Origin: Methylobacillus gramineus
GTDB taxonomy: Bacteria > Pseudomonadota > Gammaproteobacteria > Burkholderiales > Methylophilaceae
Direction: 5' to 3'
NCBI RefSeq assembly: GCF_020532675.1
Contig: NZ_JAJAVE010000001.1
Location: forward strand, 744,001 to 808,000
DNA length: 64,000 bases
A model generated the notes under the pieces. That model saw only the letters and a list, made by a program, of their open reading frames with translations. It did no database searches and was not told the DNA's origin. Made by a program: the position numbers and the translations under genes. Positions 1 to 64,000 of this stretch are shown here, one piece after another (position 1 is the stretch's first letter; each line of letters begins with the position of its first letter).

Positions 1-294
1 TTAAAAATACTGTAACGCCACAGAGCAGCAGATTTGAGCATAGTGAAAAGGTAACCGTTGTTATTGGGGTGATAGAAGGAATGATTTTTTAATCTGATGC
101 GGCAGCGAATGCACCATCCAAGCGCACTATCATAATGCACCTTGGAGGCAAAAACAAAAAACCGCATCTACTAATAGTTTCAATCTTCAGGAAAATATGC
201 AAAAAGTGTTAAGAAATATTAAGTGCTGTTGATGCGATCCAGGCTGGACGCGTTACAATAGGCAATTGTTGTTCAATTAAATCTAGAGTCCCGG
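1..294. other. Leading intergenic region
   Basis: No convincing gene or RNA is visible in the first 294 bases. The sequence is moderately AT-rich and probably holds the promoter of the secreted protein that begins at 295. No clear -35/-10 pair could be fixed. Confidence 0.5.
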
Positions 295-816
295 ATGAAA
301 AAAATAGTCATCGTCACTGCTATGCTGGCCTTTTCAGGCATTGCTCAAGCAAAACCTGCATTTACTGGCCCCAACTATACCGGCCTGTATGAGTGCAAAG
401 GAGAAAATTCCTCAATTGGCGCTTATGAAGTGGATGTTGCACTCAGGCTGAATCGTGTCAGTAGCCATGGAAAATTTGGTGCCTATTATTACGAAACAGA
501 GACTGTGAACTCGACGCTTTACCATGGTCAGGCAGTGGCTGTTGGTAACCACCTGGCAATCAGTTTCAATATTCGCGACAAGAAAAACAATGTCGACCAT
601 AGCACTGGCCTTGCGACGATCAAAAAGATCAGCAAGGATAGGTGGAGCTTCCGCAAGGAGTATTTTGAACCCGATGACAGCGGTGGCAACTATGGTACTG
701 AAGACTGCGTCATGAAGGTGCTTACACCGGAAGAGAAAAAAGCGCTGGAAGAAAAAAACCTAGAGAAAACACCGCCAAAACCGGCCAGTGTTCCTCCCAG
801 AACCAAGCAGCAATAA
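295..816 (+). CDS. Small secreted protein of unknown function
   Basis: This 173-aa protein opens with a textbook Sec signal peptide (lysines, hydrophobic core, AQA cleavage site near residue 19), so it should be exported to the periplasm. The mature part is beta-rich with aromatic residues (GLYECKGE, then KFGAYYYETE) and has two cysteines, which could form one disulfide. The last 40 residues are Lys/Glu/Pro-rich and probably disordered. I do not recognise a family. It stands alone: a bidirectional terminator follows directly and the next gene is convergent. The ATG is kept because the signal peptide starts exactly there. That it is a real exported gene is likely; its role is unknown. Confidence 0.7.
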   Translation: MKKIVIVTAMLAFSGIAQAKPAFTGPNYTGLYECKGENSSIGAYEVDVALRLNRVSSHGKFGAYYYETETVNSTLYHGQAVAVGNHLAISFNIRDKKNNVDHSTGLATIKKISKDRWSFRKEYFEPDDSGGNYGTEDCVMKVLTPEEKKALEEKNLEKTPPKPASVPPRTKQQ

Positions 817-820
817 ACAA

Positions 821-842
821 GGCCCGCAAGGGCCTTTGGTTT
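821..842. terminator. Bidirectional rho-independent terminator
   Basis: Arms GGCCC and GGGCC with a GCAA loop (821-834) are followed by TTTGGTTT on the plus strand. The minus-strand exit is also T-rich. It separates two convergent genes. Confidence 0.75.
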
Positions 843-1671
843 ATCTAGCAGCCTCGAATAGCTCGCTGCCTTTGATGGGCACTATGCCCAGTTCCTGCAT
901 AAGTTCGGGCCATATATCACTTGATAGCACTTCATACTCCAACGGCCTGGCCTGCCATATGGGGTCGTCATCCGCAAGAGATGTCCCTATGCCTGGATGG
1001 CACATGAAAGCGCAGATATTGCCTTCATGAGCATCGGATACGGCAATGTCGAGCCATTGCCGTAACTTTCTGGCATATGCTGCAGGCGTGTCATTGAAGC
1101 CATACACACCGAGCAATACATCGCTGGTATGAAAGCCTTGCTTGCGCGCCGCCTGCTTCAAGGCTTTACTGCCCAACGCACCTATTACCCTACCTTTGAA
1201 GCCATCAGCAGACGGCGGCGTTGCGACCCTGATCCAGGGTAGTGTGTTTGAGTATCTGCTTGCCAGTTCATTCAGCAGGATATCCCTGATCTGTGGCAGT
1301 TGGTGCACATGTTGATGGCCATCCACATAGTCAGGTGCGGTTCCTATTGCCTGCTCGAACAAGTCCAGTTGCTGGCGTATGGAGCTACGGACTTTGTCGC
1401 TATCCAGGCTGCGTAATAGGGTGCGCACGATCAGTTGCGGGTGAGGGTAGCGAATAATGCGTGAATACTGGGTGAAGTCCAGGTGAAGTCCGATATCTGC
1501 CTGGTACCTGATCTCGGCAGTGATGCGCCTGGCAGCGAGAGGCCAGCGCGGGCTTAGTGTCAGGCAGGAAGTAGCAGTCAGTCGTTTCTGCTGGATTAAT
1601 GAGAGTATGCCTGCATCAATCGCATCGCTTTGTGCATAGTCGTCTGCACTGAGAATCAGGGGAGTGCTCAT
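841..1671 (-). CDS. YdjC/ChbG/NaxD-family carbohydrate deacetylase
   Basis: A 276-aa member of the YdjC (ChbG/HpnK/NaxD) metal-dependent deacetylase family. The N-terminal ADDYA carries the paired Asp, GLHLDFT supplies a conserved His, and DGHQHVHQLP supplies the His cluster expected to bind metal and substrate. Family members remove N-acetyl groups from sugars. It is the last gene of a minus-strand operon, with its ATG overlapping the GtrA stop by 4 bp (ATGA), so it is translationally coupled. Known relatives NaxD (Francisella) and LgmC (Bordetella) deacetylate an undecaprenyl-phosphate HexNAc before an ArnT-like enzyme moves it to lipid A. The neighbouring GT2 and GT-C genes fit that model. 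Substrate identity is inference; a hopanoid HpnK role is less likely because no hopanoid genes are nearby. Confidence 0.8.
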   Translation of the reverse strand: MSTPLILSADDYAQSDAIDAGILSLIQQKRLTATSCLTLSPRWPLAARRITAEIRYQADIGLHLDFTQYSRIIRYPHPQLIVRTLLRSLDSDKVRSSIRQQLDLFEQAIGTAPDYVDGHQHVHQLPQIRDILLNELASRYSNTLPWIRVATPPSADGFKGRVIGALGSKALKQAARKQGFHTSDVLLGVYGFNDTPAAYARKLRQWLDIAVSDAHEGNICAFMCHPGIGTSLADDDPIWQARPLEYEVLSSDIWPELMQELGIVPIKGSELFEAAR

Positions 1672-2075
1672 GATCCGTTCTGGCGTGAAAATGCCCAGTA
1701 ATGACTAAGTAAATAAGTGCCAACCGCCACAATAACCATCACCCCTCCCAGGATCAGCCAGAATGGGAGCGGCAACAGGTACAACAGGCTGAGCAGTAAG
1801 ACCTGATTGGCAATAAAGCCGCTACAGGCAACCACTAGAAAGCGGGGTAATGCATGCAGATGGGATGACTGGTTGGCAGAGAAAGACAGGTAGTGATGGC
1901 CGAGGTAACTCACAGGAAAAGCAAGCAGGAATCCGCTCAGGTTGGCCCAGGCTGGACGCAGACTGCTGTGTGATTCCAGTGTGACGGCCACCACGTAATG
2001 CACGATAGCCGCCAGTGCCCCGATGATGGTAAACCAGGAAACCGAACGTAGCTGGGTAGAAAGTGGCAAACTCAT
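1668..2075 (-). CDS. GtrA-family membrane protein
   Basis: A 135-aa protein with four predicted membrane segments and no soluble domain, matching the GtrA family. GtrA-type proteins are thought to flip undecaprenyl-phosphate-linked monosaccharides across the inner membrane. Recognisable features are the HY residue pair in helix 1, the GxxxxxPVSYLGHHYLSF stretch near residue 60 and a C-terminal HYWAF motif. The start overlaps the upstream glycosyltransferase stop by 4 bp, and its own stop overlaps the deacetylase start by 4 bp, so the three genes are tightly coupled. In context it should move the lipid-linked sugar made by the GT2 enzyme to the periplasmic face. Confidence 0.85.
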   Translation of the reverse strand: MSLPLSTQLRSVSWFTIIGALAAIVHYVVAVTLESHSSLRPAWANLSGFLLAFPVSYLGHHYLSFSANQSSHLHALPRFLVVACSGFIANQVLLLSLLYLLPLPFWLILGGVMVIVAVGTYLLSHYWAFSRQNGS

Positions 2076-3043
2076 GCGTCAGGGGAAGTGTTCTGGTAAG
2101 CCGCGGAAACCTCAGCCACGATATAAGCCGGACGTCCCTTCACTTCATCATAGATACGGGCGATATATTCGCCCAATATCCCGATAAACAGTAGTTGCAC
2201 CCCAGAAAAAAACATCAGGCTGGCGACCACGGTAGGCCAGCCTGGAATACTCTCATGGAAAAACATTTTTTCCAGAATGACCCATATGCCATAAATAAAA
2301 GCCAGCAACGCCAGCAAGCCGCCGACTGCGCTTGCCAGCCGCAGGGGAATCACTGAGAAACTGGTGATACCGGTCCAGGCTAGTTGCATCAGCTTGATAC
2401 GGGAAAAGGTGCTGACTCCATGCAGGCGAGGCAAGGGGGTGTAGGGAATGCCTATCGATTTGAAGCCGACCCAGGCATACATGCCCTTCATGAAGCGGTT
2501 GTGCTCAGGCAGCGCGCGCAAGGCATCGACTACATTGCGGTTCATCAGCCTGAAGTCACCGGCATCTCGCGGGATGCTGATGCGTTCGCCTAAGGTCATG
2601 ATTTCGTAGAAAATACGTGAGCCCCAACGCTTGAACTGAGATTCCACTTCCCTGTCCTGGCGTACGGCATACACCATATCGTAACCTTCGCGCCACTTCT
2701 CCAGCATCACATCCAGCAGATCTGAGGAGTGCTGGCCATCTGCATCCATGCAGATGACGATTTCCCCTGTTGCATATTCCAGGCCTGCCGTGATGGCGTA
2801 TTCCTTGCCAAAATTGCGGGAAAATCTGACTAACGTGGTGCGCAGGTAGGCGGGCAGGGCACGTACGATGCCCGCTGTATTGTCCCGGCTGCCATCATCA
2901 ATAACGACGATATCCCAATGTGGACCCATGGTGGACAGCTGGTTGGCAATGTTTTCTACCGTGGCAGTGATGGCCGATGCCTCATTGTAGGCAGGCACAA
3001 TCACTGTGATGTGCGGCGAAACGGTTGTGCGATCTATCGTCAT
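2072..3043 (-). CDS. GT2 polyprenyl-phosphate glycosyltransferase (GtrB/ArnC-like)
   Basis: A 323-aa family 2 glycosyltransferase. The GT-A domain shows VIDDGSRDNT (nucleotide), CMDADGQHS (the DxD-type metal motif) and RDAGDFRLMNR (acceptor region). Two C-terminal membrane helices follow at about residues 235-300, as in GtrB, ArnC and DPM1. It should transfer a sugar from a nucleotide donor to undecaprenyl phosphate at the cytoplasmic face. It lies 28 bp after the GT-C gene and overlaps gtrA-like by 4 bp. With a YdjC deacetylase in the operon, the donor is plausibly UDP-GlcNAc or UDP-GalNAc, as for LgmA/FlmF2, but the sequence alone does not fix this. Confidence 0.88.
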   Translation of the reverse strand: MTIDRTTVSPHITVIVPAYNEASAITATVENIANQLSTMGPHWDIVVIDDGSRDNTAGIVRALPAYLRTTLVRFSRNFGKEYAITAGLEYATGEIVICMDADGQHSSDLLDVMLEKWREGYDMVYAVRQDREVESQFKRWGSRIFYEIMTLGERISIPRDAGDFRLMNRNVVDALRALPEHNRFMKGMYAWVGFKSIGIPYTPLPRLHGVSTFSRIKLMQLAWTGITSFSVIPLRLASAVGGLLALLAFIYGIWVILEKMFFHESIPGWPTVVASLMFFSGVQLLFIGILGEYIARIYDEVKGRPAYIVAEVSAAYQNTSPDA

Positions 3044-3071
3044 AAATCCGGTCTACGGTATGTTGTCAGGG

Positions 3072-4658
3072 TTAGTGTCGGTGTGAAGCCATGCGTGGCT
3101 TGCGCAGATGGGCAAGCAATGAACGCCTGTCTTTCACCACGGCAAGCAACACACCCATGCGTTCGACTTCTGCAATGATCTTTCCGTTCATGACATTATT
3201 GCACCCCATATTAGTGGTCGACAGATAAAAGTCTGCAGCCTCCCAGTTTTTGGTGACACTGAAGCGGTGATCAAGATAGGCAGTACCCTGGATGCTCTCT
3301 GCGCATACCGCCACCAGATAAGGGATAATCTTGCCATTGGCATCACGGCGTGGCTTGCTGGAAATTTCCTCTTCCAGCAGGTCGGAAGCTTCGCGCAGGC
3401 TACTGGACCAGTAGTCGCCTTCCCACTCGACTTCTGCTTCTGCCATATTGCCAGCGAGGTTGTTGTAGTAAATATATTCGTAAGGATGCAACCTGAGCAG
3501 GGTAATCAACGTGAGTGCGCCAAGGGCAACAAAAGCCACCCCAAATCCCTGGCGTATGCGCGGCCATGCTTGCAAAGTGTCCCAGCTCATGGTCAACCCC
3601 AGGGCCGCTAACACTGCAATCGGTGGCACTACAAATGTGAAGTGTCGTATACCGTTATAAAGCGCCGGTTTGTCGAGCACGTTGAATAGGATAGGAAATA
3701 GTGCTGCCACTAGAACCGCTAGCCATGGCAGCAGATTCTGCTGGTGTTGACGCAGCTGCTTGAATCCAAGCGTAATGCTGAGTAACAAGCCAAACAGGCC
3801 CAGGAGAAAAATCTCCGGCAAGCGCACCAGCAAGTATGCGGGCAGGTAATAGCGCGGTACATCGCCGATCTTCATGACTTCCCCATCCATGATGGTCAGC
3901 ATATTAAAGGCAAAGTGCGAGAAAGATTTTGCTGCCTCTAAAGGATGGTCTGGAGACATGACGCCCCAAGGCCAGAAAATCGCCATTAATACAAAAGCCA
4001 CCACGCCAGCCGGAACCAGGGAGGTGGCGCTATCCAGCCAATAGCGCAAGCGGGCCTGAATGCCGTGGCTGTTCACCATGCCTGCGATGCCTATGATGAT
4101 GAATAGGTAAATGACGGCAAAAGCACCGCCAATTCGCAGGCCCAGTGCGCATCCAATCGCGATACCCAGTTTGACAGACAACTTTAAAGAGGGTTTAGGC
4201 AGATGCTGGGCGATCAGGATGGTGTAATAAAGTGCCCAGGCCATGCAGGTGGCAAATGGCACATCCTTGGTGTGGGTGAACATGGCGCCTGACCATGAGC
4301 CAGTGACCGCCAGCAGCAGGACAGCAAAAAATCCTGCACGCTCGCCCCCAAGTAATCGTGCAATTTTGTAGGCTGCCACAATGCCGGCCAGCCCAAACAG
4401 GGCTGACAGCAAATGGCGCATATCCCATACCCAGATTGGCAGCATGCGTTCGAGCAGGGCGGCAATCAGGTCAAAGAAACCACCATAAAGAAACAGGTTG
4501 CGATACTCAAAAGCGGATTTGTCAGCAAAGCCGGAGGTGTAGAAATCTAGAAGGAGTCGACCATAGACATGCTGCACCTCTTCATCATTGCTGATGCCAT
4601 ACTGATAAAAGGTGAAGGCAATAAAAAGGCCTAGCGCAGCAAACAGTACCAGGCTCAT
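3072..4658 (-). CDS. GT-C membrane glycosyltransferase (PMT_2/ArnT-like)
   Basis: A polytopic membrane protein with roughly ten helices, an acidic SNDEEVQHVYG motif in the first periplasmic loop and a C-terminal soluble tail, as in the PMT_2/GT39/ArnT clan. Such enzymes take a polyprenyl-phosphate sugar at the periplasmic face and transfer it to lipid A or protein. It is the first gene of the four-gene operon. The open frame extends to a TTG at 4736, giving 554 aa. I prefer the ATG at 4658 because a perfect TATAAT on the minus strand (4720-4725) overlaps the longer N-terminus. No Shine-Dalgarno is clear at either site, and a TTG at 4685 is also possible. Specificity is inferred from neighbours. 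Confidence 0.75.
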   Translation of the reverse strand: MSLVLFAALGLFIAFTFYQYGISNDEEVQHVYGRLLLDFYTSGFADKSAFEYRNLFLYGGFFDLIAALLERMLPIWVWDMRHLLSALFGLAGIVAAYKIARLLGGERAGFFAVLLLAVTGSWSGAMFTHTKDVPFATCMAWALYYTILIAQHLPKPSLKLSVKLGIAIGCALGLRIGGAFAVIYLFIIIGIAGMVNSHGIQARLRYWLDSATSLVPAGVVAFVLMAIFWPWGVMSPDHPLEAAKSFSHFAFNMLTIMDGEVMKIGDVPRYYLPAYLLVRLPEIFLLGLFGLLLSITLGFKQLRQHQQNLLPWLAVLVAALFPILFNVLDKPALYNGIRHFTFVVPPIAVLAALGLTMSWDTLQAWPRIRQGFGVAFVALGALTLITLLRLHPYEYIYYNNLAGNMAEAEVEWEGDYWSSSLREASDLLEEEISSKPRRDANGKIIPYLVAVCAESIQGTAYLDHRFSVTKNWEAADFYLSTTNMGCNNVMNGKIIAEVERMGVLLAVVKDRRSLLAHLRKPRMASHRH

Positions 4659-4719
4659 ACGACGGAACAGGATAGGTGTAAACAAGCGCTGGTCTTTATA
4701 AAGGGTTGAAATTGCGGCG

Positions 4720-4725
4720 ATTATA
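4720..4725 (-). promoter_or_regulatory. Candidate -10 box of the glycosyltransferase operon
   Basis: TATAAT on the minus strand. No good -35 at 16-18 bp. Transcription would start near 4713, leaving a leader of about 55 nt before the ATG at 4658. Confidence 0.4.
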
Positions 4726-4767
4726 CAGTCAGTCAATATTGTTTTGATATGACTGCAAAAAGAATTC

Positions 4768-5847
4768 TTATGCGTTTTTTAATCCGTATGTTGCATGCTG
4801 GTTCAGTGCCCATGCGACATGCTCGCGCACAAGCGCGGAAGGGTCATGTCGACGCTGCTCCAGTGCATTGATCACGGCAGGGCTGCTGGCGGCATTGCCC
4901 AATCCGACCGCGATATTGCGTAGCCATTGGGTGTGGCCGATACGATAGATCGCACTGCCTGCCATTTTTTCCTGAAAGGTGGCCTCATCCCAGGCAAATA
5001 GCTCGATCAGGCTGACATTATCCAAGCCATTGCGGACATGAAAATCTGCCTGCTGGGTCATCTTTGCAAAGCGATTCCAGGGGCAGGTCAGTTGGCAATC
5101 ATCGCAGCCGTAGACGCGGTTGCCAATCAGCGGGCGTAGCGGCTCTGGAATGCTTTCCTTGAGCTCTATAGTCAGGTAGGAGATGCAGCGCCTTGCATCA
5201 ACCTCATAAGGCGCCACGATAGCCTGTGTCGGACAGATGTCTATACATGCCGTGCATTTGCCGCAATGACCGCCCAATGGCGCATCAATTGGCAAGGGTA
5301 AGTCGGTGTAAATCTCTCCGAGGAAAAACCAGGAGCCCGCAGTACGGGACAATAGTAGGGTGTGCTTGCCGCGCCAGCCCAGTCCGGCTTTCTGTGCCAA
5401 CTCAACTTCCAGCACGGGCGCACTGTCGGTGAATACGCGATAGCCAAATTCACCGACACGTTCCGCAATTTTTTCACTGAGCTTTTGCAGGCGGTTACGT
5501 AATACCTTATGGTAGTCACGTCCCAGTGCATAACGTGAGATATAGGCCAGCTCACTATTGCTCATGACCTCGTCGCTATCACGTGCGTGGGGGGGCATGT
5601 AATCCATGCGGGCAGAAATGATTCTGACCGTGCCCGGCACCAATTCATGGGGGCGGGTGCGTTTGTCGCCATGTTTTGCCATATAATCCATGGCGCCATG
5701 GAACCCTTTCTCTATCCATTGCCGGTGGCGTTCTTCGGCAGCCGAGAGATCGGTATCGGTAATGCCGATTTGACCGAACCCGAGCTCAATGCCCCAGCGC
5801 TTGATATCGGCAGCTAGATCTTCCAGGTTGTTTAAAGTTTGAGACAT
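4768..5847 (-). CDS. queG: Epoxyqueuosine reductase QueG
   Basis: QueG carries out the last step of queuosine synthesis, reducing epoxyqueuosine in tRNA with cobalamin and two 4Fe-4S clusters. The protein (359 aa, a usual length) has the ferredoxin-like motif CGKCTACIDICPTQAI near residue 195 and the second cluster set CDDCQLTCPW near residue 247, then a C-terminal HEAT-like tail. The start is the ATG at 5847, whose codon directly abuts the tsaE ATG at 5848. An upstream in-frame TTG at 5856 would overlap tsaE and is not preferred. No Shine-Dalgarno is visible, so the transcript may be leaderless or nearly so. queF lies 52 kb away in the same window. Confidence 0.95.
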   Translation of the reverse strand: MSQTLNNLEDLAADIKRWGIELGFGQIGITDTDLSAAEERHRQWIEKGFHGAMDYMAKHGDKRTRPHELVPGTVRIISARMDYMPPHARDSDEVMSNSELAYISRYALGRDYHKVLRNRLQKLSEKIAERVGEFGYRVFTDSAPVLEVELAQKAGLGWRGKHTLLLSRTAGSWFFLGEIYTDLPLPIDAPLGGHCGKCTACIDICPTQAIVAPYEVDARRCISYLTIELKESIPEPLRPLIGNRVYGCDDCQLTCPWNRFAKMTQQADFHVRNGLDNVSLIELFAWDEATFQEKMAGSAIYRIGHTQWLRNIAVGLGNAASSPAVINALEQRRHDPSALVREHVAWALNQHATYGLKNA

Positions 5848-6315
5848 ATGACACAAGATTTTACACTGGCCTTGGCCGATGAGGCAGCGACACTTGCATT
5901 TGGTGCCAAACTGGCACAGGTGTTGCAGCCTGGGCTCAACTTATATCTGCATGGTGACCTGGGTGCTGGGAAAACCACCTTGGTGCGTGGCATTCTGCGC
6001 GCCCTGGGCCATGAAGGAAAAGTGAAGAGTCCGACCTACACACTGGTTGAACCTTATTCGGTTTCTAGATTAAACTTATATCACTTTGATTTGTACAGAT
6101 TTATTGATCCGGAAGAATGGGATGCTGCCGGATTTCGGGATTACTTCAATCCACAATCCCTATGTCTGGTCGAATGGCCGGAAAAGGCGCAGGAATTATT
6201 GCCCGCCCCTGATATTGATGTTTGCATCCGGCCTGAAGGGCTGGCGCGGCATATCCAATTGACTGCCAATACTGATGCTGGAACGCAATGCCTGGAAAAA
6301 CTGAAGTCCGTATAG
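5848..6315 (+). CDS. tsaE: tRNA t6A biosynthesis ATPase TsaE
   Basis: TsaE is the ATPase that works with TsaB and TsaD to put threonylcarbamoyl on A37 of ANN-decoding tRNAs. The 155-aa protein has a P-loop GDLGAGKTTLVRG near residue 36, the KSPTYTLVEPY switch-like stretch after it, and the HFDLYR and EWPEKA motifs typical of the family. The ATG at 5848 is chosen over an in-frame TTG at 5839 because it gives the normal N-terminus. It diverges from queG with no spacer. Its 3' end overlaps the amiC start by 28 bp, so the two are probably coupled, as in many proteobacteria. Confidence 0.95.
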   Translation: MTQDFTLALADEAATLAFGAKLAQVLQPGLNLYLHGDLGAGKTTLVRGILRALGHEGKVKSPTYTLVEPYSVSRLNLYHFDLYRFIDPEEWDAAGFRDYFNPQSLCLVEWPEKAQELLPAPDIDVCIRPEGLARHIQLTANTDAGTQCLEKLKSV

Positions 6316-7610
6316 TAAGTATCCTGCTGCTCTTGATGGCATTGCTGGGGAGCATGGTTATGCCCGGCAATGCAGCAGAAAGCATTCAGATTGCCGCAGC
6401 CCGTGTCTGGCCTGCTGCAGACTATACCCGCATCACGCTGGAATCCAGCAAGCCCATCACACACCATATGGTCATGCTGAAAGATCCTGAGCGCCTGGTG
6501 CTGGATCTGGATGAGGTCGAGTTGGGTGTAGTGCTGAAAGCCTTATCCGATAAGATCAACGCCAACGACCCTTATATTCGCCAGGTACGCGTGGCTAACT
6601 TCAAGCCCGGTGTGGTGCGTATCGTGATTGATCTGAAAGCGGAAATCAAGCCGCAGGTGTTCTCGCTTCCCCCTGCGGGCGAATACAAGGATAGATTGGT
6701 GCTGGATATTTATCCTGCTCTGGATCCCTTGATGAGTCTGCTGGAACAGCGTGGCAAACCCGACACTGTGGCCACGCCCTTGCCTGAGTTGCAGGTGGCA
6801 CCAGAGTCTCCCTCGATTGCAGATGTCAACCCAGAGCTGCCGACTGAAAAAGCCCCTGCATTACCAATCCCTGGCATCAATAAAAAACCTGATGCGCGCC
6901 TGATTACCATCGCGATTGACGCTGGCCACGGTGGTGAAGACCCGGGAGCCAAGGGAGCCAAGGGTTCTTATGAAAAGAATGTGACGCTGGCGATTGCCAA
7001 AAAACTCAAGGCTGCGGTGGATGCTGAACCGAATATGCGTGGTGTACTGACGCGCGATGGGGACTACTTTATTCCCTTGCATGGACGTGTGGTGAAGGCG
7101 CGGAAAATGCAGGCAGACCTGTTTGTTTCCATCCATGCTGATGCAGCCCTCAGTGCCCAGGCCAAGGGGTCTTCAGTCTTTGCTTTGTCTGAGACCGGCG
7201 CCACTAGTGCCATGGCACGTTTGCTGGCCCAGAAGGAAAACGAGTCGGATCTGATCGGTGGTGTCAGCCTGGATGTTAAAGACCCTTATCTTGCCCGCAC
7301 CTTGCTGGATTTGTCACAGACGGCTACGATCAACGATAGCCTCAAACTGGGCAAGTTTGTGCTTGATCATGTCGGCACCATCAACACACTGCACAAGCGC
7401 CATGTTGAACAAGCGGGGTTTGCGGTACTTAAATCTCCTGATATTCCGTCCATTCTGGTTGAAACTGCCTTCATTACCAACCCTGATGAGGAACGCAGGC
7501 TGAACGACAATGGACATCAGGACAAGCTCGTGAACTCGATATTGTCGGGGATCAAAAAGTACTTTGCTGCCAATCCGCCCTTGGCAAAAACCAGAATTGT
7601 AGAAAAATAA
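6288..7610 (+). CDS. amiC: N-acetylmuramoyl-L-alanine amidase (AmiC type)
   Basis: A periplasmic zinc amidase that splits septal peptidoglycan during daughter-cell separation. Order of parts: signal peptide (residues 1-30), AMIN domain (about 35-140) for septal targeting, a Pro-rich linker, then the Amidase_3 domain from about residue 200. Zinc and catalytic residues are visible in AIDAGHGGEDPG, the Glu of GSYEKN, SIHADA and LVETAFITNPDEE. Length 440 aa is normal for AmiC. The start overlaps the end of tsaE, consistent with an operon. An EnvC/NlpD-type activator is expected but is not in this window. Confidence 0.93.
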   Translation: MPGKTEVRIVSILLLLMALLGSMVMPGNAAESIQIAAARVWPAADYTRITLESSKPITHHMVMLKDPERLVLDLDEVELGVVLKALSDKINANDPYIRQVRVANFKPGVVRIVIDLKAEIKPQVFSLPPAGEYKDRLVLDIYPALDPLMSLLEQRGKPDTVATPLPELQVAPESPSIADVNPELPTEKAPALPIPGINKKPDARLITIAIDAGHGGEDPGAKGAKGSYEKNVTLAIAKKLKAAVDAEPNMRGVLTRDGDYFIPLHGRVVKARKMQADLFVSIHADAALSAQAKGSSVFALSETGATSAMARLLAQKENESDLIGGVSLDVKDPYLARTLLDLSQTATINDSLKLGKFVLDHVGTINTLHKRHVEQAGFAVLKSPDIPSILVETAFITNPDEERRLNDNGHQDKLVNSILSGIKKYFAANPPLAKTRIVEK

Positions 7611-7787
7611 GCCCAGAGATACTTGAACCTGCGAGGCCTTAGGGACTCAGATATTTATCTGATAAGCAGACGCAGCGGAGTATCATCCTGAATATAGCCA
7701 CACGTGGCACTGTGATTGGCAATATGACATGAATAGTGCGTATTTTAAGTAAGTGCAGTAAGTGAATGCAGTAAAAAGGAATAAGTA
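7611..7787. other. Intergenic gap amiC to ABM gene
   Basis: The gap holds no gene. Short repeats of the form AGTAAGTG/GCAGTAA sit just before the next start, which has a fair Shine-Dalgarno (AAAAGGA). Confidence 0.5.
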
Positions 7788-8153
7788 ATGAGTAAATATG
7801 CGTTGTATATCAAACTGGAAGCCCGTCCTGAAAAAAGACTAGAGCTTGAAAGATTTCTGAAACAAACCCTGCCTGCCGTCAAACAGGAGGACGATACCAA
7901 AACCTGGTATGCCTTCAGGCAAGCAGAAAATGCTTATGTGATTTTTGATACATTCAGCAGCGAAGCAGGGCGTGATGCGCATTTGCAGGGTAATGCAGTG
8001 CAGACCCTTCATCAAGTGGCGGATGAGTTGCTGATACGCAAGCCGGAGTTTGTGCCTGTCGACCTGCTGGCACAGAAAGTAGGCCTGGAATCTGAAGTCC
8101 TCGGTGATCCAGAAGTAAAGAAATATGGCCTGCGCTTTATAGACGGACTTTAA
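7788..8153 (+). CDS. ABM-domain (antibiotic biosynthesis monooxygenase-like) protein
   Basis: A 121-aa protein whose first ~95 residues read as a ferredoxin-like ABM fold: YALYIKLEARPEKRLELERFL, then WYAFRQAENAYVIFDTF and FSSEAGRDAHLQGN. ABM proteins include small quinol monooxygenases and many members of unknown substrate. A short C-terminal extension follows. RBS AAAAGGA precedes the ATG by 7 nt. It sits between amiC and mutL, where the conserved cluster normally has nothing, so it is an insertion into that block. No cofactor motif is expected in this family, and its substrate cannot be told from sequence. Confidence 0.75.
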   Translation: MSKYALYIKLEARPEKRLELERFLKQTLPAVKQEDDTKTWYAFRQAENAYVIFDTFSSEAGRDAHLQGNAVQTLHQVADELLIRKPEFVPVDLLAQKVGLESEVLGDPEVKKYGLRFIDGL

Positions 8154-8229
8154 GTTGGCGAAGTCGGGCATGCAGCAGGTAAAATAGCCCATTGATCATC
8201 ATCTCACCCTCACTGGGTGTTGCACCAGC

Positions 8230-10065
8230 ATGCCAGCCATCAAGCTTTTACCAGACCAGTTAATCAGCCAGATTGCCGCGGGCGAAGTGGTCGAGCGTCC
8301 AGCGTCCGCACTGAAGGAAATCCTGGAAAACAGCCTGGATGCCGGTAGCAGCGATATTGTCGTTGCTCTGCTGAACGGTGGCATCAAACAGATGCGCGTC
8401 AGCGATAATGGGGGTGGCATTGTAAAAGACGAGCTGGCGCTAGCCCTGACGCGGCATGCCACCAGTAAAATTTCCAGCCTGGATGATCTTGAGCGTGTTG
8501 CCAGCCTTGGATTTCGTGGGGAGGCATTGGCTAGCATAGCGGCCATTTCCCGCACTGAGGTCACTAGCTACCATGTCCAGGATAAACATGCCTGGCGCAT
8601 TGCCTCTGAAGGTGCCTACCTGACGGAAGTCGAGCCTGCAGCGCTTGATAAAGGCACCATCGTCGATATTCAGGATCTTTATTTCAATACGCCTGCCCGG
8701 CGAAAATTTCTTAAAACCGAAAACACGGAGTTTGGTCACTGCGAAGAAGCGTTTCGCCGTATTGCACTATCCCGGCCAGATGTGACTTTTTTGCTCCAGC
8801 ATAATGGCAGGGCGATGATGCGCCTGGCGGCAAGTGAGGCACAAAAGCGCTTTGAAGAAGTATTGGGTGCTGATTTTTTCGCTGAAGCCTTTTATGTGGA
8901 CCAGTCAGCCGCAGGCTTGCGTTTGTGGGGCATGGCTGCCAAACCGACATTCTCCCGTCATGCGCGAGACACTCAATATGTGTATGTAAATGGTCGTTTT
9001 GTGCGTGACAAGCTCATCAGCCATGCCATACGCCAAGCTTATCAGGATGTGCTGCATCATGACCGTCATCCGGCATTTGTGCTGTTTCTTGAGCTGGATC
9101 CTGCACTGGTTGATGTGAATGTGCATCCAAGCAAGACCGAGGTGCGTTTCCGCGATGGGCAGTCTGTGCATCGATTCATTTTTCATGCTTTGCACAAAGC
9201 CTTGGCCACGCCCGTCGGCATGGCGAGCTCATTAACCCCGGATCTTGCTGCGGTGGATCAACCTCCATTGCAACAACAGGCTACCAGTCCGGCATATCCA
9301 AGATTTCAGAGCAATATTGATTTACGCGCCAACGAGCCCGCCAACGGCTTTTACCAAACCCTGTTTAGCGATTTGCAGCGTAGTGATCCGACATTAAGGC
9401 CTTCTGACTTAGCAATTCCAATAGAGTCCATGCCGCATCTGGCTAATGGTGATATTGAGCCAGGGCAGGAATACCCACTCGGCTTTGCAGTTGCGCAAAT
9501 ACATGGTGTTTACGTATTGGCACAGAACACAAAGGGCCTGGTGGTGGTGGATATGCATGCGGCACATGAGCGCATCATGTATGAAAAACTCAAGAATGCC
9601 CTGGACGCCAGCAGGGTGCCCATGCAGCCCTTGCTGTTGCCGGTCAGCTTCCATGCAGACCGACTGGAAGTGTCGACCGTGCAGGAGCAACAATCCTCTC
9701 CAGATAATGGATTACAGCAGCTCGGGTTTGATATTGCCGTGCTTTCGCCCACCACGCTGGCGGTACGCTCCATTCCGGTCATGCTCAAGGATGCCGATGC
9801 AGTGGCCCTCGCGCGTGATGTACTGGCTGATTTACGCCAGTATGGGGCCAGTCGTGCATTTACCGAGCGGCGCAATGAGTTGCTGGGAACCATGGCCTGC
9901 CATGCGGCGGTCAGGGCAAATCGCATCCTCACCATTCCCGAGATGAATGCCTTATTGCGCGATATGGAAGCCACCGAGCGATCCGGTCAATGCAATCATG
10001 GGCGTCCCACCTGGTTCCAGGTGACTATGCATGAATTGGACAAGATGTTCATGCGCGGTAAATAA
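8230..10065 (+). CDS. mutL: DNA mismatch repair protein MutL
   Basis: MutL couples MutS mismatch recognition to strand incision. The N-terminal GHKL ATPase shows ENSLDAGS near residue 35 and GFRGEAL near residue 94. The C-terminal dimerisation domain has DMHAAHERIMYE near residue 440, which fits the endonuclease pattern D-x-HA-x2-E-x4-E, plus ACHAAVRAN (~555) and CNHGRPT (~587). These metal-site motifs are those of nicking MutL proteins in bacteria without MutH, so this MutL should be an endonuclease. The length, 611 aa, is typical. A small CACCC/GGGTG hairpin (8205-8219) lies just upstream. In place of miaA, a PEP-CTERM gene follows next. Confidence 0.96.
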   Translation: MPAIKLLPDQLISQIAAGEVVERPASALKEILENSLDAGSSDIVVALLNGGIKQMRVSDNGGGIVKDELALALTRHATSKISSLDDLERVASLGFRGEALASIAAISRTEVTSYHVQDKHAWRIASEGAYLTEVEPAALDKGTIVDIQDLYFNTPARRKFLKTENTEFGHCEEAFRRIALSRPDVTFLLQHNGRAMMRLAASEAQKRFEEVLGADFFAEAFYVDQSAAGLRLWGMAAKPTFSRHARDTQYVYVNGRFVRDKLISHAIRQAYQDVLHHDRHPAFVLFLELDPALVDVNVHPSKTEVRFRDGQSVHRFIFHALHKALATPVGMASSLTPDLAAVDQPPLQQQATSPAYPRFQSNIDLRANEPANGFYQTLFSDLQRSDPTLRPSDLAIPIESMPHLANGDIEPGQEYPLGFAVAQIHGVYVLAQNTKGLVVVDMHAAHERIMYEKLKNALDASRVPMQPLLLPVSFHADRLEVSTVQEQQSSPDNGLQQLGFDIAVLSPTTLAVRSIPVMLKDADAVALARDVLADLRQYGASRAFTERRNELLGTMACHAAVRANRILTIPEMNALLRDMEATERSGQCNHGRPTWFQVTMHELDKMFMRGK

Positions 10066-10273
10066 ATCTGATGAAACTTTGACACTCTCTATTCTGCAGT
10101 TGCCAAACTTTCATCACCTTCCACATTTCTGTTTTTCATATTTATCTCATCCTGCTGATTATTAAGTTAATTTTATTCGCACCCAAGCTGGGCATTAGTG
10201 GAATAGATGTTGCGTATTAGATGGCGCCACACAAATTTTAACTAATCCACTTAACTTAAACTCGGGAAGAAAA
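10066..10273. other. AT-rich promoter region of the PEP-CTERM gene
   Basis: 208 AT-rich bases with no gene. A clear Shine-Dalgarno-like GGGAAGAAAA precedes the next ATG. I looked for a sigma-54 element (TGGCAC-N5-TTGC), as some PEP-CTERM genes have, and did not find one. Confidence 0.4.
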
Positions 10274-10921
10274 ATGAAAACAAAATTGAGCATTGCTTTA
10301 CTGTCTGTACTGGTATTTGCAAGCGCTGGTGCACAGGCGGCCAATATCGTACAAAACGGTAGTTTTGAAGCAGACAATATTGGCAATGCATCTTGGACTT
10401 TTCTTAATAGCGTGACTGGCTGGCACTCCAGCAGCGTATTTGAAATCCAGAAGGGTGCAACGCAAGGTGGTTACAATGGTTTCAATACTGAGGCTTATGA
10501 TGGTATCCAGTATCTGGAACTGAACTCTACCTCCCTGACCAGTGTTTGGCAGAACCTGACCACGACCGCCGGTAGTAGCTATACATTGAGCTTTGCTTTC
10601 TCTGGTCGTCCTGACACACCAAACGGCTTGAAGAGCACATTTGAGGTTTACTGGGGTGATACCAAGCTGATCAACTCTTCAGCCAAGGCGAAGAGTGACT
10701 GGGTTGAATATACATTTGAAGATCTGGTCGCCACTGGTACCAATACCCAGCTCAAGTTTGTATCCCTGGGCCCAACAGCAGCACCTTCTTATGGTTCTTA
10801 TCTGGATGGCGTGACTGTGATTGCTGCCGTGCCTGAGCCAAGCACTTATGGCATGCTGGCACTTGGTCTGGGCGTAATCGGTTTTATTTCAACTCGCAAG
10901 CGCAAGCACAACCTGGCTTAA
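10274..10921 (+). CDS. PEP-CTERM sorting-signal exported protein
   Basis: A 215-aa exported protein: signal peptide to about residue 23 (AQA), a beta-sandwich body beginning NIVQNGSFEADNIG, as in DUF642-type carbohydrate-binding folds, and a C-terminal tail from residue 186 with VPEPSTYGML, a short hydrophobic helix and a basic end (TRKRKH). That tail is the PEP-CTERM signal cleaved by exosortase in exopolysaccharide-producing Gram-negatives. The protein is therefore probably processed and released or attached to EPS. The exosortase (XrtA/EpsH) must lie elsewhere. The gene interrupts the usual mutL-miaA pair and ends in a strong terminator, so it is an independent unit inserted in the block. 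Confidence 0.88.
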   Translation: MKTKLSIALLSVLVFASAGAQAANIVQNGSFEADNIGNASWTFLNSVTGWHSSSVFEIQKGATQGGYNGFNTEAYDGIQYLELNSTSLTSVWQNLTTTAGSSYTLSFAFSGRPDTPNGLKSTFEVYWGDTKLINSSAKAKSDWVEYTFEDLVATGTNTQLKFVSLGPTAAPSYGSYLDGVTVIAAVPEPSTYGMLALGLGVIGFISTRKRKHNLA

Positions 10922-10946
10922 TTTTTAGAACAGGTTGGTAGTGTCT

Positions 10947-10971
10947 AAGGCCAGGCTACATGCCTGGCCTT
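10947..10971 (+). terminator. Terminator after the PEP-CTERM gene
   Basis: Perfect 10-bp arms AAGGCCAGGC and GCCTGGCCTT with loop TACAT. A short T-containing tail follows. Confidence 0.75.
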
Positions 10972-11040
10972 ATTGCTTCTATAGGCAGCCTTTAGCATCT
11001 GTACTACACTTGCGCCTTTTCTTTGGCAAGATTCCCATCC

Positions 11041-11979
11041 ATGTCCGTTGCACTTCCACCTGCCATTTTTCTCATGGGCCCGACTGCTAGCGGCAAGACA
11101 GGACTGGCAGTTGAACTGGTGCAAACCATGCCGGTGGAAATCATCAGTGTCGACTCGGCGCTGGTATATCGGGATATGAATATAGGTACCGCCAAGCCCA
11201 CCGAGGATATCCTGGCGCAGGCACCGCATCACCTGATTGATATCATCGCGCCAACGGATGTTTATTCAGCTGCGCACTTCCGTACCGATGCTATACGCCT
11301 GATGGCTGACATCACGTCCAGGGGTAAAACCCCCCTGCTGGTTGGGGGAACCATGTTGTATTTCAAGGCATTACAGCAAGGTCTTAGTGGGTTGCCTGAA
11401 GCAAATCCCGAGGTGCGTGCTCAGCTTGATGCCGATGCAGAGCGGATAGGCTGGCCAGAGATGCATGCAAGACTAGCCAAGATTGACCCGAACACGGCTG
11501 CCCGGTTACAGCCTGCCGATTCTCAACGCATACAGCGGGCGCTGGAGGTATATCAGATCAGCGGCAAGACTATGTCTGAACTGTTCAGTCTGCAATTACT
11601 GGAAAGCTTGCCTTACCGCCTGTTGAAGCTGGCGTTGCAGCCATCGGACCGGGCTGTCCTGCATCAGCGGATCGCCATTCGTTTTGAAGAGATGATGCAG
11701 CATGGCTTGCTGGAGGAGGTGAAACAATTGCTGAAAACATACCCATCACTGCATGCCGATACAACTTCCATGCGTTGCGTGGGCTACAGACAAACCCTGG
11801 ATTACATGGCACAGACTATCAGCTATGCCGAATGGCGCGATCAGGGAGTGGCTGCAACCAGGCAACTGGCAAAGCGTCAATTGACCTGGTTACGCGGCAT
11901 GGATGATACGGTGGAAATAGATTGCCTGGATCCAGCATTATTCAAGTTGACGCAAACCGCTATCAGGGATTTTCTTTAA
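11041..11979 (+). CDS. miaA: tRNA dimethylallyltransferase MiaA
   Basis: MiaA adds the dimethylallyl group to N6 of A37 in UNN-decoding tRNAs. The 312-aa protein has the P-loop GPTASGKT near residue 13, the substrate motif ISVDSALVYRDMNIGTAKP, and the conserved VGGTMLYFKAL and RCVGYRQ stretches. The ATG at 11041 is chosen. The longer frame from a TTG at 11023 adds six residues with no homology value. The stop codon sits in the loop of a 12-bp inverted repeat shared with the convergent dapC. It belongs to the conserved tsaE-amiC-mutL-miaA cluster, here split by two extra genes. No hfq follows. Confidence 0.96.
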   Translation: MSVALPPAIFLMGPTASGKTGLAVELVQTMPVEIISVDSALVYRDMNIGTAKPTEDILAQAPHHLIDIIAPTDVYSAAHFRTDAIRLMADITSRGKTPLLVGGTMLYFKALQQGLSGLPEANPEVRAQLDADAERIGWPEMHARLAKIDPNTAARLQPADSQRIQRALEVYQISGKTMSELFSLQLLESLPYRLLKLALQPSDRAVLHQRIAIRFEEMMQHGLLEEVKQLLKTYPSLHADTTSMRCVGYRQTLDYMAQTISYAEWRDQGVAATRQLAKRQLTWLRGMDDTVEIDCLDPALFKLTQTAIRDFL

Positions 11980-11992
11980 GGAAAATCCCTGA
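11963..11992. terminator. Inverted repeat ending miaA and dapC
   Basis: Perfect 12-bp arms TCAGGGATTTTC and GAAAATCCCTGA around TTTAAG. The miaA stop TAA lies in the loop and dapC ends 5 bp beyond. Both strands read the same stem, so it can stop transcription both ways, although the T-tract is weak. Confidence 0.65.
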
Positions 11993-11996
11993 TTAC

Positions 11997-13196
11997 TTAC
12001 TGTGGACGGAGTTCAGAAGTCAGCTGGCGTATACGGTCTGCCGCCTCCACACATTCTTCAAGCCCAGCCACAAGCGCAATGCGGATAAATCCTTGCCCAG
12101 GGTTAATCCCATGTGCTTCGCGTGCCAAGAAGCTGCCCGGTAACACCGTTACATTGAAATCACGGTAAAGACTTAGCGCAAATTCAGTATCTGACTGCCC
12201 GGTGTGTGCCCAAAGATAAAAAGCGGCATCAGGCATTGCCACATCCAGTACCTCCTGCAGTATGGGAGTGACGGTTGCAAATTTTTCCGCGTAAAGCCGA
12301 CGATTTTCCACCACGTGGATTTCGTCTTTCCATGCCGCAATGCTGGCAGCCTGTACTGCAGGATTCATGGCGCAGCCATGATAAGTGCGATACAGCAGAA
12401 ATTTTTCCAGTATCTTGGCATCCCCGGCAACAAAGCCGGAGCGCATCCCGGGTACGTTGGAACGTTTGGACAGTGAACTGAAAATAACCAGGCGGCTGTA
12501 GTCACGACCTAGAAGATTGGCCGCCTGCAATGCGCCAATAGGTGGGCTGGACTCATCAAAATAGATTTCCGAATAACATTCGTCTGCTGCAATCACGAAA
12601 CCATAGCGGTCAGAAAGCTCAAATGCCTGTTTCCATTGCGCCAGGCTCATGACCTTGCCCGAAGGATTGCCAGGAGAGCACAGGAAAAGCAATTGGGTGC
12701 GTTGCCAGATGCTTTCATGCACGCTATCCAGATCCATGCTGAAATCGTTGTCTGGCAGTGTGTTCAGGAAGTACGGCTCAGCGCCTGCCAGCAAGGCTGC
12801 ACCTTCATAAATCTGGTAAAAAGGGTTGGGGCTGACCACCACGGGAGCCGGCGTTGTATCGCTAATCACCGCCTGGGCAAAAGCAAACAAGGCTTCACGA
12901 CTGCCATTGACGGGAATGATCTCTGTTTCAGGATCGAGTGCCGGAATGCTATAGCGTTTGGCTAACCAGCTAGCAATCGTCCCGCGTAGTGCAGCTATGC
13001 CCAGCGTCGTGGGATAGGTTGCAAGCCCAGCCAGGTTATCCGCCAGTGCCTGCTGGATTAAGGTAGGCGTAGCATGTTTTGGCTCACCAATCGAAAGATT
13101 GATGGCCTGGTATTCTGGGTTTGGCGTCACGCCTGCAAACAGCTCACGCAGGCGCTGGAACGGGTAGGGCTGGAGTTTATTCAAGTCTGAGTTCAT
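11997..13196 (-). CDS. dapC: N-succinyldiaminopimelate aminotransferase (DapC type)
   Basis: A 399-aa class I PLP aminotransferase. The opening LNKLQPYPFQRLRELF is the hallmark of betaproteobacterial DapC, which makes N-succinyl-LL-2,6-diaminopimelate in the lysine/meso-DAP pathway. LSIGEPKH binds substrate carboxylate, the Schiff-base lysine is in SSLSKRSNVPGMRSGF near residue 243, and the C-terminal FIRIALV region is typical. Start at the ATG 13196 rather than a TTG at 13241: the family N-terminus begins there. A TATAAT lies six bases upstream of that ATG, so the mRNA may be leaderless. The classical DapC companion dapD is not adjacent. Confidence 0.88.
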   Translation of the reverse strand: MNSDLNKLQPYPFQRLRELFAGVTPNPEYQAINLSIGEPKHATPTLIQQALADNLAGLATYPTTLGIAALRGTIASWLAKRYSIPALDPETEIIPVNGSREALFAFAQAVISDTTPAPVVVSPNPFYQIYEGAALLAGAEPYFLNTLPDNDFSMDLDSVHESIWQRTQLLFLCSPGNPSGKVMSLAQWKQAFELSDRYGFVIAADECYSEIYFDESSPPIGALQAANLLGRDYSRLVIFSSLSKRSNVPGMRSGFVAGDAKILEKFLLYRTYHGCAMNPAVQAASIAAWKDEIHVVENRRLYAEKFATVTPILQEVLDVAMPDAAFYLWAHTGQSDTEFALSLYRDFNVTVLPGSFLAREAHGINPGQGFIRIALVAGLEECVEAADRIRQLTSELRPQ

Positions 13197-13201
13197 AGCT
13201 G

Positions 13202-13207
13202 CATTAT
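13202..13207 (-). promoter_or_regulatory. Candidate -10 box of dapC (leaderless)
   Basis: TATAAT on the minus strand ends six bases before the dapC ATG, so transcription would start at or next to the A of the start codon. No strong -35 is seen. Confidence 0.35.
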
Positions 13208-13270
13208 AAACCCAACTCTGTGCCCTATAGAAACTCACCAAGACTTGCCGTATAGCCTTACCCTGAATTG

Positions 13271-14365
13271 CTAGTCACCAAATCCACCTTTAGCAGACTC
13301 TGCCGAAAAGCGCATCTTGAGGGAAAGGTCATTTCTGGAATCAGCACTGGCGAGGGCATTGTCTTCGGTGATCTTGCCTTCGCTATATAGCTTGAATAGT
13401 GACTGGTCAAATGTGCCCATGCCGATGTCCGTATTGGTCGCCATGACTTCCTTGATCTCGTCCAGCTTGGATTTGAGGATAAGGTCAGAGATATAGGGGG
13501 TGTTGATCATGATTTCGGTCGCAACTACACGCTTGGTTTCAATGCCAGGGACTAACCGTTGCGAGATGACCGCACCAAGATTCAACGACAGACTGAGCTG
13601 GATATTCTGCCTGCCATCGGGTGGGAAGAATGAGAATATGCGTTCCAGGGCCTGGTTGGCATTGTTGGCATGCAGGGTCGCCAGACAGAGATGGCCGGTC
13701 TCCGAGTAGGCAATCGCGTGCTTCATGGTGTCCATATCTCGGATTTCGCCAATCAAAATCACATCTGGCGCTTGTCGCATGGCATTTTTCAGGCCACTCT
13801 CAAAAGTCAGGGTATCGATGCCCACTTCGCGTTGGTCGACCACAGATTTCTTGTGTTCATGCATAAACTCAATCGGGTCTTCCAGCGTGAGGATATGCCC
13901 ATCTGAATTCTCGTTGCGGTAATTGATCATGGAAGCCAGGGTGGTGGACTTGCCTGACCCAGTTGAACCTACCACCAGTATCAGGCCGCGCTGGCGCATG
14001 ATGAGCTCGGTTAAGACATTCGGCAGGACTAGTGACTCCAAGCTGGGGATCTGGTGCTTGATATAACGTACTACCATGGCCACTTCGCCACGCTGCTTGA
14101 ACACATTGATACGGAAGCGGCCCACGCCGTGCATGCTGAGGGCAAAGTTCATTTCCAGCGTAGCTTCAAATTCCTGTTGCTGGCTTGGCGACATCAGGGC
14201 ATAAGCAATCTCCTTGACCATTCCCGGTGCCATTACCTGTGTGTTAATCGGCATCGTCCTGCCTTCAACATCAATATGGATGGCCGTTCCGGTACTGAAA
14301 AACAGGTCCGAGCCGTTTTTTTCCACCATGAACTTGAGGATAGGAGTGATATCGATTGCTGCCAT
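13271..14365 (-). CDS. pilU: Type IV pilus retraction ATPase PilU
   Basis: A 364-aa PilT/PilU-class hexameric ATPase that drives pilus retraction at the inner membrane. Walker A is GSTGSGKST near residue 133, followed by the Asp box ILTLEDPIEFMH, Walker B ILIGEIRD and the His box TGHLCLATLHAN. The N-terminus (ITPILKFMVEKNGSDLFFSTG) and the acidic/Ser-rich C-terminus with a phenylalanine end are those of PilU rather than PilT. The ATG at 14365 has AGGGA upstream. The longer frame to 14416 lacks support. pilT is usually adjacent but is absent here, so PilU is an orphan in this window. Confidence 0.9.
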   Translation of the reverse strand: MAAIDITPILKFMVEKNGSDLFFSTGTAIHIDVEGRTMPINTQVMAPGMVKEIAYALMSPSQQQEFEATLEMNFALSMHGVGRFRINVFKQRGEVAMVVRYIKHQIPSLESLVLPNVLTELIMRQRGLILVVGSTGSGKSTTLASMINYRNENSDGHILTLEDPIEFMHEHKKSVVDQREVGIDTLTFESGLKNAMRQAPDVILIGEIRDMDTMKHAIAYSETGHLCLATLHANNANQALERIFSFFPPDGRQNIQLSLSLNLGAVISQRLVPGIETKRVVATEIMINTPYISDLILKSKLDEIKEVMATNTDIGMGTFDQSLFKLYSEGKITEDNALASADSRNDLSLKMRFSAESAKGGFGD

Positions 14366-14556
14366 GAAGCATCCCTTGTTTTTATATGAGGCTACTTTAC
14401 CATAAGCCTTAGTCATACAGGCTTGGTGTGCCCACTGGGCCTGATGCTGGTGCAGTCAACCTGAGAGTGGTCATGCACCGCACCAAACTGAGGCATTTAC
14501 TGGTCTGGATGTCGTGATATCAGCCTGTTCAGCATGGCACAAGGTTTGCATTAGCT

Positions 14557-14586
14557 TGCACAATATTCACTCCTTTGTATTGTGCA
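14557..14586. promoter_or_regulatory. 9-bp dyad just before the EAL-GGDEF gene
   Basis: Perfect arms TGCACAATA (14557-14565) and TATTGTGCA (14578-14586) around 12 bases, ending 3 nt before the ATG at 14590. Arm centres are 21 bp apart, which suits a dimeric regulator on one DNA face. As RNA it would form a stem against the start codon. Confidence 0.55.
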
Positions 14587-14589
14587 CAC

Positions 14590-17028
14590 ATGCTGCTTTA
14601 CATTAAAACGCCGAATCGATCCCTACAGCACGGCGATGTCCGTGAACCAGGCCTTACGTCACAGGACGCTGTACTGAGGTATAGCTGCAAGGATAACCAG
14701 GCCTTACTGATGACGCTAACCCAGTTGGCACAGGAGTTTCCAGAGTCTGTGCTGGATGACTCCTATGTCTGGTATCTGCCGAAAGGCGAGGTGGATATCA
14801 CAACCTGGATGGCGAACATTATGCCGTTCAATACCTTTTATGCCCGCATGCGCCATCCATGGCTGCTGGACGACTTGAGCAAGCATGTGCAGATGCATTT
14901 CCAGCCGATTGTCGACTTTACGCAAAATGGCAAGATTTTTGGCTATGAAGCCCTGTGCAGATTGCAGGATCCCAATGGCAATATCCTCACTGGCGAAGAG
15001 GCCTTTCGCCTTGCGCGTCAGGTCAGCCGGGAAGTGGAACTGGATATGGTATGCCAGAACCTGGCACTGGCTGGCAAAGCTAATGCCATTGCACATGGCA
15101 CTCCATTGTTCATCAACGTACTGCCGCAAACCATTATGCGCGATGACTGGCTCGACCTCATGCTGGATGCGCTGGATCGGCATGGGATAGAACAACGCGA
15201 TGTGGTGGTGGAGATTATTGAAAGTGAGGAGGTGTCTCCTGAACTTCTTGCCAAGCATTGTGATGCTATTCGCATGCAGGGCCTGAGAATCGCGCTGGAT
15301 GACATGGGATCCGGGTTCAATGGCTTGAGTACGTTAGCGGTAGTCAGGGCGGACTTTATCAAGATAGACCGCACCATTGTGCATGAGGCACAGGGGAGTC
15401 GTGTCCGTACCGTGCTGCTTGAGGCGATTATTTCCATGGCACAGCGCCTGGGCTGCACGATCGTTGCAGAAGGTCTGGAGCGGGTTGAAGATATCACTTA
15501 TTGCCAGGATCTTGGCTTGGTCTATGCCCAGGGCTATTATTTTGCCAAGCCAGCATTGAATCCGACAGAAACAGTGACGGCACTGCCGATACGCGACGAA
15601 TCCCATCGATCGCCCATTCCCGATGAATTCCGTATCAGTGAGTTTGTCAGCCGCGGCATCACCATAGAGGTCAACACCCCGATAGACCAGGCCAGGCAGA
15701 TTTTTATAGATAACCCGGATATTGCCTGTGCGGTTGTTCTGGACAACCTGCGTCCAATCGGGCTGCTCAAGCGCGGCAAGGTCTTTACCCACCGTAGTGA
15801 TGCATTGGGCAATTATTGCGATGCCTTGCCCCGCATGATTACCTCGCGCATGCCATCTTCCCAGCTGGCACGCGGACTATATCTGGAGCGTGGTGAAATT
15901 GAACCGTGGGTGATGGTAAGCGACGATGGGGTCTATGTCGGGATCATCCACCCATTGGAAATCATGTCGCAAATCATTAACCGCAAGACCAGTTCCGGCA
16001 ATATGCACCCATTAAGCCAGCTCACCACTGGCCCTACATTACGCCAGTCACTGGATGTGAGCTTGCGTAACAACCCGACTACCCATCTGGTGTATATCGA
16101 TCTGGATCATTTCAAGGCATATAACGATCGATACGGTTTTATCCGCGGTGATGCCATGATTCGCTTGTTATCTGAAATTGTGCGGCAAGAGTTTCACAAT
16201 CAAACTGGCACCCTGGTCGGGCATATTGGTGGCGATGATTTTGTGCTGATCCTCGATCATGAAGACCACAATCTGGTGAACGTACTACTCAACGTCATCA
16301 ATCACTTCCAGGCACTGGCGGTTCACCTTTACGATAGCAGCGACCTTGAACGGCGATTTTTTACCACTGAAGATGGCAAGGATCACCCGGTGGCTAGCGT
16401 GTCGATCGCGGTCGTCAATGGCTCTCAGGGAGCTATATCCAACAGCGTGGCGGCGGCAGAGCGTGCTGCCTCGTTAAAGAAGATAGGAAAATCCAATATA
16501 GGGAGTATCGTGGTGGTGGAATCCAATCCGCCAAGATTGGTATTGCCGCGTAGCGAGGAATATTCAGACTGGCAATCACGAGCCCTCAATGCACTGAAGA
16601 TGCTGCAAACCTTGCCAAGGTCTCAGGATGCCCATTGCCTGGATGGTTGTTTTGCCGATTACCCGTTTTTTGAGGTGGTGTTTGAACTGAATGTGGATGG
16701 CAGCCAGCGCCATGCCAATTGGATCAATCCCAATATGTACGGCAAGATCAAAGCGGGCGGGGCAGGTGCCGACCGTAGCTTGCAGGCTTATTACAATGCC
16801 GTGAAGGATTCCATGAACCCTTACATTTCAAGCATCTACCTTTCAACCGCAACGGAAGACTTCTGCCTGACCGTATCTACTCCTGTGTTTGACACTGACG
16901 GCATGATGAGCAGTATTCTGGTGGCGGATATCAATATTGCCGCCATGGCCATGCTCAGTAGCTTGCCCAATGAAGTACCTCAGATCAAAGTTAAGTCAGC
17001 TGATGCGCGGGTGCTTTCTGTAGCCTGA
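14590..17028 (+). CDS. EAL-CBS-GGDEF cyclic-di-GMP protein with C-terminal sensor domain
   Basis: An 812-aa cytosolic c-di-GMP enzyme. The EAL domain comes first (about 100-345), with GYEALCRL, FINVLPQ, EIIESEE, ALDDMGSG, IKIDR, VAEGLE and QGYYFAKP, so the phosphodiesterase residues look complete (DDFG is DDMG). A CBS pair follows (350-480), then a GGDEF domain whose signature is GGDDF near residue 546 with no RxxD I-site. The last 130 residues look like a PDC/Cache-type sensor fold. No membrane segments are seen. The ATG at 14590 is preferred to a TTG at 14575. The 3' end overlaps the convergent TPR gene by 38 bp. Net activity is probably c-di-GMP breakdown; this is inference. Confidence 0.88.
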   Translation: MLLYIKTPNRSLQHGDVREPGLTSQDAVLRYSCKDNQALLMTLTQLAQEFPESVLDDSYVWYLPKGEVDITTWMANIMPFNTFYARMRHPWLLDDLSKHVQMHFQPIVDFTQNGKIFGYEALCRLQDPNGNILTGEEAFRLARQVSREVELDMVCQNLALAGKANAIAHGTPLFINVLPQTIMRDDWLDLMLDALDRHGIEQRDVVVEIIESEEVSPELLAKHCDAIRMQGLRIALDDMGSGFNGLSTLAVVRADFIKIDRTIVHEAQGSRVRTVLLEAIISMAQRLGCTIVAEGLERVEDITYCQDLGLVYAQGYYFAKPALNPTETVTALPIRDESHRSPIPDEFRISEFVSRGITIEVNTPIDQARQIFIDNPDIACAVVLDNLRPIGLLKRGKVFTHRSDALGNYCDALPRMITSRMPSSQLARGLYLERGEIEPWVMVSDDGVYVGIIHPLEIMSQIINRKTSSGNMHPLSQLTTGPTLRQSLDVSLRNNPTTHLVYIDLDHFKAYNDRYGFIRGDAMIRLLSEIVRQEFHNQTGTLVGHIGGDDFVLILDHEDHNLVNVLLNVINHFQALAVHLYDSSDLERRFFTTEDGKDHPVASVSIAVVNGSQGAISNSVAAAERAASLKKIGKSNIGSIVVVESNPPRLVLPRSEEYSDWQSRALNALKMLQTLPRSQDAHCLDGCFADYPFFEVVFELNVDGSQRHANWINPNMYGKIKAGGAGADRSLQAYYNAVKDSMNPYISSIYLSTATEDFCLTVSTPVFDTDGMMSSILVADINIAAMAMLSSLPNEVPQIKVKSADARVLSVA

Positions 17029-19087
17029 GGTAGAGCGCTTCCAGTGCTTGAGTGAAACGCGCTGTATCAAACAGCTTGCTATCTCTTGTTGCTTGCAAAC
17101 GTTCCCGATAACGATTGAGCAGGGCTTGGTCTTGAGCAATGCTGATGGCAAGCGTTTCATAATGAGCGGGGTCGAATGTAATCAGCTCATGCAAGCCAGC
17201 TACCTGCAATAAACTGCCAGCAACGCGACTGGCAAAGGTGTCGCCTGAGCATGTGATCAATGGCAATCCCATCCACAAGGCATCACTTGCCGTGGTATGG
17301 GCATTGTAAGGCGCGGTATCCAGAAACAGGTCTGCAAGTGCATGGCGAGCCAGGTGCTGATCCATAGGGACTCGCGGAGCAAAGATCAGGCGTGCTGGGT
17401 CGATCCCCTGTTCTTGGGCGGCTTGCTGCAGGTTTTTTCTGGCGCTGGCATTGCATTCCAGCAACCAAAGGATACTTTGTGGCGTTGCCTGCAGTATGCG
17501 CATCCAGCTGGCAAATACTTGCGGCACAATCTTGAAGCTCTGGTTAAAGCAGCAAAATACAAAAGCATCCTCGGGGAGTCCACATGTGTTACGTGATGGG
17601 GTGTTGGCAATAGGCCGCTGCCTATCATTGGGCTGGTATGTCGTGGGCAGCAAGGCAAGCTGCTCCGTATAGTAAGAGGCCTGTGCTGCCGGTGTGATGA
17701 AGGCATCACTCAATATGTAGTCAATAAAGGGCGCGCCCATGGTTCCGGGAAAGCCTAGCCACGATACCTGAATCGGTGCTGGACGCAGTGCCAGAATGCC
17801 GGTACGGCTACCCTGGGTATAGCCGGTCAGGTCAACCAGGATATCTATGTGATCCGCATGAATCTGCTGCGCAGCCTCATGGATGGACAACGGGCGGATA
17901 TCAATGAAGTGATCCACAGCCTGTTCAATACGTTGCCGTGCGGGAGTGTGGTCATCCACGGCATACGAATACGCATATACCTCGACCTTGTCTCTATCGT
18001 GCAGCTCAAGCATTTCCGTGATCAGGGAGGCGAGTGGATGCAGGCGAAAATCTGCCGACAGATAGCCTATCCGTAGTTGAGTGCCTGTATCAACCTTGCG
18101 CGCAGCAGTTGGTCCAAGCAATGCAGGTTCCTGCATGAGCTTGGCATAACGCTGCCTGGTCCAGTTCTCTGCGCACTGTTGTTGTTCTGCTGCAGTGGTT
18201 CCTGGCATGGCAAGAAAAGCAAAAGGGGATATCTGCACCTGCGGTGCGGTCGCTACCCATTCCCGGATTTGAGCAATATCCTCTTCAATATTTTGCCAAT
18301 CGCAAGCGTGCTGCTTTTGATGTACCAAGTGTACTTTTGCGTGATACAGCAGGGGATCAAGCGCCAGCGCACGCTGATAGCAGACCATGGCCTGCTCCAG
18401 CTGCCCCAGTTCTCGCAAAACATTGCCCAGATTGTTGTGGCTATCGGCATCATGGGGAGACAGCTCAATTGAGCGATGATAGCTGGCAGCGGCTTCTGCG
18501 GCCTTGCCAAGCTCACGCTGAGCGTTGCCGAGGTTGTAATGCAGTGCTGCATCTTGTGGCTGCAAAGTGACTGCTTCTGCATAGGTTTTTTCTGCTGCAG
18601 CATAAGCCCCTCGCTGTTGTTGCTGGATACCCAATGCTTGCAAGGCGTGGGGTAAGGCAGCAATAGCGTCCTGATCGCGGGGATTGAGATGCAGTATTTT
18701 TCTGTAGCTGGCAATGGCTTCTGGCAATTGACCTGCTACATGGTAAGCCGAGGCAAGATTAGCCAGCAGATCAGTATCTCGTGGCGATATTGCCAACCCC
18801 TGATTGAAGTGACTGACTGCCTGATCAAGCTGGCCACAGGCCTGCAAGGCGAGTCCTAGGTTGTTATGAAAATCCGCGTTATTTGGTATCAGTGCCAACG
18901 CACGCTCAATGAAGCTTGTGGCTTCCTGATGGCGACGGGTCTGATGGCAAAGCACCCCGAGCAGATGCAAGGCATCCGCATGGCTGGGTTTTAGGGAAAG
19001 CAGCTGGCGGTACAGCGTTTCTGCCTCTGGCAAGCGTCCGTTTCGATGTGCATTGACGGCTGAATGGAAAAGTTGATCAGGATTCAT
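16991..19087 (-). CDS. TPR protein with O-GlcNAc transferase (GT41/SPINDLY) domain
   Basis: A 698-aa protein. Residues 1-250 form about seven TPRs of the DxHNNLGxxLxxxGxxxxAxxxY type. From about residue 340 comes a GT41 catalytic domain: LRIGYLSADFRLHPLA (the conserved His), DILVDLTGYTQGSR, PIQVSWLGFPGTMG and the UDP-site region LDTAPYNAHTTASDALWMG. Such proteins add GlcNAc (OGT) or other sugars (SPY, HMW1C-like) to proteins in the cytoplasm. The bacterial substrates are mostly unknown. It is 22 bp downstream of mnmC on the same strand and likely co-transcribed. Its 3' end overlaps the EAL-GGDEF gene by 38 bp. The donor sugar cannot be told from sequence. Confidence 0.88.
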   Translation of the reverse strand: MNPDQLFHSAVNAHRNGRLPEAETLYRQLLSLKPSHADALHLLGVLCHQTRRHQEATSFIERALALIPNNADFHNNLGLALQACGQLDQAVSHFNQGLAISPRDTDLLANLASAYHVAGQLPEAIASYRKILHLNPRDQDAIAALPHALQALGIQQQQRGAYAAAEKTYAEAVTLQPQDAALHYNLGNAQRELGKAAEAAASYHRSIELSPHDADSHNNLGNVLRELGQLEQAMVCYQRALALDPLLYHAKVHLVHQKQHACDWQNIEEDIAQIREWVATAPQVQISPFAFLAMPGTTAAEQQQCAENWTRQRYAKLMQEPALLGPTAARKVDTGTQLRIGYLSADFRLHPLASLITEMLELHDRDKVEVYAYSYAVDDHTPARQRIEQAVDHFIDIRPLSIHEAAQQIHADHIDILVDLTGYTQGSRTGILALRPAPIQVSWLGFPGTMGAPFIDYILSDAFITPAAQASYYTEQLALLPTTYQPNDRQRPIANTPSRNTCGLPEDAFVFCCFNQSFKIVPQVFASWMRILQATPQSILWLLECNASARKNLQQAAQEQGIDPARLIFAPRVPMDQHLARHALADLFLDTAPYNAHTTASDALWMGLPLITCSGDTFASRVAGSLLQVAGLHELITFDPAHYETLAISIAQDQALLNRYRERLQATRDSKLFDTARFTQALEALYLRLQKAPAHQLT

Positions 19088-19109
19088 TGTTAAATTAAAC
19101 CATATTCGC

Positions 19110-21059
19110 TTAAATCAATGGGTAACAAGCCAGGCCCTGCACCAGCCGTTTTAGTCCCAGCGACCGCAATAGAAAACGATTCGGATCTAGGGCGGCCAGC
19201 AAACCCTCATCCACCGGGGCAGGCTCTCCTGAAATGGCGCTGGCAAGCATGTCTGCGGCCAGGGGGGCGGTGGTCAGTCCCTTTGAACCATGGCCTAGAT
19301 TGACGTACAAGCCCTTTAGCCAGGGCAGGCTTTCAGGGGCAGCAGTATGGCGTGGCGGTTGTGCTTTTAGCGCGAGATGATCAAGCAGGGGACCTGCCAT
19401 CGGCAAGTAGTCGATGGTGGTACAACGCAAGGCTGCGCGGCCTTGTGGCGCTTGGGATGACAATGCCTGATGCAGATCAGGAGACATACGATGGAGCATC
19501 TCCAGATTTTGCGCATGGTCTTCTGAGCGTAACTCCAGCCCAATATCATCTGGGGTAAACGTGGCACCCAGGCAATGTTCCCCGTTCACTGAGGGACTGA
19601 TATAGCCATCGGTGCAGAGCAGGGTTTTCAAGTGTGCACTGATACCTGACTGGGGGAGTTGTGTGATTTGTCCGCGTACAGGTGATAGCGGCAAGTGGGC
19701 AGCCTGGTCAAAACTGGCAGCCTGGTTGGCATTTGCAATAATCAGTACCGGGGCTTCTGCCAGCAATTGATGTTGATCCCACACCTGCCACAGATCACCT
19801 ACCTGTTTCAATTGGATGGCCTGCGTGTTGATGAGCACCTGGATATTCGGGTGCTGGGTCAAGGCATGACAAAATGCGGCTGGCTTTACCCAGCCAGCTT
19901 CAGGGAAGAACATCGCCTCATGTGTCAGCGGAACGCCCGCCAACAGGCTGGCTTGCGCCTGGTCGACCATATAAACCAAATCAGCTGGAAAATGGCGTGC
20001 AGCAATAACATGACTGCGATCCAGCTCAGCCGCATCATGGCCCAGTTGCAGCATGCCACAGCGAGCATGGGCATCAGGGGGTATATCCAGTTGCTGCAAT
20101 AATCGCAGGCTGTGTAGATAGCCTGCGAGCGACAAGCGGTCAAGCGGCACGTCCTTGCGTGCCAGCTTGGGATACAGTATCCCCAGTGGATTTCCGGATG
20201 CTTCCTGTGCCACATGAGCATGCTGTTCTATCAGGGTCACATGCCAGCCACGGTCAGCCAGGGCGCGGCTGCTGGAGGTGCCAGCAATGCCGCCGCCAAT
20301 GACAATCGCTTGTGTGGGCTTGGCATGAAATGGTGGCTGCCTGTGGCTAAACCGCCCACATAGCATTTCCCGCTTTCTGCCGTGCCCTGGCACCTTGTTT
20401 ACCTCGAACCCTGCAGCCTGCAATCCACGCTTGACCACACCTGCGCTAGTGAAGGTAGCAAACGTGGTGTGCTGGTGTGAAAGTGTCGCCATCCGTTCAA
20501 ACAAGGCTGGCTGCCACATTTCCGGATTTTTGGCAGGGGAGAATCCATCAAGGAACCAGGCATCCACACTGGCGTGTAATGCTGGTAGCGTATCCAGTAA
20601 ATCACCAATCAATAAGGTGAGACTGACACGCCCCTGATCAAAAATCATCCGGTGCCAGCCTGGTGCCAACTGCTGATATTGCGTGAGCAGTGCCTGAGTG
20701 AATGGATCCAGCTCTGGCCACAGTGCCAGTGCCTGGGCAAGATCAGCCCAGGATAATGGGTATTTTTCAGTACTGACGAAATGAAGCCGGGCATGCGCCG
20801 GGGCATGATGACGCCACAGTTGCCACGCACAGAGAAAATTGAGCCCTGTGCCAAAACCAGTTTCAGCAATGGTAAAGCTATTTTCCTGCATGGCATGCCA
20901 GCGTTCAGCCAATTGATTATGTCGCAGGAATACATGACGCGTTTCTTCCAGCCCACTGGCACGCGAAAAGTAAACGTCACCATACAGGGTGGAGTAGGGC
21001 TGACCATCCTGCCACTGCAAGCTTGCCGTGCAGGATGCTGAAGTTGTTTGTTGGGACAT
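19110..21059 (-). CDS. mnmC: Bifunctional tRNA mnm5s2U biosynthesis protein MnmC
   Basis: A 649-aa fusion that completes mnm5s2U at the wobble base of tRNAs for Lys, Glu, Gln and others. The N-terminal MnmD methyltransferase (about 1-240) has ETGFGTGLNFL for SAM and WFLDGFSPAKNPEMW. The C-terminal MnmC1 FAD oxidase (about 250-640) has the dinucleotide motif IVIGGGIAGTSSSRALA, GNPLGILYPKLA and the LYVNLGHGSKGLTTAPL end. FAD oxidation removes the carboxymethyl group and MnmD methylates the amine. Length is normal for the two-domain form. It diverges from modA across 122 bp and heads a two-gene unit with the TPR transferase. Confidence 0.94.
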   Translation of the reverse strand: MSQQTTSASCTASLQWQDGQPYSTLYGDVYFSRASGLEETRHVFLRHNQLAERWHAMQENSFTIAETGFGTGLNFLCAWQLWRHHAPAHARLHFVSTEKYPLSWADLAQALALWPELDPFTQALLTQYQQLAPGWHRMIFDQGRVSLTLLIGDLLDTLPALHASVDAWFLDGFSPAKNPEMWQPALFERMATLSHQHTTFATFTSAGVVKRGLQAAGFEVNKVPGHGRKREMLCGRFSHRQPPFHAKPTQAIVIGGGIAGTSSSRALADRGWHVTLIEQHAHVAQEASGNPLGILYPKLARKDVPLDRLSLAGYLHSLRLLQQLDIPPDAHARCGMLQLGHDAAELDRSHVIAARHFPADLVYMVDQAQASLLAGVPLTHEAMFFPEAGWVKPAAFCHALTQHPNIQVLINTQAIQLKQVGDLWQVWDQHQLLAEAPVLIIANANQAASFDQAAHLPLSPVRGQITQLPQSGISAHLKTLLCTDGYISPSVNGEHCLGATFTPDDIGLELRSEDHAQNLEMLHRMSPDLHQALSSQAPQGRAALRCTTIDYLPMAGPLLDHLALKAQPPRHTAAPESLPWLKGLYVNLGHGSKGLTTAPLAADMLASAISGEPAPVDEGLLAALDPNRFLLRSLGLKRLVQGLACYPLI

Positions 21060-21084
21060 GGTTCTATTTTTGTGGCGAGGTCTA

Positions 21085-21116
21085 TATAATTTCGTTATAT
21101 TTGCAAAAAGATAATG
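21085..21116 (+). promoter_or_regulatory. modABC promoter with ModE-like operator
   Basis: A perfect -10 TATAAT (21085-21090), with only a weak -35 (TTCTAT, 21062-21067, 17-bp spacing). From 21093 runs CGTTAT, 12 bases, then ATAATG. This matches the layout of the E. coli modA ModE operator as I recall it (CGTTAT-N12-ATAACG), with one mismatch, and covers the expected start site. Molybdate-bound ModE would then repress modABC. No modE gene is in the window. Confidence 0.6.
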
Positions 21117-21181
21117 CTTTTACTGAGTTCTATTCCATCCCACTTCTTTTAAACATTCACTTCATCTCCGAAAGAACGTAT

Positions 21182-21961
21182 ATGAAATTCGCTTTTTCAC
21201 GCATTCTGGCGCCATTGTACCTCGTGCTATTCACGGCAGTGGCGCATGCAGCGCCTACCAATATTGCAGCCGCGGCAGACCTCAAGTTTGTTCTGGAGGA
21301 GTTGTCCAAATCGTTTGAGCAGCAATCCGGTGAAAAGCTGGCCGTGACCTATGGCGCATCCGGCGCCATTACCACGCAGATTATCAATGGTGCTCCCTTC
21401 CAGTTGTTTCTTTCAGCAGATGAAGACTATGTCCTCAAGCTTTCCACTGCCGGGCTGACCAGGGACGAAGGCGTATTGTACGCTACCGGCCATTTGGTGA
21501 TCGTGACACCTAAAAATGCTGCACTGGGCGTGGATAGTGAGCTGAAGGGCTTGGCGGCTGCACTCAAGAGTGGCAAGCTGCAACGTTTTGCCATTGCCAA
21601 CCCTGAGCATGCTCCTTATGGGCGCCGTGCCGTGGAAATCTTGAAGCATGCAGGCCTGTGGGAAGACATTCAGTCCAAGCTGGTGCTGGGTGAAAACGTT
21701 TCACAAGCGGCCCAGTTTGCTACCAGCGGCTCTACCGATGGTGGTATTGTGGCGCTTTCCCTCGTCAAGTCACCACAGGTCATCAATACCGTGAATTATG
21801 CTGAAATTCCCGAGAGCTGGCATAGCCCACAAAAACAACGCATGGTGTTGCTGAAGAATGCAGACAGCACCGCCAAGGCTTTTTATGATTATTTACAGAA
21901 GCCTGCCGCCCGGGAAATCTTCCGTCGCTATGGTTTCGTTTTACCTGGTGAAGCCAATTAA
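21182..21961 (+). CDS. modA: Molybdate ABC transporter periplasmic binding protein ModA
   Basis: A 259-aa solute-binding protein with a signal peptide to about residue 23 (AHA) and the ModA opening TNIAAAADLKFVLEELSKSF. GASGAITTQI and ANPEHAPYGRRAVEIL carry the oxyanion and hinge residues. It captures molybdate (or tungstate) in the periplasm and delivers it to ModB. The open frame runs up to 21023, but the signal peptide fixes the ATG at 21182. The stop overlaps the modB start by one base (TAATG). Regulation by ModE is suggested by the operator-like dyad upstream. The operon feeds molybdoenzymes such as MsrP, encoded 26 kb downstream. Confidence 0.95.
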   Translation: MKFAFSRILAPLYLVLFTAVAHAAPTNIAAAADLKFVLEELSKSFEQQSGEKLAVTYGASGAITTQIINGAPFQLFLSADEDYVLKLSTAGLTRDEGVLYATGHLVIVTPKNAALGVDSELKGLAAALKSGKLQRFAIANPEHAPYGRRAVEILKHAGLWEDIQSKLVLGENVSQAAQFATSGSTDGGIVALSLVKSPQVINTVNYAEIPESWHSPQKQRMVLLKNADSTAKAFYDYLQKPAAREIFRRYGFVLPGEAN

Positions 21962-22641
21962 TGGATTGGACGGCTTTATGGCTCTCGCTCAAGCTGGGAG
22001 CCATGACGATTCTTGTGTTGATACCCGTCGCATTGTTCGCGGCACGCTTCCTCGCTTATCGTAGATTTTTCGGCAAGCCAGTGGCTGAAGCGCTGCTGGC
22101 AGTGCCCCTGGTGTTGCCACCTACCGTGGTAGGGTATTACTTGCTGGTCGGGCTGGGAAACCAGTCATGGCTGGGACAATGGCTGATGCAGACTACCGGC
22201 CATCTGCTGGTGTTTCATTTTTCAGGTTTATTGCTTGCCTCCATTATCGTCAACATCCCGTTTGCCGTACAACCCATACAGCGTGGCTTTGAGTCTATCC
22301 CGCAGGATGTCAGGGATGCGGCGGCATGCTGCCGCATGTCATCCCTGCGCATGTTGTTGACGGTAGAGCTGCCACTGGCCTGGCCGGGGATTCTCACTGC
22401 GATCGTGCTGACGTTTGCCCATACGCTGGGGGAGTTTGGCGTAGTGTTGATGGTAGGAGGCAGCCTGCCGGGCGAGACCAAGACCATTGCCATTAGTATT
22501 TATGACCGTGTGCAGGCGCTGGATTTTGCTGCAGCAGGCAATATGTCATTGATGCTGCTGGTATTCTCGGTGGTGGTGCTGGCGTTGGCGAATAGCCTGT
22601 CCAGGAAGTTCGGTCGAAGGGGAGGCTATCATGAGCTCTGA
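21961..22641 (+). CDS. modB: Molybdate ABC transporter permease ModB
   Basis: A 226-aa inner-membrane permease with five or six helices. The coupling-loop EAA motif reads DVRDAAACCRMSSLRMLLTVELPLAWPGI near residue 115-140, where ModB docks onto ModC, and HTLGEFGVVLMVGG follows. Its ATG overlaps the modA stop by one base. The modC ATG overlaps its end by 11 bp. Both overlaps support one coupled operon. Length is normal for ModB. Confidence 0.95.
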   Translation: MDWTALWLSLKLGAMTILVLIPVALFAARFLAYRRFFGKPVAEALLAVPLVLPPTVVGYYLLVGLGNQSWLGQWLMQTTGHLLVFHFSGLLLASIIVNIPFAVQPIQRGFESIPQDVRDAAACCRMSSLRMLLTVELPLAWPGILTAIVLTFAHTLGEFGVVLMVGGSLPGETKTIAISIYDRVQALDFAAAGNMSLMLLVFSVVVLALANSLSRKFGRRGGYHEL

Positions 22642-23695
22642 TCTATGGTTGAAAGTTGCATTGCAGCGACCTTTTGCCCTGGAAGCGGAACTGCGCTGTG
22701 CTGAAGGCGAGTTGCTGGCGCTACTGGGGCCTTCCGGCAGTGGAAAATCCACGATACTGAGGCTAATCGCAGGTTTGCAATATCCACAGTCTGGCTCCAT
22801 CAAGCTGGGGAACAATACCTGGTTTGACCAGCAGGTTCGCCTGACTCCGCAGCAACGCCGTGTCGGCTATGTACCGCAAAATTACGGTTTGTTTCCACAC
22901 ATGAGCGCACTGAACAATGTCGCTGCAGGCTTGCATCATCTACCACGCGATGCACAAAACCACCAAGCGCGACAGTGGCTGGAAAGGGTTCACCTTTCTG
23001 ATTATGCCAAGCGCAAACCCGCAGAGCTGTCCGGTGGCCAGCAACAGCGCGTGGCATTGGCGAGGGCTCTGGCAGCAGACCCCTCGATTCTGCTGCTTGA
23101 TGAGCCATTCTCCGCCCTTGACAGCATCACGCGTGAAAGCCTGTATATCCAGCTTGCCGAGCTGAAGGCCGGACTGAACATTCCCATCATCCTTGTGACG
23201 CATGACTTGAATGAAGCCAGCATGCTGGCAGACAGAATTGCGCTGATAGACAATGGCAGTATCCTGCAGAGTGGCGCACCAGACCACGTTATTCGTCAAC
23301 CTGCCAGCCGTCGCGTCGCTGAGCTGGTGGGATTGCATAATATATTGCGCAGTGAGCTAGTCGCCAGGACAGAGAGCACAGTCACGCTCAAGCTGGGACA
23401 GTGCTTGCTCAATCTCCCAATCACGCAGGCAGTTGGCCCTGGTAGCCACGATTATCTGTACTGGATATTGCCCACGAATGCCTTGGAAGTGGTTGGTCAG
23501 GATCAAACGGCCACCCTGCACGGCAGCATCAACAAGATATTACGTCTGGGAAACCTTGCTCGCCTGTTTGTCAGGGTGGATGGTGCTAGCGAAGTATTCC
23601 AACTCCAAGTCGCTGGTCATCATCATTTTGAAGTTGGGCAAGTGCTGGCCTTCAAGCTCGATACTAGTCAGGCTCATATCCTGCCTGCTGTTTAA
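22631..23695 (+). CDS. modC: Molybdate ABC transporter ATPase ModC
   Basis: A 354-aa ATPase that powers molybdate uptake. Walker A GPSGSGKST is near residue 34, the Q-loop VGYVPQNYGLFPH near 80, signature LSGGQQQRVALARAL near 131, Walker B ILLLDEPFSALD near 153 and the H-loop ILVTHDLNEA after it. A C-terminal TOBE domain (about 285-350) can bind molybdate and give feedback control. The start overlaps modB by 11 bp. A short CTGAGA/TCTCAG stem (23725-23740) follows the stop without a T-tract. Confidence 0.94.
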   Translation: MSSDLWLKVALQRPFALEAELRCAEGELLALLGPSGSGKSTILRLIAGLQYPQSGSIKLGNNTWFDQQVRLTPQQRRVGYVPQNYGLFPHMSALNNVAAGLHHLPRDAQNHQARQWLERVHLSDYAKRKPAELSGGQQQRVALARALAADPSILLLDEPFSALDSITRESLYIQLAELKAGLNIPIILVTHDLNEASMLADRIALIDNGSILQSGAPDHVIRQPASRRVAELVGLHNILRSELVARTESTVTLKLGQCLLNLPITQAVGPGSHDYLYWILPTNALEVVGQDQTATLHGSINKILRLGNLARLFVRVDGASEVFQLQVAGHHHFEVGQVLAFKLDTSQAHILPAV

Positions 23696-23782
23696 TTACC
23701 TGCATCCATGAGCAAAATAGCCCCCTGAGAACTATCTCAGCAATGACTTGCCTATCAATCAGAATGAATTAAAGGGGCAGCG

Positions 23783-25783
23783 TTGAGATACAGGCGGGAG
23801 ATAGATGGGCTGAGAGCCGTTGCCGTGATGGCTGTATTATTGTTCCACGGCGGGCTACTGGGATTTAGTGGTGGCTATATCGGCGTGGATATCTTTTTTG
23901 TGATCAGTGGCTATCTGATCACAACCATCATCCTGGACGAGGTGGAAGCAGGGCGTTTCTCCATCGTCAATTTCTATGAGAGGCGCGCCAGGCGCATCCT
24001 CCCAGCACTGACTGTAGTGCTCATTGCCACCAGCATCGCGGCTTACACCATGATGCCGTCCTCCTTGCTGCAAGCGTATGCCAAAAGCCTGATATCGGTG
24101 GCAAGCTTCTGTTCCAATATATTTTTTTACCTGACCAGCGGCTATTTTTCTACCGCATCCGATGAAAAGCCGCTTCTGCATACCTGGAGCCTGGCAGTGG
24201 AGGAGCAGTACTACCTGTTTTTCCCGTTGCTGGTTTCCATGCTGTGGTTTATCGGCCGTTCGCGCCTGGCATGGCTGATCGCTTTCTTGTCTCTGTTGTC
24301 ATTGGTATGCTCTGAATATCTGCTCGTGCAACAGGCCATTGATGCCAATTTTTACCTGATTTTCAGTCGCGCATGGGAGTTATTTGCTGGCTCATTGCTT
24401 GCCTTTTCCCGGGTAGCTGACAGCCCATTGCCGCCATGGGGCAGGCAGGTTGGTAGCGGATGTGGATTGCTGTTGATCATACTGGCGATTTTTACACTGG
24501 ATCAACATACGCCATTTCCGGGGCTGTATGCCTTGTTGCCAGTATTTGGCACTTGCATGGTGATTGCATACAGCAACCAACAGACGATGGTCGGGCGGTT
24601 GCTATCTTCCAGGCTGATGGTGGGCTTAGGCTTGATCTCCTATTCACTGTATCTCTGGCATCAACCCCTGTTTGCATTTCTGCGCATGAAGCATCTGGCT
24701 GAGCCTAGTGCCGGCATGTTCTGGATCGCTATCGGCATCAGTGTGCTGCTGGCAATTTTGAGCTACTACTTTATAGAACAACCTTTCAGGAACAAGTCCA
24801 GGTTTGGTAGAACACGTATTTTCCAGCTTTCCGCTTTTTCAATTGCGCTGATGCTCTTGATCGGGTTGTCCGGGATCCTCTTCAAAGGGTTTCCATATCG
24901 GTTTGATCACCATGAGTTAGCCAAAAGCGTGGAATCCAGCCCCAAACGTGAGGAATGCCATACTGGCGGTGTCGATTTTTTAAAGCCCGAACAGAGCTGC
25001 CGTTATTTCGGCCAGCATGTACGGTGGGCAAGTTTTGGCGATAGCCATACGGTTGAACTGGCTTACGCCCTGGCCGACAGGCTTAAGCCAAGCGGGCAGG
25101 GCATGCTGCACCTGAGCTTCAGTGGCTGCCCTCCTGCCTTGCAATTTGAAGCCATACAGCCAGGCTGCTCGCAGTGGATCAATGAGTCGCTGCAATACCT
25201 GGAAAATCAGCACGATATCAGTCATGTTTTAATAGGGTTCAGCTACACGCGATTCCTGTTTGGCGAGCTTGGGCATCATTACCCTGGCATCACGGATGAA
25301 AGTCCTGCCAACAAGTTCAGTGAAATCTATGCTGGCCGGTCAGCGCAGGAGTTGCGGCAGATTTACTGGAAAAGTTACGAGGAGATGATCCATCGCCTGC
25401 TCAAGGCCGGGAAAACGGTTTATATGCTGTATCCGGTTCCTGAGTTGCCGATGGATATCAGCAAGGCATTGACACCATTGACTATCTTTCATCATGAATC
25501 ACGCCTCAACCTGGAAGAAATGACGAGTGCTCAATATTATGCCGAACGCAATGCATTCATCATCAAGCAGTTGGACAGCTTGCCTTATGGTCAACATCTG
25601 CATGCAATTAAGCCGGTAGATATTCTCTGTAAGTCTGGATATTGCCCGGCAATAATGGAAGGCAAAGCCCTATATTTTGACGAAAGCCATTTAAGTCTGC
25701 AGGGTGCGTATCAGTTGATTGATCACGGGATTCCCTTTGATCAGCTCAAGCTCGATTCACCTGCAAGCCATGAGCCACGATGA
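23783..25783 (+). CDS. OafA-type O-acyltransferase with SGNH domain
   Basis: A 666-aa membrane acyltransferase. The N-terminal Acyltransferase_3 part (about 1-350) has ten or so helices, starts YRREIDGLRAVAV with the catalytic-region HGG at residue ~22, and contains FFVISGYLIT and RRARRILPAL. The C-terminal SGNH part has FGDSH near residue 418 and DESHLS near 632. Such enzymes O-acetylate LPS O-antigen, peptidoglycan or other surface glycans. The start is a TTG: the family's N-terminus begins there, AAAGGGG lies 7 bases before it, and no in-frame ATG is usable. It stands alone, 87 bp after modC, with a strong terminator behind. Confidence 0.88.
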   Translation: MRYRREIDGLRAVAVMAVLLFHGGLLGFSGGYIGVDIFFVISGYLITTIILDEVEAGRFSIVNFYERRARRILPALTVVLIATSIAAYTMMPSSLLQAYAKSLISVASFCSNIFFYLTSGYFSTASDEKPLLHTWSLAVEEQYYLFFPLLVSMLWFIGRSRLAWLIAFLSLLSLVCSEYLLVQQAIDANFYLIFSRAWELFAGSLLAFSRVADSPLPPWGRQVGSGCGLLLIILAIFTLDQHTPFPGLYALLPVFGTCMVIAYSNQQTMVGRLLSSRLMVGLGLISYSLYLWHQPLFAFLRMKHLAEPSAGMFWIAIGISVLLAILSYYFIEQPFRNKSRFGRTRIFQLSAFSIALMLLIGLSGILFKGFPYRFDHHELAKSVESSPKREECHTGGVDFLKPEQSCRYFGQHVRWASFGDSHTVELAYALADRLKPSGQGMLHLSFSGCPPALQFEAIQPGCSQWINESLQYLENQHDISHVLIGFSYTRFLFGELGHHYPGITDESPANKFSEIYAGRSAQELRQIYWKSYEEMIHRLLKAGKTVYMLYPVPELPMDISKALTPLTIFHHESRLNLEEMTSAQYYAERNAFIIKQLDSLPYGQHLHAIKPVDILCKSGYCPAIMEGKALYFDESHLSLQGAYQLIDHGIPFDQLKLDSPASHEPR

Positions 25784-25863
25784 GGTAGCACAGATCATGC
25801 TATTTATAATTGTTGATTACTTCCAAATACTTAAGCTCATCCACGGCAATCTTGCAGCAGCAT

Positions 25864-25891
25864 AAAAACTCCCGCAGATGCGGGAGTTTTT
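25864..25891 (+). terminator. Terminator after the acyltransferase
   Basis: 12-bp arms AAAAACTCCCGC and GCGGGAGTTTTT with loop AGAT. T-tract on both exits, so it can act both ways. Confidence 0.85.
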
Positions 25892-25968
25892 ATATCAGCA
25901 GACTTGCCCATGAGCATGGGAATCGTCAAACAAGAGGGAGCAATGTCGGCGCAAAGCCAGCATCAATT

Positions 25969-26208
25969 TCAATGCTTGCTTTGGGTGAGAGCACTTTCAC
26001 TCGTATCGTCTGCTTCATCCAGCTTTTGATGGAGATCTTTCTTGCTGTAGTGGCCTGGATAGGGGCCGCATAAATCCTGCATTCTATTGGACAGATAGGT
26101 TTTATTTTCTGCCATTATTTCCAGTTGAACCGAAGTGATCTTGCCCAGTTTCTGATTCACTCCACCCACAAACTCTTTCCAGTTACTTTCAACTTCATGC
26201 CATTTCAT
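25969..26208 (-). CDS. CsbD-family stress protein
   Basis: A 79-aa protein. MKWHEVESNWKEFVGGVNQK, then KLGKIT, lines up with the CsbD opening MNWDQIEGKWKQLKGKVKE, the family of sigma-B and RpoS-linked small stress proteins (E. coli YjbJ). The second half (CGPYPGHYSKKDLHQKLDE) follows the CsbD pattern, and a Ser/Thr tail is added. The function of CsbD proteins is not known; they are abundant in stationary phase. The ATG at 26208 has AAAGGA 7 bases upstream and is preferred to the frame start at 26238. It sits with the 35-aa miniprotein in the gap before ndvB. Confidence 0.75.
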   Translation of the reverse strand: MKWHEVESNWKEFVGGVNQKLGKITSVQLEIMAENKTYLSNRMQDLCGPYPGHYSKKDLHQKLDEADDTSESALTQSKH

Positions 26209-26438
26209 CTGAGTTTCCTTTATCTGTAGTCCCATCATGATGAATATCAGTTGGGTGCGAAATTAAAGTAAGAACTCATGGGTAGATATCAATCCAGAAT
26301 ATGAATTGCGTATGGGTACCAAACTTGTCCCGCACTGGTAATCCTAGAAGTAAATCTAATCCTTCACCGTCTGTTACCACACTTACACACGGTGATATTT
26401 CAATCATGCTGGCATCGATTCATCGTCGATTAACGGCC

Positions 26439-26546
26439 TTACATAAGGCTATATTTTTCTGTCCAATAGATCCCTGTACACAATAAAAACCAGACCAGGT
26501 GGGCAATCATAATGAGAATGATCAGTGCATGACGTCTAGACCACAT
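26439..26546 (-). CDS. 35-aa membrane miniprotein
   Basis: A short frame: MWSRRHALIILIMIAHLVW, then a second hydrophobic stretch ending YSLM. A very good Shine-Dalgarno, GGAGG, lies 5 nt before the ATG. The arginines before a single membrane helix suggest an N-in orientation. The frame is too short for standard gene calling. It lies upstream of csbD on the same strand (230 bp) and is divergent from ndvB. I do not recognise the family. The RBS and topology make it a likely true gene, and the function is unknown. Confidence 0.6.
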   Translation of the reverse strand: MWSRRHALIILIMIAHLVWFLLCTGIYWTEKYSLM

Positions 26547-26740
26547 AACAACCTCCATGAATGAGTGCTAGGTTAGGCGAGTGTAGTCTTTTGGGGCAGA
26601 AGTATTTGTCTAAATACATGGTAGGACGCATGAAATAGGCCTAAACTGAATTCACCAACTGAGTCAGTTTCTCTCCTTTACCAGTCCAGCATTTCTCAGC
26701 CATCAGGCCTTATTTCAGCCAATCCAGACTTAAGGGCATT
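26547..26740. promoter_or_regulatory. ndvB upstream region with dyad
   Basis: Contains the dyad GTATTT-GTCT-AAATAC (26602-26617), preceded by GGGGCAGAAGTA (26594-26605). A near-identical GGGGTAGAAGTA occurs at 36185-36196 before another small-gene unit. No firm -10/-35 pair could be assigned. Confidence 0.3.
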
Positions 26741-29700
26741 ATGAATTTCATATCCCGTTATGCGATTGGACATCGTGGCAATTCATCTCCATGGAATGAC
26801 CTTGCACCAATCAGGGAAGAACTGTTTGGAGTCGAGCGTCTGGAGTTTCATGCGGAAAGTCTAGCCGCAGCGCAGGCGGTAACAACCACCCCTGTTCCGG
26901 TGATGTCCTTGCACAAGCGATTGAATAATAATGCGGAGGTATTGCTTGCAGCCTATCACGCCAGCGCCGCAGAGCTGGAAAGTGGTCGTGGCGTGGTGCA
27001 TGCGGCCGAGTGGCTGCTGGATAATTACCATATTGTTGAAGAGCAAATCCGCGAAATTCGTGATGATTTGCCACCCGGGTATTACCGCCAATTGCCCAAA
27101 CTCGCCAGCGGCCCATTTGCTGGTTATCCCCGAGTATTTGGCCTGGCCTGGGCCTTTGTTGCCCATACTGATAGCCATTTTGATCCAGACACCTTACGTC
27201 GATTCATTCAGGCTTACCAACGCATACAGCCTTTAACCATAGGTGAGTTATGGGCTGTTGCCATTACTTTACGTATCGTGCTGATTGAAAATTTACGCCG
27301 ACTTGCAGAGCAGATCAGTGTGGGGCGTTCTGCCCGCGCTGATGCTGAGGAACTGGCCGAAAAGTTACTACAGCCGGACCATGCACGCGCCACACTGGAT
27401 AAAGAAATTTCCAGCCGATCATCAGCGGGTTTGTCTGATACATTTATTGTACATTTGGTCAAACGCTTGCGGGATCAAGATCCCCGTAGCATGCCTGCCA
27501 TGGGATGGTTGGAAGAAATGGCAAGGAGGCAAGGGCTTTCCATTGATGGCGTAGTGCAGAAAACACAGCAACGCGAGGGCGCCTCCAATGTCAGTGTGCG
27601 CAATGTCATTACCAGCATGCGCCTGATCTCGGATATTGATTGGGCCGCATTGTTTGAAAGTGTCAGCCTGATTGATGAATGCCTGGCCAGGGATGGACAT
27701 TTTTCTGCCATGGATTTCCCCACGCGGAATTTATACAGAAGCGCTATTGAGCAATTGGCGCGTGGCTCATTATTGTCAGAGCTTGAAATTGTCGAAGTGA
27801 CTCTCGGATTGTGCAGTCACCCCCAGGATGTAGCTCAGGACGTGACGGATGCAGAAAGAGCCTGTGATCCTGGTTACTATCTGATTGCTGAAGGTAGATT
27901 GATGCTGGAGCAAGCCATCCATTTCAAGCCGCCTGCGAGACTGTTGATCAGCCGTTTCAATCTGCGCCTGGGCATTGCGGGCTATATCGGCACCATCATC
28001 ATGACCACGATGGTATTGCTTGCTGTGGGCTTGCAGTTGTTAGGCATGCTGGATATGGGGTCTATGACCAGCCTTGCAATTGCCTTGCTTGGATTTATTC
28101 CTGCGAGTGAAGCGGCGACTAGCCTGGTGAATCGTTTTATTGTCTGGAACTTCTCTGCCATGCCTTTACCTGGCCTGGCATTGACCTCAGGGATTCCATC
28201 CTCCTGCCGCACCCTCATTGCCATGCCCATTTTACTGACCAATGAAGTTGATCTTCTTGCGCATGTAGAACGTTTGGAGGTTCACTATTTATCAGGCGTT
28301 GGCGGTGATCTTTATTTTGCCCTGCTCTCTGATGGACTGGATGCTGACCAGGAAGAGATACTGTCAGACACACCATTGCTGGCGCTAGCCCTGGCAGCCA
28401 TTGAACAATTGAACCAGAAATATAGTGTGGATGGCGGAACAATACTGACAACGCCAAGATTCTTGTTTTTGCATAGACGCAGGGTATTCAGTGCAAGTGA
28501 AGGGCGCTGGATAGGCTGGGAGCGAAAGCGCGGAAAGTTGCATGAGCTGAATCGCCTGTTGCGCGGAGCAACGGATACCACGTTTATGTCGACAGGGGGC
28601 ATCTCCTCAGAGGTTCCTGATGGTGTGCGCTATGTCATCACGCTCGATGCGGATACCAAGTTGCCACGAGATACCGTTGCCAAGCTGATTGGAAAAATGG
28701 CACATCCGCTGAATCAGGCCATCTTTGATGCTGCGGAGCGGCGCGTGGTAAAGGGGTATGCCATTCTCCAGCCCAGGGTAACGCCTTCATTACCGTTAGA
28801 CCGTGATGGATCATTCTATCAGCGGATATTCTCAGCGCCAGGCGGTATGGACCCTTATGCCGCCGCCAGCTCTGATGTCTATCAGGATATGTTCGGTGAG
28901 GGGTCGTACACAGGTAAGGGCATTTACGATGTCGATGCATTTGAAGCATCCCTGGCTGCCCGGGTACCGGAAAATGTGATGTTGAGTCACGATCTGTTTG
29001 AAGGGATATTTGCCCGGGCTGGCCTTGCCTCGGATATTGAGGTCGTTGAAGACTCACCCTGTCGCTATGATGTGGCTGCCAAGCGCCAGCATCGCTGGGC
29101 AAGGGGAGACTGGCAATTGTTGCCATGGGCATTGGGCTGGGGCCCTGCGTATGTTGTACCGGTCATCGGGCGCTGGAAAATGCTGGATAACTTGCGACGC
29201 TCACTGGTGGCACCGAGTTTTCTAACGCTGCTGGTGGCATGTTGGTTTTTACCCTTTGCCCTGGGTATACAAGCCATCCTGTTCCTGCTGGTGATATTGG
29301 CATTGCCTGGCTACATGCCGATCTTGTTGTCCGTGTTACCGCATCGCCGCGATATACATCTGCGCAAACATATCAGCAATCTTGGCAGGGATTTGGGAAA
29401 AGCCGCCTCACATCATTTCCTCACAATTGCATTGCTGGTAGATCAGTCCTGGAGAATGGCGGATGCCATCATCAGAACCTGGATCAGATTGGGTATCACG
29501 CGCCGACATTTGCTGGAATGGACAACGGCGGCCCAGTCGACCAGCAGCCCCTCGTTAACGGTCATGGGGTTTTATCGTGAGATGGCGGGCAGTACAGTGT
29601 TTGCGATGGGTCTTTGCGCCAGCGCAATCTCATTCTCGCATGTGTCCTGGCCCTTGGTATTACCATTTGCCATGCTCTGGGGCATCGCACCATTTCTCGC

Positions 29701-32700
29701 CTTTTGTGCTAGTTATTCGCCAGTGGTTGTCAACAATGATCATATTGACGATCTCACCGCGGATGCGCTACGCCTCACTGCCAGACGCACCTGGCGTTTT
29801 TTTGAGCGATTTGTCACGCCAGAGGACAATATGCTGCCTCCTGATAATTTTCAGGAAGCGCCAAACCCCATCATTGCCCACAGAACCTCCCCCACCAATA
29901 TGGGCTTGTATCTGCTTTCCACCGTGGCCGCGAGAGATTTTGGCTGGTCTGGCACCATCGAGACCCTGGAGCGCCTGGAAGCGACGTTTGTTGTCATGCA
30001 ACAACTGAGGAAACACCGAGGCCATTTTTTCAATTGGTATGGCACTTTGGATATGAGCGTGCTGGACCCGCCTTATATTTCTTCTGTTGATAGTGGCAAC
30101 CTGGCTGGCCACCTGATTGCGCTGGCAAATGCGTGTGAAGAATGGGTCAATGTGCCCCATGCCGCTAATGCCAGCGTTGGCATACTGGACCATTTCACCC
30201 TGGCACGTGAGGCGCTCCTGGCTTCATCCGTGGCCAATGATGACAGTGGTAAGGAGCTTTTCTGCCGTTTTGAAGAAATTGCCACGCATCTACACGACAC
30301 CCAGGTCATGACCATGCTGCCCGCATTGAAGCGTTTAACCGATAAAACGGCAGTGGTCGTTCAGGGTTTGATCCCGGTCAGTGATCATGACAATCCCCCG
30401 GAGCTTGTTATCTGGGTCAATGCCCTGGCAAAGTCAGTAGCCGCCCATCATGATGATCAGGCTCTGCTACAGCCATCTTCTGATGCATTTAACGACAGGC
30501 TGCAGACAATGGCTGCAAATGCGCGTGAAATGGCATTGGCAATGGATTTTGCGTTTATGATCGAGCCCGAGCGCAAACTATTATCCATCGGCTATAGCCT
30601 GCAGGATAACCATCTTGATCCCAGCTGTTATGATCTTTTAGCGTCAGAAGCTAGACTGGCCAGCCTCTTCACCATTGCCAAAGGCGATGTCTCCACCAAA
30701 CACTGGTTCCGCCTTGGCCGCACTGCTACCCCATTGGGCAACGGCTCTGCCTTGATTTCCTGGTCTGGCTCCATGTTCGAATACCTGATGCCATCTCTAG
30801 TCATGCGCGCCCCTGTTGGGAGCTTGCTCGAACAGACCAACAAGCTGATTGTCGCGCGGCAACAGTCCTATGGTCAGTCTCTGGAGGTTCCCTGGGGGAT
30901 ATCTGAATCCGCGTACAACGCGCGCGATATTGAATTTACCTATCAGTACTCCAATTTTGGCGTGCCGGGGCTTGGTCTCAAACGAGGACTTTCCGACAAT
31001 CTGGTGATTGCACCTTACGCGACCGGCCTTGCCGCCATGATAGACCCCAATGGCGCACAGGAAAACTTTGTGCATCTTGCCAGCATGGGCGCGTTAGGGC
31101 GGTATGGGTTTTACGAAGCCCTTGATTTCACCCGAGCCAGGCTGCGGGAGGATCAAGAGGTGGCGATTGTGCGTAACTATATGGCCCATCATCAGGGAAT
31201 GACCATCGTCGCCATTGCCAATAGCCTGCATCATGGCCAGATGCGTAGCCGCTTTCATCGTGAACCTATGATTCAGGCATGCGAGCTTTTACTGCAGGAG
31301 CGCATGCCCAGGGATATTGCGATTGCCCATCCTCGCGCAGAGGAAGTAAGTGCATCCATGGATGAAAGTAGTGATAGCGCACCGGCTGTACGCAGATTCA
31401 CTACCAAGCCTGCCGGGAGCCCGGTTACGCACCTGCTGTCCAATGGGTCTTATTCCGTCATGCTGACGGCAACAGGGGCCGGATATAGCCGTTGGCGCGA
31501 TATTGCGGTAACCAGGTGGCAAGAGGATGTCACACGTGAAACTGATGGATATTGTATCTTTATCAAGGATATCGCGACCGATGCTATCTGGACCGCTGAC
31601 GGGAAAGACATCAGCACCAAGCCCCAGCATCGTATGGACAGTAGCGAAATCATTTTCAGTGAGGATCATGCAGAGTTCATCAGGCGCGGCAACTCCCTGG
31701 TCACGCATATGGATGTGCTGGTCTCTGGAGAGGATGATGCCGAGGTTCGCCGTGTCTCCCTGACCAACAGTAGCCGTCGCCATTATGAGCTGGAGCTGAC
31801 ATCGTATATTGAGCTGGTATTGGCGACGCCTGCGAATGATAGAGCCCACCCCGCGTTTTCCAAGATGTTTGTGGTCACGGAGTATCTTCCCGAGTTTGGC
31901 GCATTGTTGGCAACACGCCGATTGCGCGCGCCCAATGACCCGCAAATCTGGGCAGCGCACTTTGCCGTGATTGAGGGGGAGGTGACGACAGCAGCTCAAT
32001 ATGAATCTGACAGGTCCCGTTTTATTGGGCGTGGCAACACGTTGAAATCAGCTGCGGTGATCAGCGGTGGGGCAAATCTGTCCAACACCGTAGGCACAGT
32101 GCTGGATCCCATATTCTCCCTGAGAAATCGCCTGCGGATTGCCCCTGGCAAAGTGGCGAAGCTTGCTTTCTGGACGGTGATGGCATCTTCGCGCGAGGAG
32201 CTGCTGGACTTGATAGACAAGCATCATGACCGCAGCGCATTTGATCGGGCACGAACCCTGGCCTGGACACAGGCACAAGTGCAACTGAGATATCTGGATG
32301 TGGCACCTGAAGCCGCAGCCGATTTCCAGCGACTGGCCGCCCCTGTTTTGTATATGGACCAGCGATTCAGGGCACACCCGGATGCGATGATGCGTGGCGC
32401 CGGATCCCAGTCGGGATTATGGCCACATTCCATTTCTGGTGACTTGCCTATTGTGTTGTTGCGCATTGATGAAATTGAAGATATGCCACAGGTACATGAG
32501 TTACTGCGTGCCCATCAGTATTGGCGGATGAAACAGCTCTATGTAGATCTGGTGATTATCAATGATAGAGCATCGTCTTATATCCAGGATCTGCAGGTGG
32601 CGATTGAGACTGCCGTGCGTACCTTTCAAGCCAGAAGGCGCGCCGGTGAAAAGCTTGCAAAAGGCATGGTATACACACTGCGTGCGGATTTGATGAGCAT

Positions 32701-35284
32701 GGAATACCGCGCCTTGTTATATTCGGTGGCACGGGTTTCATTGCTGGCAAGGCGCGGATTGATTGCCGAGCAATGTGCACGATTATTACCCCAAGCCCTA
32801 CCAGCCAAGGCTCCCAGATTAAGCAGAGCTGAAAAAATACCAGTCCCTCATTTATTGGAGGTAGGCGACCTGGAGTTTTTCAATGGGTTTGGTGGGTTTG
32901 ACCAGGAGGGCACGGAATATGTCACCGTTTTGAATGCAGGCATCACAACACCAGCGCCCTGGATTAACGTGATTGCCAATGCACATTTTGGTTTTCAGGT
33001 GTCAGCCACAGGCAGTGGCTACACCTGGGCGGATAACAGCCGCGAAAACCAGCTCACGCCATGGTCGAATGACGCGGTGATGGATCCTTCCGGCGAGGTG
33101 TTCTATGTGCGGGATGACATCACGGGCGAGATATGCAGCCCAACAGCACAGCCTCTTCGGGATGAGGGTACCTATATTGCGCGACATGGGTATGGCTACA
33201 GCAAGTTTGAACATAACGCACATGAGCTTGAGTTTGCGCTGTTGCAATACGTGCCGCTGAATGATCCTGTCAAGATTTCACGTTTGGTGATTCGCAATCT
33301 GTCGGGAAGAGCGCGCAGACTAAGTGTCACCGCTTATACAGAGTGGATATTGGGAACTTCCCGTGGCGCCTCAGCACCATTTGTCATGACGGAGATTGAC
33401 GCCGTGACCGGCGCCATGTTTGCGAAAAATCCCTGGAGTATTGGGTACGCCAACCGCATCGCTTTTGCTGATCTTAATGGCAAGCAAACCCACTGGACAG
33501 CGGATCGCACAGAGTTTATTGGGCGTGGGGGCGATCTTTCAGCGCCTGATGCCTTGACTGCCAACCTGACACTGTCCGCTAACGTGGGTGCCGGGATGGA
33601 CCCTTGTGCAGCGCTGCAACAGAGTTTTTATCTTGAAGCAGGAGAATCAATAGAAGTTGTGTCACTGCTTGGCCAGTGTGAGTCTGTAGAGGCAAGCCGT
33701 GTTTTAGTCGCCCGCTATCGTGAACTGGATCTGGATCATGTCTTGAAGCAGGTCACTGATAACTGGACAAGCCTGCTGGGCAGCATCCAGGTCAAAACAC
33801 CAGACCGCGCGATGGATATTATGCTGAACGGCTGGCTGCTTTATCAGACCATGGCCTGCCGTGTGTTGGCGAGATCGGCGTTTTATCAGGCCAGTGGGGC
33901 GTATGGATTCCGTGATCAGTTGCAGGACTGCATGGCATTGACCTTTGCTTCACCAGCCACCTGCCGCACCCATTTGCTGCGTGCGGCAGGGCGGCAGTTT
34001 GTGCAAGGCGACATGCAGCATTGGTGGCAGCCTCAGTCCGGTCAAGGGGTGCGTACCCGCATCTCGGATGACTGTGTCTGGCTGGCTTTTGCCACCGCAC
34101 ACTATATTGCCACTACGGGAGATGCTGCGATTCTGGAAGAAAATGTCCCGTTCCTGGATGGAGCAGCGCTACATGAAGGCGAACACGACAGCTTTTTCCA
34201 ACCCATGCTGGCAGATGAAGTATCTTCGCTGTATGAGCATTGTGCTCGCGGCCTGGCGCTATGCTTGCAGCGGACAGGTGAGCATGGATTGCCGTTGATA
34301 GGGACCGGTGACTGGAATGATGGCATGAACCGGGTAGGTGAGGCAGGGCAGGGGGAGAGTGTATGGCTGGGCTGGTTACTGATACACACGCTCAGATTAT
34401 TTGCGCCCCTGGCACTGGATCGCCAAACCTTGGTGGACCAGCAACGCGCGACTGCCTGGACTGACAGTGCCGAAGCTGTGAGACAGGCAATTGAACAGGA
34501 AGCCTGGGATGGTGAGTGGTATCGTCGCGCCACGTTTGACGATGGTACATGGCTAGGATCCCGGCACAATACAGAATGCCAGATTGATTCGATCGCACAA
34601 TCGTGGGCCGTACTTTCCGGCGCCGCTGATACTGAACGGTCTGCAGTTGCTATGGCATCTCTGGAGCAATATTTGATAGATAAACACCATGGACTGGCCT
34701 TGTTATTTGCGCCGCCATTTGACCAGACGCAGCATGACCCTGGCTATATCAAGGGATATCCCCCAGGGTTGCGCGAAAATGGCGGTCAATATAGCCATGC
34801 TGCCATGTGGACGATTCTTGCCTTTGCCAAGCTTGGGCATGGCACAAAGGCGGCCGAGCTGTTTTCCCTGCTTAATCCTGTCAATCACGCCCGAAATCCT
34901 GCTGAGGTCGAGCGGTATAAAGTAGAGCCATATGTGATTGCTGCGGATGTATATTCGGTATTTCCTCATAAAGGAAGAGGAGGCTGGACATGGTATACAG
35001 GCTCTGCCGGATGGATGTATAGAGCGGGAATAGAGGGTATTCTGGGCATCAGGCGGTCAGGCAATACGCTGGTAATTTTCCCTTGCATGCCTGCTGAATG
35101 GAAACTGTATGAAGCCGATATTGATGTACAAGCGACTCAATACCATATTCGCGTCGACAATCTATCCAATACTGGATCAGGCATCACTAGCGCAACCTTG
35201 AATGGAGCAGGATTGGCGTTAATCAATGGTGGGGTAGAAGTGCCATTAAATGGTGGGATGCATACCCTCATTATCACCTGTTGA
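26741..35284 (+). CDS. ndvB: NdvB-like cyclic beta-1,2-glucan synthase
   Basis: A 2847-aa inner-membrane enzyme matching NdvB/Cgs in length and order. First helices at about 405-470, then a GT84 domain with TLDADTKLPRD near residue 636 and QHRWARGDWQ near 782 (the QxxRW motif), more helices up to about 990, a glycoamylase-like domain (1050-1500), and two GH94 repeats ending in the phosphorylase core with GDWNDGMNRVG near 2522. NdvB starts, extends, trims and cyclises beta-1,2-glucans in the periplasm, mainly under low osmolarity. It is a single-gene unit. A convergent crp-like gene follows across a large dyad. The glucan's linkage and size here are inferred from family. Confidence 0.9.
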   Translation: MNFISRYAIGHRGNSSPWNDLAPIREELFGVERLEFHAESLAAAQAVTTTPVPVMSLHKRLNNNAEVLLAAYHASAAELESGRGVVHAAEWLLDNYHIVEEQIREIRDDLPPGYYRQLPKLASGPFAGYPRVFGLAWAFVAHTDSHFDPDTLRRFIQAYQRIQPLTIGELWAVAITLRIVLIENLRRLAEQISVGRSARADAEELAEKLLQPDHARATLDKEISSRSSAGLSDTFIVHLVKRLRDQDPRSMPAMGWLEEMARRQGLSIDGVVQKTQQREGASNVSVRNVITSMRLISDIDWAALFESVSLIDECLARDGHFSAMDFPTRNLYRSAIEQLARGSLLSELEIVEVTLGLCSHPQDVAQDVTDAERACDPGYYLIAEGRLMLEQAIHFKPPARLLISRFNLRLGIAGYIGTIIMTTMVLLAVGLQLLGMLDMGSMTSLAIALLGFIPASEAATSLVNRFIVWNFSAMPLPGLALTSGIPSSCRTLIAMPILLTNEVDLLAHVERLEVHYLSGVGGDLYFALLSDGLDADQEEILSDTPLLALALAAIEQLNQKYSVDGGTILTTPRFLFLHRRRVFSASEGRWIGWERKRGKLHELNRLLRGATDTTFMSTGGISSEVPDGVRYVITLDADTKLPRDTVAKLIGKMAHPLNQAIFDAAERRVVKGYAILQPRVTPSLPLDRDGSFYQRIFSAPGGMDPYAAASSDVYQDMFGEGSYTGKGIYDVDAFEASLAARVPENVMLSHDLFEGIFARAGLASDIEVVEDSPCRYDVAAKRQHRWARGDWQLLPWALGWGPAYVVPVIGRWKMLDNLRRSLVAPSFLTLLVACWFLPFALGIQAILFLLVILALPGYMPILLSVLPHRRDIHLRKHISNLGRDLGKAASHHFLTIALLVDQSWRMADAIIRTWIRLGITRRHLLEWTTAAQSTSSPSLTVMGFYREMAGSTVFAMGLCASAISFSHVSWPLVLPFAMLWGIAPFLAFCASYSPVVVNNDHIDDLTADALRLTARRTWRFFERFVTPEDNMLPPDNFQEAPNPIIAHRTSPTNMGLYLLSTVAARDFGWSGTIETLERLEATFVVMQQLRKHRGHFFNWYGTLDMSVLDPPYISSVDSGNLAGHLIALANACEEWVNVPHAANASVGILDHFTLAREALLASSVANDDSGKELFCRFEEIATHLHDTQVMTMLPALKRLTDKTAVVVQGLIPVSDHDNPPELVIWVNALAKSVAAHHDDQALLQPSSDAFNDRLQTMAANAREMALAMDFAFMIEPERKLLSIGYSLQDNHLDPSCYDLLASEARLASLFTIAKGDVSTKHWFRLGRTATPLGNGSALISWSGSMFEYLMPSLVMRAPVGSLLEQTNKLIVARQQSYGQSLEVPWGISESAYNARDIEFTYQYSNFGVPGLGLKRGLSDNLVIAPYATGLAAMIDPNGAQENFVHLASMGALGRYGFYEALDFTRARLREDQEVAIVRNYMAHHQGMTIVAIANSLHHGQMRSRFHREPMIQACELLLQERMPRDIAIAHPRAEEVSASMDESSDSAPAVRRFTTKPAGSPVTHLLSNGSYSVMLTATGAGYSRWRDIAVTRWQEDVTRETDGYCIFIKDIATDAIWTADGKDISTKPQHRMDSSEIIFSEDHAEFIRRGNSLVTHMDVLVSGEDDAEVRRVSLTNSSRRHYELELTSYIELVLATPANDRAHPAFSKMFVVTEYLPEFGALLATRRLRAPNDPQIWAAHFAVIEGEVTTAAQYESDRSRFIGRGNTLKSAAVISGGANLSNTVGTVLDPIFSLRNRLRIAPGKVAKLAFWTVMASSREELLDLIDKHHDRSAFDRARTLAWTQAQVQLRYLDVAPEAAADFQRLAAPVLYMDQRFRAHPDAMMRGAGSQSGLWPHSISGDLPIVLLRIDEIEDMPQVHELLRAHQYWRMKQLYVDLVIINDRASSYIQDLQVAIETAVRTFQARRRAGEKLAKGMVYTLRADLMSMEYRALLYSVARVSLLARRGLIAEQCARLLPQALPAKAPRLSRAEKIPVPHLLEVGDLEFFNGFGGFDQEGTEYVTVLNAGITTPAPWINVIANAHFGFQVSATGSGYTWADNSRENQLTPWSNDAVMDPSGEVFYVRDDITGEICSPTAQPLRDEGTYIARHGYGYSKFEHNAHELEFALLQYVPLNDPVKISRLVIRNLSGRARRLSVTAYTEWILGTSRGASAPFVMTEIDAVTGAMFAKNPWSIGYANRIAFADLNGKQTHWTADRTEFIGRGGDLSAPDALTANLTLSANVGAGMDPCAALQQSFYLEAGESIEVVSLLGQCESVEASRVLVARYRELDLDHVLKQVTDNWTSLLGSIQVKTPDRAMDIMLNGWLLYQTMACRVLARSAFYQASGAYGFRDQLQDCMALTFASPATCRTHLLRAAGRQFVQGDMQHWWQPQSGQGVRTRISDDCVWLAFATAHYIATTGDAAILEENVPFLDGAALHEGEHDSFFQPMLADEVSSLYEHCARGLALCLQRTGEHGLPLIGTGDWNDGMNRVGEAGQGESVWLGWLLIHTLRLFAPLALDRQTLVDQQRATAWTDSAEAVRQAIEQEAWDGEWYRRATFDDGTWLGSRHNTECQIDSIAQSWAVLSGAADTERSAVAMASLEQYLIDKHHGLALLFAPPFDQTQHDPGYIKGYPPGLRENGGQYSHAAMWTILAFAKLGHGTKAAELFSLLNPVNHARNPAEVERYKVEPYVIAADVYSVFPHKGRGGWTWYTGSAGWMYRAGIEGILGIRRSGNTLVIFPCMPAEWKLYEADIDVQATQYHIRVDNLSNTGSGITSATLNGAGLALINGGVEVPLNGGMHTLIITC

Positions 35285-35335
35285 AAGCAATGCTTAACGC
35301 AGGTTGGCCATTGCAATGGTTTACCTGACTTGCTT
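35285..35335. terminator. Compound dyad between ndvB and the crp-like gene
   Basis: Nested arms: AAGCAA...TTGCTT (outer), CAGGT...ACCTG (35300-35327), CCATTG|CAATGG (35308-35319). No U-tract, so termination is likely but not certain. The crp-like stop lies in the outer right arm. Confidence 0.45.
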
Positions 35336-36065
35336 AGAACTTTGGGTGTAGTGGAAGCAAACGATCAAACTCCAGCTTGACCACTTTGTAGCATTCGCAC
35401 ACACGTTTTTCTAAACCTGGCCGGTCTAACACTTTGATATGTCCCCGGCTATACTCAATGAATCCAGCCCGCTGTAGCTTGCCTGCAGCCTCAGTGACGC
35501 CCTCTCGACGTACTCCAAGCATATTGGCAATCAGCTCTTGCGTCATCTTGAGTTCGTTATCATTCAGTCTATCCAGGCTTAATAATAGCCAGCGACATAG
35601 CTGCTGCTCTACAGAATGATGACGATTGCACACCGCAGTCTGGGTCATTTGCGTGATCAATGCCTGGGTGTAGCGCAACAGCAAATGCATCATGGGGCCG
35701 GTACGGTTGAACTCTTTTTTCAGGTGTTGCGACTTCAGACGATAGCTATAGCCTGCACTCTGCACCACTGCTCGACTAGGGGTTGTTTCTCCGCCCATGA
35801 ATAAAGAAATGCCCACGATGCCCTCATTGCCGACCACCGCTATTTCTGCCGATGATCCATCCTCCAATTGATATAAGAGCGACACAATACTGGAGGTAGG
35901 AAAAAACACGTGGGTAGGCAACTCACACGACTCACAAAGAATTTCTCCTAACTCCATATGGCAGAGCTCAAGATTAGGGGCTAATCGATCAAACTCCGTA
36001 TTAGGTAAAGCAGCAAGCAATTGATTCTGTAAGGGTGACTGAATAATTGAGTTGTCCATGGTCAT
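35334..36065 (-). CDS. Crp/Fnr-family transcription regulator
   Basis: A 243-aa regulator: N-terminal cNMP-like effector domain (about 15-130), dimer helix with NRHHSVEQQLCRWLLLSLDR and a C-terminal winged HTH (TQELIANMLGVRREGVTEAAGKL, given here as two parts: TQELIANMLGV and RREGVTEAAGKL). The FNR iron-sulfur Cys set is absent, so oxygen sensing by that route is not expected. The effector is unknown. The ATG at 36065 has GGGA 4 nt upstream; a second ATG lies at 36059. It is divergent from a 71-aa/30-aa gene pair across 155 AT-rich bp and could regulate it or the miniprotein genes around it. Confidence 0.85.
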   Translation of the reverse strand: MTMDNSIIQSPLQNQLLAALPNTEFDRLAPNLELCHMELGEILCESCELPTHVFFPTSSIVSLLYQLEDGSSAEIAVVGNEGIVGISLFMGGETTPSRAVVQSAGYSYRLKSQHLKKEFNRTGPMMHLLLRYTQALITQMTQTAVCNRHHSVEQQLCRWLLLSLDRLNDNELKMTQELIANMLGVRREGVTEAAGKLQRAGFIEYSRGHIKVLDRPGLEKRVCECYKVVKLEFDRLLPLHPKF

Positions 36066-36220
36066 AATCCCAAGTATTTGAATTAATGTTATTTTTTTAT
36101 TAAGTTATTGGCATATTCACCTACAGTATAGCTCTGATAAATAAATTCATATGTGCGCTATCGAATAGACACTCTGATTATTAGGGGGTAGAAGTAGTAC
36201 GTACGAGTGAGGGTTTTTAC

Positions 36221-36436
36221 ATGAAAAACAATAGAAATAACGCACATATCTCGGATAATTTTTTAATTATCGCCATCTTTAATCCAAGACTAGAGCCTTA
36301 CTTTGTAGACCATCTCACCGCAAAAATAAGATATGAAGCCAATGATGGCATTTCTATGGTGATCGATATGGCGAGAAAAGAGTTTTCTATGTTGTGCCAC
36401 TGGAAGAAAATACCCATAGCACTGACTGTGAACTAA
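36221..36436 (+). CDS. 71-aa protein of unknown function
   Basis: A small protein with the stretch DNFLIIAIFNPRLEPYF, then KIRYEANDGISMVIDMARKE. No membrane helix is clear and no family is recognised. The ATG follows GTGAGGG by 8 nt. It is divergent from the crp-like gene and is followed after 18 bp by a 30-aa membrane ORF with a strong RBS, so the two look like an operon. The AT-rich composition differs from housekeeping neighbours. Coding status is plausible, not proven. Confidence 0.5.
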   Translation: MKNNRNNAHISDNFLIIAIFNPRLEPYFVDHLTAKIRYEANDGISMVIDMARKEFSMLCHWKKIPIALTVN

Positions 36437-36454
36437 ATGCGATAAGGAGTACTA

Positions 36455-36547
36455 ATGTCGGAAAACACTGGTCGAGCGATTTTTATCTTCTCTTTTACAA
36501 TGATCCTGATAGGCACATTACTAGCATTTTCATGCTGGTCAATTTAA
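36455..36547 (+). CDS. 30-aa membrane miniprotein
   Basis: A 30-aa frame beginning MSENTGRAIFIFSFTMILIG and ending CWSI, with one transmembrane helix. AAGGAG sits 5 nt before the ATG, an excellent Shine-Dalgarno. It starts 18 bp after the 71-aa gene and is probably co-transcribed with it. Too short for routine gene calling. No known family recognised. Confidence 0.55.
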   Translation: MSENTGRAIFIFSFTMILIGTLLAFSCWSI

Positions 36548-36649
36548 TAAGCATACGTCCATTAAGCATAGATGCAAATCCAAGAAAAAAGGATGGCATC
36601 TAGCTGCTGATCAGCAAATAGATAGTAGGGAGGGTGAGGGTATCGCATT

Positions 36650-36745
36650 TCAGAATGGCATATATAAAGGCACTATTAGCCAAAACAAGAATAGTCCATT
36701 CATCAGAATGAGAACAATCAGAGCTACTTGCCAAAAATCAGACAT
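36650..36745 (-). CDS. 31-aa membrane miniprotein, coupled to the 91-aa gene
   Basis: Begins MSDFWQVALIVLILMNGLFL and ends LYMPF, nearly all hydrophobic. The ATG overlaps the stop of the upstream 91-aa gene by 8 bases (ATGTCTGA), the classic sign of translational coupling. GGGG is 8 nt upstream, a weak RBS. The overlap is the best support for it being real. Function unknown. Confidence 0.5.
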   Translation of the reverse strand: MSDFWQVALIVLILMNGLFLFWLIVPLYMPF

Positions 36746-37013
36746 GATGTGCCCCAAGAGCGTGGTTATTGAGCGTCCAGCTGATGGCTTCAACCTGATC
36801 AATGTTTACCAATCCCACATTGACCGTAAACATCATCCCCGACTTTGTCATGAGAAACTGTTTACCGGGTTGATGAATGCAACCTGAAACTTGTTCATGA
36901 AAAGCCAAATTCAATGGCTCCAACACCTCAAACACACTATATCGATTCGTCGCTTTAACTTTGACTGCATAACGGTTTCGAGAAGTATTCATAGCAACCA
37001 CAATAGCTTTCAT
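36738..37013 (-). CDS. 91-aa conserved-looking protein of unknown function
   Basis: A beta-rich 91-aa protein: MKAIVVAMNTSRNRYAVKV, then KATNRYSVFEVLEPL and later KSGMMFTVNVGLVNIDQ. The early part resembles a small OB-fold or S1-like sheet, but no motif settles it. Start at ATG 37013 with AAGGGA 5 nt upstream; a GTG at 37016 is the next option. The stop overlaps the 31-aa membrane ORF by 8 bp. A perfect dyad (37124-37140) lies 111 bp upstream. I do not recognise the family. Confidence 0.6.
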   Translation of the reverse strand: MKAIVVAMNTSRNRYAVKVKATNRYSVFEVLEPLNLAFHEQVSGCIHQPGKQFLMTKSGMMFTVNVGLVNIDQVEAISWTLNNHALGAHHV

Positions 37014-37369
37014 CACGATCCCTTTTTTTCAGGTTTTTATGCGTGGGTAAGGAAGGCATTGGCCAGCGCTCTGTTGACCAATAGACTAAATAGTAAACAA
37101 TTTTTTCAGCAAAGTATCATTTTTATCACTTTTTGTGATATGGCGCTTAATATGCAAAGATCTACGGGTTACTTTTTGGCGGGAAAGATGCATTTTTACA
37201 GGAATGAGTTTTAGGTCGAATAGAACGCGCACTGCCGAATCGCTGATGCTAAGTCTGTGAGCAAACTATGAGTTGATTATGGCGAAGCTTAAAGCCTGAG
37301 AATATTTAAACAGTGGTTTTAGCTACTGTACCTTAAGGCTAATTCGATCAACATCACCAAGCATTCAGT
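37014..37369. other. Intergenic region upstream of the 91-aa gene
   Basis: 356 bases without a gene I can support. It holds the dyad at 37124-37140 and ends in the terminator at 37370-37401. Confidence 0.5.
37124..37140. promoter_or_regulatory. Perfect TATCAC-N5-GTGATA dyad
   Basis: TATCAC and GTGATA around TTTTT, upstream of the 91-aa gene (minus). A further TATCAT half-site lies at 37116-37121. The symmetry fits a dimeric regulator; GTGATA-type half-sites also resemble Crp/Fnr or GntR sites. The regulator is not known. Confidence 0.4.
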
Positions 37370-37401
37370 AACTAAAAACCCGCATCAGCGGGTTTTTAGT
37401 T
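37370..37401. terminator. Bidirectional terminator
   Basis: 14-bp arms AACTAAAAACCCGC and GCGGGTTTTTAGTT with loop ATCA. T-runs on both exits. Ends the DUF3309 unit on the minus strand. Confidence 0.85.
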
Positions 37402-37431
37402 CAGATCAGCGGATGCACTGACACATCATCG

Positions 37432-37590
37432 CTATATGCGGCCAGTGAGTAAAAGAATGACCAAAATAATCACCACCAAGCCCAGGCCACCACTTGGGCC
37501 ATAGCCCCAGCTTTGACTATAGCCCCAGCTAGGCAAGGCGCCAACAAGCAGCAGAATCAAGAGAATCAATAAAATGGTAGAAATTGGCAT
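37432..37590 (-). CDS. DUF3309-type membrane miniprotein
   Basis: A 52-aa protein: MPISTILLILLILLLVGALP, then a Trp/Gly/Tyr-rich loop (SWGYSQSWGYGPSGG) and a second helix LGLVVIILVILLLTGRI. This two-helix/aromatic-loop pattern is that of DUF3309, a family of tiny membrane proteins frequent in proteobacteria and often near stress genes; its function is unknown. GGAGG lies 8 nt before the ATG. It is too short for routine gene calling and ends before a strong terminator. Confidence 0.8.
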   Translation of the reverse strand: MPISTILLILLILLLVGALPSWGYSQSWGYGPSGGLGLVVIILVILLLTGRI

Positions 37591-37942
37591 GAATGCCCCT
37601 CCGAATTTTAATAGGTTATTGAGGGCGGCGTATGGCCGCTGTTTCTGCCAGCCTTGAGGTTAGCAGCTTGGATCAAATGACGGTTTCAATATACTGGATG
37701 CGTCATTTTCGCGTTTATCCGTCGCTCACTGAAACCAGTGTCAGTCATATCTGACAGCCGGGAACGTTCACATTATGTAATGTAGTTTAGGTATTTAAGA
37801 GGGTGACCTTTCAGGATGCAATGATCTAGTTCAATTGGTCTAGTTGAATGCTGTCATTGATGCATAAAGCCTCTACTAATTATGCGTAAAAATAGGGGCC
37901 AGTGAGTAACATTTCCATGGCTTGTCATGTTTATCCTACGCT
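37591..37942. promoter_or_regulatory. Divergent promoter region with dyad
   Basis: 352 bp without a gene. It holds TGTCAG-TCATAT-CTGACA (37739-37756), a perfect 6-6-6 dyad, and CATTA-TG-TAATG nearby (37772-37783). It probably serves the DUF3309 gene (minus) and the HDO gene (plus). Confidence 0.35.
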
Positions 37943-39568
37943 ATGGCAAGCCAACATCTGATACTGCCCTTCATTGGTCTTAAGGATACTATTTCTTCAG
38001 GAAGAACTAATTGGGCAATGCAGGGGGCATGGAAAATGGAAGAGATTGCATTCAGGGTAAAGCGTGGATTTGACACCATTTCAAGTCTGCAATTTCCAAC
38101 ATACTTCTACGATGTCAGCACTCAGCGTAAGCCTCAAAGACATGCTCAACATCTGCTTCAGATAAACCACACTCGTAGCTTATATCATGCACTAATTCAG
38201 CCGCACTTGAGTAAGCAAGCCAGGAATGCAGCCAGGCATTGTTTGGATGTGCATTTGCAGCAAGCAAAACTAAGGCCTTTCCCATTTTCCGAGAACATAG
38301 AAGATATTCAGCCATGGCTTGAGCGACGCTCTAGCCAAGTGAACAAAGACTATAGAGCATACTTACACTCACGACGTCAAGGTGCACCGCGTCGATATTT
38401 CACCAGCAAATCCCATGCGTTACATTTTCTGCATACTATGGCTCCTACCCGTATGACAGATGGGGCCTGGCTATTTGGATTCCTCAAGCGCTGGCAAGAT
38501 GTCAGGTATGCACCATTGTGCAAGATTTATCTCAATATCGTGGGGGAGGGCAATGAGTATCGGAATCAGGTTGTCCAGTATCAGCGTTTGCTCGATGACA
38601 ATGAATGCCGGGATTGGCGAACCCTTGATGATCAATATTATATGCAAGGGGTCATTCGCTTGGCACTGGGGCAAAATGTTGAGCAGTATTTACCGGAAAT
38701 AATAGGTTTCAACCTGGGCTACCAGCAGGTGTCTCTTGCCATGTTGGTTGCAGCTTATGAGCTGAATGAGATGAACATCAAGTCTCATTACTTCACTCTT
38801 GGTGCCACAACGGAAGATGCTTGCTCGGCGAGTGCGGTCAAAATGCTGCAGCCATTGCTGGCTGATGCTCCATCGCTTGCAGCGCGCCAGGCGTTATTAG
38901 CACGCGTGGCTTCTGGTTATCAATTGCATAAAGTGGGCATGGATATTCCTGCCATGGTTGAGAATTTTGATCTGCAAAAGGAGTTTCTATGCTTAATGCA
39001 ACCCCGAATGCACGCCCTGAAACGTATCCATCGTATTGATTGTCTGGAGCGTGGCATATTGCCGAAATGGCTAAGCCATCCATCTGCTCCTGCACTGATG
39101 ATGCAGTTATATGAAGAAGGATGGACTGATACTGGGGACGTTGCCATGGTGCAGCGCAGCGGCCTGTGGCTAACCATGCAACGTGAAAATATATTACCTC
39201 AAGGCTATGAGCTGCAAGTGCTGATAGATTGGTTGGGACAGAGTAAGGACTATGCCAAGCGTTTAAGTCACCTCAGTGCTGATTGTCTTCGTGCGATAAA
39301 TCATCAAGCTTCCAGCCTGATTGAAGGTATCTATGATCCAGTCCAAAAGGAAATAATGGGGCAGCAGGGTGGTGATGCATTGGATCGGATGAATGAGTCT
39401 AGTAGCCAGGATGACATCATGAATCTTTTAATCAGGCTAATCGCTCCTTTGATGCACCATACCCAGGAGGGGTTAAGGGCAGCACGTATCTATCAATCTG
39501 TACTTGAGAAGGGCAGCCAGCTTTACTCCCAGCATCATGCATTTTTCTTGATGCGGGATGTGGTTTAA
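37943..39568 (+). CDS. Haem-oxygenase-like (HDO) protein, metal ligands apparently lost
   Basis: A 541-aa protein. The central part, MTDGAWLFGFLKRWQDVRYA, then NIVGEGNEYRNQVVQYQRLL and FNLGYQQVSLAMLVAAYELN, matches the iron-containing redox/Haem_oxygenase_2 family (HDO superfamily: UndA, SznF, BesC type). As I recall the family, ligands lie in D/E-E-x-G-x-G...N-H and F-x-L-H...G-H-A. Here these read N-I-V-G-E-G...N-Q and F-T-L-G...A-S-A, so the Glu/His ligands look replaced. It may be a pseudoenzyme or use another site. The N-terminus is uncertain: ATG 37943 chosen, ATG 38036 has AGGGGG upstream. The 150-aa ends have no recognised domain. Confidence 0.6.
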   Translation: MASQHLILPFIGLKDTISSGRTNWAMQGAWKMEEIAFRVKRGFDTISSLQFPTYFYDVSTQRKPQRHAQHLLQINHTRSLYHALIQPHLSKQARNAARHCLDVHLQQAKLRPFPFSENIEDIQPWLERRSSQVNKDYRAYLHSRRQGAPRRYFTSKSHALHFLHTMAPTRMTDGAWLFGFLKRWQDVRYAPLCKIYLNIVGEGNEYRNQVVQYQRLLDDNECRDWRTLDDQYYMQGVIRLALGQNVEQYLPEIIGFNLGYQQVSLAMLVAAYELNEMNIKSHYFTLGATTEDACSASAVKMLQPLLADAPSLAARQALLARVASGYQLHKVGMDIPAMVENFDLQKEFLCLMQPRMHALKRIHRIDCLERGILPKWLSHPSAPALMMQLYEEGWTDTGDVAMVQRSGLWLTMQRENILPQGYELQVLIDWLGQSKDYAKRLSHLSADCLRAINHQASSLIEGIYDPVQKEIMGQQGGDALDRMNESSSQDDIMNLLIRLIAPLMHHTQEGLRAARIYQSVLEKGSQLYSQHHAFFLMRDVV

Positions 39569-39660
39569 TCAAAAATCCTCGCCATCATAAATCCCCTTTT
39601 TCTAAAGCATGATATATTTCCCGGAAAGTAAGCCACCCATATCCGATGTGTGTGGTGCAT

Positions 39661-39675
39661 CCCCCCCCCCCCCCC
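39661..39675. repeat. C15 homopolymer upstream of the GAF gene
   Basis: Fifteen consecutive C in a 122-bp intergenic gap, ending 15 bp before the GAF ATG. Such tracts change length by slipped-strand mispairing. It is outside the coding sequence, so any effect would be on mRNA leader, spacing or a short upstream frame. Confidence 0.9.
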
Positions 39676-39690
39676 TGAAAGCGAGTTCTC

Positions 39691-40251
39691 ATGGCTATAA
39701 GTACAGTAACTGAGCAAGACCGCGTTAAAGCACTGCATCAATTGTTGATTTTGGATTCACCTTACGAAACGCTTTTTGACTCGATTGTGAAGGCAGCAAG
39801 TGATATTTGCGAAAAACCTATCGCCCTGATTTCATTGGTAGATGAAAATCGGCAATGGTTTAAAGCCAAGGTGGGATTGCCGAGTGAGGTGACTCAAACG
39901 CCAAGAGAATATGCCTTTTGTGCCAAAACGATATTAAGTAATGAAATTCTGGAAGTAATGGATGCATCCCAGGATGATCGTTTCTTTGATAATCCTTTAG
40001 TCACTGGAGATCCTAATATCAGGTTCTACGCTGGCTTTCCGATCACCATGCCAGCAGGCGAGAATATTGGCACCGTCTGTGTCATTGACTCCAAGCCCGG
40101 CGGCCTGAACTTATATCAACGCAAAGCGTTACAAGGCTTGTCTGATATTACTTCCAAGGCTTTGACTGCACGCCTGGTCAGCCTGAAAATGTATCATCAC
40201 ACGCACCTGGAAGATCCATTGGTGTCAGAGTTGATTCCTGTTGAGGCTTGA
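39691..40251 (+). CDS. Stand-alone GAF-domain protein
   Basis: A 186-aa cytosolic protein. Residues ~20-165 form a GAF domain in the style of those before GGDEF or kinase domains: TEQDRVKALHQLLILDSPYE, IALISLVDENRQWFKAKVGL, EYAFCAKTI, DDRFFDNPLVTG, IRFYAGFPI and GTVCVIDSKPGGL. GAF domains bind small ligands, but no output domain is fused here. The protein therefore probably acts through a partner. The C-terminal ~20 residues are unrelated. It sits behind the C15 tract and after the HDO gene, with a weak GCGAG RBS. Confidence 0.8.
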   Translation: MAISTVTEQDRVKALHQLLILDSPYETLFDSIVKAASDICEKPIALISLVDENRQWFKAKVGLPSEVTQTPREYAFCAKTILSNEILEVMDASQDDRFFDNPLVTGDPNIRFYAGFPITMPAGENIGTVCVIDSKPGGLNLYQRKALQGLSDITSKALTARLVSLKMYHHTHLEDPLVSELIPVEA

Positions 40252-40348
40252 TCAGGGATTTGGATGACACATATTAGGAAGTTATCACACCTTAATAGAT
40301 GCTTTGCTTCCTAAGACCCTTGCGGAATAGCCCTCTTACCCAGCTCAT

Positions 40349-40768
40349 TCACTTCGCATAATGTATATTATGTAAAATCAATGGGCAAAATGAAATCATG
40401 GTTGTCATCAGTCGACCATTAGCATCAATGTGGATTTTCTTAGTACGGCTATATTGTTTAATCCGTAAATTTGGAATTAATCCTAGCCAGCCATAAATAA
40501 GCCCATCCGGGTGAAGTGCCAGGCACCGCTCAGTGATGAGGCGGTAGATGTGATTGAGCCTAATTTGACACTCATTAGCTATAGATTTCCCTGAAGAACC
40601 TAAAAGGTAAAGCTCAACAGCTTTTTTTCTTCGAAGATATTGCTTAAGGGTAGCAGGCGGGAGAGCACCAAGTTCGGGAGTTGGCCAGATAGAGATGTCA
40701 GAGTAACATCCTCCCATTAAGCCTTTGACGTTGCGGCCAGCAAGCTGTGGCTCTTGATCTGAGTTCAC
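40349..40768 (-). pseudogene. Probable remnant of a DDE integrase/transposase N-terminus
   Basis: A 139-aa frame. Residues ~40-112 (LRRKKAVELYLLGSSGKSI, then ANECQIRLNHIYRLITERCL and HPDGLIYGWLGLIPNLRIKQ) resemble the HTH-containing N-terminal part of Mu/TnsB-type integrase-core proteins. The sequence then ends in low-complexity residues with no catalytic core in any adjoining frame, so it is best read as a truncated remnant. The surroundings are AT-rich and full of orphans, which fits decay of a mobile element. Family identification is from memory and moderate. Confidence 0.4.
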
Positions 40769-41116
40769 GAGATATCCTCCCGATTACTAAATCTACAACA
40801 TTTTGATATTGGTCATGAAAGTTACAAAATCTTGTTAATTAATATAACAGGATTTTGTAACTGGAATAGTACACCCAATTGTTTTTATTGAAAATTTTTT
40901 ATTGATACTTATACAAAATTCTAAAAATGGACGAGGTTGAGCCGCCAGCTCTACGAGTTACTTCTTTAATCCCTAAACCATCGTTCTAATGCTGTTTTCT
41001 ATGAGGTGCGATGTCTTCTGTGTGAAATGACATATGTGTTCTCTTACATATCCTGTAAGCTCTTATTACCAACAGTCATTTGATGCTGTTGTTCTATCGC
41101 GTCCTCCTAGGAGCTA
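40769..41116. other. AT-rich gap with 17-bp inverted repeat
   Basis: 348 bp with no gene. Its main feature is the inverted repeat at 40821-40861. The second half has no clear element, except an AGGAG RBS for the 94-aa gene. Confidence 0.5.
40821..40861. repeat. 17-bp inverted repeat
   Basis: Arms GTTACAAAATCTTGTTA and TAACAGGATTTTGTAAC with a 7-bp loop, 16 of 17 pairs. It starts 53 bp upstream of the transposase-like frame. It could be an element end, operator or terminator. Confidence 0.6.
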
Positions 41117-41401
41117 ATGAATAATGAAACCAGTGCAAGAGAAGAAAACTTAGTCGCAAAATTCACACTTGTGAAAGACCTGAGCAGTTTCTATCACGTG
41201 TTTACGGGGTACGGTAAACCCAATTCTGATGAATATTCTTCAAGAGATCAGGTGACACCTTGCGGAAAGATATACCTCAATGATCGCGTTGTTGTTGAGT
41301 TCAAATGCAAAAATGTAGATTACGCCAGAGTTCGGACTGCATTAGTTGACGGTAATTTCTGCCCAATATGTATAGTTAAGCTGTACGAATCCACACATTA
41401 G
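41117..41401 (+). CDS. 94-aa protein of unknown function
   Basis: A 94-aa cytosolic orphan with AGGAG 3 nt before the ATG and a terminator directly behind, which argues for a real transcription unit. It has three cysteines besides FCPIC near the end (a CxxC pair) and lacks a signal peptide or helix. The stretch VKDLSSFYHVFTGYGKPNSD is distinctive, but I know no family with it. AT-rich, between a transposase remnant and a membrane orphan. Confidence 0.55.
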   Translation: MNNETSAREENLVAKFTLVKDLSSFYHVFTGYGKPNSDEYSSRDQVTPCGKIYLNDRVVVEFKCKNVDYARVRTALVDGNFCPICIVKLYESTH

Positions 41402-41404
41402 GAT

Positions 41405-41424
41405 AAACCCCGACAGGGGTTTTT
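41405..41424 (+). terminator. Terminator after the 94-aa gene
   Basis: Arms AAACCCC and GGGGTTT with loop GACA, then TT. Confidence 0.75.
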
Positions 41425-41596
41425 ATGTGCTCAAGATATTGCCAAGGCTCTTTGTCGATAGAGCGGAAAATAAATGGGTAATCAAGGCCACGCAGAAAAC
41501 GGCTCTCAGGATATAGCTTGAGGTAAAGGCTTAAAGCCGCCCATACGCTTGCAGAATTTGAGTATACTAATTTGTACGATTGAAAATTCCTGAAGC

Positions 41597-41968
41597 ATGA
41601 TCGCACATAGCGAAAAAGCAAAAAAATTTGTGTATACCAGTTTTGCTATCACAGCCTCAGGTTACATTTGCCCAGTTTTAGCCATTGCTACCACCAATGT
41701 TACTGAATATCCTGATATTTTCTACTACTCCCTCCCCGTCTTATTGATATGCACCGTTATTTCCATCGCGCTTAATCTTTTCATAGAGAAGTACATTTTT
41801 CAGCTCAGACGGCTTAAAAAAGAATCAGCAAGTAAATTTCGTACTAGATTTATAAACACGAATAAGGATTTAATTAGTGTGCATACAATTACAGAGTATT
41901 TGAATATGACGAACATCGTCATGGCTGCAATAGGATTTTACGTGGTTGCCTTCCTTCACCAGTATTGA
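41597..41968 (+). CDS. 123-aa membrane protein of unknown function
   Basis: Three hydrophobic segments: SFAITASGYICPVLAIA, YYSLPVLLICTVISIALNLF and NIVMAAIGFYVVAFL. A Lys/Arg-rich cytosolic stretch (QLRRLKKESASKFRTRF) separates the second and third. No family is recognised. No strong RBS precedes the ATG (only a weak CTGAAG). It is in the AT-rich orphan area, and coding status is likely from its clean membrane pattern. Confidence 0.5.
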   Translation: MIAHSEKAKKFVYTSFAITASGYICPVLAIATTNVTEYPDIFYYSLPVLLICTVISIALNLFIEKYIFQLRRLKKESASKFRTRFINTNKDLISVHTITEYLNMTNIVMAAIGFYVVAFLHQY

Positions 41969-42127
41969 AGCTCCATACAATTCATTTATACGCCTGTCGC
42001 TCATGCGTGCTCTGGAGCGATCCACTGAATGACTGGAGACATCCCCTTTTTTAGTAACATTTATCCAAATTAGGCTACACAATCTCTTTTATACTGTTTA
42101 CAACGCACAATAAAGAAATTCTTGCTC

Positions 42128-44734
42128 ATGCTTCCAGATACTGCAATTACGCCACAAACGATTTATCTCAAAGATTACAAGCCTGCTCCTTATCAGGCAT
42201 CGCATGTCAACCTGACGTTTGAGTTGTTTGAAAACAAGACGATTGTGAAGTCAGAAGTTCTGTACATTCAAAATCCTGCAAGTGTTTCAAAGCAGTTGAT
42301 ATTAAATGGACAGGATCAGACCATTCTCTCCATTGAGATTGATGGCACGCCATTTGATGGATACAGCCTAGTTGATAATCAGTTGATTATTGAAGATGTG
42401 AGCGAGCAATTTAGGCTCACTATTACATCTGAAATTCATCCTGAATCAAACACTGCCCTTGAAGGCCTATATAAGTCTCAGGGAACATTTTGTACACAGT
42501 GTGAAGCCGAAGGATTCCGTCGAATTACTTTTTTCCAGGATCGTCCAGATGTGCTGAGCACGTTTTCCGTTCGCATTGAAGGTGATAAACACCAATACCC
42601 GGTGCTTCTTTCCAACGGCAATTTGACTGACTCAGGCGATCTTGATAATGGGCGCTACTATACCGCCTGGAACGACCCCTTTCCTAAGCCTTGTTATCTC
42701 TTCGCCTTGGTTGCGGGTGATCTGGTTCGTATAGAAGATAAGTTCAAAACCATGTCCGGGCGTATCGTAGACCTGCATATTTATGTACGCTCCGGTGACG
42801 AGGAACAATGTGATCACGCCATGGAGTCGCTGAAAAAATCCATGAAGTGGGATGAAGATACATATGGGCGTGAGTATGAGCTCGATTTATTCAATATCGT
42901 GGCAGTGAGTGACTTCAATATGGGCGCAATGGAAAACACATCGCTCAATATCTTTAATACCAAGCTGGTGCTAGCGCATCAAGAAACCGCTACTGACACA
43001 GACTTCTTGAGCGTTGAAGGAGTGATCGCCCATGAATACTTCCACAACTGGACCGGAAACCGGGTGACTTGTCGTGACTGGTTTCAATTGTCACTGAAGG
43101 AAGGCCTGACTGTATTCAGAGATCACGAGTTTAGTGCTGACATGAACTCTCGTGCCGTGCAGCGTATAGATGATGTGGATCATCTGCGCCGTTTTCAATT
43201 TCCCGAGGATGCCAGCCCCCTTGCCCATTCTGTTCAGCCCGATCATTTCATCGAGATCAGCAATTTCTACACGATGACGGTCTATGAAAAAGGCGCCGAG
43301 CTCATTCGGATGCAACAAATTTTGCTGGGAGAAAGTGTTTACCGGCAGGCAACAGACCTCTACTTTGATCGCTATGACGGACATGCAGTCACTTGCAATG
43401 ATTTCGTACAGTGCATGGCAGATGCATCAGGGCGAGATATGTCGCAATTCTTCTTGTGGTACAAGCAGGCCGGGACTCCGTCATTGCAGGTAACTGGCCG
43501 CTATCAACCTGAGGCGAATCAATTTACCCTGACGTTCATCCAATCGCAAGCAGACAGTCCAGGCCAAACCGGGAAACAACCACTGCTGATACCTGTGGCT
43601 GTCGGATTGCTCGACGAGCAAGGTAATGAAACGCATGCCACGCAAGTCCTTGAAATCAATATGCGTGAGCAAAGCTTTACTTTTGACCATGTTAGTACAC
43701 GCCCAGTGCCATCCATCTTGCGCGGATTTTCTGCACCTGTGAAATTAACAACCGACTTGAGTGACAATGACCTCCGTCTATTGCAGCTCAAAGATACTGA
43801 CGGATTCAACAAATGGGAAGCCGGACAAACCATTGCACTGCGGACTATCCAGCGTGTCATCGCTGATCCTGAAACTGATATCACTCAATTCATCGATGAT
43901 TTCGGGCTCCTGATTGACCAGGGAATTTCAAATCACGGTGACAAGGCCCTGCTGGCAAGGGCTTTGTCTCTACCCTCACTCTCCGTCATTGCGCAAGCAC
44001 AGGATGTGATTGATCCAGCGGCAATTGACACTGCGCGTACGCATATTCTCAAAGCCATCAAGCGTGTGCATAAGGATGCCTTAGCCCGTTTATATGAAGA
44101 TAATCGCAATCTGGGCGAGTTCTCCATTTCACCAGCTGCAATGGGACGCAGGTCCTTACAAAATACCGTACTGGCACTATTGACCGTGACCAATGGTACC
44201 GGATGCGCCGCTAGAGCCAAGGCACATTATGAGCATGCCGATAACATGACAGACCGTGTCGCTGCCCTATCCTGCTTATCAGACAGTATCAAGCCTGAAC
44301 GAGACGAAGTCTTCAGCGCTTTCTATCAACGATTTAAAGACTATCAACTCGTTGTTGATAAATGGTTTTCTCTACAAGCGATCGCCAACAGAGACGGCAT
44401 ATTCGATGACTTCACAACGCTACGCCAACATCCAGAGTTTAATATCAGAAACCCCAATCGCGTGCGTTCGCTTTATTCAGCATTTGCCATTAATAATCCG
44501 GTGAAATTCCACGATCCTAGCGGCCAGGGCTATGCGCTCGTAAGAGACGCCATTATTGAATTGAATGCGATTAACCCGCAAATTGCAGCGCGGCAGGTCA
44601 CGCCTTTTAGGGAATGGCGGCTTTACACTCCCCTGCTCCAAACACAAATGAAAGCGGCCCTGCAAGTCATCATGGATTCAGCCAGCCTTTCCAGCGATGT
44701 ATTTGAGGTTGTCAGTAAATGCTTGAAGGGCTAA
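42128..44734 (+). CDS. pepN: Aminopeptidase N
   Basis: An 868-aa cytosolic M1 zinc aminopeptidase that removes N-terminal residues from peptides. The exopeptidase motif GAMENTS is near residue 265 and the zinc site HEYFHNWTGN near 301 with its third ligand Glu in KEGLTVFRD near 324 (HEXXH-18-E). The C-terminal ARM-like part is full length as in E. coli PepN (870 aa). ATG 42128 is chosen. A TTG at 42122 is only two codons longer. No partner genes; a CATGGCCC/GGGCCATG stem follows. Confidence 0.95.
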   Translation: MLPDTAITPQTIYLKDYKPAPYQASHVNLTFELFENKTIVKSEVLYIQNPASVSKQLILNGQDQTILSIEIDGTPFDGYSLVDNQLIIEDVSEQFRLTITSEIHPESNTALEGLYKSQGTFCTQCEAEGFRRITFFQDRPDVLSTFSVRIEGDKHQYPVLLSNGNLTDSGDLDNGRYYTAWNDPFPKPCYLFALVAGDLVRIEDKFKTMSGRIVDLHIYVRSGDEEQCDHAMESLKKSMKWDEDTYGREYELDLFNIVAVSDFNMGAMENTSLNIFNTKLVLAHQETATDTDFLSVEGVIAHEYFHNWTGNRVTCRDWFQLSLKEGLTVFRDHEFSADMNSRAVQRIDDVDHLRRFQFPEDASPLAHSVQPDHFIEISNFYTMTVYEKGAELIRMQQILLGESVYRQATDLYFDRYDGHAVTCNDFVQCMADASGRDMSQFFLWYKQAGTPSLQVTGRYQPEANQFTLTFIQSQADSPGQTGKQPLLIPVAVGLLDEQGNETHATQVLEINMREQSFTFDHVSTRPVPSILRGFSAPVKLTTDLSDNDLRLLQLKDTDGFNKWEAGQTIALRTIQRVIADPETDITQFIDDFGLLIDQGISNHGDKALLARALSLPSLSVIAQAQDVIDPAAIDTARTHILKAIKRVHKDALARLYEDNRNLGEFSISPAAMGRRSLQNTVLALLTVTNGTGCAARAKAHYEHADNMTDRVAALSCLSDSIKPERDEVFSAFYQRFKDYQLVVDKWFSLQAIANRDGIFDDFTTLRQHPEFNIRNPNRVRSLYSAFAINNPVKFHDPSGQGYALVRDAIIELNAINPQIAARQVTPFREWRLYTPLLQTQMKAALQVIMDSASLSSDVFEVVSKCLKG

Positions 44735-44775
44735 AGCTACTGACAAGGCTCTACTTCGAAGGTTAATTGAAACAG

Positions 44776-44806
44776 CATGGCCCGCTTCATGATGAGGTGG
44801 GCCATG
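44776..44806 (+). terminator. Stem-loop after pepN
   Basis: Arms CATGGCCC and GGGCCATG with a 15-nt loop. Little T-tract. Probably the pepN terminator. Confidence 0.45.
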
Positions 44807-45000
44807 TTATCCAGCTGAGCACTCTGACTAAGTCGGCTGCGCTAGCAAACCATACGCTACCGATAAATCCTGCCTATATACCATTGACGATCGATAGAGT
44901 TGAGTCGCGAAAGATAATCGAAAAAAAGTATATTTTTCAGATATTAAGACTATTCCTTGGTTAGAGAGTATGCTGAATTTTTAACCTAACGCGAGCTATC
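44807..45000. other. Intergenic region before the Lys-rich ORF
   Basis: No gene supported. AT-rich, probably the promoter of the 41-aa frame, but I cannot assign boxes. Confidence 0.4.
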
Positions 45001-45126
45001 ATGGGTAAAGACCAGAAAAGTAATAAGATGGATAAAAAGAAACCTCTTAAAACGCCTAAGGAAAAGAAAGCAGAAAAGAAACAAAAGGATAACCCGGTTC
45101 CTTTCAACATCAACAAGCCTGCCTGA
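45001..45126 (+). CDS. 41-aa lysine-rich protein
   Basis: A 41-aa frame with 14 lysines: MGKDQKSNKMDKKKPLKTPK, then EKKAEKKQKDN. The KKKPLKTPKEKKA core recurs in short basic proteins of many proteobacteria, as I recall, whose role is unknown; nucleic-acid binding is plausible from charge. RBS is a weak CGAG. It ends in NKPA. A CGCAAG/CTTGCG stem (45154-45168) follows. Confidence 0.6.
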   Translation: MGKDQKSNKMDKKKPLKTPKEKKAEKKQKDNPVPFNINKPA

Positions 45127-45390
45127 TTTTTTTACCTTCACCTTCAAATGTTACGCAAGATGCTTGCGATAGTTAATCGTTAAAGCACAAAATCTCTCCG
45201 CACTAGAATCCTTCCAGACCACAGCATTTGGGCATGACAACCTACCCAGAATGCTACATTCATTCAGAGTGCGCTTCAGTGCATGCTCTTCAATCTACCA
45301 AAATATTCCACCCCGTTTTATGACCATGTGATTGGTTTCATTTTCCATGCTCAGCGTGATTGATACGGGTTGGAGAAAAGAGACCTCAAT
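45127..45390. other. Intergenic region before the GT14 gene
   Basis: 264 bp. Holds the short stem CGCAAG-ATG-CTTGCG (45154-45168). No gene or promoter fixed. Confidence 0.4.
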
Positions 45391-46293
45391 ATGATTGCAT
45401 ACCTCATCCTGGTTCATCGCTTTCCTGACCAGTTTAAACGGCTATTCAAGGCTATTTACGATCCGGACAACTACTATCTCATTCACGTAGACCAACGGTC
45501 AGGCGTGGAGCTGGAAACAGAGTTGAAGCAGTTCCTAGCCAGCTATCCCAATGTTGCCATGTTGCAAAGCAAGAAAATGTTGTGGGGGGGGTATAGCCTG
45601 GTGGATGCTGAATTGAGAGGCATCAAGCAACTCCTGACCATGGGAGTGGATTGGGAATTCTTTATTAATCTCAGTGGCCAGGATTTCCCTCTAAAGACCC
45701 AGTCCTATATTCATGAGTTTTTAAATGACAATATCGGAAATGACTTTATGAAAATAGCCAACCAAGCGACGGTGCGGCCCGATACTTTGCATAGAATCGA
45801 GGATTATTGTGTGGAAGAGGCAGACCAAATCTTCTCTCCCCTTCCTGCACAAAAAAGGCCATTTATGGAAGGTGTAACGCCGTATATTGGCAATCAGTGG
45901 ATGATATTGAGTCGAGGGTTTTGTGAGTTTCTCACTCGAAGCCCGGAGGTGAGTCGATTTGTGAAATTTTACAAGAACACCTTGATCGCAGATGAAGGCT
46001 TCTTTCAAACGGTGATCATGAATACGAGCTACTCAGCCAACATTGTCAACGATGATAAACGGGCGATTGACTGGGTACCCATGGGTACCATTAAGTTACG
46101 GCCAAGAGAGTTCACCACCAATGATGCAAGCGCTCTGCTGGCAAGCAAACACTTATTTGCGCGCAAGTTTGATGAAACCATTGATACCAATATCTTGGAT
46201 ATTATTGAGCAGCATTTGAAAGATACCCAGGTAATTAGTCGACATACTAAATCTGTATCGGGTATCCATCAAAAGCTGGAAGAAACGGTGTAA
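45391..46293 (+). CDS. GT14 core-2/I-branching-like glycosyltransferase
   Basis: A 300-aa cytosolic enzyme of the GT14 (Branch) family. MIAYLILVHRFPDQFKRLFK opens the fold. DPDNYYLIHVDQRSG, KMLWGGYSLVDAE and FFINLSGQDFPLKT are the family signature, and GNQWMILSR, then ADEGFFQTVIMN carry the acceptor and catalytic Glu regions. Bacterial members add GlcNAc or Xyl to surface glycans. The ATG at 45391 is preferred to a TTG at 45370. A G8 run at residues 65-67 encodes W-G-G and may slip. Alone between two terminators. Substrate unknown. Confidence 0.8.
   Translation: MIAYLILVHRFPDQFKRLFKAIYDPDNYYLIHVDQRSGVELETELKQFLASYPNVAMLQSKKMLWGGYSLVDAELRGIKQLLTMGVDWEFFINLSGQDFPLKTQSYIHEFLNDNIGNDFMKIANQATVRPDTLHRIEDYCVEEADQIFSPLPAQKRPFMEGVTPYIGNQWMILSRGFCEFLTRSPEVSRFVKFYKNTLIADEGFFQTVIMNTSYSANIVNDDKRAIDWVPMGTIKLRPREFTTNDASALLASKHLFARKFDETIDTNILDIIEQHLKDTQVISRHTKSVSGIHQKLEETV
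45584..45591 (+). repeat. G8 tract in the GT14 coding sequence
   Basis: Eight G inside codons TGG-GGG-GGG. A gain or loss of one base would truncate the protein near residue 67. Confidence 0.85.
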
Positions 46294-46330
46294 GCCAGCA
46301 CAAGCTCTACGTTTAGTTACGCCCTAAAAC

Positions 46331-46355
46331 AAAAAGCCCCTTGCGGGGCTTTTTT
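46331..46355. terminator. Bidirectional terminator
   Basis: Arms AAAAAGCCCC and GGGGCTTTTT, loop TTGC, then T. Between convergent GT14 and MscS-like genes. Confidence 0.85.
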
Positions 46356-46369
46356 CTTGCTGAATCAGA

Positions 46370-47044
46370 TTATTTCAAGCGCTTGGACTGCATTTCCTCG
46401 ATCAGTTTTGCTGCCCTTTCCTTACCACCCAGCCCGAATGCAATGGCGAGTGCCAGAAAAATGGCACCAAACACAATCACAAACAATGCAGTGAGTAATT
46501 GGGTACCAATATCCAGTTGTTCCAATGCAACAAACAAGGCGAAAATCTGGATGCCATACTCTGCCGTCGTGCTGACTTTGAGCGCACTTTCGTATTTCAT
46601 GCCATGCAGCCAAGCAAATACCAGGCGATTCACAAACCTGGCAAGCAAGGTACCAAAAATCAGCACCAGGATGGCGACAATGATTTTAGGCAGGTAATTC
46701 GCCAGGTTGTTGAGCATGTGAGCCACTTCATTCAGCCCCAATGTGTTGGCACCCGTAATCACAAACAAGAGGATCACTAGCCAGTAAACCACCTGGCTGA
46801 TCACACCACTCAAGGTCAGGTCAAAATCACCATGCTTTAGGAATGCTTCCAGGCCTGAACGGTCTGCAAACTTATCAAACTGTGTCAGCTCAAGCACGCG
46901 CTTGACACCAAGACAGGCGACCTTGGCACATAGCCAGCCAAAAGCCAGGATGACGATCACAGCAAGTAGCTTGGGGAAAAAAGTGACTACCTGGGTCCAG
47001 AATTGATTTAGGGAAGTCAAGAAAATATCTATCTGGTATTGCAT
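46370..47044 (-). CDS. MscS-related TM-helix-repeat membrane protein
   Basis: A 224-aa protein with four or five helices and the repeated TM_helix motif: LLAVIVILAFGWLCAK and, later, KIIVAILVLIFGTLLARFVN, the two repeats of PF05552 proteins. These are related to the pore region of mechanosensitive channels, but the C-terminal beta domain of true MscS is missing. It may gate ions or act as a membrane scaffold. Start at ATG 47044 with AAGGAG 7 nt upstream; the GTG at 47050 is not needed. It stands alone beside an AT-rich block. Confidence 0.75.
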   Translation of the reverse strand: MQYQIDIFLTSLNQFWTQVVTFFPKLLAVIVILAFGWLCAKVACLGVKRVLELTQFDKFADRSGLEAFLKHGDFDLTLSGVISQVVYWLVILLFVITGANTLGLNEVAHMLNNLANYLPKIIVAILVLIFGTLLARFVNRLVFAWLHGMKYESALKVSTTAEYGIQIFALFVALEQLDIGTQLLTALFVIVFGAIFLALAIAFGLGGKERAAKLIEEMQSKRLK

Positions 47045-47187
47045 ATGCACACTCCTTTTTATTGATATAAGAGACCCTTATGAGCGGGCCCTAATGTTCC
47101 AGCCAATGAGTGTTGGCGGTGGGGATAGAAGATTTTTGGAGGCTTATTCTCGCGTAATTGAAGCCTTATCGCAATGAAAATGCCGGA

Positions 47188-47261
47188 TTTATTTAATAAA
47201 ATACATTAATAATTAACATTAAATTATTGATTTATTATTTAATTTAAAAAATTTATGTTTT
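47188..47261. other. Almost pure A+T block
   Basis: About 74 bp with only a handful of G/C, including long runs such as TTTATTATTTAATTTAAAAA. Lies after msrQ, in the upstream region of the MscS-like gene. Candidate curved DNA or nucleoid-protein site. Confidence 0.6.
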
Positions 47262-47849
47262 TAATCTCTTTTGATACATCAACCTGCATCCTAAGAGAAT
47301 GGTCAGAATGCCTGCATATATTAATGGCTGCGAGATATCTTTTTTGACCAGCCATACATAATGCAGCACAACGAGTATGGCAATCGGATACACCAGCCTG
47401 TGCAATTGTTTCCAGCGATGTTTGAGTTTGCGCACCATGCCATCATTCGAAGTAACAGCCAATGGAATGCTGAGAATAAATGCCAGGAAGCCAACCAGCA
47501 CGTAAGGGTGCTTGAGGATATCCTGACTGATTTCAGGCCAGTCAAACCAGTGATCAAGCCAGAGATAGGTTAAAAAATGCAGGGAGGCATAAAAAAACAT
47601 ATAAAGCCCCAGCATGCGTCTTAGAGGAATAACCCAGTTCAGGCCCAGTAACCTGTGCATTGGAGTGACTGCCAGGCTCAACAGCAAGGCAACCAATGCC
47701 CAGGTGCCGGTTGAGTGCGTTATGAATTCCACCGGGTTTGCACCCAGCTGATCCTGGCTGCCCAGCCAGATCAGCCTGATCAAAGGCAAGAGCGCAATTA
47801 TAAACAGGCTGCGCTTGATCTGGCTCTGGGTTTGCTTACTCAATGCCAT
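47253..47849 (-). CDS. msrQ: MsrQ, haem subunit of periplasmic methionine sulfoxide reductase
   Basis: MsrQ (YedZ) is a b-type haem membrane protein that passes electrons from the quinone pool to MsrP. The 198-aa protein has six helices, the PLIRLIWLG start and His ligands in TGTWALVALLL and HRLLGLN, then YASLHFLTYLW, HRWKQLHRLVYP and VVLHYVWL. Its ATG is directly followed, with no gap, by the end of msrP (47850), so the two are one operon. The AT-rich block overlaps its last codons. Confidence 0.93.
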   Translation of the reverse strand: MALSKQTQSQIKRSLFIIALLPLIRLIWLGSQDQLGANPVEFITHSTGTWALVALLLSLAVTPMHRLLGLNWVIPLRRMLGLYMFFYASLHFLTYLWLDHWFDWPEISQDILKHPYVLVGFLAFILSIPLAVTSNDGMVRKLKHRWKQLHRLVYPIAILVVLHYVWLVKKDISQPLIYAGILTILLGCRLMYQKRLKT

Positions 47850-48815
47850 CTAGAAATGCTTGCGCAGGTCCATGCCGCTATAGAGCTGCCCTACTTGCTC
47901 CGCATAGCCATTAAACATTTGGGTGGGCACCCGCCTGGAAAATAATCCGCCACCTATGCGTCGCTCACTGGCTTGCGACCAGCGTGGATGTTCAACTTCG
48001 GGATTCACGTTGGCATAAAATCCATATTCCTTCGGGCCTGCGCGCATCCAGGTAGTTTGGGGCATTTTTTCAACAAACCTGATGCGTACCAGAGACTTCC
48101 CTCCCTTAAAGCCGTATTTCCAAGGCACCACCAAGCGCACAGGTGCGCCATTCTGATTCTGCAGTTGTTCCCCATATAAGCCTACCGCCAGAATGGTGAG
48201 GGGATTCATGGCTTCATCTATGCGTAACCCTTCAAGATAAGGCCAATCCAGCAAGGGAGCCCGTACCCCTGGCATGGTGTTAGGGTCTGCCATGGAAATG
48301 AATTCAATAAACTTGGCATTGCCATGAGGTTCTGCCCACTTGATCAGGGCTGACAACGGCAGTCCTACCCAGGGAATGACCATAGACCAGCCTTCAACGC
48401 AGCGCATACGGTAGATACGCTCCTCCAGTGGCGCTAATTTGAGTAGCTCTTCCAGACTGATTTTGCGAGGCTTGCTTACCTCCCCTTCGATGGAAATACT
48501 CCAGGGCGATGGATTGAATAGCGCGGAATTGGCGGCGGGATTTTCCTTGGAGGTGCCAAACTCATAGAAGTTGTTATAGGTGGTGACATCTTCATAGGGC
48601 GTCAGCTTCTCACTGTCACCATAAGTGGTTTTACGAAAGCCGGGGATTTTGGGTTTGTGGGCTATTTCCGCAGCAAGGGCGGCTGGGTTCAAGCCTCCAT
48701 TGGCTAGTATGATGGCACCCAGCCCGGCCGCTTTGATGATATCCCGGCGCCGATGAAATATCTCCTGCGGTGTAATATCTGAAGGGTTGATGTCTGATGG
48801 CTTGCCTATAAGCAT
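47850..48815 (-). CDS. msrP: MsrP, periplasmic methionine sulfoxide reductase (Mo)
   Basis: MsrP (YedY) repairs oxidised methionines in periplasmic proteins using a Mo-molybdopterin centre. The 321-aa precursor has a Tat signal (HRRRDIIKAAGLGAIIL). The Mo-ligand Cys is in MRCVEGWSMVIPWVG near residue 138, and the Moco domain runs through GFKGGKSLVRIRF. Start is supported by AAAGGA 7 nt before the ATG. Upstream of msrQ with no gap. Its molybdenum need links it to modABC in this window. Confidence 0.94.
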   Translation of the reverse strand: MLIGKPSDINPSDITPQEIFHRRRDIIKAAGLGAIILANGGLNPAALAAEIAHKPKIPGFRKTTYGDSEKLTPYEDVTTYNNFYEFGTSKENPAANSALFNPSPWSISIEGEVSKPRKISLEELLKLAPLEERIYRMRCVEGWSMVIPWVGLPLSALIKWAEPHGNAKFIEFISMADPNTMPGVRAPLLDWPYLEGLRIDEAMNPLTILAVGLYGEQLQNQNGAPVRLVVPWKYGFKGGKSLVRIRFVEKMPQTTWMRAGPKEYGFYANVNPEVEHPRWSQASERRIGGGLFSRRVPTQMFNGYAEQVGQLYSGMDLRKHF

Positions 48816-48885
48816 GTCCGTGTCCTTTGAGCAAAAGGTCGCAGACCTGGAGTCAGGTCAATTACCCGACCCCCATCAGCGCCTA

Positions 48886-49782
48886 TTACTCAGATAGGCT
48901 TTTGAGCTGCTGGTTCACTTCTGCCGCCAACTTTTCAGCGCCTATTTCCAGGGCAATTTCCTCGGACTGTTTGAGTGTGGTTTTGGCCTGCGCGAGCTGT
49001 GAAGAAGCAATATAGCTAAGCCCCAACATGTAATACCCCTTGGCTACCCAATATCCATCCCCAGCACTACGAGATTTCTCAATGACACGATTCAGGTTTT
49101 TCTCTGCGCTCACGTAGTCTTTTGCCAGGATATACATATGTCCAAGCTCAATCGCGGCATTGGCATACTCGTCAAACGTCCCGTCACTCAATTCCATTAC
49201 GACGGCTTTAAGTTGATGGGGAATAGCTTCATTGTAATTGCCCTGAGTACTATAAACGCCTGCAATATGCGCATTGGCCTCTGCCCGCTCATTGTTATTG
49301 CCTGCGAGGGCAAGCGCATCCTGGTAGTGCTTCAGCGCTTGTGGGAGTTGCTTGGCCAACTCCAGCGCCTCTCCAGCCAGCGTATGGGTAATCACCTGGA
49401 ATTTCTGGCTCTTTTCGCTGTTAGCCAACTTCAATGCCTGCTCATAACTTGCCTGGGCTTCTGCATATTTCCCTGCAGCTTTGTAAGCATTTCCCTTGAA
49501 GATAAAACTGATCATGGTTTCCTGTGGATTACTGGCCAAAGGCTCTGCTTCTCTGAAAGTGGCAATGGCCGCCTCAGCCTGTCCAAGATTAAGCTGCGCC
49601 CTCCCCTTGCAGATCAGGACATTGCGTTGCTGCCTTTGCTTGGTGAGTAACTGGTCAGCCAGGACAATCGCTTGCTCCGGTTGATCATCACTCAAGGCCT
49701 TAAAGCAAGGATCAGCTGGATCTGCCGCCCAGGCAGGCACGCTCAAAATACACAGCAACAAGGAAACTGCTACATTCTTCAT
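48886..49782 (-). CDS. Periplasmic TPR-repeat protein
   Basis: A 298-aa exported protein: signal peptide MKNVAVSLLLCILSVPAWA (cleavage after AWA), then six TPRs of the form GKAEAAIATFxxA, AGKYAEAQASYEQALKLA and GNYNEAIPHQLKAV across the whole chain. TPRs bind partner proteins, none of which is suggested here. The ATG at 49782 lies 2 bp after the cysQ stop (TGACCATG), so it is translationally coupled and the last gene of the smc-zipA-ligA-cysQ operon. An in-frame TTG at 49788 is not preferred. Specific function unknown. Confidence 0.8.
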   Translation of the reverse strand: MKNVAVSLLLCILSVPAWAADPADPCFKALSDDQPEQAIVLADQLLTKQRQQRNVLICKGRAQLNLGQAEAAIATFREAEPLASNPQETMISFIFKGNAYKAAGKYAEAQASYEQALKLANSEKSQKFQVITHTLAGEALELAKQLPQALKHYQDALALAGNNNERAEANAHIAGVYSTQGNYNEAIPHQLKAVVMELSDGTFDEYANAAIELGHMYILAKDYVSAEKNLNRVIEKSRSAGDGYWVAKGYYMLGLSYIASSQLAQAKTTLKQSEEIALEIGAEKLAAEVNQQLKSLSE

Positions 49783-49784
49783 GG

Positions 49785-52657
<2,873 letters not shown>

Positions 52658-54049
52658 TTAGGAGAATAGGCGCAAGGCGTAGGGTTCACCCGGTGCAATG
52701 CCACGCGTCTGCATTTTGTCATGGATCAACTTGATCTGCTGGCGGATCTTGTCGATCTGCACGTCGCCCAGCTCACGCTGCTTATCATCCACCAGGTGTG
52801 CACCCAGGCTATGTTCCATTTGTCGTGCCAATAACACCATGTGGTTATACGCCTCGGCATAACTTTTCACGCGCGGTATATCCAGTTGGAAAGTTAAACC
52901 GCGGATCACGGATGACCGCAGCATCTCTGGGCTGAAGGGGTGATTATCATGATTAACCACGGAAAACAGCACCTGTCTTTCACCCGCATCACCCTCTACT
53001 TCGTAGTGATACCCACCATCAGCGCCCAGGGTTAATCCGCCGGCTTCGGCCAAACCGCGGAACTTGGTACCGGTAAATGGGCCGCTACCGCCCTGGGTAA
53101 GATGGAAACCCACCATCTGATCCACTTCGATACAGAACTGATCCAGCTCGGTGGAATACTGCAAAGGATTGTCGGCATGCAGCCACTCAATCTCAGCGCC
53201 TAAAGACTGTGCCAATTCTTCCACTGCCATATGGAAACGAGACAATGCACCGGTAGAAACAGCGCCCGAGCGATCAGCCAGCTGCAGGCTGCACACGGCG
53301 CTATTGAATGACGCCGACTCCTGCTCACGCGTGAGCAGATACCAGTGATTGTCACCGCCCAGGCCATAGGCATAGACCGGTTTGTCGATATCGGTAATGG
53401 ATAGCAGGAATTCGCGTAATGCCCTGCCTGTAGCAGGTTTTGCCAGATACAGAATGGCGCTGAAGTCAATCTGCTGGCTGATTTCACGCGGTAGTGTCAC
53501 GCCTCCCTGCGGAATGATCGGTGCTGGTGCCGCGGATACAGGTGCGGTGTATTCCGGCTCCACATTACCATCAGCATGGTTCGTGTATTCGGGCTCGTAA
53601 TCCGGTGCCGTCTCAGCAGCATAAACCGGTGCATCTTCCACAGCATCATCCTGCCATGGTGGTATCGACACCTCTTCAAGGGGCTGGGCATCCTGCTCTT
53701 CGTAGCGCGTTGTCAAGTGGCTGGCATCATCCGTGGCATCCGTTTCTTGCGGCACTACATATTCTGGCTCGATCTCGTAGTGTGCATGGTCCTGCTCATG
53801 CTGATCCGCCGGATGCCAGCCGTCTTCATCGGCATGCTCAACCTCTTCCTTGAGAATTGCGCTGGTATTTATCTGGAACTCCTCATTGCGAACAGCCTGG
53901 TCTTCTTCCATCAAGGCATCGTAGCGCGGCTCGTCAAAGCGGCTGGAAGTTTCCTTCTTTAATTTTCGCTCCTGCCACCAGTTAAAGATGAGAACAGCTC
54001 CAATAATCACTGCACCCAGTGCAATTAAGGCCCAATGTAGATCAGTCAT
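52658..54049 (-). CDS. zipA: Cell division protein ZipA homologue
   Basis: A 463-aa membrane-anchored divisome protein that tethers FtsZ. One N-terminal helix (LHWALIALGAVIIGAVLIF), then an acidic, Pro/Gln-rich disordered stretch (about 30-190), and a C-terminal ZipA FtsZ-binding domain (about 320-460) ending EPYALRLFS. Between them lies a further ~120-residue segment. The order smc-zipA-ligA is normal for beta- and gammaproteobacteria. GGAG lies 9 nt before the ATG. Longer than E. coli ZipA (328 aa). Confidence 0.85.
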   Translation of the reverse strand: MTDLHWALIALGAVIIGAVLIFNWWQERKLKKETSSRFDEPRYDALMEEDQAVRNEEFQINTSAILKEEVEHADEDGWHPADQHEQDHAHYEIEPEYVVPQETDATDDASHLTTRYEEQDAQPLEEVSIPPWQDDAVEDAPVYAAETAPDYEPEYTNHADGNVEPEYTAPVSAAPAPIIPQGGVTLPREISQQIDFSAILYLAKPATGRALREFLLSITDIDKPVYAYGLGGDNHWYLLTREQESASFNSAVCSLQLADRSGAVSTGALSRFHMAVEELAQSLGAEIEWLHADNPLQYSTELDQFCIEVDQMVGFHLTQGGSGPFTGTKFRGLAEAGGLTLGADGGYHYEVEGDAGERQVLFSVVNHDNHPFSPEMLRSSVIRGLTFQLDIPRVKSYAEAYNHMVLLARQMEHSLGAHLVDDKQRELGDVQIDKIRQQIKLIHDKMQTRGIAPGEPYALRLFS

Positions 54050-54147
54050 TTTTTGTTACTCCACGCTTTTTGATCTGAGTGTTGACCCTGGCGTTATCCA
54101 TTCCAGGGCTATTCGGATGTACCTTACAGGTACTGTTGAGTCGTTTC

Positions 54148-57100
54148 TCATGCAGTCATCTCATTGTGCATCTGCAAAGCGGTATCAATATCCACTTCCA
54201 CAACACGGGAGACACCCGACTCCTGCATGGTAACCCCAATCAGTTGCTGAGCCATTTCCATCGTTATTTTATTATGGCTTACAAATAAAAACTGCGTACG
54301 GTCTGACATTTTTTTAACCAGTGTGCAGAAACGCTCTGTATTGCTGTCATCCAGCGGCGCATCCACTTCATCCATGAGACAGAACGGGGCAGGATTGAGC
54401 CTGAACAAGGCAAATACGAGTGCCAAGGCAGTCAGGGCCTTTTCACCACCAGACAATAAATGGATCGTACTGTTCTTCTTGCCAGGTGGCTGTGCAAACA
54501 CCTGCATGCCCGTATCAAGGATTTCATCTCCCAGCATTTCCAGCCTGGCCTGACCACCTCCAAACAAGTCGGCAAACAGTTCGGCAAAATTACGGTTGGC
54601 TTCATCATATGTATGCTGAAGGCGGCTGCGGGTCTCCTTGTCAATACGGCGTATGGCATCTTCCAGCGTAGTAATGGCCAGTTCCAGGTCTGTAGATTGA
54701 CTATCCAGGTAATGCTTGCGCTCCTTCTCTGCCTCAAGCTCTTGCAAGGCAGCCAGATTGACCGGCCCAAGCACTTCTACCTGGCTACTTAAGGAGGCTA
54801 TCCTGCGTTCCAGGTCAACAGTTTTGGTATTGACCGTCAATCCTTGTACCAGGGCGCCTTCGTCCAAGCCGCCCTGCTCCAGGTTTTGCTGGCATTGCTC
54901 AAAATACAGTCTGGCTTGCTGTTCAGTCAGGCGAGATTGCTCCAGGCGGTCTCGCAGTGGGTGCAGCGCTTGCTCATGCTGCATGCGGGCCCGTTCTTGC
55001 TGTTGTAATTCGCTTTCTGTCCCGGCAATTGCATCACGTGCACCAGCCAGCGCCTGCTCGCGCTGCTGTTTAAGATTCAGCGCATGCTCAAGGTTGGTTT
55101 TCAGCGTCTCCATCTGTGCGGCCTGCAGTAACTGTTCCGTCTCCTGACGGCGTAACTTCAGGCTTTTTTCTTCATCTTCCATAGCGCCAAGACGGCTGGT
55201 GATGTCATTGATATTGTTGGTAATCAGCTTTTGGCTGAAGCCTTTTTCCTGAGCCTCACGTTCACCTTTTTGCAGGGCCACTCGTGCAAGACTGAGCTCG
55301 CCCTCGGCCGCAGTACGCTTGGACTGACTCGCCTGCCTGTCTTGTTGCAGTTGGCTGATGGAAGATTGCAGCGTGTGTATCTGGGCCTGCTTTTCTTTGC
55401 TGGCAAGATCAAGCGCTGTCTGCTTGTCTGTCAGGGCATCAATCTCCAGCTGCAAGGTATTACGACGTTCCAGGATATGCTGGCGTTGCTGGGTCAATCG
55501 CTGGATTTCCAGAGTACGTTGGTGTTGCGACTGGCTGCTGTGACGTAATTCCTGTTGTAGTTGCTGTTGTTGCTGACGAGCCTGCTGCAAGCGCACTTCA
55601 GCCTCTTGCAATTCACTTCTGGCATTGCTGACGGCGAGCTGTTGCTGGGGCAATCCGGCTTTGAGTGCATCAAGCTCGCGCTGGCGTTCGAGCACACCAT
55701 GCAACATCGAGTTGCCTGCATGGATACTCAGGCTATGCGGCGTATGGATATCACCGTCCTTAGTCACCAGCCATTGTCCTGGCTGTAATTGCTGGCGTTT
55801 TTCCTCAAGCTCGGATGGGTTGTCCGCAATCAGCACATGGCTTAGCCAGTCTTGCAATACCCCACGCAAATCTGCATCCTCCGCCTGTACAACGGAGAGC
55901 AGCCCTGGATTGGCCGCAGGGAACGCTGAGGCTTGCGCATAGGCAAATACCAAGGCCGCAGGCGGGCGCGATTGCAAGCTTAGCCTGATGGCGTCAGGTT
56001 TTTCCACCATGGCATTTAGCCTGGCCCCCAGCACCGCCTCCACGGCGGTTTCCCAGCCTGGTGCTATCTTGAGCTTTTGCCACAGGCGCTGGCTGTTTTG
56101 CAATCCTGCGTTACGTAGCCAGCCTTCAAGCTGCTGCTCACGTCCTAGTGATTGCTGTATTTTGGTCAAGGAGGCAATCTGTGCCTCTGACTGAGCCAGG
56201 CTGCGTTCCCCACTCAGCAGGTTTTCACGCAGTGCACGTATAGACTCGCTGAGTGCCTGCTCATCCTGGCGAATGCGCTGCAAATCCTGCTCGGTACGCT
56301 GCTGTAGCGCTAACGCCGCTGTGGATTCAGCTTCCAGTGTGCTTAGTTGGCTCTCGTCCGGAGCCTGCAATTCACGTTGTTCCCGCTGCAGTTTTTGCAA
56401 GCGTTGACTGGCCTCCGCGAGGTTGCGTTGGGCATGTTCAAGGTTGGCCTGCTCCAGGCGAATCGCCTGTTCAGCCTCATTCAGGGCGCGTTGAGCGACT
56501 GAATGGATATGCAAGGCCGATTGAAACGCACGTTCCACCTCAGGCAATTGTTGTCGCAAGGCCGACAGCGATGTGGTCGCCGAGATTTCTTGGCTGCTCG
56601 CTACCTCTTGCTCAGTCTGCAAAGACTGCAGTTTGTGCTTGAACTCCTGGGCTTGTATGGAAAGCTTCTGCGACTGCCCGTCTATTTGCTGCAACTGTGC
56701 CTGCAGTCTGTCCCTAGCCTCATGGGTATGCCGCACTTGCTGTTCCAGATTGGACACCTCGGCATTGGCTTCGTAATACATGGCCTGGCTTGACTGCAAA
56801 GCCATAGAGGCTTCGTTGTGTTGTAAGCGTAAACGTTCAACATGGCTTTCGCTCTGGCGCAGGGCAGCCATTTGCGCTTCCAGTTCGATACTGAGTCTGC
56901 TTACCGTGGCCTGGGATTTTTCCCATTGGCTGGCTGCATCCCTTTTCTTGAGCAGCCAAAGCTGGCCTTGTGCAAGCTTAAGATTGCTTTGTAAGTCATG
57001 ATACTGAATAGTCACCGCAGCCTGCGACTCAAGCCGGGTGATCTGTTTGCCCATTTCCTGGCGGATGTCTTCAACCCTGAGCAGGTTTTCACGTGTATCG

Positions 57101-57654
57101 CGCAGGCGGGACTCTGTCTCGCGCCGGCGCTCCTTGTACTTGGAAATTCCTGCGGCCTCTTCCAGGAAAACGCGCATTTCCTCAGGCCTGGCCTCCACAA
57201 TGCGGGAAATCGTATTCTGGCCAATGATGGCATAAGCACGCCCGCCAAGCCCTGTACCCAGAAACAAGTCGGCAACATCACGTCGGCGCACCGCCGTATT
57301 ATTAATAAAATAACTCGAGCCTTTTTCTCGCTCTATGATGCGCTTGACCGAAATTTCTGCATATTGCGACCATTCGCCATTGGCTCCGCCCAGGCTGTTA
57401 TCAAAGATCAGCTCAACGCTGGCGCGTGAGGCTAGCTTGCGATTGCCGGAACCATTGAAAATCACATCGGACATGGATTCGCCGCGCATTTCCTTGGCAC
57501 TGGATTCACCCAATACCCAACGAATGGATTCCATGACATTGGACTTGCCGCAGCCGTTAGGGCCCACCACGCCTACGCGCTGGCCATGTATATGCAAGGT
57601 AGTCGGGTCGACAAAGGATTTAAAACCGGCAAGCTTGAGATGAGTAAGGCGCAA
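54148..57654 (-). CDS. smc: Chromosome segregation protein SMC
   Basis: A 1168-aa SMC ATPase that compacts and segregates the chromosome with ScpA/B. Head motifs: Walker [10 protein letters not shown] near residue 32, signature [14 protein letters not shown] near 1065, Walker [14 protein letters not shown] near 1097. Long coiled coils flank a hinge at about 500-640. The start is a TTG at 57654: [19 protein letters not shown] is the invariant family opening, and no ATG lies upstream in frame within reach. It is divergent from queF across 62 bp. First gene of the smc-zipA-ligA-cysQ-TPR operon. Confidence 0.96.
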
Positions 57655-57671
57655 TTGGTGAAGGTCTTGGC

Positions 57672-57677
57672 TATAAT
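57672..57677 (+). promoter_or_regulatory. Candidate -10 box of queF
   Basis: Perfect TATAAT, 45 bp upstream of ATG 57717. No strong -35. Confidence 0.45.
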
Positions 57678-57716
57678 GACACTTTTTCGATGAACCCGAT
57701 TTATACGGTAGCCCTT

Positions 57717-58136
57717 ATGTCTAGTCAACCCAGCAAAGCTTTGGAAACCTTCCCCAACCCTAACTCCGGCCGTGATATTCATATCCATATGGAGATACCA
57801 GAATTTACCTGCCTCTGTCCCAAAACAGGTCAGCCTGACTTTGCCGTGCTATATCTGGACTACATTCCTGATCAGACCTGCGTTGAATTGAAGAGCCTGA
57901 AGCTGTATATGTGGTCTTTCCGTGATGAAGGATGCTTCCATGAGGCGGTGACCAACCAGATACTGGATGACTTGGTAGCTGCCACCGATCCACGATTCAT
58001 GCGGCTTACTGCCAAGTTTTATGTACGCGGCGGGATTTTTACCAATGTTGTGGCAGAGCATCGTAAACCAGGCTGGCAGTCACACCCTCGCGTCGAACTG
58101 GCGCAATTTGATACTCAATCCAATATTCGTGGCTAA
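57717..58136 (+). CDS. queF: preQ0 reductase QueF (unimodular)
   Basis: A 139-aa NADPH-dependent nitrile reductase turning preQ0 into preQ1, an early queuosine step. The Cys of [13 protein letters not shown] (residue 34) and Asp of QPDF are the active site, and [20 protein letters not shown] is the QueF motif with Glu. It is the short, B. subtilis-like form, not the two-domain E. coli type. ATG 57717 is the family-like start; ATG 57690 is an alternative. Divergent from smc. Completes, with queG at 4.8 kb, two pathway steps in the window. Confidence 0.93.
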
Positions 58137-58161
58137 CTCCCTCAGAATGGAACTCTTCTAG

Positions 58162-60168
58162 ATGGCCTACGCCAAGCAAGCAAATATCGCCGTTCGATTA
58201 CGCGCCAGCACCTGGAACTTTGCGCGTCTTTTTGGTCCATACGCCCCCCTCGTGGTCATGACGCTGGTCGCGCTGGTGATATTCACCTTATCGCGAGCAG
58301 GCCTGGTCATTTGGCAACTGGAGCGTGTCACAGCAGTAGCAAGCTGGCAGGAGGTGCTGTTGCATGGCCTGCGTGTGGATACCATACAAATCGGCCTCAT
58401 GTGGTTGCCAGCGGTATTGCTGGCTCCTTTGTTTGCTTTTGGTAGCGCCTGGAAAAACTGGCGTCGGTTTACTTATTTCTGGGTTGTGCTGTGTACGAGT
58501 GCCATCATTCTATTAGAGCTTTCCACTCCCGGCTTTATTGCCGAGTACGACTCCAGGCCCAACCGCCTGTTTGTTGAGTATCTCAAGTATCCGCATGAAG
58601 TACTCTCCATGCTATGGGGAGGCTTCAAGATCCACTTGTTTGCGGGTGTTATAGGCACCGCCATCACAGCACTGGTGATGGGCTGGTTCATGCGGCCATG
58701 GTTGAGCCAGGAAATACGTTGGTCCAGGCTCAAGCTATGGCTCTGGCCACTGATTTTCTTGCTGACTGCACTGGTCATTCGCGGCACTATCAGCCATAGG
58801 CCAGCCAATCCTGCCATGTTTGCCAGAACTACCGACTCCATGGTCAACAGCCTGATACTGGACTCGCCCTGGTCACTGATTCACGCGATTTACAGCCTCA
58901 AGCATGAAAACACCTCCAGCGACATTTACGGCAATATGCCAGAGGAGGAAATTTTCCGTCTGGTACAGCAAACCCGCCAGCGTTTTGATGCCGGGTTTAA
59001 CCCAGCAGCCAATGAAGCGCTGCCCACGCTAACCCACCTCAAGCCTACCCGCCAGCGTGACCGCCCTCTGAATCTGGTGATCATCCTGGAGGAAAGCCTG
59101 GGCGCCACTTTTGTGCAGTCATTAGGTGGTGTGCCTGTCACTCCCGAGCTTGAGAAGTTGAAAGAACAAGGTTGGTGGTTTGAGCAAATGTATGCCACTG
59201 GCACTCGCTCAGTACGAGGCATTGAGGCAGTTGTGACCGGCTTTCAGCCTACACCCGCGCAAAGCGTGGTCAAGCTGTCTTTATCCCAGCGCAACTTCTT
59301 CACCATCGCATCCCTGCTGGAAGCAAAAGGCTACAGCACGGAATTTATCTATGGTGGGGAATCGCACTTTGACAATATGGTCGGTTTTTTCATGGGAAAT
59401 GGCTTCCAGCGTGAGCAGGACCAGGATAGCTATGTCAATCCGGCGTTTGTTGGCAGTTGGGGAGCCTCTGATGAGGATTTGTTCAACAAGACGCATGAAG
59501 AGATCAGCGCCAGTCATGCAAGTGGCAAGCCTTTCTTCACACTGGTATTTACTTCTTCCAATCATGCGCCATTTGAGTTCCCGGATGGGCGGATTGCCTT
59601 GCACGACCCGGTCAAGGCCACCGACAATAACGCCGTCAAATACGCAGACTATGCCTTAGGCCAGTTTTTCAAGAAGGCCCAACAGAGCGAATACTGGAAA
59701 GACACTTTGTTCATCGTGGTGGCAGACCACGACATCCGCGTGCATGGACATGACATGGTGCCACTTGAGCACTTTCATATTCCTGCATTAATTCTGGGGG
59801 CAGACATTACACCGCGGAAAATCCAAACCGTGGCCAGCCAGATAGACCTGCCGGTAACCGCACTTTCACTCATGGGCATAGAAGCTGAGCATCCAATGAC
59901 AGGCAGGGATATAAGCCGGGAAGGTGGTGACCCTATTGGGCGTGCGATGATGCAATTTGAGCAGAATTTCGCCTGGATGGAGGGCAACAAAGTGGTGGTA
60001 TTGCGCCCGGAAAAAGCACCGGCGCACGGCACATGGGATGTCAAGAACAAGAAATTCACCAGTGTGCCCAACGGCCCGCAGGACATGGAACAGCGCGCAC
60101 TGGCCAACTCCCTGCTCCCAGCGTTGCTTTACAGAGAACAACGCTACCATCTGCCAACGGCAGAATAA
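58162..60168 (+). CDS. LtaS/OpgB-type phosphoglycerol or phosphoethanolamine transferase
   Basis: A 668-aa membrane enzyme. About five N-terminal helices (30-230) precede a sulfatase-like periplasmic domain (300-640). NLVIILEESLGATFVQSLGG starts it, YATGTRSVRGIEAV holds the probable catalytic Thr region, YGGESHFDNM and VVADHDIRVHGHD bind metal. Relatives are LtaS and OpgB/MdoB, the latter adding phosphoglycerol to periplasmic glucans. With ndvB in this window, glucan decoration is an attractive but unproven role. The downstream GH/kinase gene starts 18 bp after, so the two should work together. Confidence 0.8.
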   Translation: MAYAKQANIAVRLRASTWNFARLFGPYAPLVVMTLVALVIFTLSRAGLVIWQLERVTAVASWQEVLLHGLRVDTIQIGLMWLPAVLLAPLFAFGSAWKNWRRFTYFWVVLCTSAIILLELSTPGFIAEYDSRPNRLFVEYLKYPHEVLSMLWGGFKIHLFAGVIGTAITALVMGWFMRPWLSQEIRWSRLKLWLWPLIFLLTALVIRGTISHRPANPAMFARTTDSMVNSLILDSPWSLIHAIYSLKHENTSSDIYGNMPEEEIFRLVQQTRQRFDAGFNPAANEALPTLTHLKPTRQRDRPLNLVIILEESLGATFVQSLGGVPVTPELEKLKEQGWWFEQMYATGTRSVRGIEAVVTGFQPTPAQSVVKLSLSQRNFFTIASLLEAKGYSTEFIYGGESHFDNMVGFFMGNGFQREQDQDSYVNPAFVGSWGASDEDLFNKTHEEISASHASGKPFFTLVFTSSNHAPFEFPDGRIALHDPVKATDNNAVKYADYALGQFFKKAQQSEYWKDTLFIVVADHDIRVHGHDMVPLEHFHIPALILGADITPRKIQTVASQIDLPVTALSLMGIEAEHPMTGRDISREGGDPIGRAMMQFEQNFAWMEGNKVVVLRPEKAPAHGTWDVKNKKFTSVPNGPQDMEQRALANSLLPALLYREQRYHLPTAE

Positions 60169-60186
60169 GAATAAACAAGCTTGACT

Positions 60187-62457
60187 ATGGATACCACGAA
60201 TAAACTTGAAACACCCCTTGCTGAGGGGCCGCCCAAAGCAAGACTGCCTCAGCCCTCCATGCTGACCTGGGAAATCATTCGCAAGGGCCTCAGCTACATC
60301 CTCCAGGGCAAGATGATGGTGTCAGATAGCCACCTGCCCCCTATGGCACATGATGTGCCAGTAGACTTTGCCGGTGTTGGGGTTGCCACCTCTGGTGACC
60401 TCTTGGTAGATGATTATGTCGTAGCGAGGTTGAAAGAATTAGGTATCAAGCAGGTGAGGCTGGATTTTAGCTATGCTGATATCAATGGAGATGCTTCACG
60501 CTTCCTGGAACGCCTGCTGAATGATGGCTTTTCCGTCATGCTGCATTTGGTGCAGCCGTTTGATGCTGCGATTGATATGGAAAACCAGCCCGCGCAATTC
60601 GCTTGGCGCAGATTCCTCCAGCAAGTCTTGGGGCAATTCGGTTCGCGCATCAGTCTGATTGAAGTGGGTTCCACCATTAATCGTAAACGCTGGGCGGGCT
60701 ATACCACTCCCGGCTTCCTCAAAGCCTGGGAAATTGCCTATCAGGAGGTCAAAAGCCGCCATATCAAGCTGGCAGGCCCCAATATCAGTGACTTCGAACC
60801 GCTATACAACATTGGCCTGCTCGATATCCTGCACAAGCTTGGGCAATTGCCGGATGTGCATACCAATAACTTGTTCTGCGAGCGCTCCACTGAGCCTGAA
60901 CGCTATGACCATCGCATTCTCAAATACAGGCAGGCCACCGCACTTAAATTTAACCTGGTAAAAAAAGCCCGCTTACTGAAGAAAATCACGACAGATCATC
61001 ACGTACCCGAGATCATGTCGCCGTCTGCGTTCTGGACGCTGCCACGTATATTGCGCCTGTTGCCGGATGGCGAGCAGAAACAGGCTGATTACCTGACCCG
61101 CTACCTGATCCTGTGCGCTGCCTCTGGCGCGCTCAGCAAAGCATTCTGGGGACCCTTGATCTGTCACAGGGAGGGCTTGATTGACGATGGAAGCGGCACT
61201 TATCCTGCTATTGAGCGCATTACGCACTATGCGAGCGTGACCGGGAACATTGACCAGTTCCGTCCGCGCCCCAGTTTTTATGCCATGAAAACCTTTTCTG
61301 GCATGATTCCCGGCCGTCATTACCTGGGCCCGTTACGTACCAGTCATGGACTGGAAATTCATGCCTTCAGCTCCGCTGATACCTTATTGCATGCTATCTG
61401 GATGACTAATGGCAAGGGCGCTGTACTGGCCGATCATTATGCACTGCAAGATTTAAGTGACGCCCACTACACTGACAGGGATGGCAGCCAGCCAACCGCA
61501 AGAATTGCACTTGCCAGCGAATCCCCTATTTATCTGCAATGGCCTATTTCCAGGAGTGTGGACTTGAAGCAAGAAAAAAGCCTGTTCGGCAATCTTTCCA
61601 TCCAGCGGCATGTTGAGGACAAATCACATCACGCCTTTAATGAAAACGGCTGGAGCGGTATTTATGTCGCCAGCGATGAAACAGAAGCGCAGCTACTGCA
61701 TCAGGCACTCAACCCGGCACTGATTGGCAAACCGCCCAAAGAGGCCCTGCTACGCAATGCGCGCAATGCCATATGGACCATCCCGGATCCACGACATCCT
61801 GATCGCAAGCTCGTGGTCAAACAACCGGTCAAGATGCATCTGCATAAAAAACTGTTAGACCAGTTCAAACTATCCAAGGCAAAACGTAGCTGGAATGGCA
61901 CCAATCAGCTCTTGCGTCGCGGGGTTGAGGCTGCCGCCCCTGTGGCATATTTTGAAAAGCGCGGCGACCGCTCGTTGCTGGAAAATTTCTATATTTGTGA
62001 GTTCGTCCCCACCGATTTCTCCATCCGCGATATTTTTGCCGCATTCAATGCCGGGCAGCAGACATATGAGGGCGTGACCGCAATGCAGATTTTCCCTCAA
62101 CTCACTCGCTACTTGCTGAACATGCACGACAAAGGGGTGTTTTTCAGGGATCTGTCTGGCGGTAATATCCTGGTGACTAAACAGGCAAATGAGCTGTTGG
62201 AGTTTTCATTGATCGATACTAACCGCGCCCATTTCTTCAATCACCCTACAGTGTTGGGAAAACGCCTGTCTGATCTGACCAGGGTGTGCGTCAAGCTGCC
62301 TTGGGAAAGTCGCGAACAATTGGTCGGCATGTATTTACAAGCGCTTAATCAAAAGTTTACGTTCAAGCACCGGCTGCCTTTTCATATCTACGATCTTAAA
62401 GTAGGCCTGAAAAAGAAATTCGGGCGTAAAGCGATTCGCCGTCTTTTCAAGAAATAA
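60187..62457 (+). CDS. TIM-barrel-like/LPS-kinase-like fusion protein
   Basis: A 756-aa cytosolic protein in two halves. Residues ~40-400 look like a glycoside-hydrolase-type barrel: GVGVATSGDLLVDDYVVARL, VRLDFSYADING, IEVGSTINRKRWAGY. Residues ~530-740 are a WaaP/Kdo-kinase-like kinase: KLVVKQPVKMHLHKKLLDQF, the catalytic-loop FFRDLSGGNIL near 652 and SLIDTNRAHF near 676. Sequence between them has no recognised domain. Start at ATG 60187 rather than TTG 60181. It follows the LtaS/OpgB-like gene by 18 bp and ends in a strong terminator. The fusion suggests sugar phosphorylation in envelope glycan work; substrate unknown. Confidence 0.65.
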   Translation: MDTTNKLETPLAEGPPKARLPQPSMLTWEIIRKGLSYILQGKMMVSDSHLPPMAHDVPVDFAGVGVATSGDLLVDDYVVARLKELGIKQVRLDFSYADINGDASRFLERLLNDGFSVMLHLVQPFDAAIDMENQPAQFAWRRFLQQVLGQFGSRISLIEVGSTINRKRWAGYTTPGFLKAWEIAYQEVKSRHIKLAGPNISDFEPLYNIGLLDILHKLGQLPDVHTNNLFCERSTEPERYDHRILKYRQATALKFNLVKKARLLKKITTDHHVPEIMSPSAFWTLPRILRLLPDGEQKQADYLTRYLILCAASGALSKAFWGPLICHREGLIDDGSGTYPAIERITHYASVTGNIDQFRPRPSFYAMKTFSGMIPGRHYLGPLRTSHGLEIHAFSSADTLLHAIWMTNGKGAVLADHYALQDLSDAHYTDRDGSQPTARIALASESPIYLQWPISRSVDLKQEKSLFGNLSIQRHVEDKSHHAFNENGWSGIYVASDETEAQLLHQALNPALIGKPPKEALLRNARNAIWTIPDPRHPDRKLVVKQPVKMHLHKKLLDQFKLSKAKRSWNGTNQLLRRGVEAAAPVAYFEKRGDRSLLENFYICEFVPTDFSIRDIFAAFNAGQQTYEGVTAMQIFPQLTRYLLNMHDKGVFFRDLSGGNILVTKQANELLEFSLIDTNRAHFFNHPTVLGKRLSDLTRVCVKLPWESREQLVGMYLQALNQKFTFKHRLPFHIYDLKVGLKKKFGRKAIRRLFKK

Positions 62458-62470
62458 AGCCTTTTAGTAG

Positions 62471-62507
62471 AAATAAAGAAGCCCGCAGAAAGCGGGCTTC
62501 TTTATTT
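62471..62507. terminator. Strong bidirectional terminator
   Basis: 16-bp arms AAATAAAGAAGCCCGC and GCGGGCTTCTTTATTT with loop AGAAA. Ends the fusion gene and also stops read-through from the tRNA genes. Confidence 0.9.
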
Positions 62508-62563
62508 GATTCGAACTACATCGAATGCATGCAATATTATTAATATCAATAACTTACATTTTC

Positions 62564-62639
62564 TGGCGTCCCCACGGGGATTCGAACCCCGGTCGCCTCC
62601 GTGAAAGGGAGGTGTCCTAGGCCTCTAGACGATGGGGAC
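62564..62639 (-). tRNA. tRNA-Glu (UUC)
   Basis: 76 nt with encoded CCA. Acceptor GTCCCCA pairs TGGGGAC, T-loop GGTTCGAATCC, anticodon stem CTCCC/GGGAG... loop CTTTCAC with anticodon TTC, which reads GAA/GAG. Confidence 0.95.
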
Positions 62640-62647
62640 TGATCGTC

Positions 62648-62675
62648 GGGTGTTCGGTACATGTACTGAACACCC
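62648..62675. other. 13-bp stem between tRNA-Ala and tRNA-Glu
   Basis: Arms GGGTGTTCGGTAC and GTACTGAACACCC, followed on the plus strand by a T6 run. On the tRNA strand no T-tract follows, so there it is probably a processing signal rather than a stop. Confidence 0.6.
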
Positions 62676-62680
62676 TTTTT

Positions 62681-62756
<76 letters not shown>

Positions 62757-62899
62757 GAAAAAGAGCCGCTATATTAATGATGACGGCATAGCCTGTCAAT
62801 GACCGAAGCTGAATTTATTTGGATAAGTGTATATTTTACTAAACACGTGATCACTCATCCAGTCGCAGACTGCTCTAAATAAAACATCTAAACCGTCCC
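62757..62899. other. Gap between pldA and the tRNA genes
   Basis: 143 bp. The tRNA promoter should lie here (minus strand); no boxes could be fixed. Confidence 0.4.
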
Positions 62900-64000
62900 T
62901 CATCTTGAAATAGAGATACCTAAACGAATTTGCGTATCTCGATCCCGATTGTAATCAAGAAGGGTTTCTCCATAGCCGGAAAATAGCTGCAAATGGGCAA
63001 AGGTACCCATGCGCGAAAGGATTCTATCGCTCAAGGGATAAGACACATCGATCTGCCCTGTTGCATAGCCAGCATTACCCTGTCGATAGAGGCCATTAAT
63101 CATTAAACCGTCATCTCGACCATACCTTACCTGCCAGTCGACATAGCCGCGATACTTCTGAATATCAGGATTGTCATCTTTTTCAATGTATCCATATATT
63201 TTAGGAAACAGTGTCAGGCGCTTGCCATTGGCCAAGTCCAGATACCAGCTAGGGCGAACATAGGCGATGTTCAATGACCTGGAATCCACACCGCCCTGAC
63301 CATTTGACTCGTGTTCCACACCAACACGCCATTCGTCAGGAAAAATACCGCGTGACTCCCCTGCCCAGCGGTAAAACAGGCTGGGCCTGTAGCTTGTATC
63401 GCGAAACGGGCTGGAATCTCCGCCAATATCCCATAACGTCGTTTGCGTATAAGCAAAGTATAGATTGCTCAGGAACGGGGCAAATTGCGCGACAGAGCCT
63501 TGTGGTTCAAAGGGTCTGTATTTAAAGCTGATCTGAAAACGGGCATCGGCACCTTGATCATGGCTGGAACCAACCAGAAAATAGGTGGACTCATTAGGCG
63601 ATATTGCGGGCTCATCCTCTGGCTTTGCAATCAGCACCTGAGGCGCGGCAACATTGCTGCTTGGCGTGGCATCAGGGCTCTCCTTCACGGCCAATACAGG
63701 GCCCGTATCGTCATCATTGCTAGATAACAGCAGCACACGGTTTGATGATTGATCCACTAGTTCTGCCCGTACCAGCCCAACAAAATCCTGCCCCGGGGCA
63801 CCGCTGTAAACACGTCCGGGATAACTGCTTTCGGCGGTGTCTTCCAGCGTAACTTCAATGACCTCAGAGGCCGTGGGGCCTGATAGCTTGAGATGCAATA
63901 TAGCTGGCCAGCTGCCTGCAGCTTGAGGCTTGATCACTTGCAGGGAAAGTTTTTGACCGATATTGACTGACTCAGTCTGCGGTACGATCAACCACGCCTC
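62900..64000 (-). CDS. pldA: Outer-membrane phospholipase A (PldA), N-terminus outside window
   Basis: The 3' end of an outer-membrane phospholipase A: the frame stays open to base 64000, so the true start and signal peptide are outside. Residues before ~150 form an N-terminal extension; the rest is a beta-barrel with the OMPLA catalytic His-Ser-Asn set in GVEHESNGQGGVDSRS, and LFPKIYGYIEKDDNPDI, then YRGYVDWQVRYG as barrel strands. The end RDTQIRLGISISR is a normal outer-membrane C-terminus. It hydrolyses phospholipids in the outer leaflet, a membrane repair role. A TTG at 63991 is internal and not a start. Confidence 0.88.
   Translation of the reverse strand, partial: EAWLIVPQTESVNIGQKLSLQVIKPQAAGSWPAILHLKLSGPTASEVIEVTLEDTAESSYPGRVYSGAPGQDFVGLVRAELVDQSSNRVLLLSSNDDDTGPVLAVKESPDATPSSNVAAPQVLIAKPEDEPAISPNESTYFLVGSSHDQGADARFQISFKYRPFEPQGSVAQFAPFLSNLYFAYTQTTLWDIGGDSSPFRDTSYRPSLFYRWAGESRGIFPDEWRVGVEHESNGQGGVDSRSLNIAYVRPSWYLDLANGKRLTLFPKIYGYIEKDDNPDIQKYRGYVDWQVRYGRDDGLMINGLYRQGNAGYATGQIDVSYPLSDRILSRMGTFAHLQLFSGYGETLLDYNRDRDTQIRLGISISR

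Follow-up and report, generated by a model that had tools for sequence, protein, structure and literature searches.

Within 1.4 kb of the Methylobacillus gramineus genome, five very small genes, encoding proteins of 71, 30, 91, 31, and 52 amino acids (p71, p30, p91, p31, and a DUF3309 protein), lie next to the gene for a Crp-like regulator (crp). This arrangement raises the question of how many of the five, if any, are controlled by that regulator. In an initial annotation of the 64,000-nucleotide stretch of DNA analyzed here (the window), they had been read as a single envelope module under the Crp-like protein. The answer reached below is that crp and p71 probably have divergent promoters with one predicted operator in common, from which class II activation would proceed both ways, and that p91-p31 and DUF3309 are separate from this switch.

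All five frames are present where they had been annotated, together with the AAGGAG and GGAGG sequences (Table 1). The p31 ATG overlaps the p91 stop (ATGTCTGA), which bears out the proposed coupling; p91 itself starts with ATG, and a GTG is present in frame 3 nt upstream. Three of the frames (p30, p31, and DUF3309) are indeed strongly hydrophobic, with maximal 19-residue Kyte-Doolittle means of 2.28, 2.81, and 2.78, and the 52-amino-acid protein is an ordinary member of the DUF3309 family, which it matches over the full length (79 bits against PF11752; cut-off, 22.3). The regulator exceeds the Pfam cut-offs for both of its domains (PF00027, 32.1 bits, cut-off 27.5; PF13545, 58.9 bits, cut-off 27). 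The genes fall into three units. The crp gene (-) and p71-p30(+) point away from each other, p91-p31(-) runs toward p71-p30, and DUF3309(-) stands alone. A hairpin with two perfect 12-base arms, seen directly at 37372-37399, lies between p91 and DUF3309. In a generic scan of 35.2-38.0 kb for sigma-70 promoters and terminators, hits fell below the shuffle mean, and an Rfam scan of the whole window matched two tRNAs (62.5-62.8 kb) and nothing else. Nearby, a 548-amino-acid protein whose iron redox domain is haem-oxygenase-like (PF14518) is encoded at 37922-39568 (+), close to a GAF-domain gene at 39691-40251.

Table 1. Genes and predicted regulatory elements around crp, in window coordinates
Feature	Position	Strand	Remarks
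Crp-like regulator, 243 aa	35334..36065	-	cNMP_binding + HTH_Crp_2
Predicted crp -10 hexamer TATACT	36125..36130	-	operator centre at -41.5
Predicted operator of the Crp-like protein	36149..36170	.	palindrome, 22.8 bits; common to the divergent crp/p71 promoters
Predicted p71-p30 -10 hexamer TAGAAG	36189..36194	+	operator centre at -41.5
p71, 71 aa, predicted Crp target	36221..36436	+	in three Methylobacillus genomes only
p30, 30-aa hydrophobic microprotein	36455..36547	+	AAGGAG; 3' of p71; M. caricis homolog
p31, 31-aa hydrophobic microprotein	36650..36745	-	pair with p91 kept in M. arboreus
p91, 91 aa, predicted small beta-barrel	36738..37013	-	weakly PmrD/IraM-like model; without Crp site
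DUF3309 (PF11752), 52-aa hydrophobic protein	37432..37590	-	GGAGG; without Crp site here

Searches of p71, p30, p91, and p31 against Pfam, NCBIfam, and PHROGs gave nothing better than E 0.09. Pairwise comparisons between Methylobacillus species yield dN/dS values of 0.17/1.63 and 0.20/1.38 for p71 (in a third pair dN is 0.21 and dS is saturated), dN 0.25 and dS 1.67 for p30, 0.13 and 0.98 for p91, and 0.14 and 1.16 for p31. Synonymous change greatly exceeds amino acid change in every comparison, and the four look like real genes under purifying selection, with translation as a prediction. Their conservation extends beyond one genome: homologs of p71 occur in M. arboreus (74%) and M. caricis (65%), a homolog of p30 occurs in M. 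caricis (59%), and M. arboreus has both p91 and p31, again as a pair (78% and 71%). Within the family, p71 is matched in 3 of 187 genomes, leaving 184 without a match, and p31 in two of the 187, the only ones with a close form of p91. Matches to p91 are found in four of 100 relatives, all Methylobacillus and including the window's genome, with weak matches elsewhere; a p91 profile matches 4 of 399 genomes of the order and 2 of 369 of the class (the window's own counted). The predicted structure of p71 is unusable (mean pLDDT 55). In M. caricis, a 36-amino-acid hydrophobic frame with a ribosome-site-like AAAGGA lies 3' of p30 (L013:1483-1593).

The p91-p31 pair might be a unit of its own, either a PmrD/IraM-like connector with a membrane microprotein or a toxin-antitoxin-like pair in which p31 is membrane-active. 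This reading is a tentative one, the toxin role being an idea, and it can hold together with the divergent crp/p71 promoter. It is consistent with overlapping genes that are both under purifying selection, with the restriction of p31 to the two genomes that have the close form of p91, and with a different genomic place in M. arboreus, where the pair adjoins a ROK-family gene on another contig than crp. There, 13 kb contain no copy of the operator described below scoring at least 9 bits. On the other side, genomes of the genus with distant p91 relatives give no p31 match. One such distant p91-like frame (L005:1504-1686, in G002) is followed by two small hydrophobic-looking frames of 50 and 39 amino acids; perhaps p91 with a membrane microprotein is a recurring arrangement.

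The connector idea comes from the AlphaFold2 model of p91 (mean pLDDT 83), in which a small beta-rich domain is joined by a helix at the C terminus. The top Foldseek match is E. coli PmrD (E 0.086), and the four best VIA-align rows are PmrD (7.9), PmrD (7.7), RssB-bound IraM (6.9), and PmrD (6.8). PmrD and IraM bind response regulators. The first PmrD row (Z 7.9) covers 72 aligned residues, compared with 56 for cold-shock CspA (6.8); cold-shock proteins appear from Z 6.8 down and cover mainly p91 residues 1-58. However, rows less than 1 apart count as tied, so that IraM and the third PmrD are tied with the cold-shock proteins, and a Z below 8 may reflect merely a common arrangement; for both reasons the weak likeness to PmrD/IraM is kept as a lead. 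In sequence, p91 has no Pfam or PDB match and no match to a PmrD profile.

The evidence for the crp/p71 switch begins with a palindrome that is found upstream of both the Crp-like gene and p71 in all three species that carry p71 (3/3). To define it, 106 Crp hits (at least 45% identity) were reduced to 99 by requiring 55% identity over 150 aligned residues and 120 nt of upstream sequence and by excluding L053 and L054 as copies of the M. caricis and M. arboreus genomes; the search set consisted of the best 80 of 182 confirmed loci that encode Betaproteobacterial relatives of the regulator. The upstream regions of these relatives, among the best 80 of the 182 loci, gave a symmetric matrix with the consensus GTATGTGCGCTAGCGCACATAC. 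In five-fold cross-validation, for which the training sites had been located with the full matrix, 72 of the 99 Crp-family upstream regions in this set score at least 15 bits, compared with 0.0 per 99 in shuffles; the other 27 have no site at 15 bits. Across the best 80 of the 182 loci the matrix finds 198 sites, training sites included, and five column-permuted matrices find 1-6.

In the window, the crp/p71 operator is the single site above 10 bits, and ten shuffled windows contain no site at 17 bits. All six crp-family genes in four Methylobacillus genomes have a site of at least 16.7 bits; in the two Methylobacillus genomes without a crp match, hits to a pattern allowing two mismatches top out at 14.5 and 15.8 bits. 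Loose patterns return background: the degenerate consensus with three mismatches has 29 hits in the window's genome (control, 28), and the two-mismatch pattern has 45 in the genus genomes taken together (control, 68). Matrix scores and a one-mismatch threshold separate the sites better. With at most one mismatch, the pattern occurs at one place each in the window's genome, M. arboreus, and M. caricis, and nowhere in the other genus genomes (G002, G004, and G005). A 17.5-bit site in M. arboreus lies inside a long open frame and is probably due to chance; thus, a high score does not always mark a real site.

The position of the operator relative to -10-like sequences points to how it may work. 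Among 73 sites upstream of genes other than crp (at least 14 bits, identical sites merged), the downstream columns are nearly flat except for T at +30, A at +31, and T at +35 from the dyad, which correspond to the positions conserved in a -10 box. After a redundancy cut to 65, TAnnnT is present at +30 in 28 sites, and at each of 36 other offsets in 0-3; for crp promoters the corresponding numbers are 27 of 85 at +30 and 0-8 at 23 other offsets. This fixed offset would place the dyad at -41.5, the position of a class II activator, as for E. coli CRP. Both window hexamers lie at exactly the family offset, that of crp reading 36130-36125. At this offset the p71 hexamers of M. arboreus (TAAAAC) and M. 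caricis (TACAAC), like that of the window, have no T at -7, which leaves p71 outside the 28 full matches; the -10 of M. arboreus crp is one base off. The -10 phasing in the family and in the window is consistent with a predicted class II placement, and with a -10-like hexamer at this offset on both sides, divergent activation of crp and p71-p30 is probable.

Coding selection, operator conservation, -10 phasing, and target families were computed; binding, activation, the p71-p30 operon, an inducing signal, and a role in envelope stress are inferred. A dimer of the Crp-like protein would bind the operator, whose centre would lie at -41.5 on each side as judged by the -10-like hexamer there, and would activate transcription both ways in class II fashion. 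It would thereby raise its own synthesis and switch on the p71-p30 operon, from which the 71-amino-acid protein and the 30-amino-acid membrane microprotein would be made. This operon would be the Methylobacillus-specific part of a regulon of small stress/envelope genes that other Betaproteobacteria have, with BON, CsbD, DUF3309, DUF883, DUF5670, and glycine-zipper proteins and some glucan-synthase-like genes as its wider members; the convergent p91-p31 and DUF3309 have no site and lie beside it as separate units.

The gene order differs between the species. In M. caricis and M. arboreus it is glucan-synthase-like gene, p71, crp, with one site for p71 and another for crp; the window has the order glucan-synthase-like gene, crp, p71, with a single site that would be common to the two. 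On its p71 side, the window site has a flank that clearly resembles the p71 promoters of the other two species (alignment z 5.8 and 4.9). On its crp side, the similarity to other crp promoters is weak (z 2.8, 1.7) and no stronger than that to p71 left flanks (z 2.8 and 2.0). The window order could have arisen by tandem duplication with a crossover at the operator, followed by loss.

An unlikely alternative is that the Crp-like protein represses crp and p71, or that another family member is the main binder. Autorepression occurs among Crp-family proteins, and the window's genome contains a candidate in a Crp paralog (G000:C1:1181369; 59% identity) with its own site at G000:C1:1181236 (L158:4236). 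At that site the gene on the other side is divergent and encodes a PEP-CTERM/DUF642 protein, and the crp side has no phased -10 box. However, the fixed offset to the -10-like box is the geometry of a class II activator, and a repressor needs no such phasing.

In other Betaproteobacteria, the open reading frames behind operator sites form recurrent families, and representatives confirmed by Pfam include BON, CsbD, DUF4398, DUF5670, DUF883, glycine-zipper domain, DUF3309, OmpA, and PAS/histidine-kinase proteins. CsbD, DUF3309, DUF883, and BON genes are common and stress-associated. In six named genomes, which had been picked for holding a crp gene, the pattern with no more than one mismatch matches 20 times in forward and 24 times in reverse orientation (reversed control, 1 and 1), at 28 distinct places. 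Among the 19 of these loci that were read, the site precedes Crp-family genes in four (L163, L164, L167, and L170), BON genes in L168, L171, L179, and L181, and genes for DUF3309 (L172), DUF5670 (L176), and CsbD (L178); in L180 the gene behind the site is glucan-synthase-like and DUF4398 lies on the opposite side, and several loci have no assignable target (for example, L165, L166, L169, and L174). Sites of at least 15 bits are present upstream of 6 of 9 CsbD, 4 of 7 DUF3309, 13 of 29 BON, 6 of 10 DUF883, 6 of 8 glycine-zipper, 7 of 13 PAS-kinase, 3 of 9 OmpA, 2 of 12 GH94-type, 3 of 3 p71, and 85 of 122 Crp-type genes, compared with 11 of 139 other open reading frames of at least 200 amino acids, although these family rates are biased upward because the families were first picked for lying behind sites. 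Since the operator precedes BON, CsbD, DUF3309, DUF883, DUF5670, and glucan-synthase-like genes, it is plausible at the level of families that a stress/envelope set is under Crp control.

The regulon predicted for Methylobacillus is small. The window's genome has four hits to the pattern with at most two mismatches (control, nine), so the predicted regulon there is tiny; among the pattern hits in that genome, two score well, the crp/p71 operator and the site at the paralog. M. arboreus has a further site before a BON gene. In the window, the best operator scores within 400 bp upstream are 22.8 bits for p71, 5.7 for both the CsbD-like and the glucan-synthase-like gene, 0.8 for p91, and -8.3 for DUF3309. 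The CsbD gene that had been annotated 10 kb away (25969-26238, -) scores 12.7 bits against PF05532, below the cut-off of 40; however, its product aligns at 40% identity (tblastn E 2.5e-7) with a protein from Polynucleobacter that scores 65 bits as a full Pfam CsbD, and it is hence best called CsbD-like. This gene and a 35-amino-acid hydrophobic frame (26439-26546, -) are divergent from a 2847-amino-acid gene with GH94 domains, and small proteins that by eye resemble the pair, with no Pfam match, are encoded near crp in M. caricis (L013) and M. arboreus (L014). Elsewhere in the window, a 41-amino-acid lysine-rich protein is encoded at 45001-45126 (+). Its M. arboreus homolog (L014:13005-13118) is encoded between p71 and crp, and further homologs adjoin Crp operators (L164/L086, which are one record, and L129); the window gene has no operator upstream.

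These results bear on the single envelope module of five tiny genes under the Crp-like protein. All five lie within 1.4 kb, three encode hydrophobic miniproteins, and in other species the operator precedes DUF3309 and CsbD genes. Yet the five frames form three units on two strands, no site precedes p91, DUF3309, or the CsbD-like gene in the window, and p91-p31 is unlinked from crp in M. arboreus. The single module is now very improbable, and it was rejected because of the missing sites and the unlinked p91-p31 locus. Of the proposed control by the Crp-like protein, the part that stands is the predicted operator at p71-p30 in all three species, and p91-p31 and DUF3309 fall outside it; likewise, the stress/envelope miniprotein set is supported by operators before CsbD, DUF3309, BON, and DUF883 genes in other Betaproteobacteria and not by the window's copies. 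That the frames are chance open frames, as small size and the lack of family matches for four of them might suggest, is next to negligible, since the pairwise substitutions in p71, p30, p91, and p31 give purifying selection, with synonymous change dominant in all four.

Put together with the divergent crp/p71 promoter, these observations allow a bolder and still rather doubtful proposal: an autoactivating class II Crp-like protein may head a previously undescribed stress/envelope regulon of Betaproteobacteria (CsbD, BON, DUF3309, DUF883, DUF5670, and glucan-synthase-like genes), of which Methylobacillus may keep, as a remnant, one divergent p71-p30 switch beside a PmrD/IraM-like connector (p91) coupled to the membrane microprotein p31. 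Searches of open-access literature, partly at the level of titles and abstracts, found no description of control of CsbD, DUF3309, DUF883, or BON genes by such a Crp-like protein and no report of this operator, which is also absent from the portions of PMC12531629 and PMC6127331 that were covered. Because the operator is defined and accompanied by a phased -10 box, this control of stress genes can be tested directly in many named species. In addition, two uncharacterised microprotein pairs gain a handle, one through a predicted regulator and the other through a candidate partner fold.

Several known systems resemble parts of this one. PmrD and IraM (about 80-88 residues) and the p91 model have in common a small beta barrel and a C-terminal helix; they differ in sequence, with 8-17% identity to p91 and no sequence-profile match. 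The Anr/FixK box, TTGAT-N4-ATCAA, differs from the palindrome found here. The E. coli CRP operator is TGTGA-N6-TCACA. The system described here is like that of E. coli CRP in having a Crp/Fnr-type protein, a palindromic operator, a predicted centre at -41.5, and a site before the regulator's own gene; it differs in its operator, TMTGTKCG-N4-CGMACAKA, and in its targets, which are small stress/envelope genes. Finally, the parts of PMC6127331 that were covered describe a low-oxygen-activated locus of the betaproteobacterium B. cenocepacia in which a candidate Crp-family regulator, which is Anr-like, occurs with BON-domain and universal stress proteins; that locus is like the present system in combining a Crp-family protein with a BON/universal stress set.
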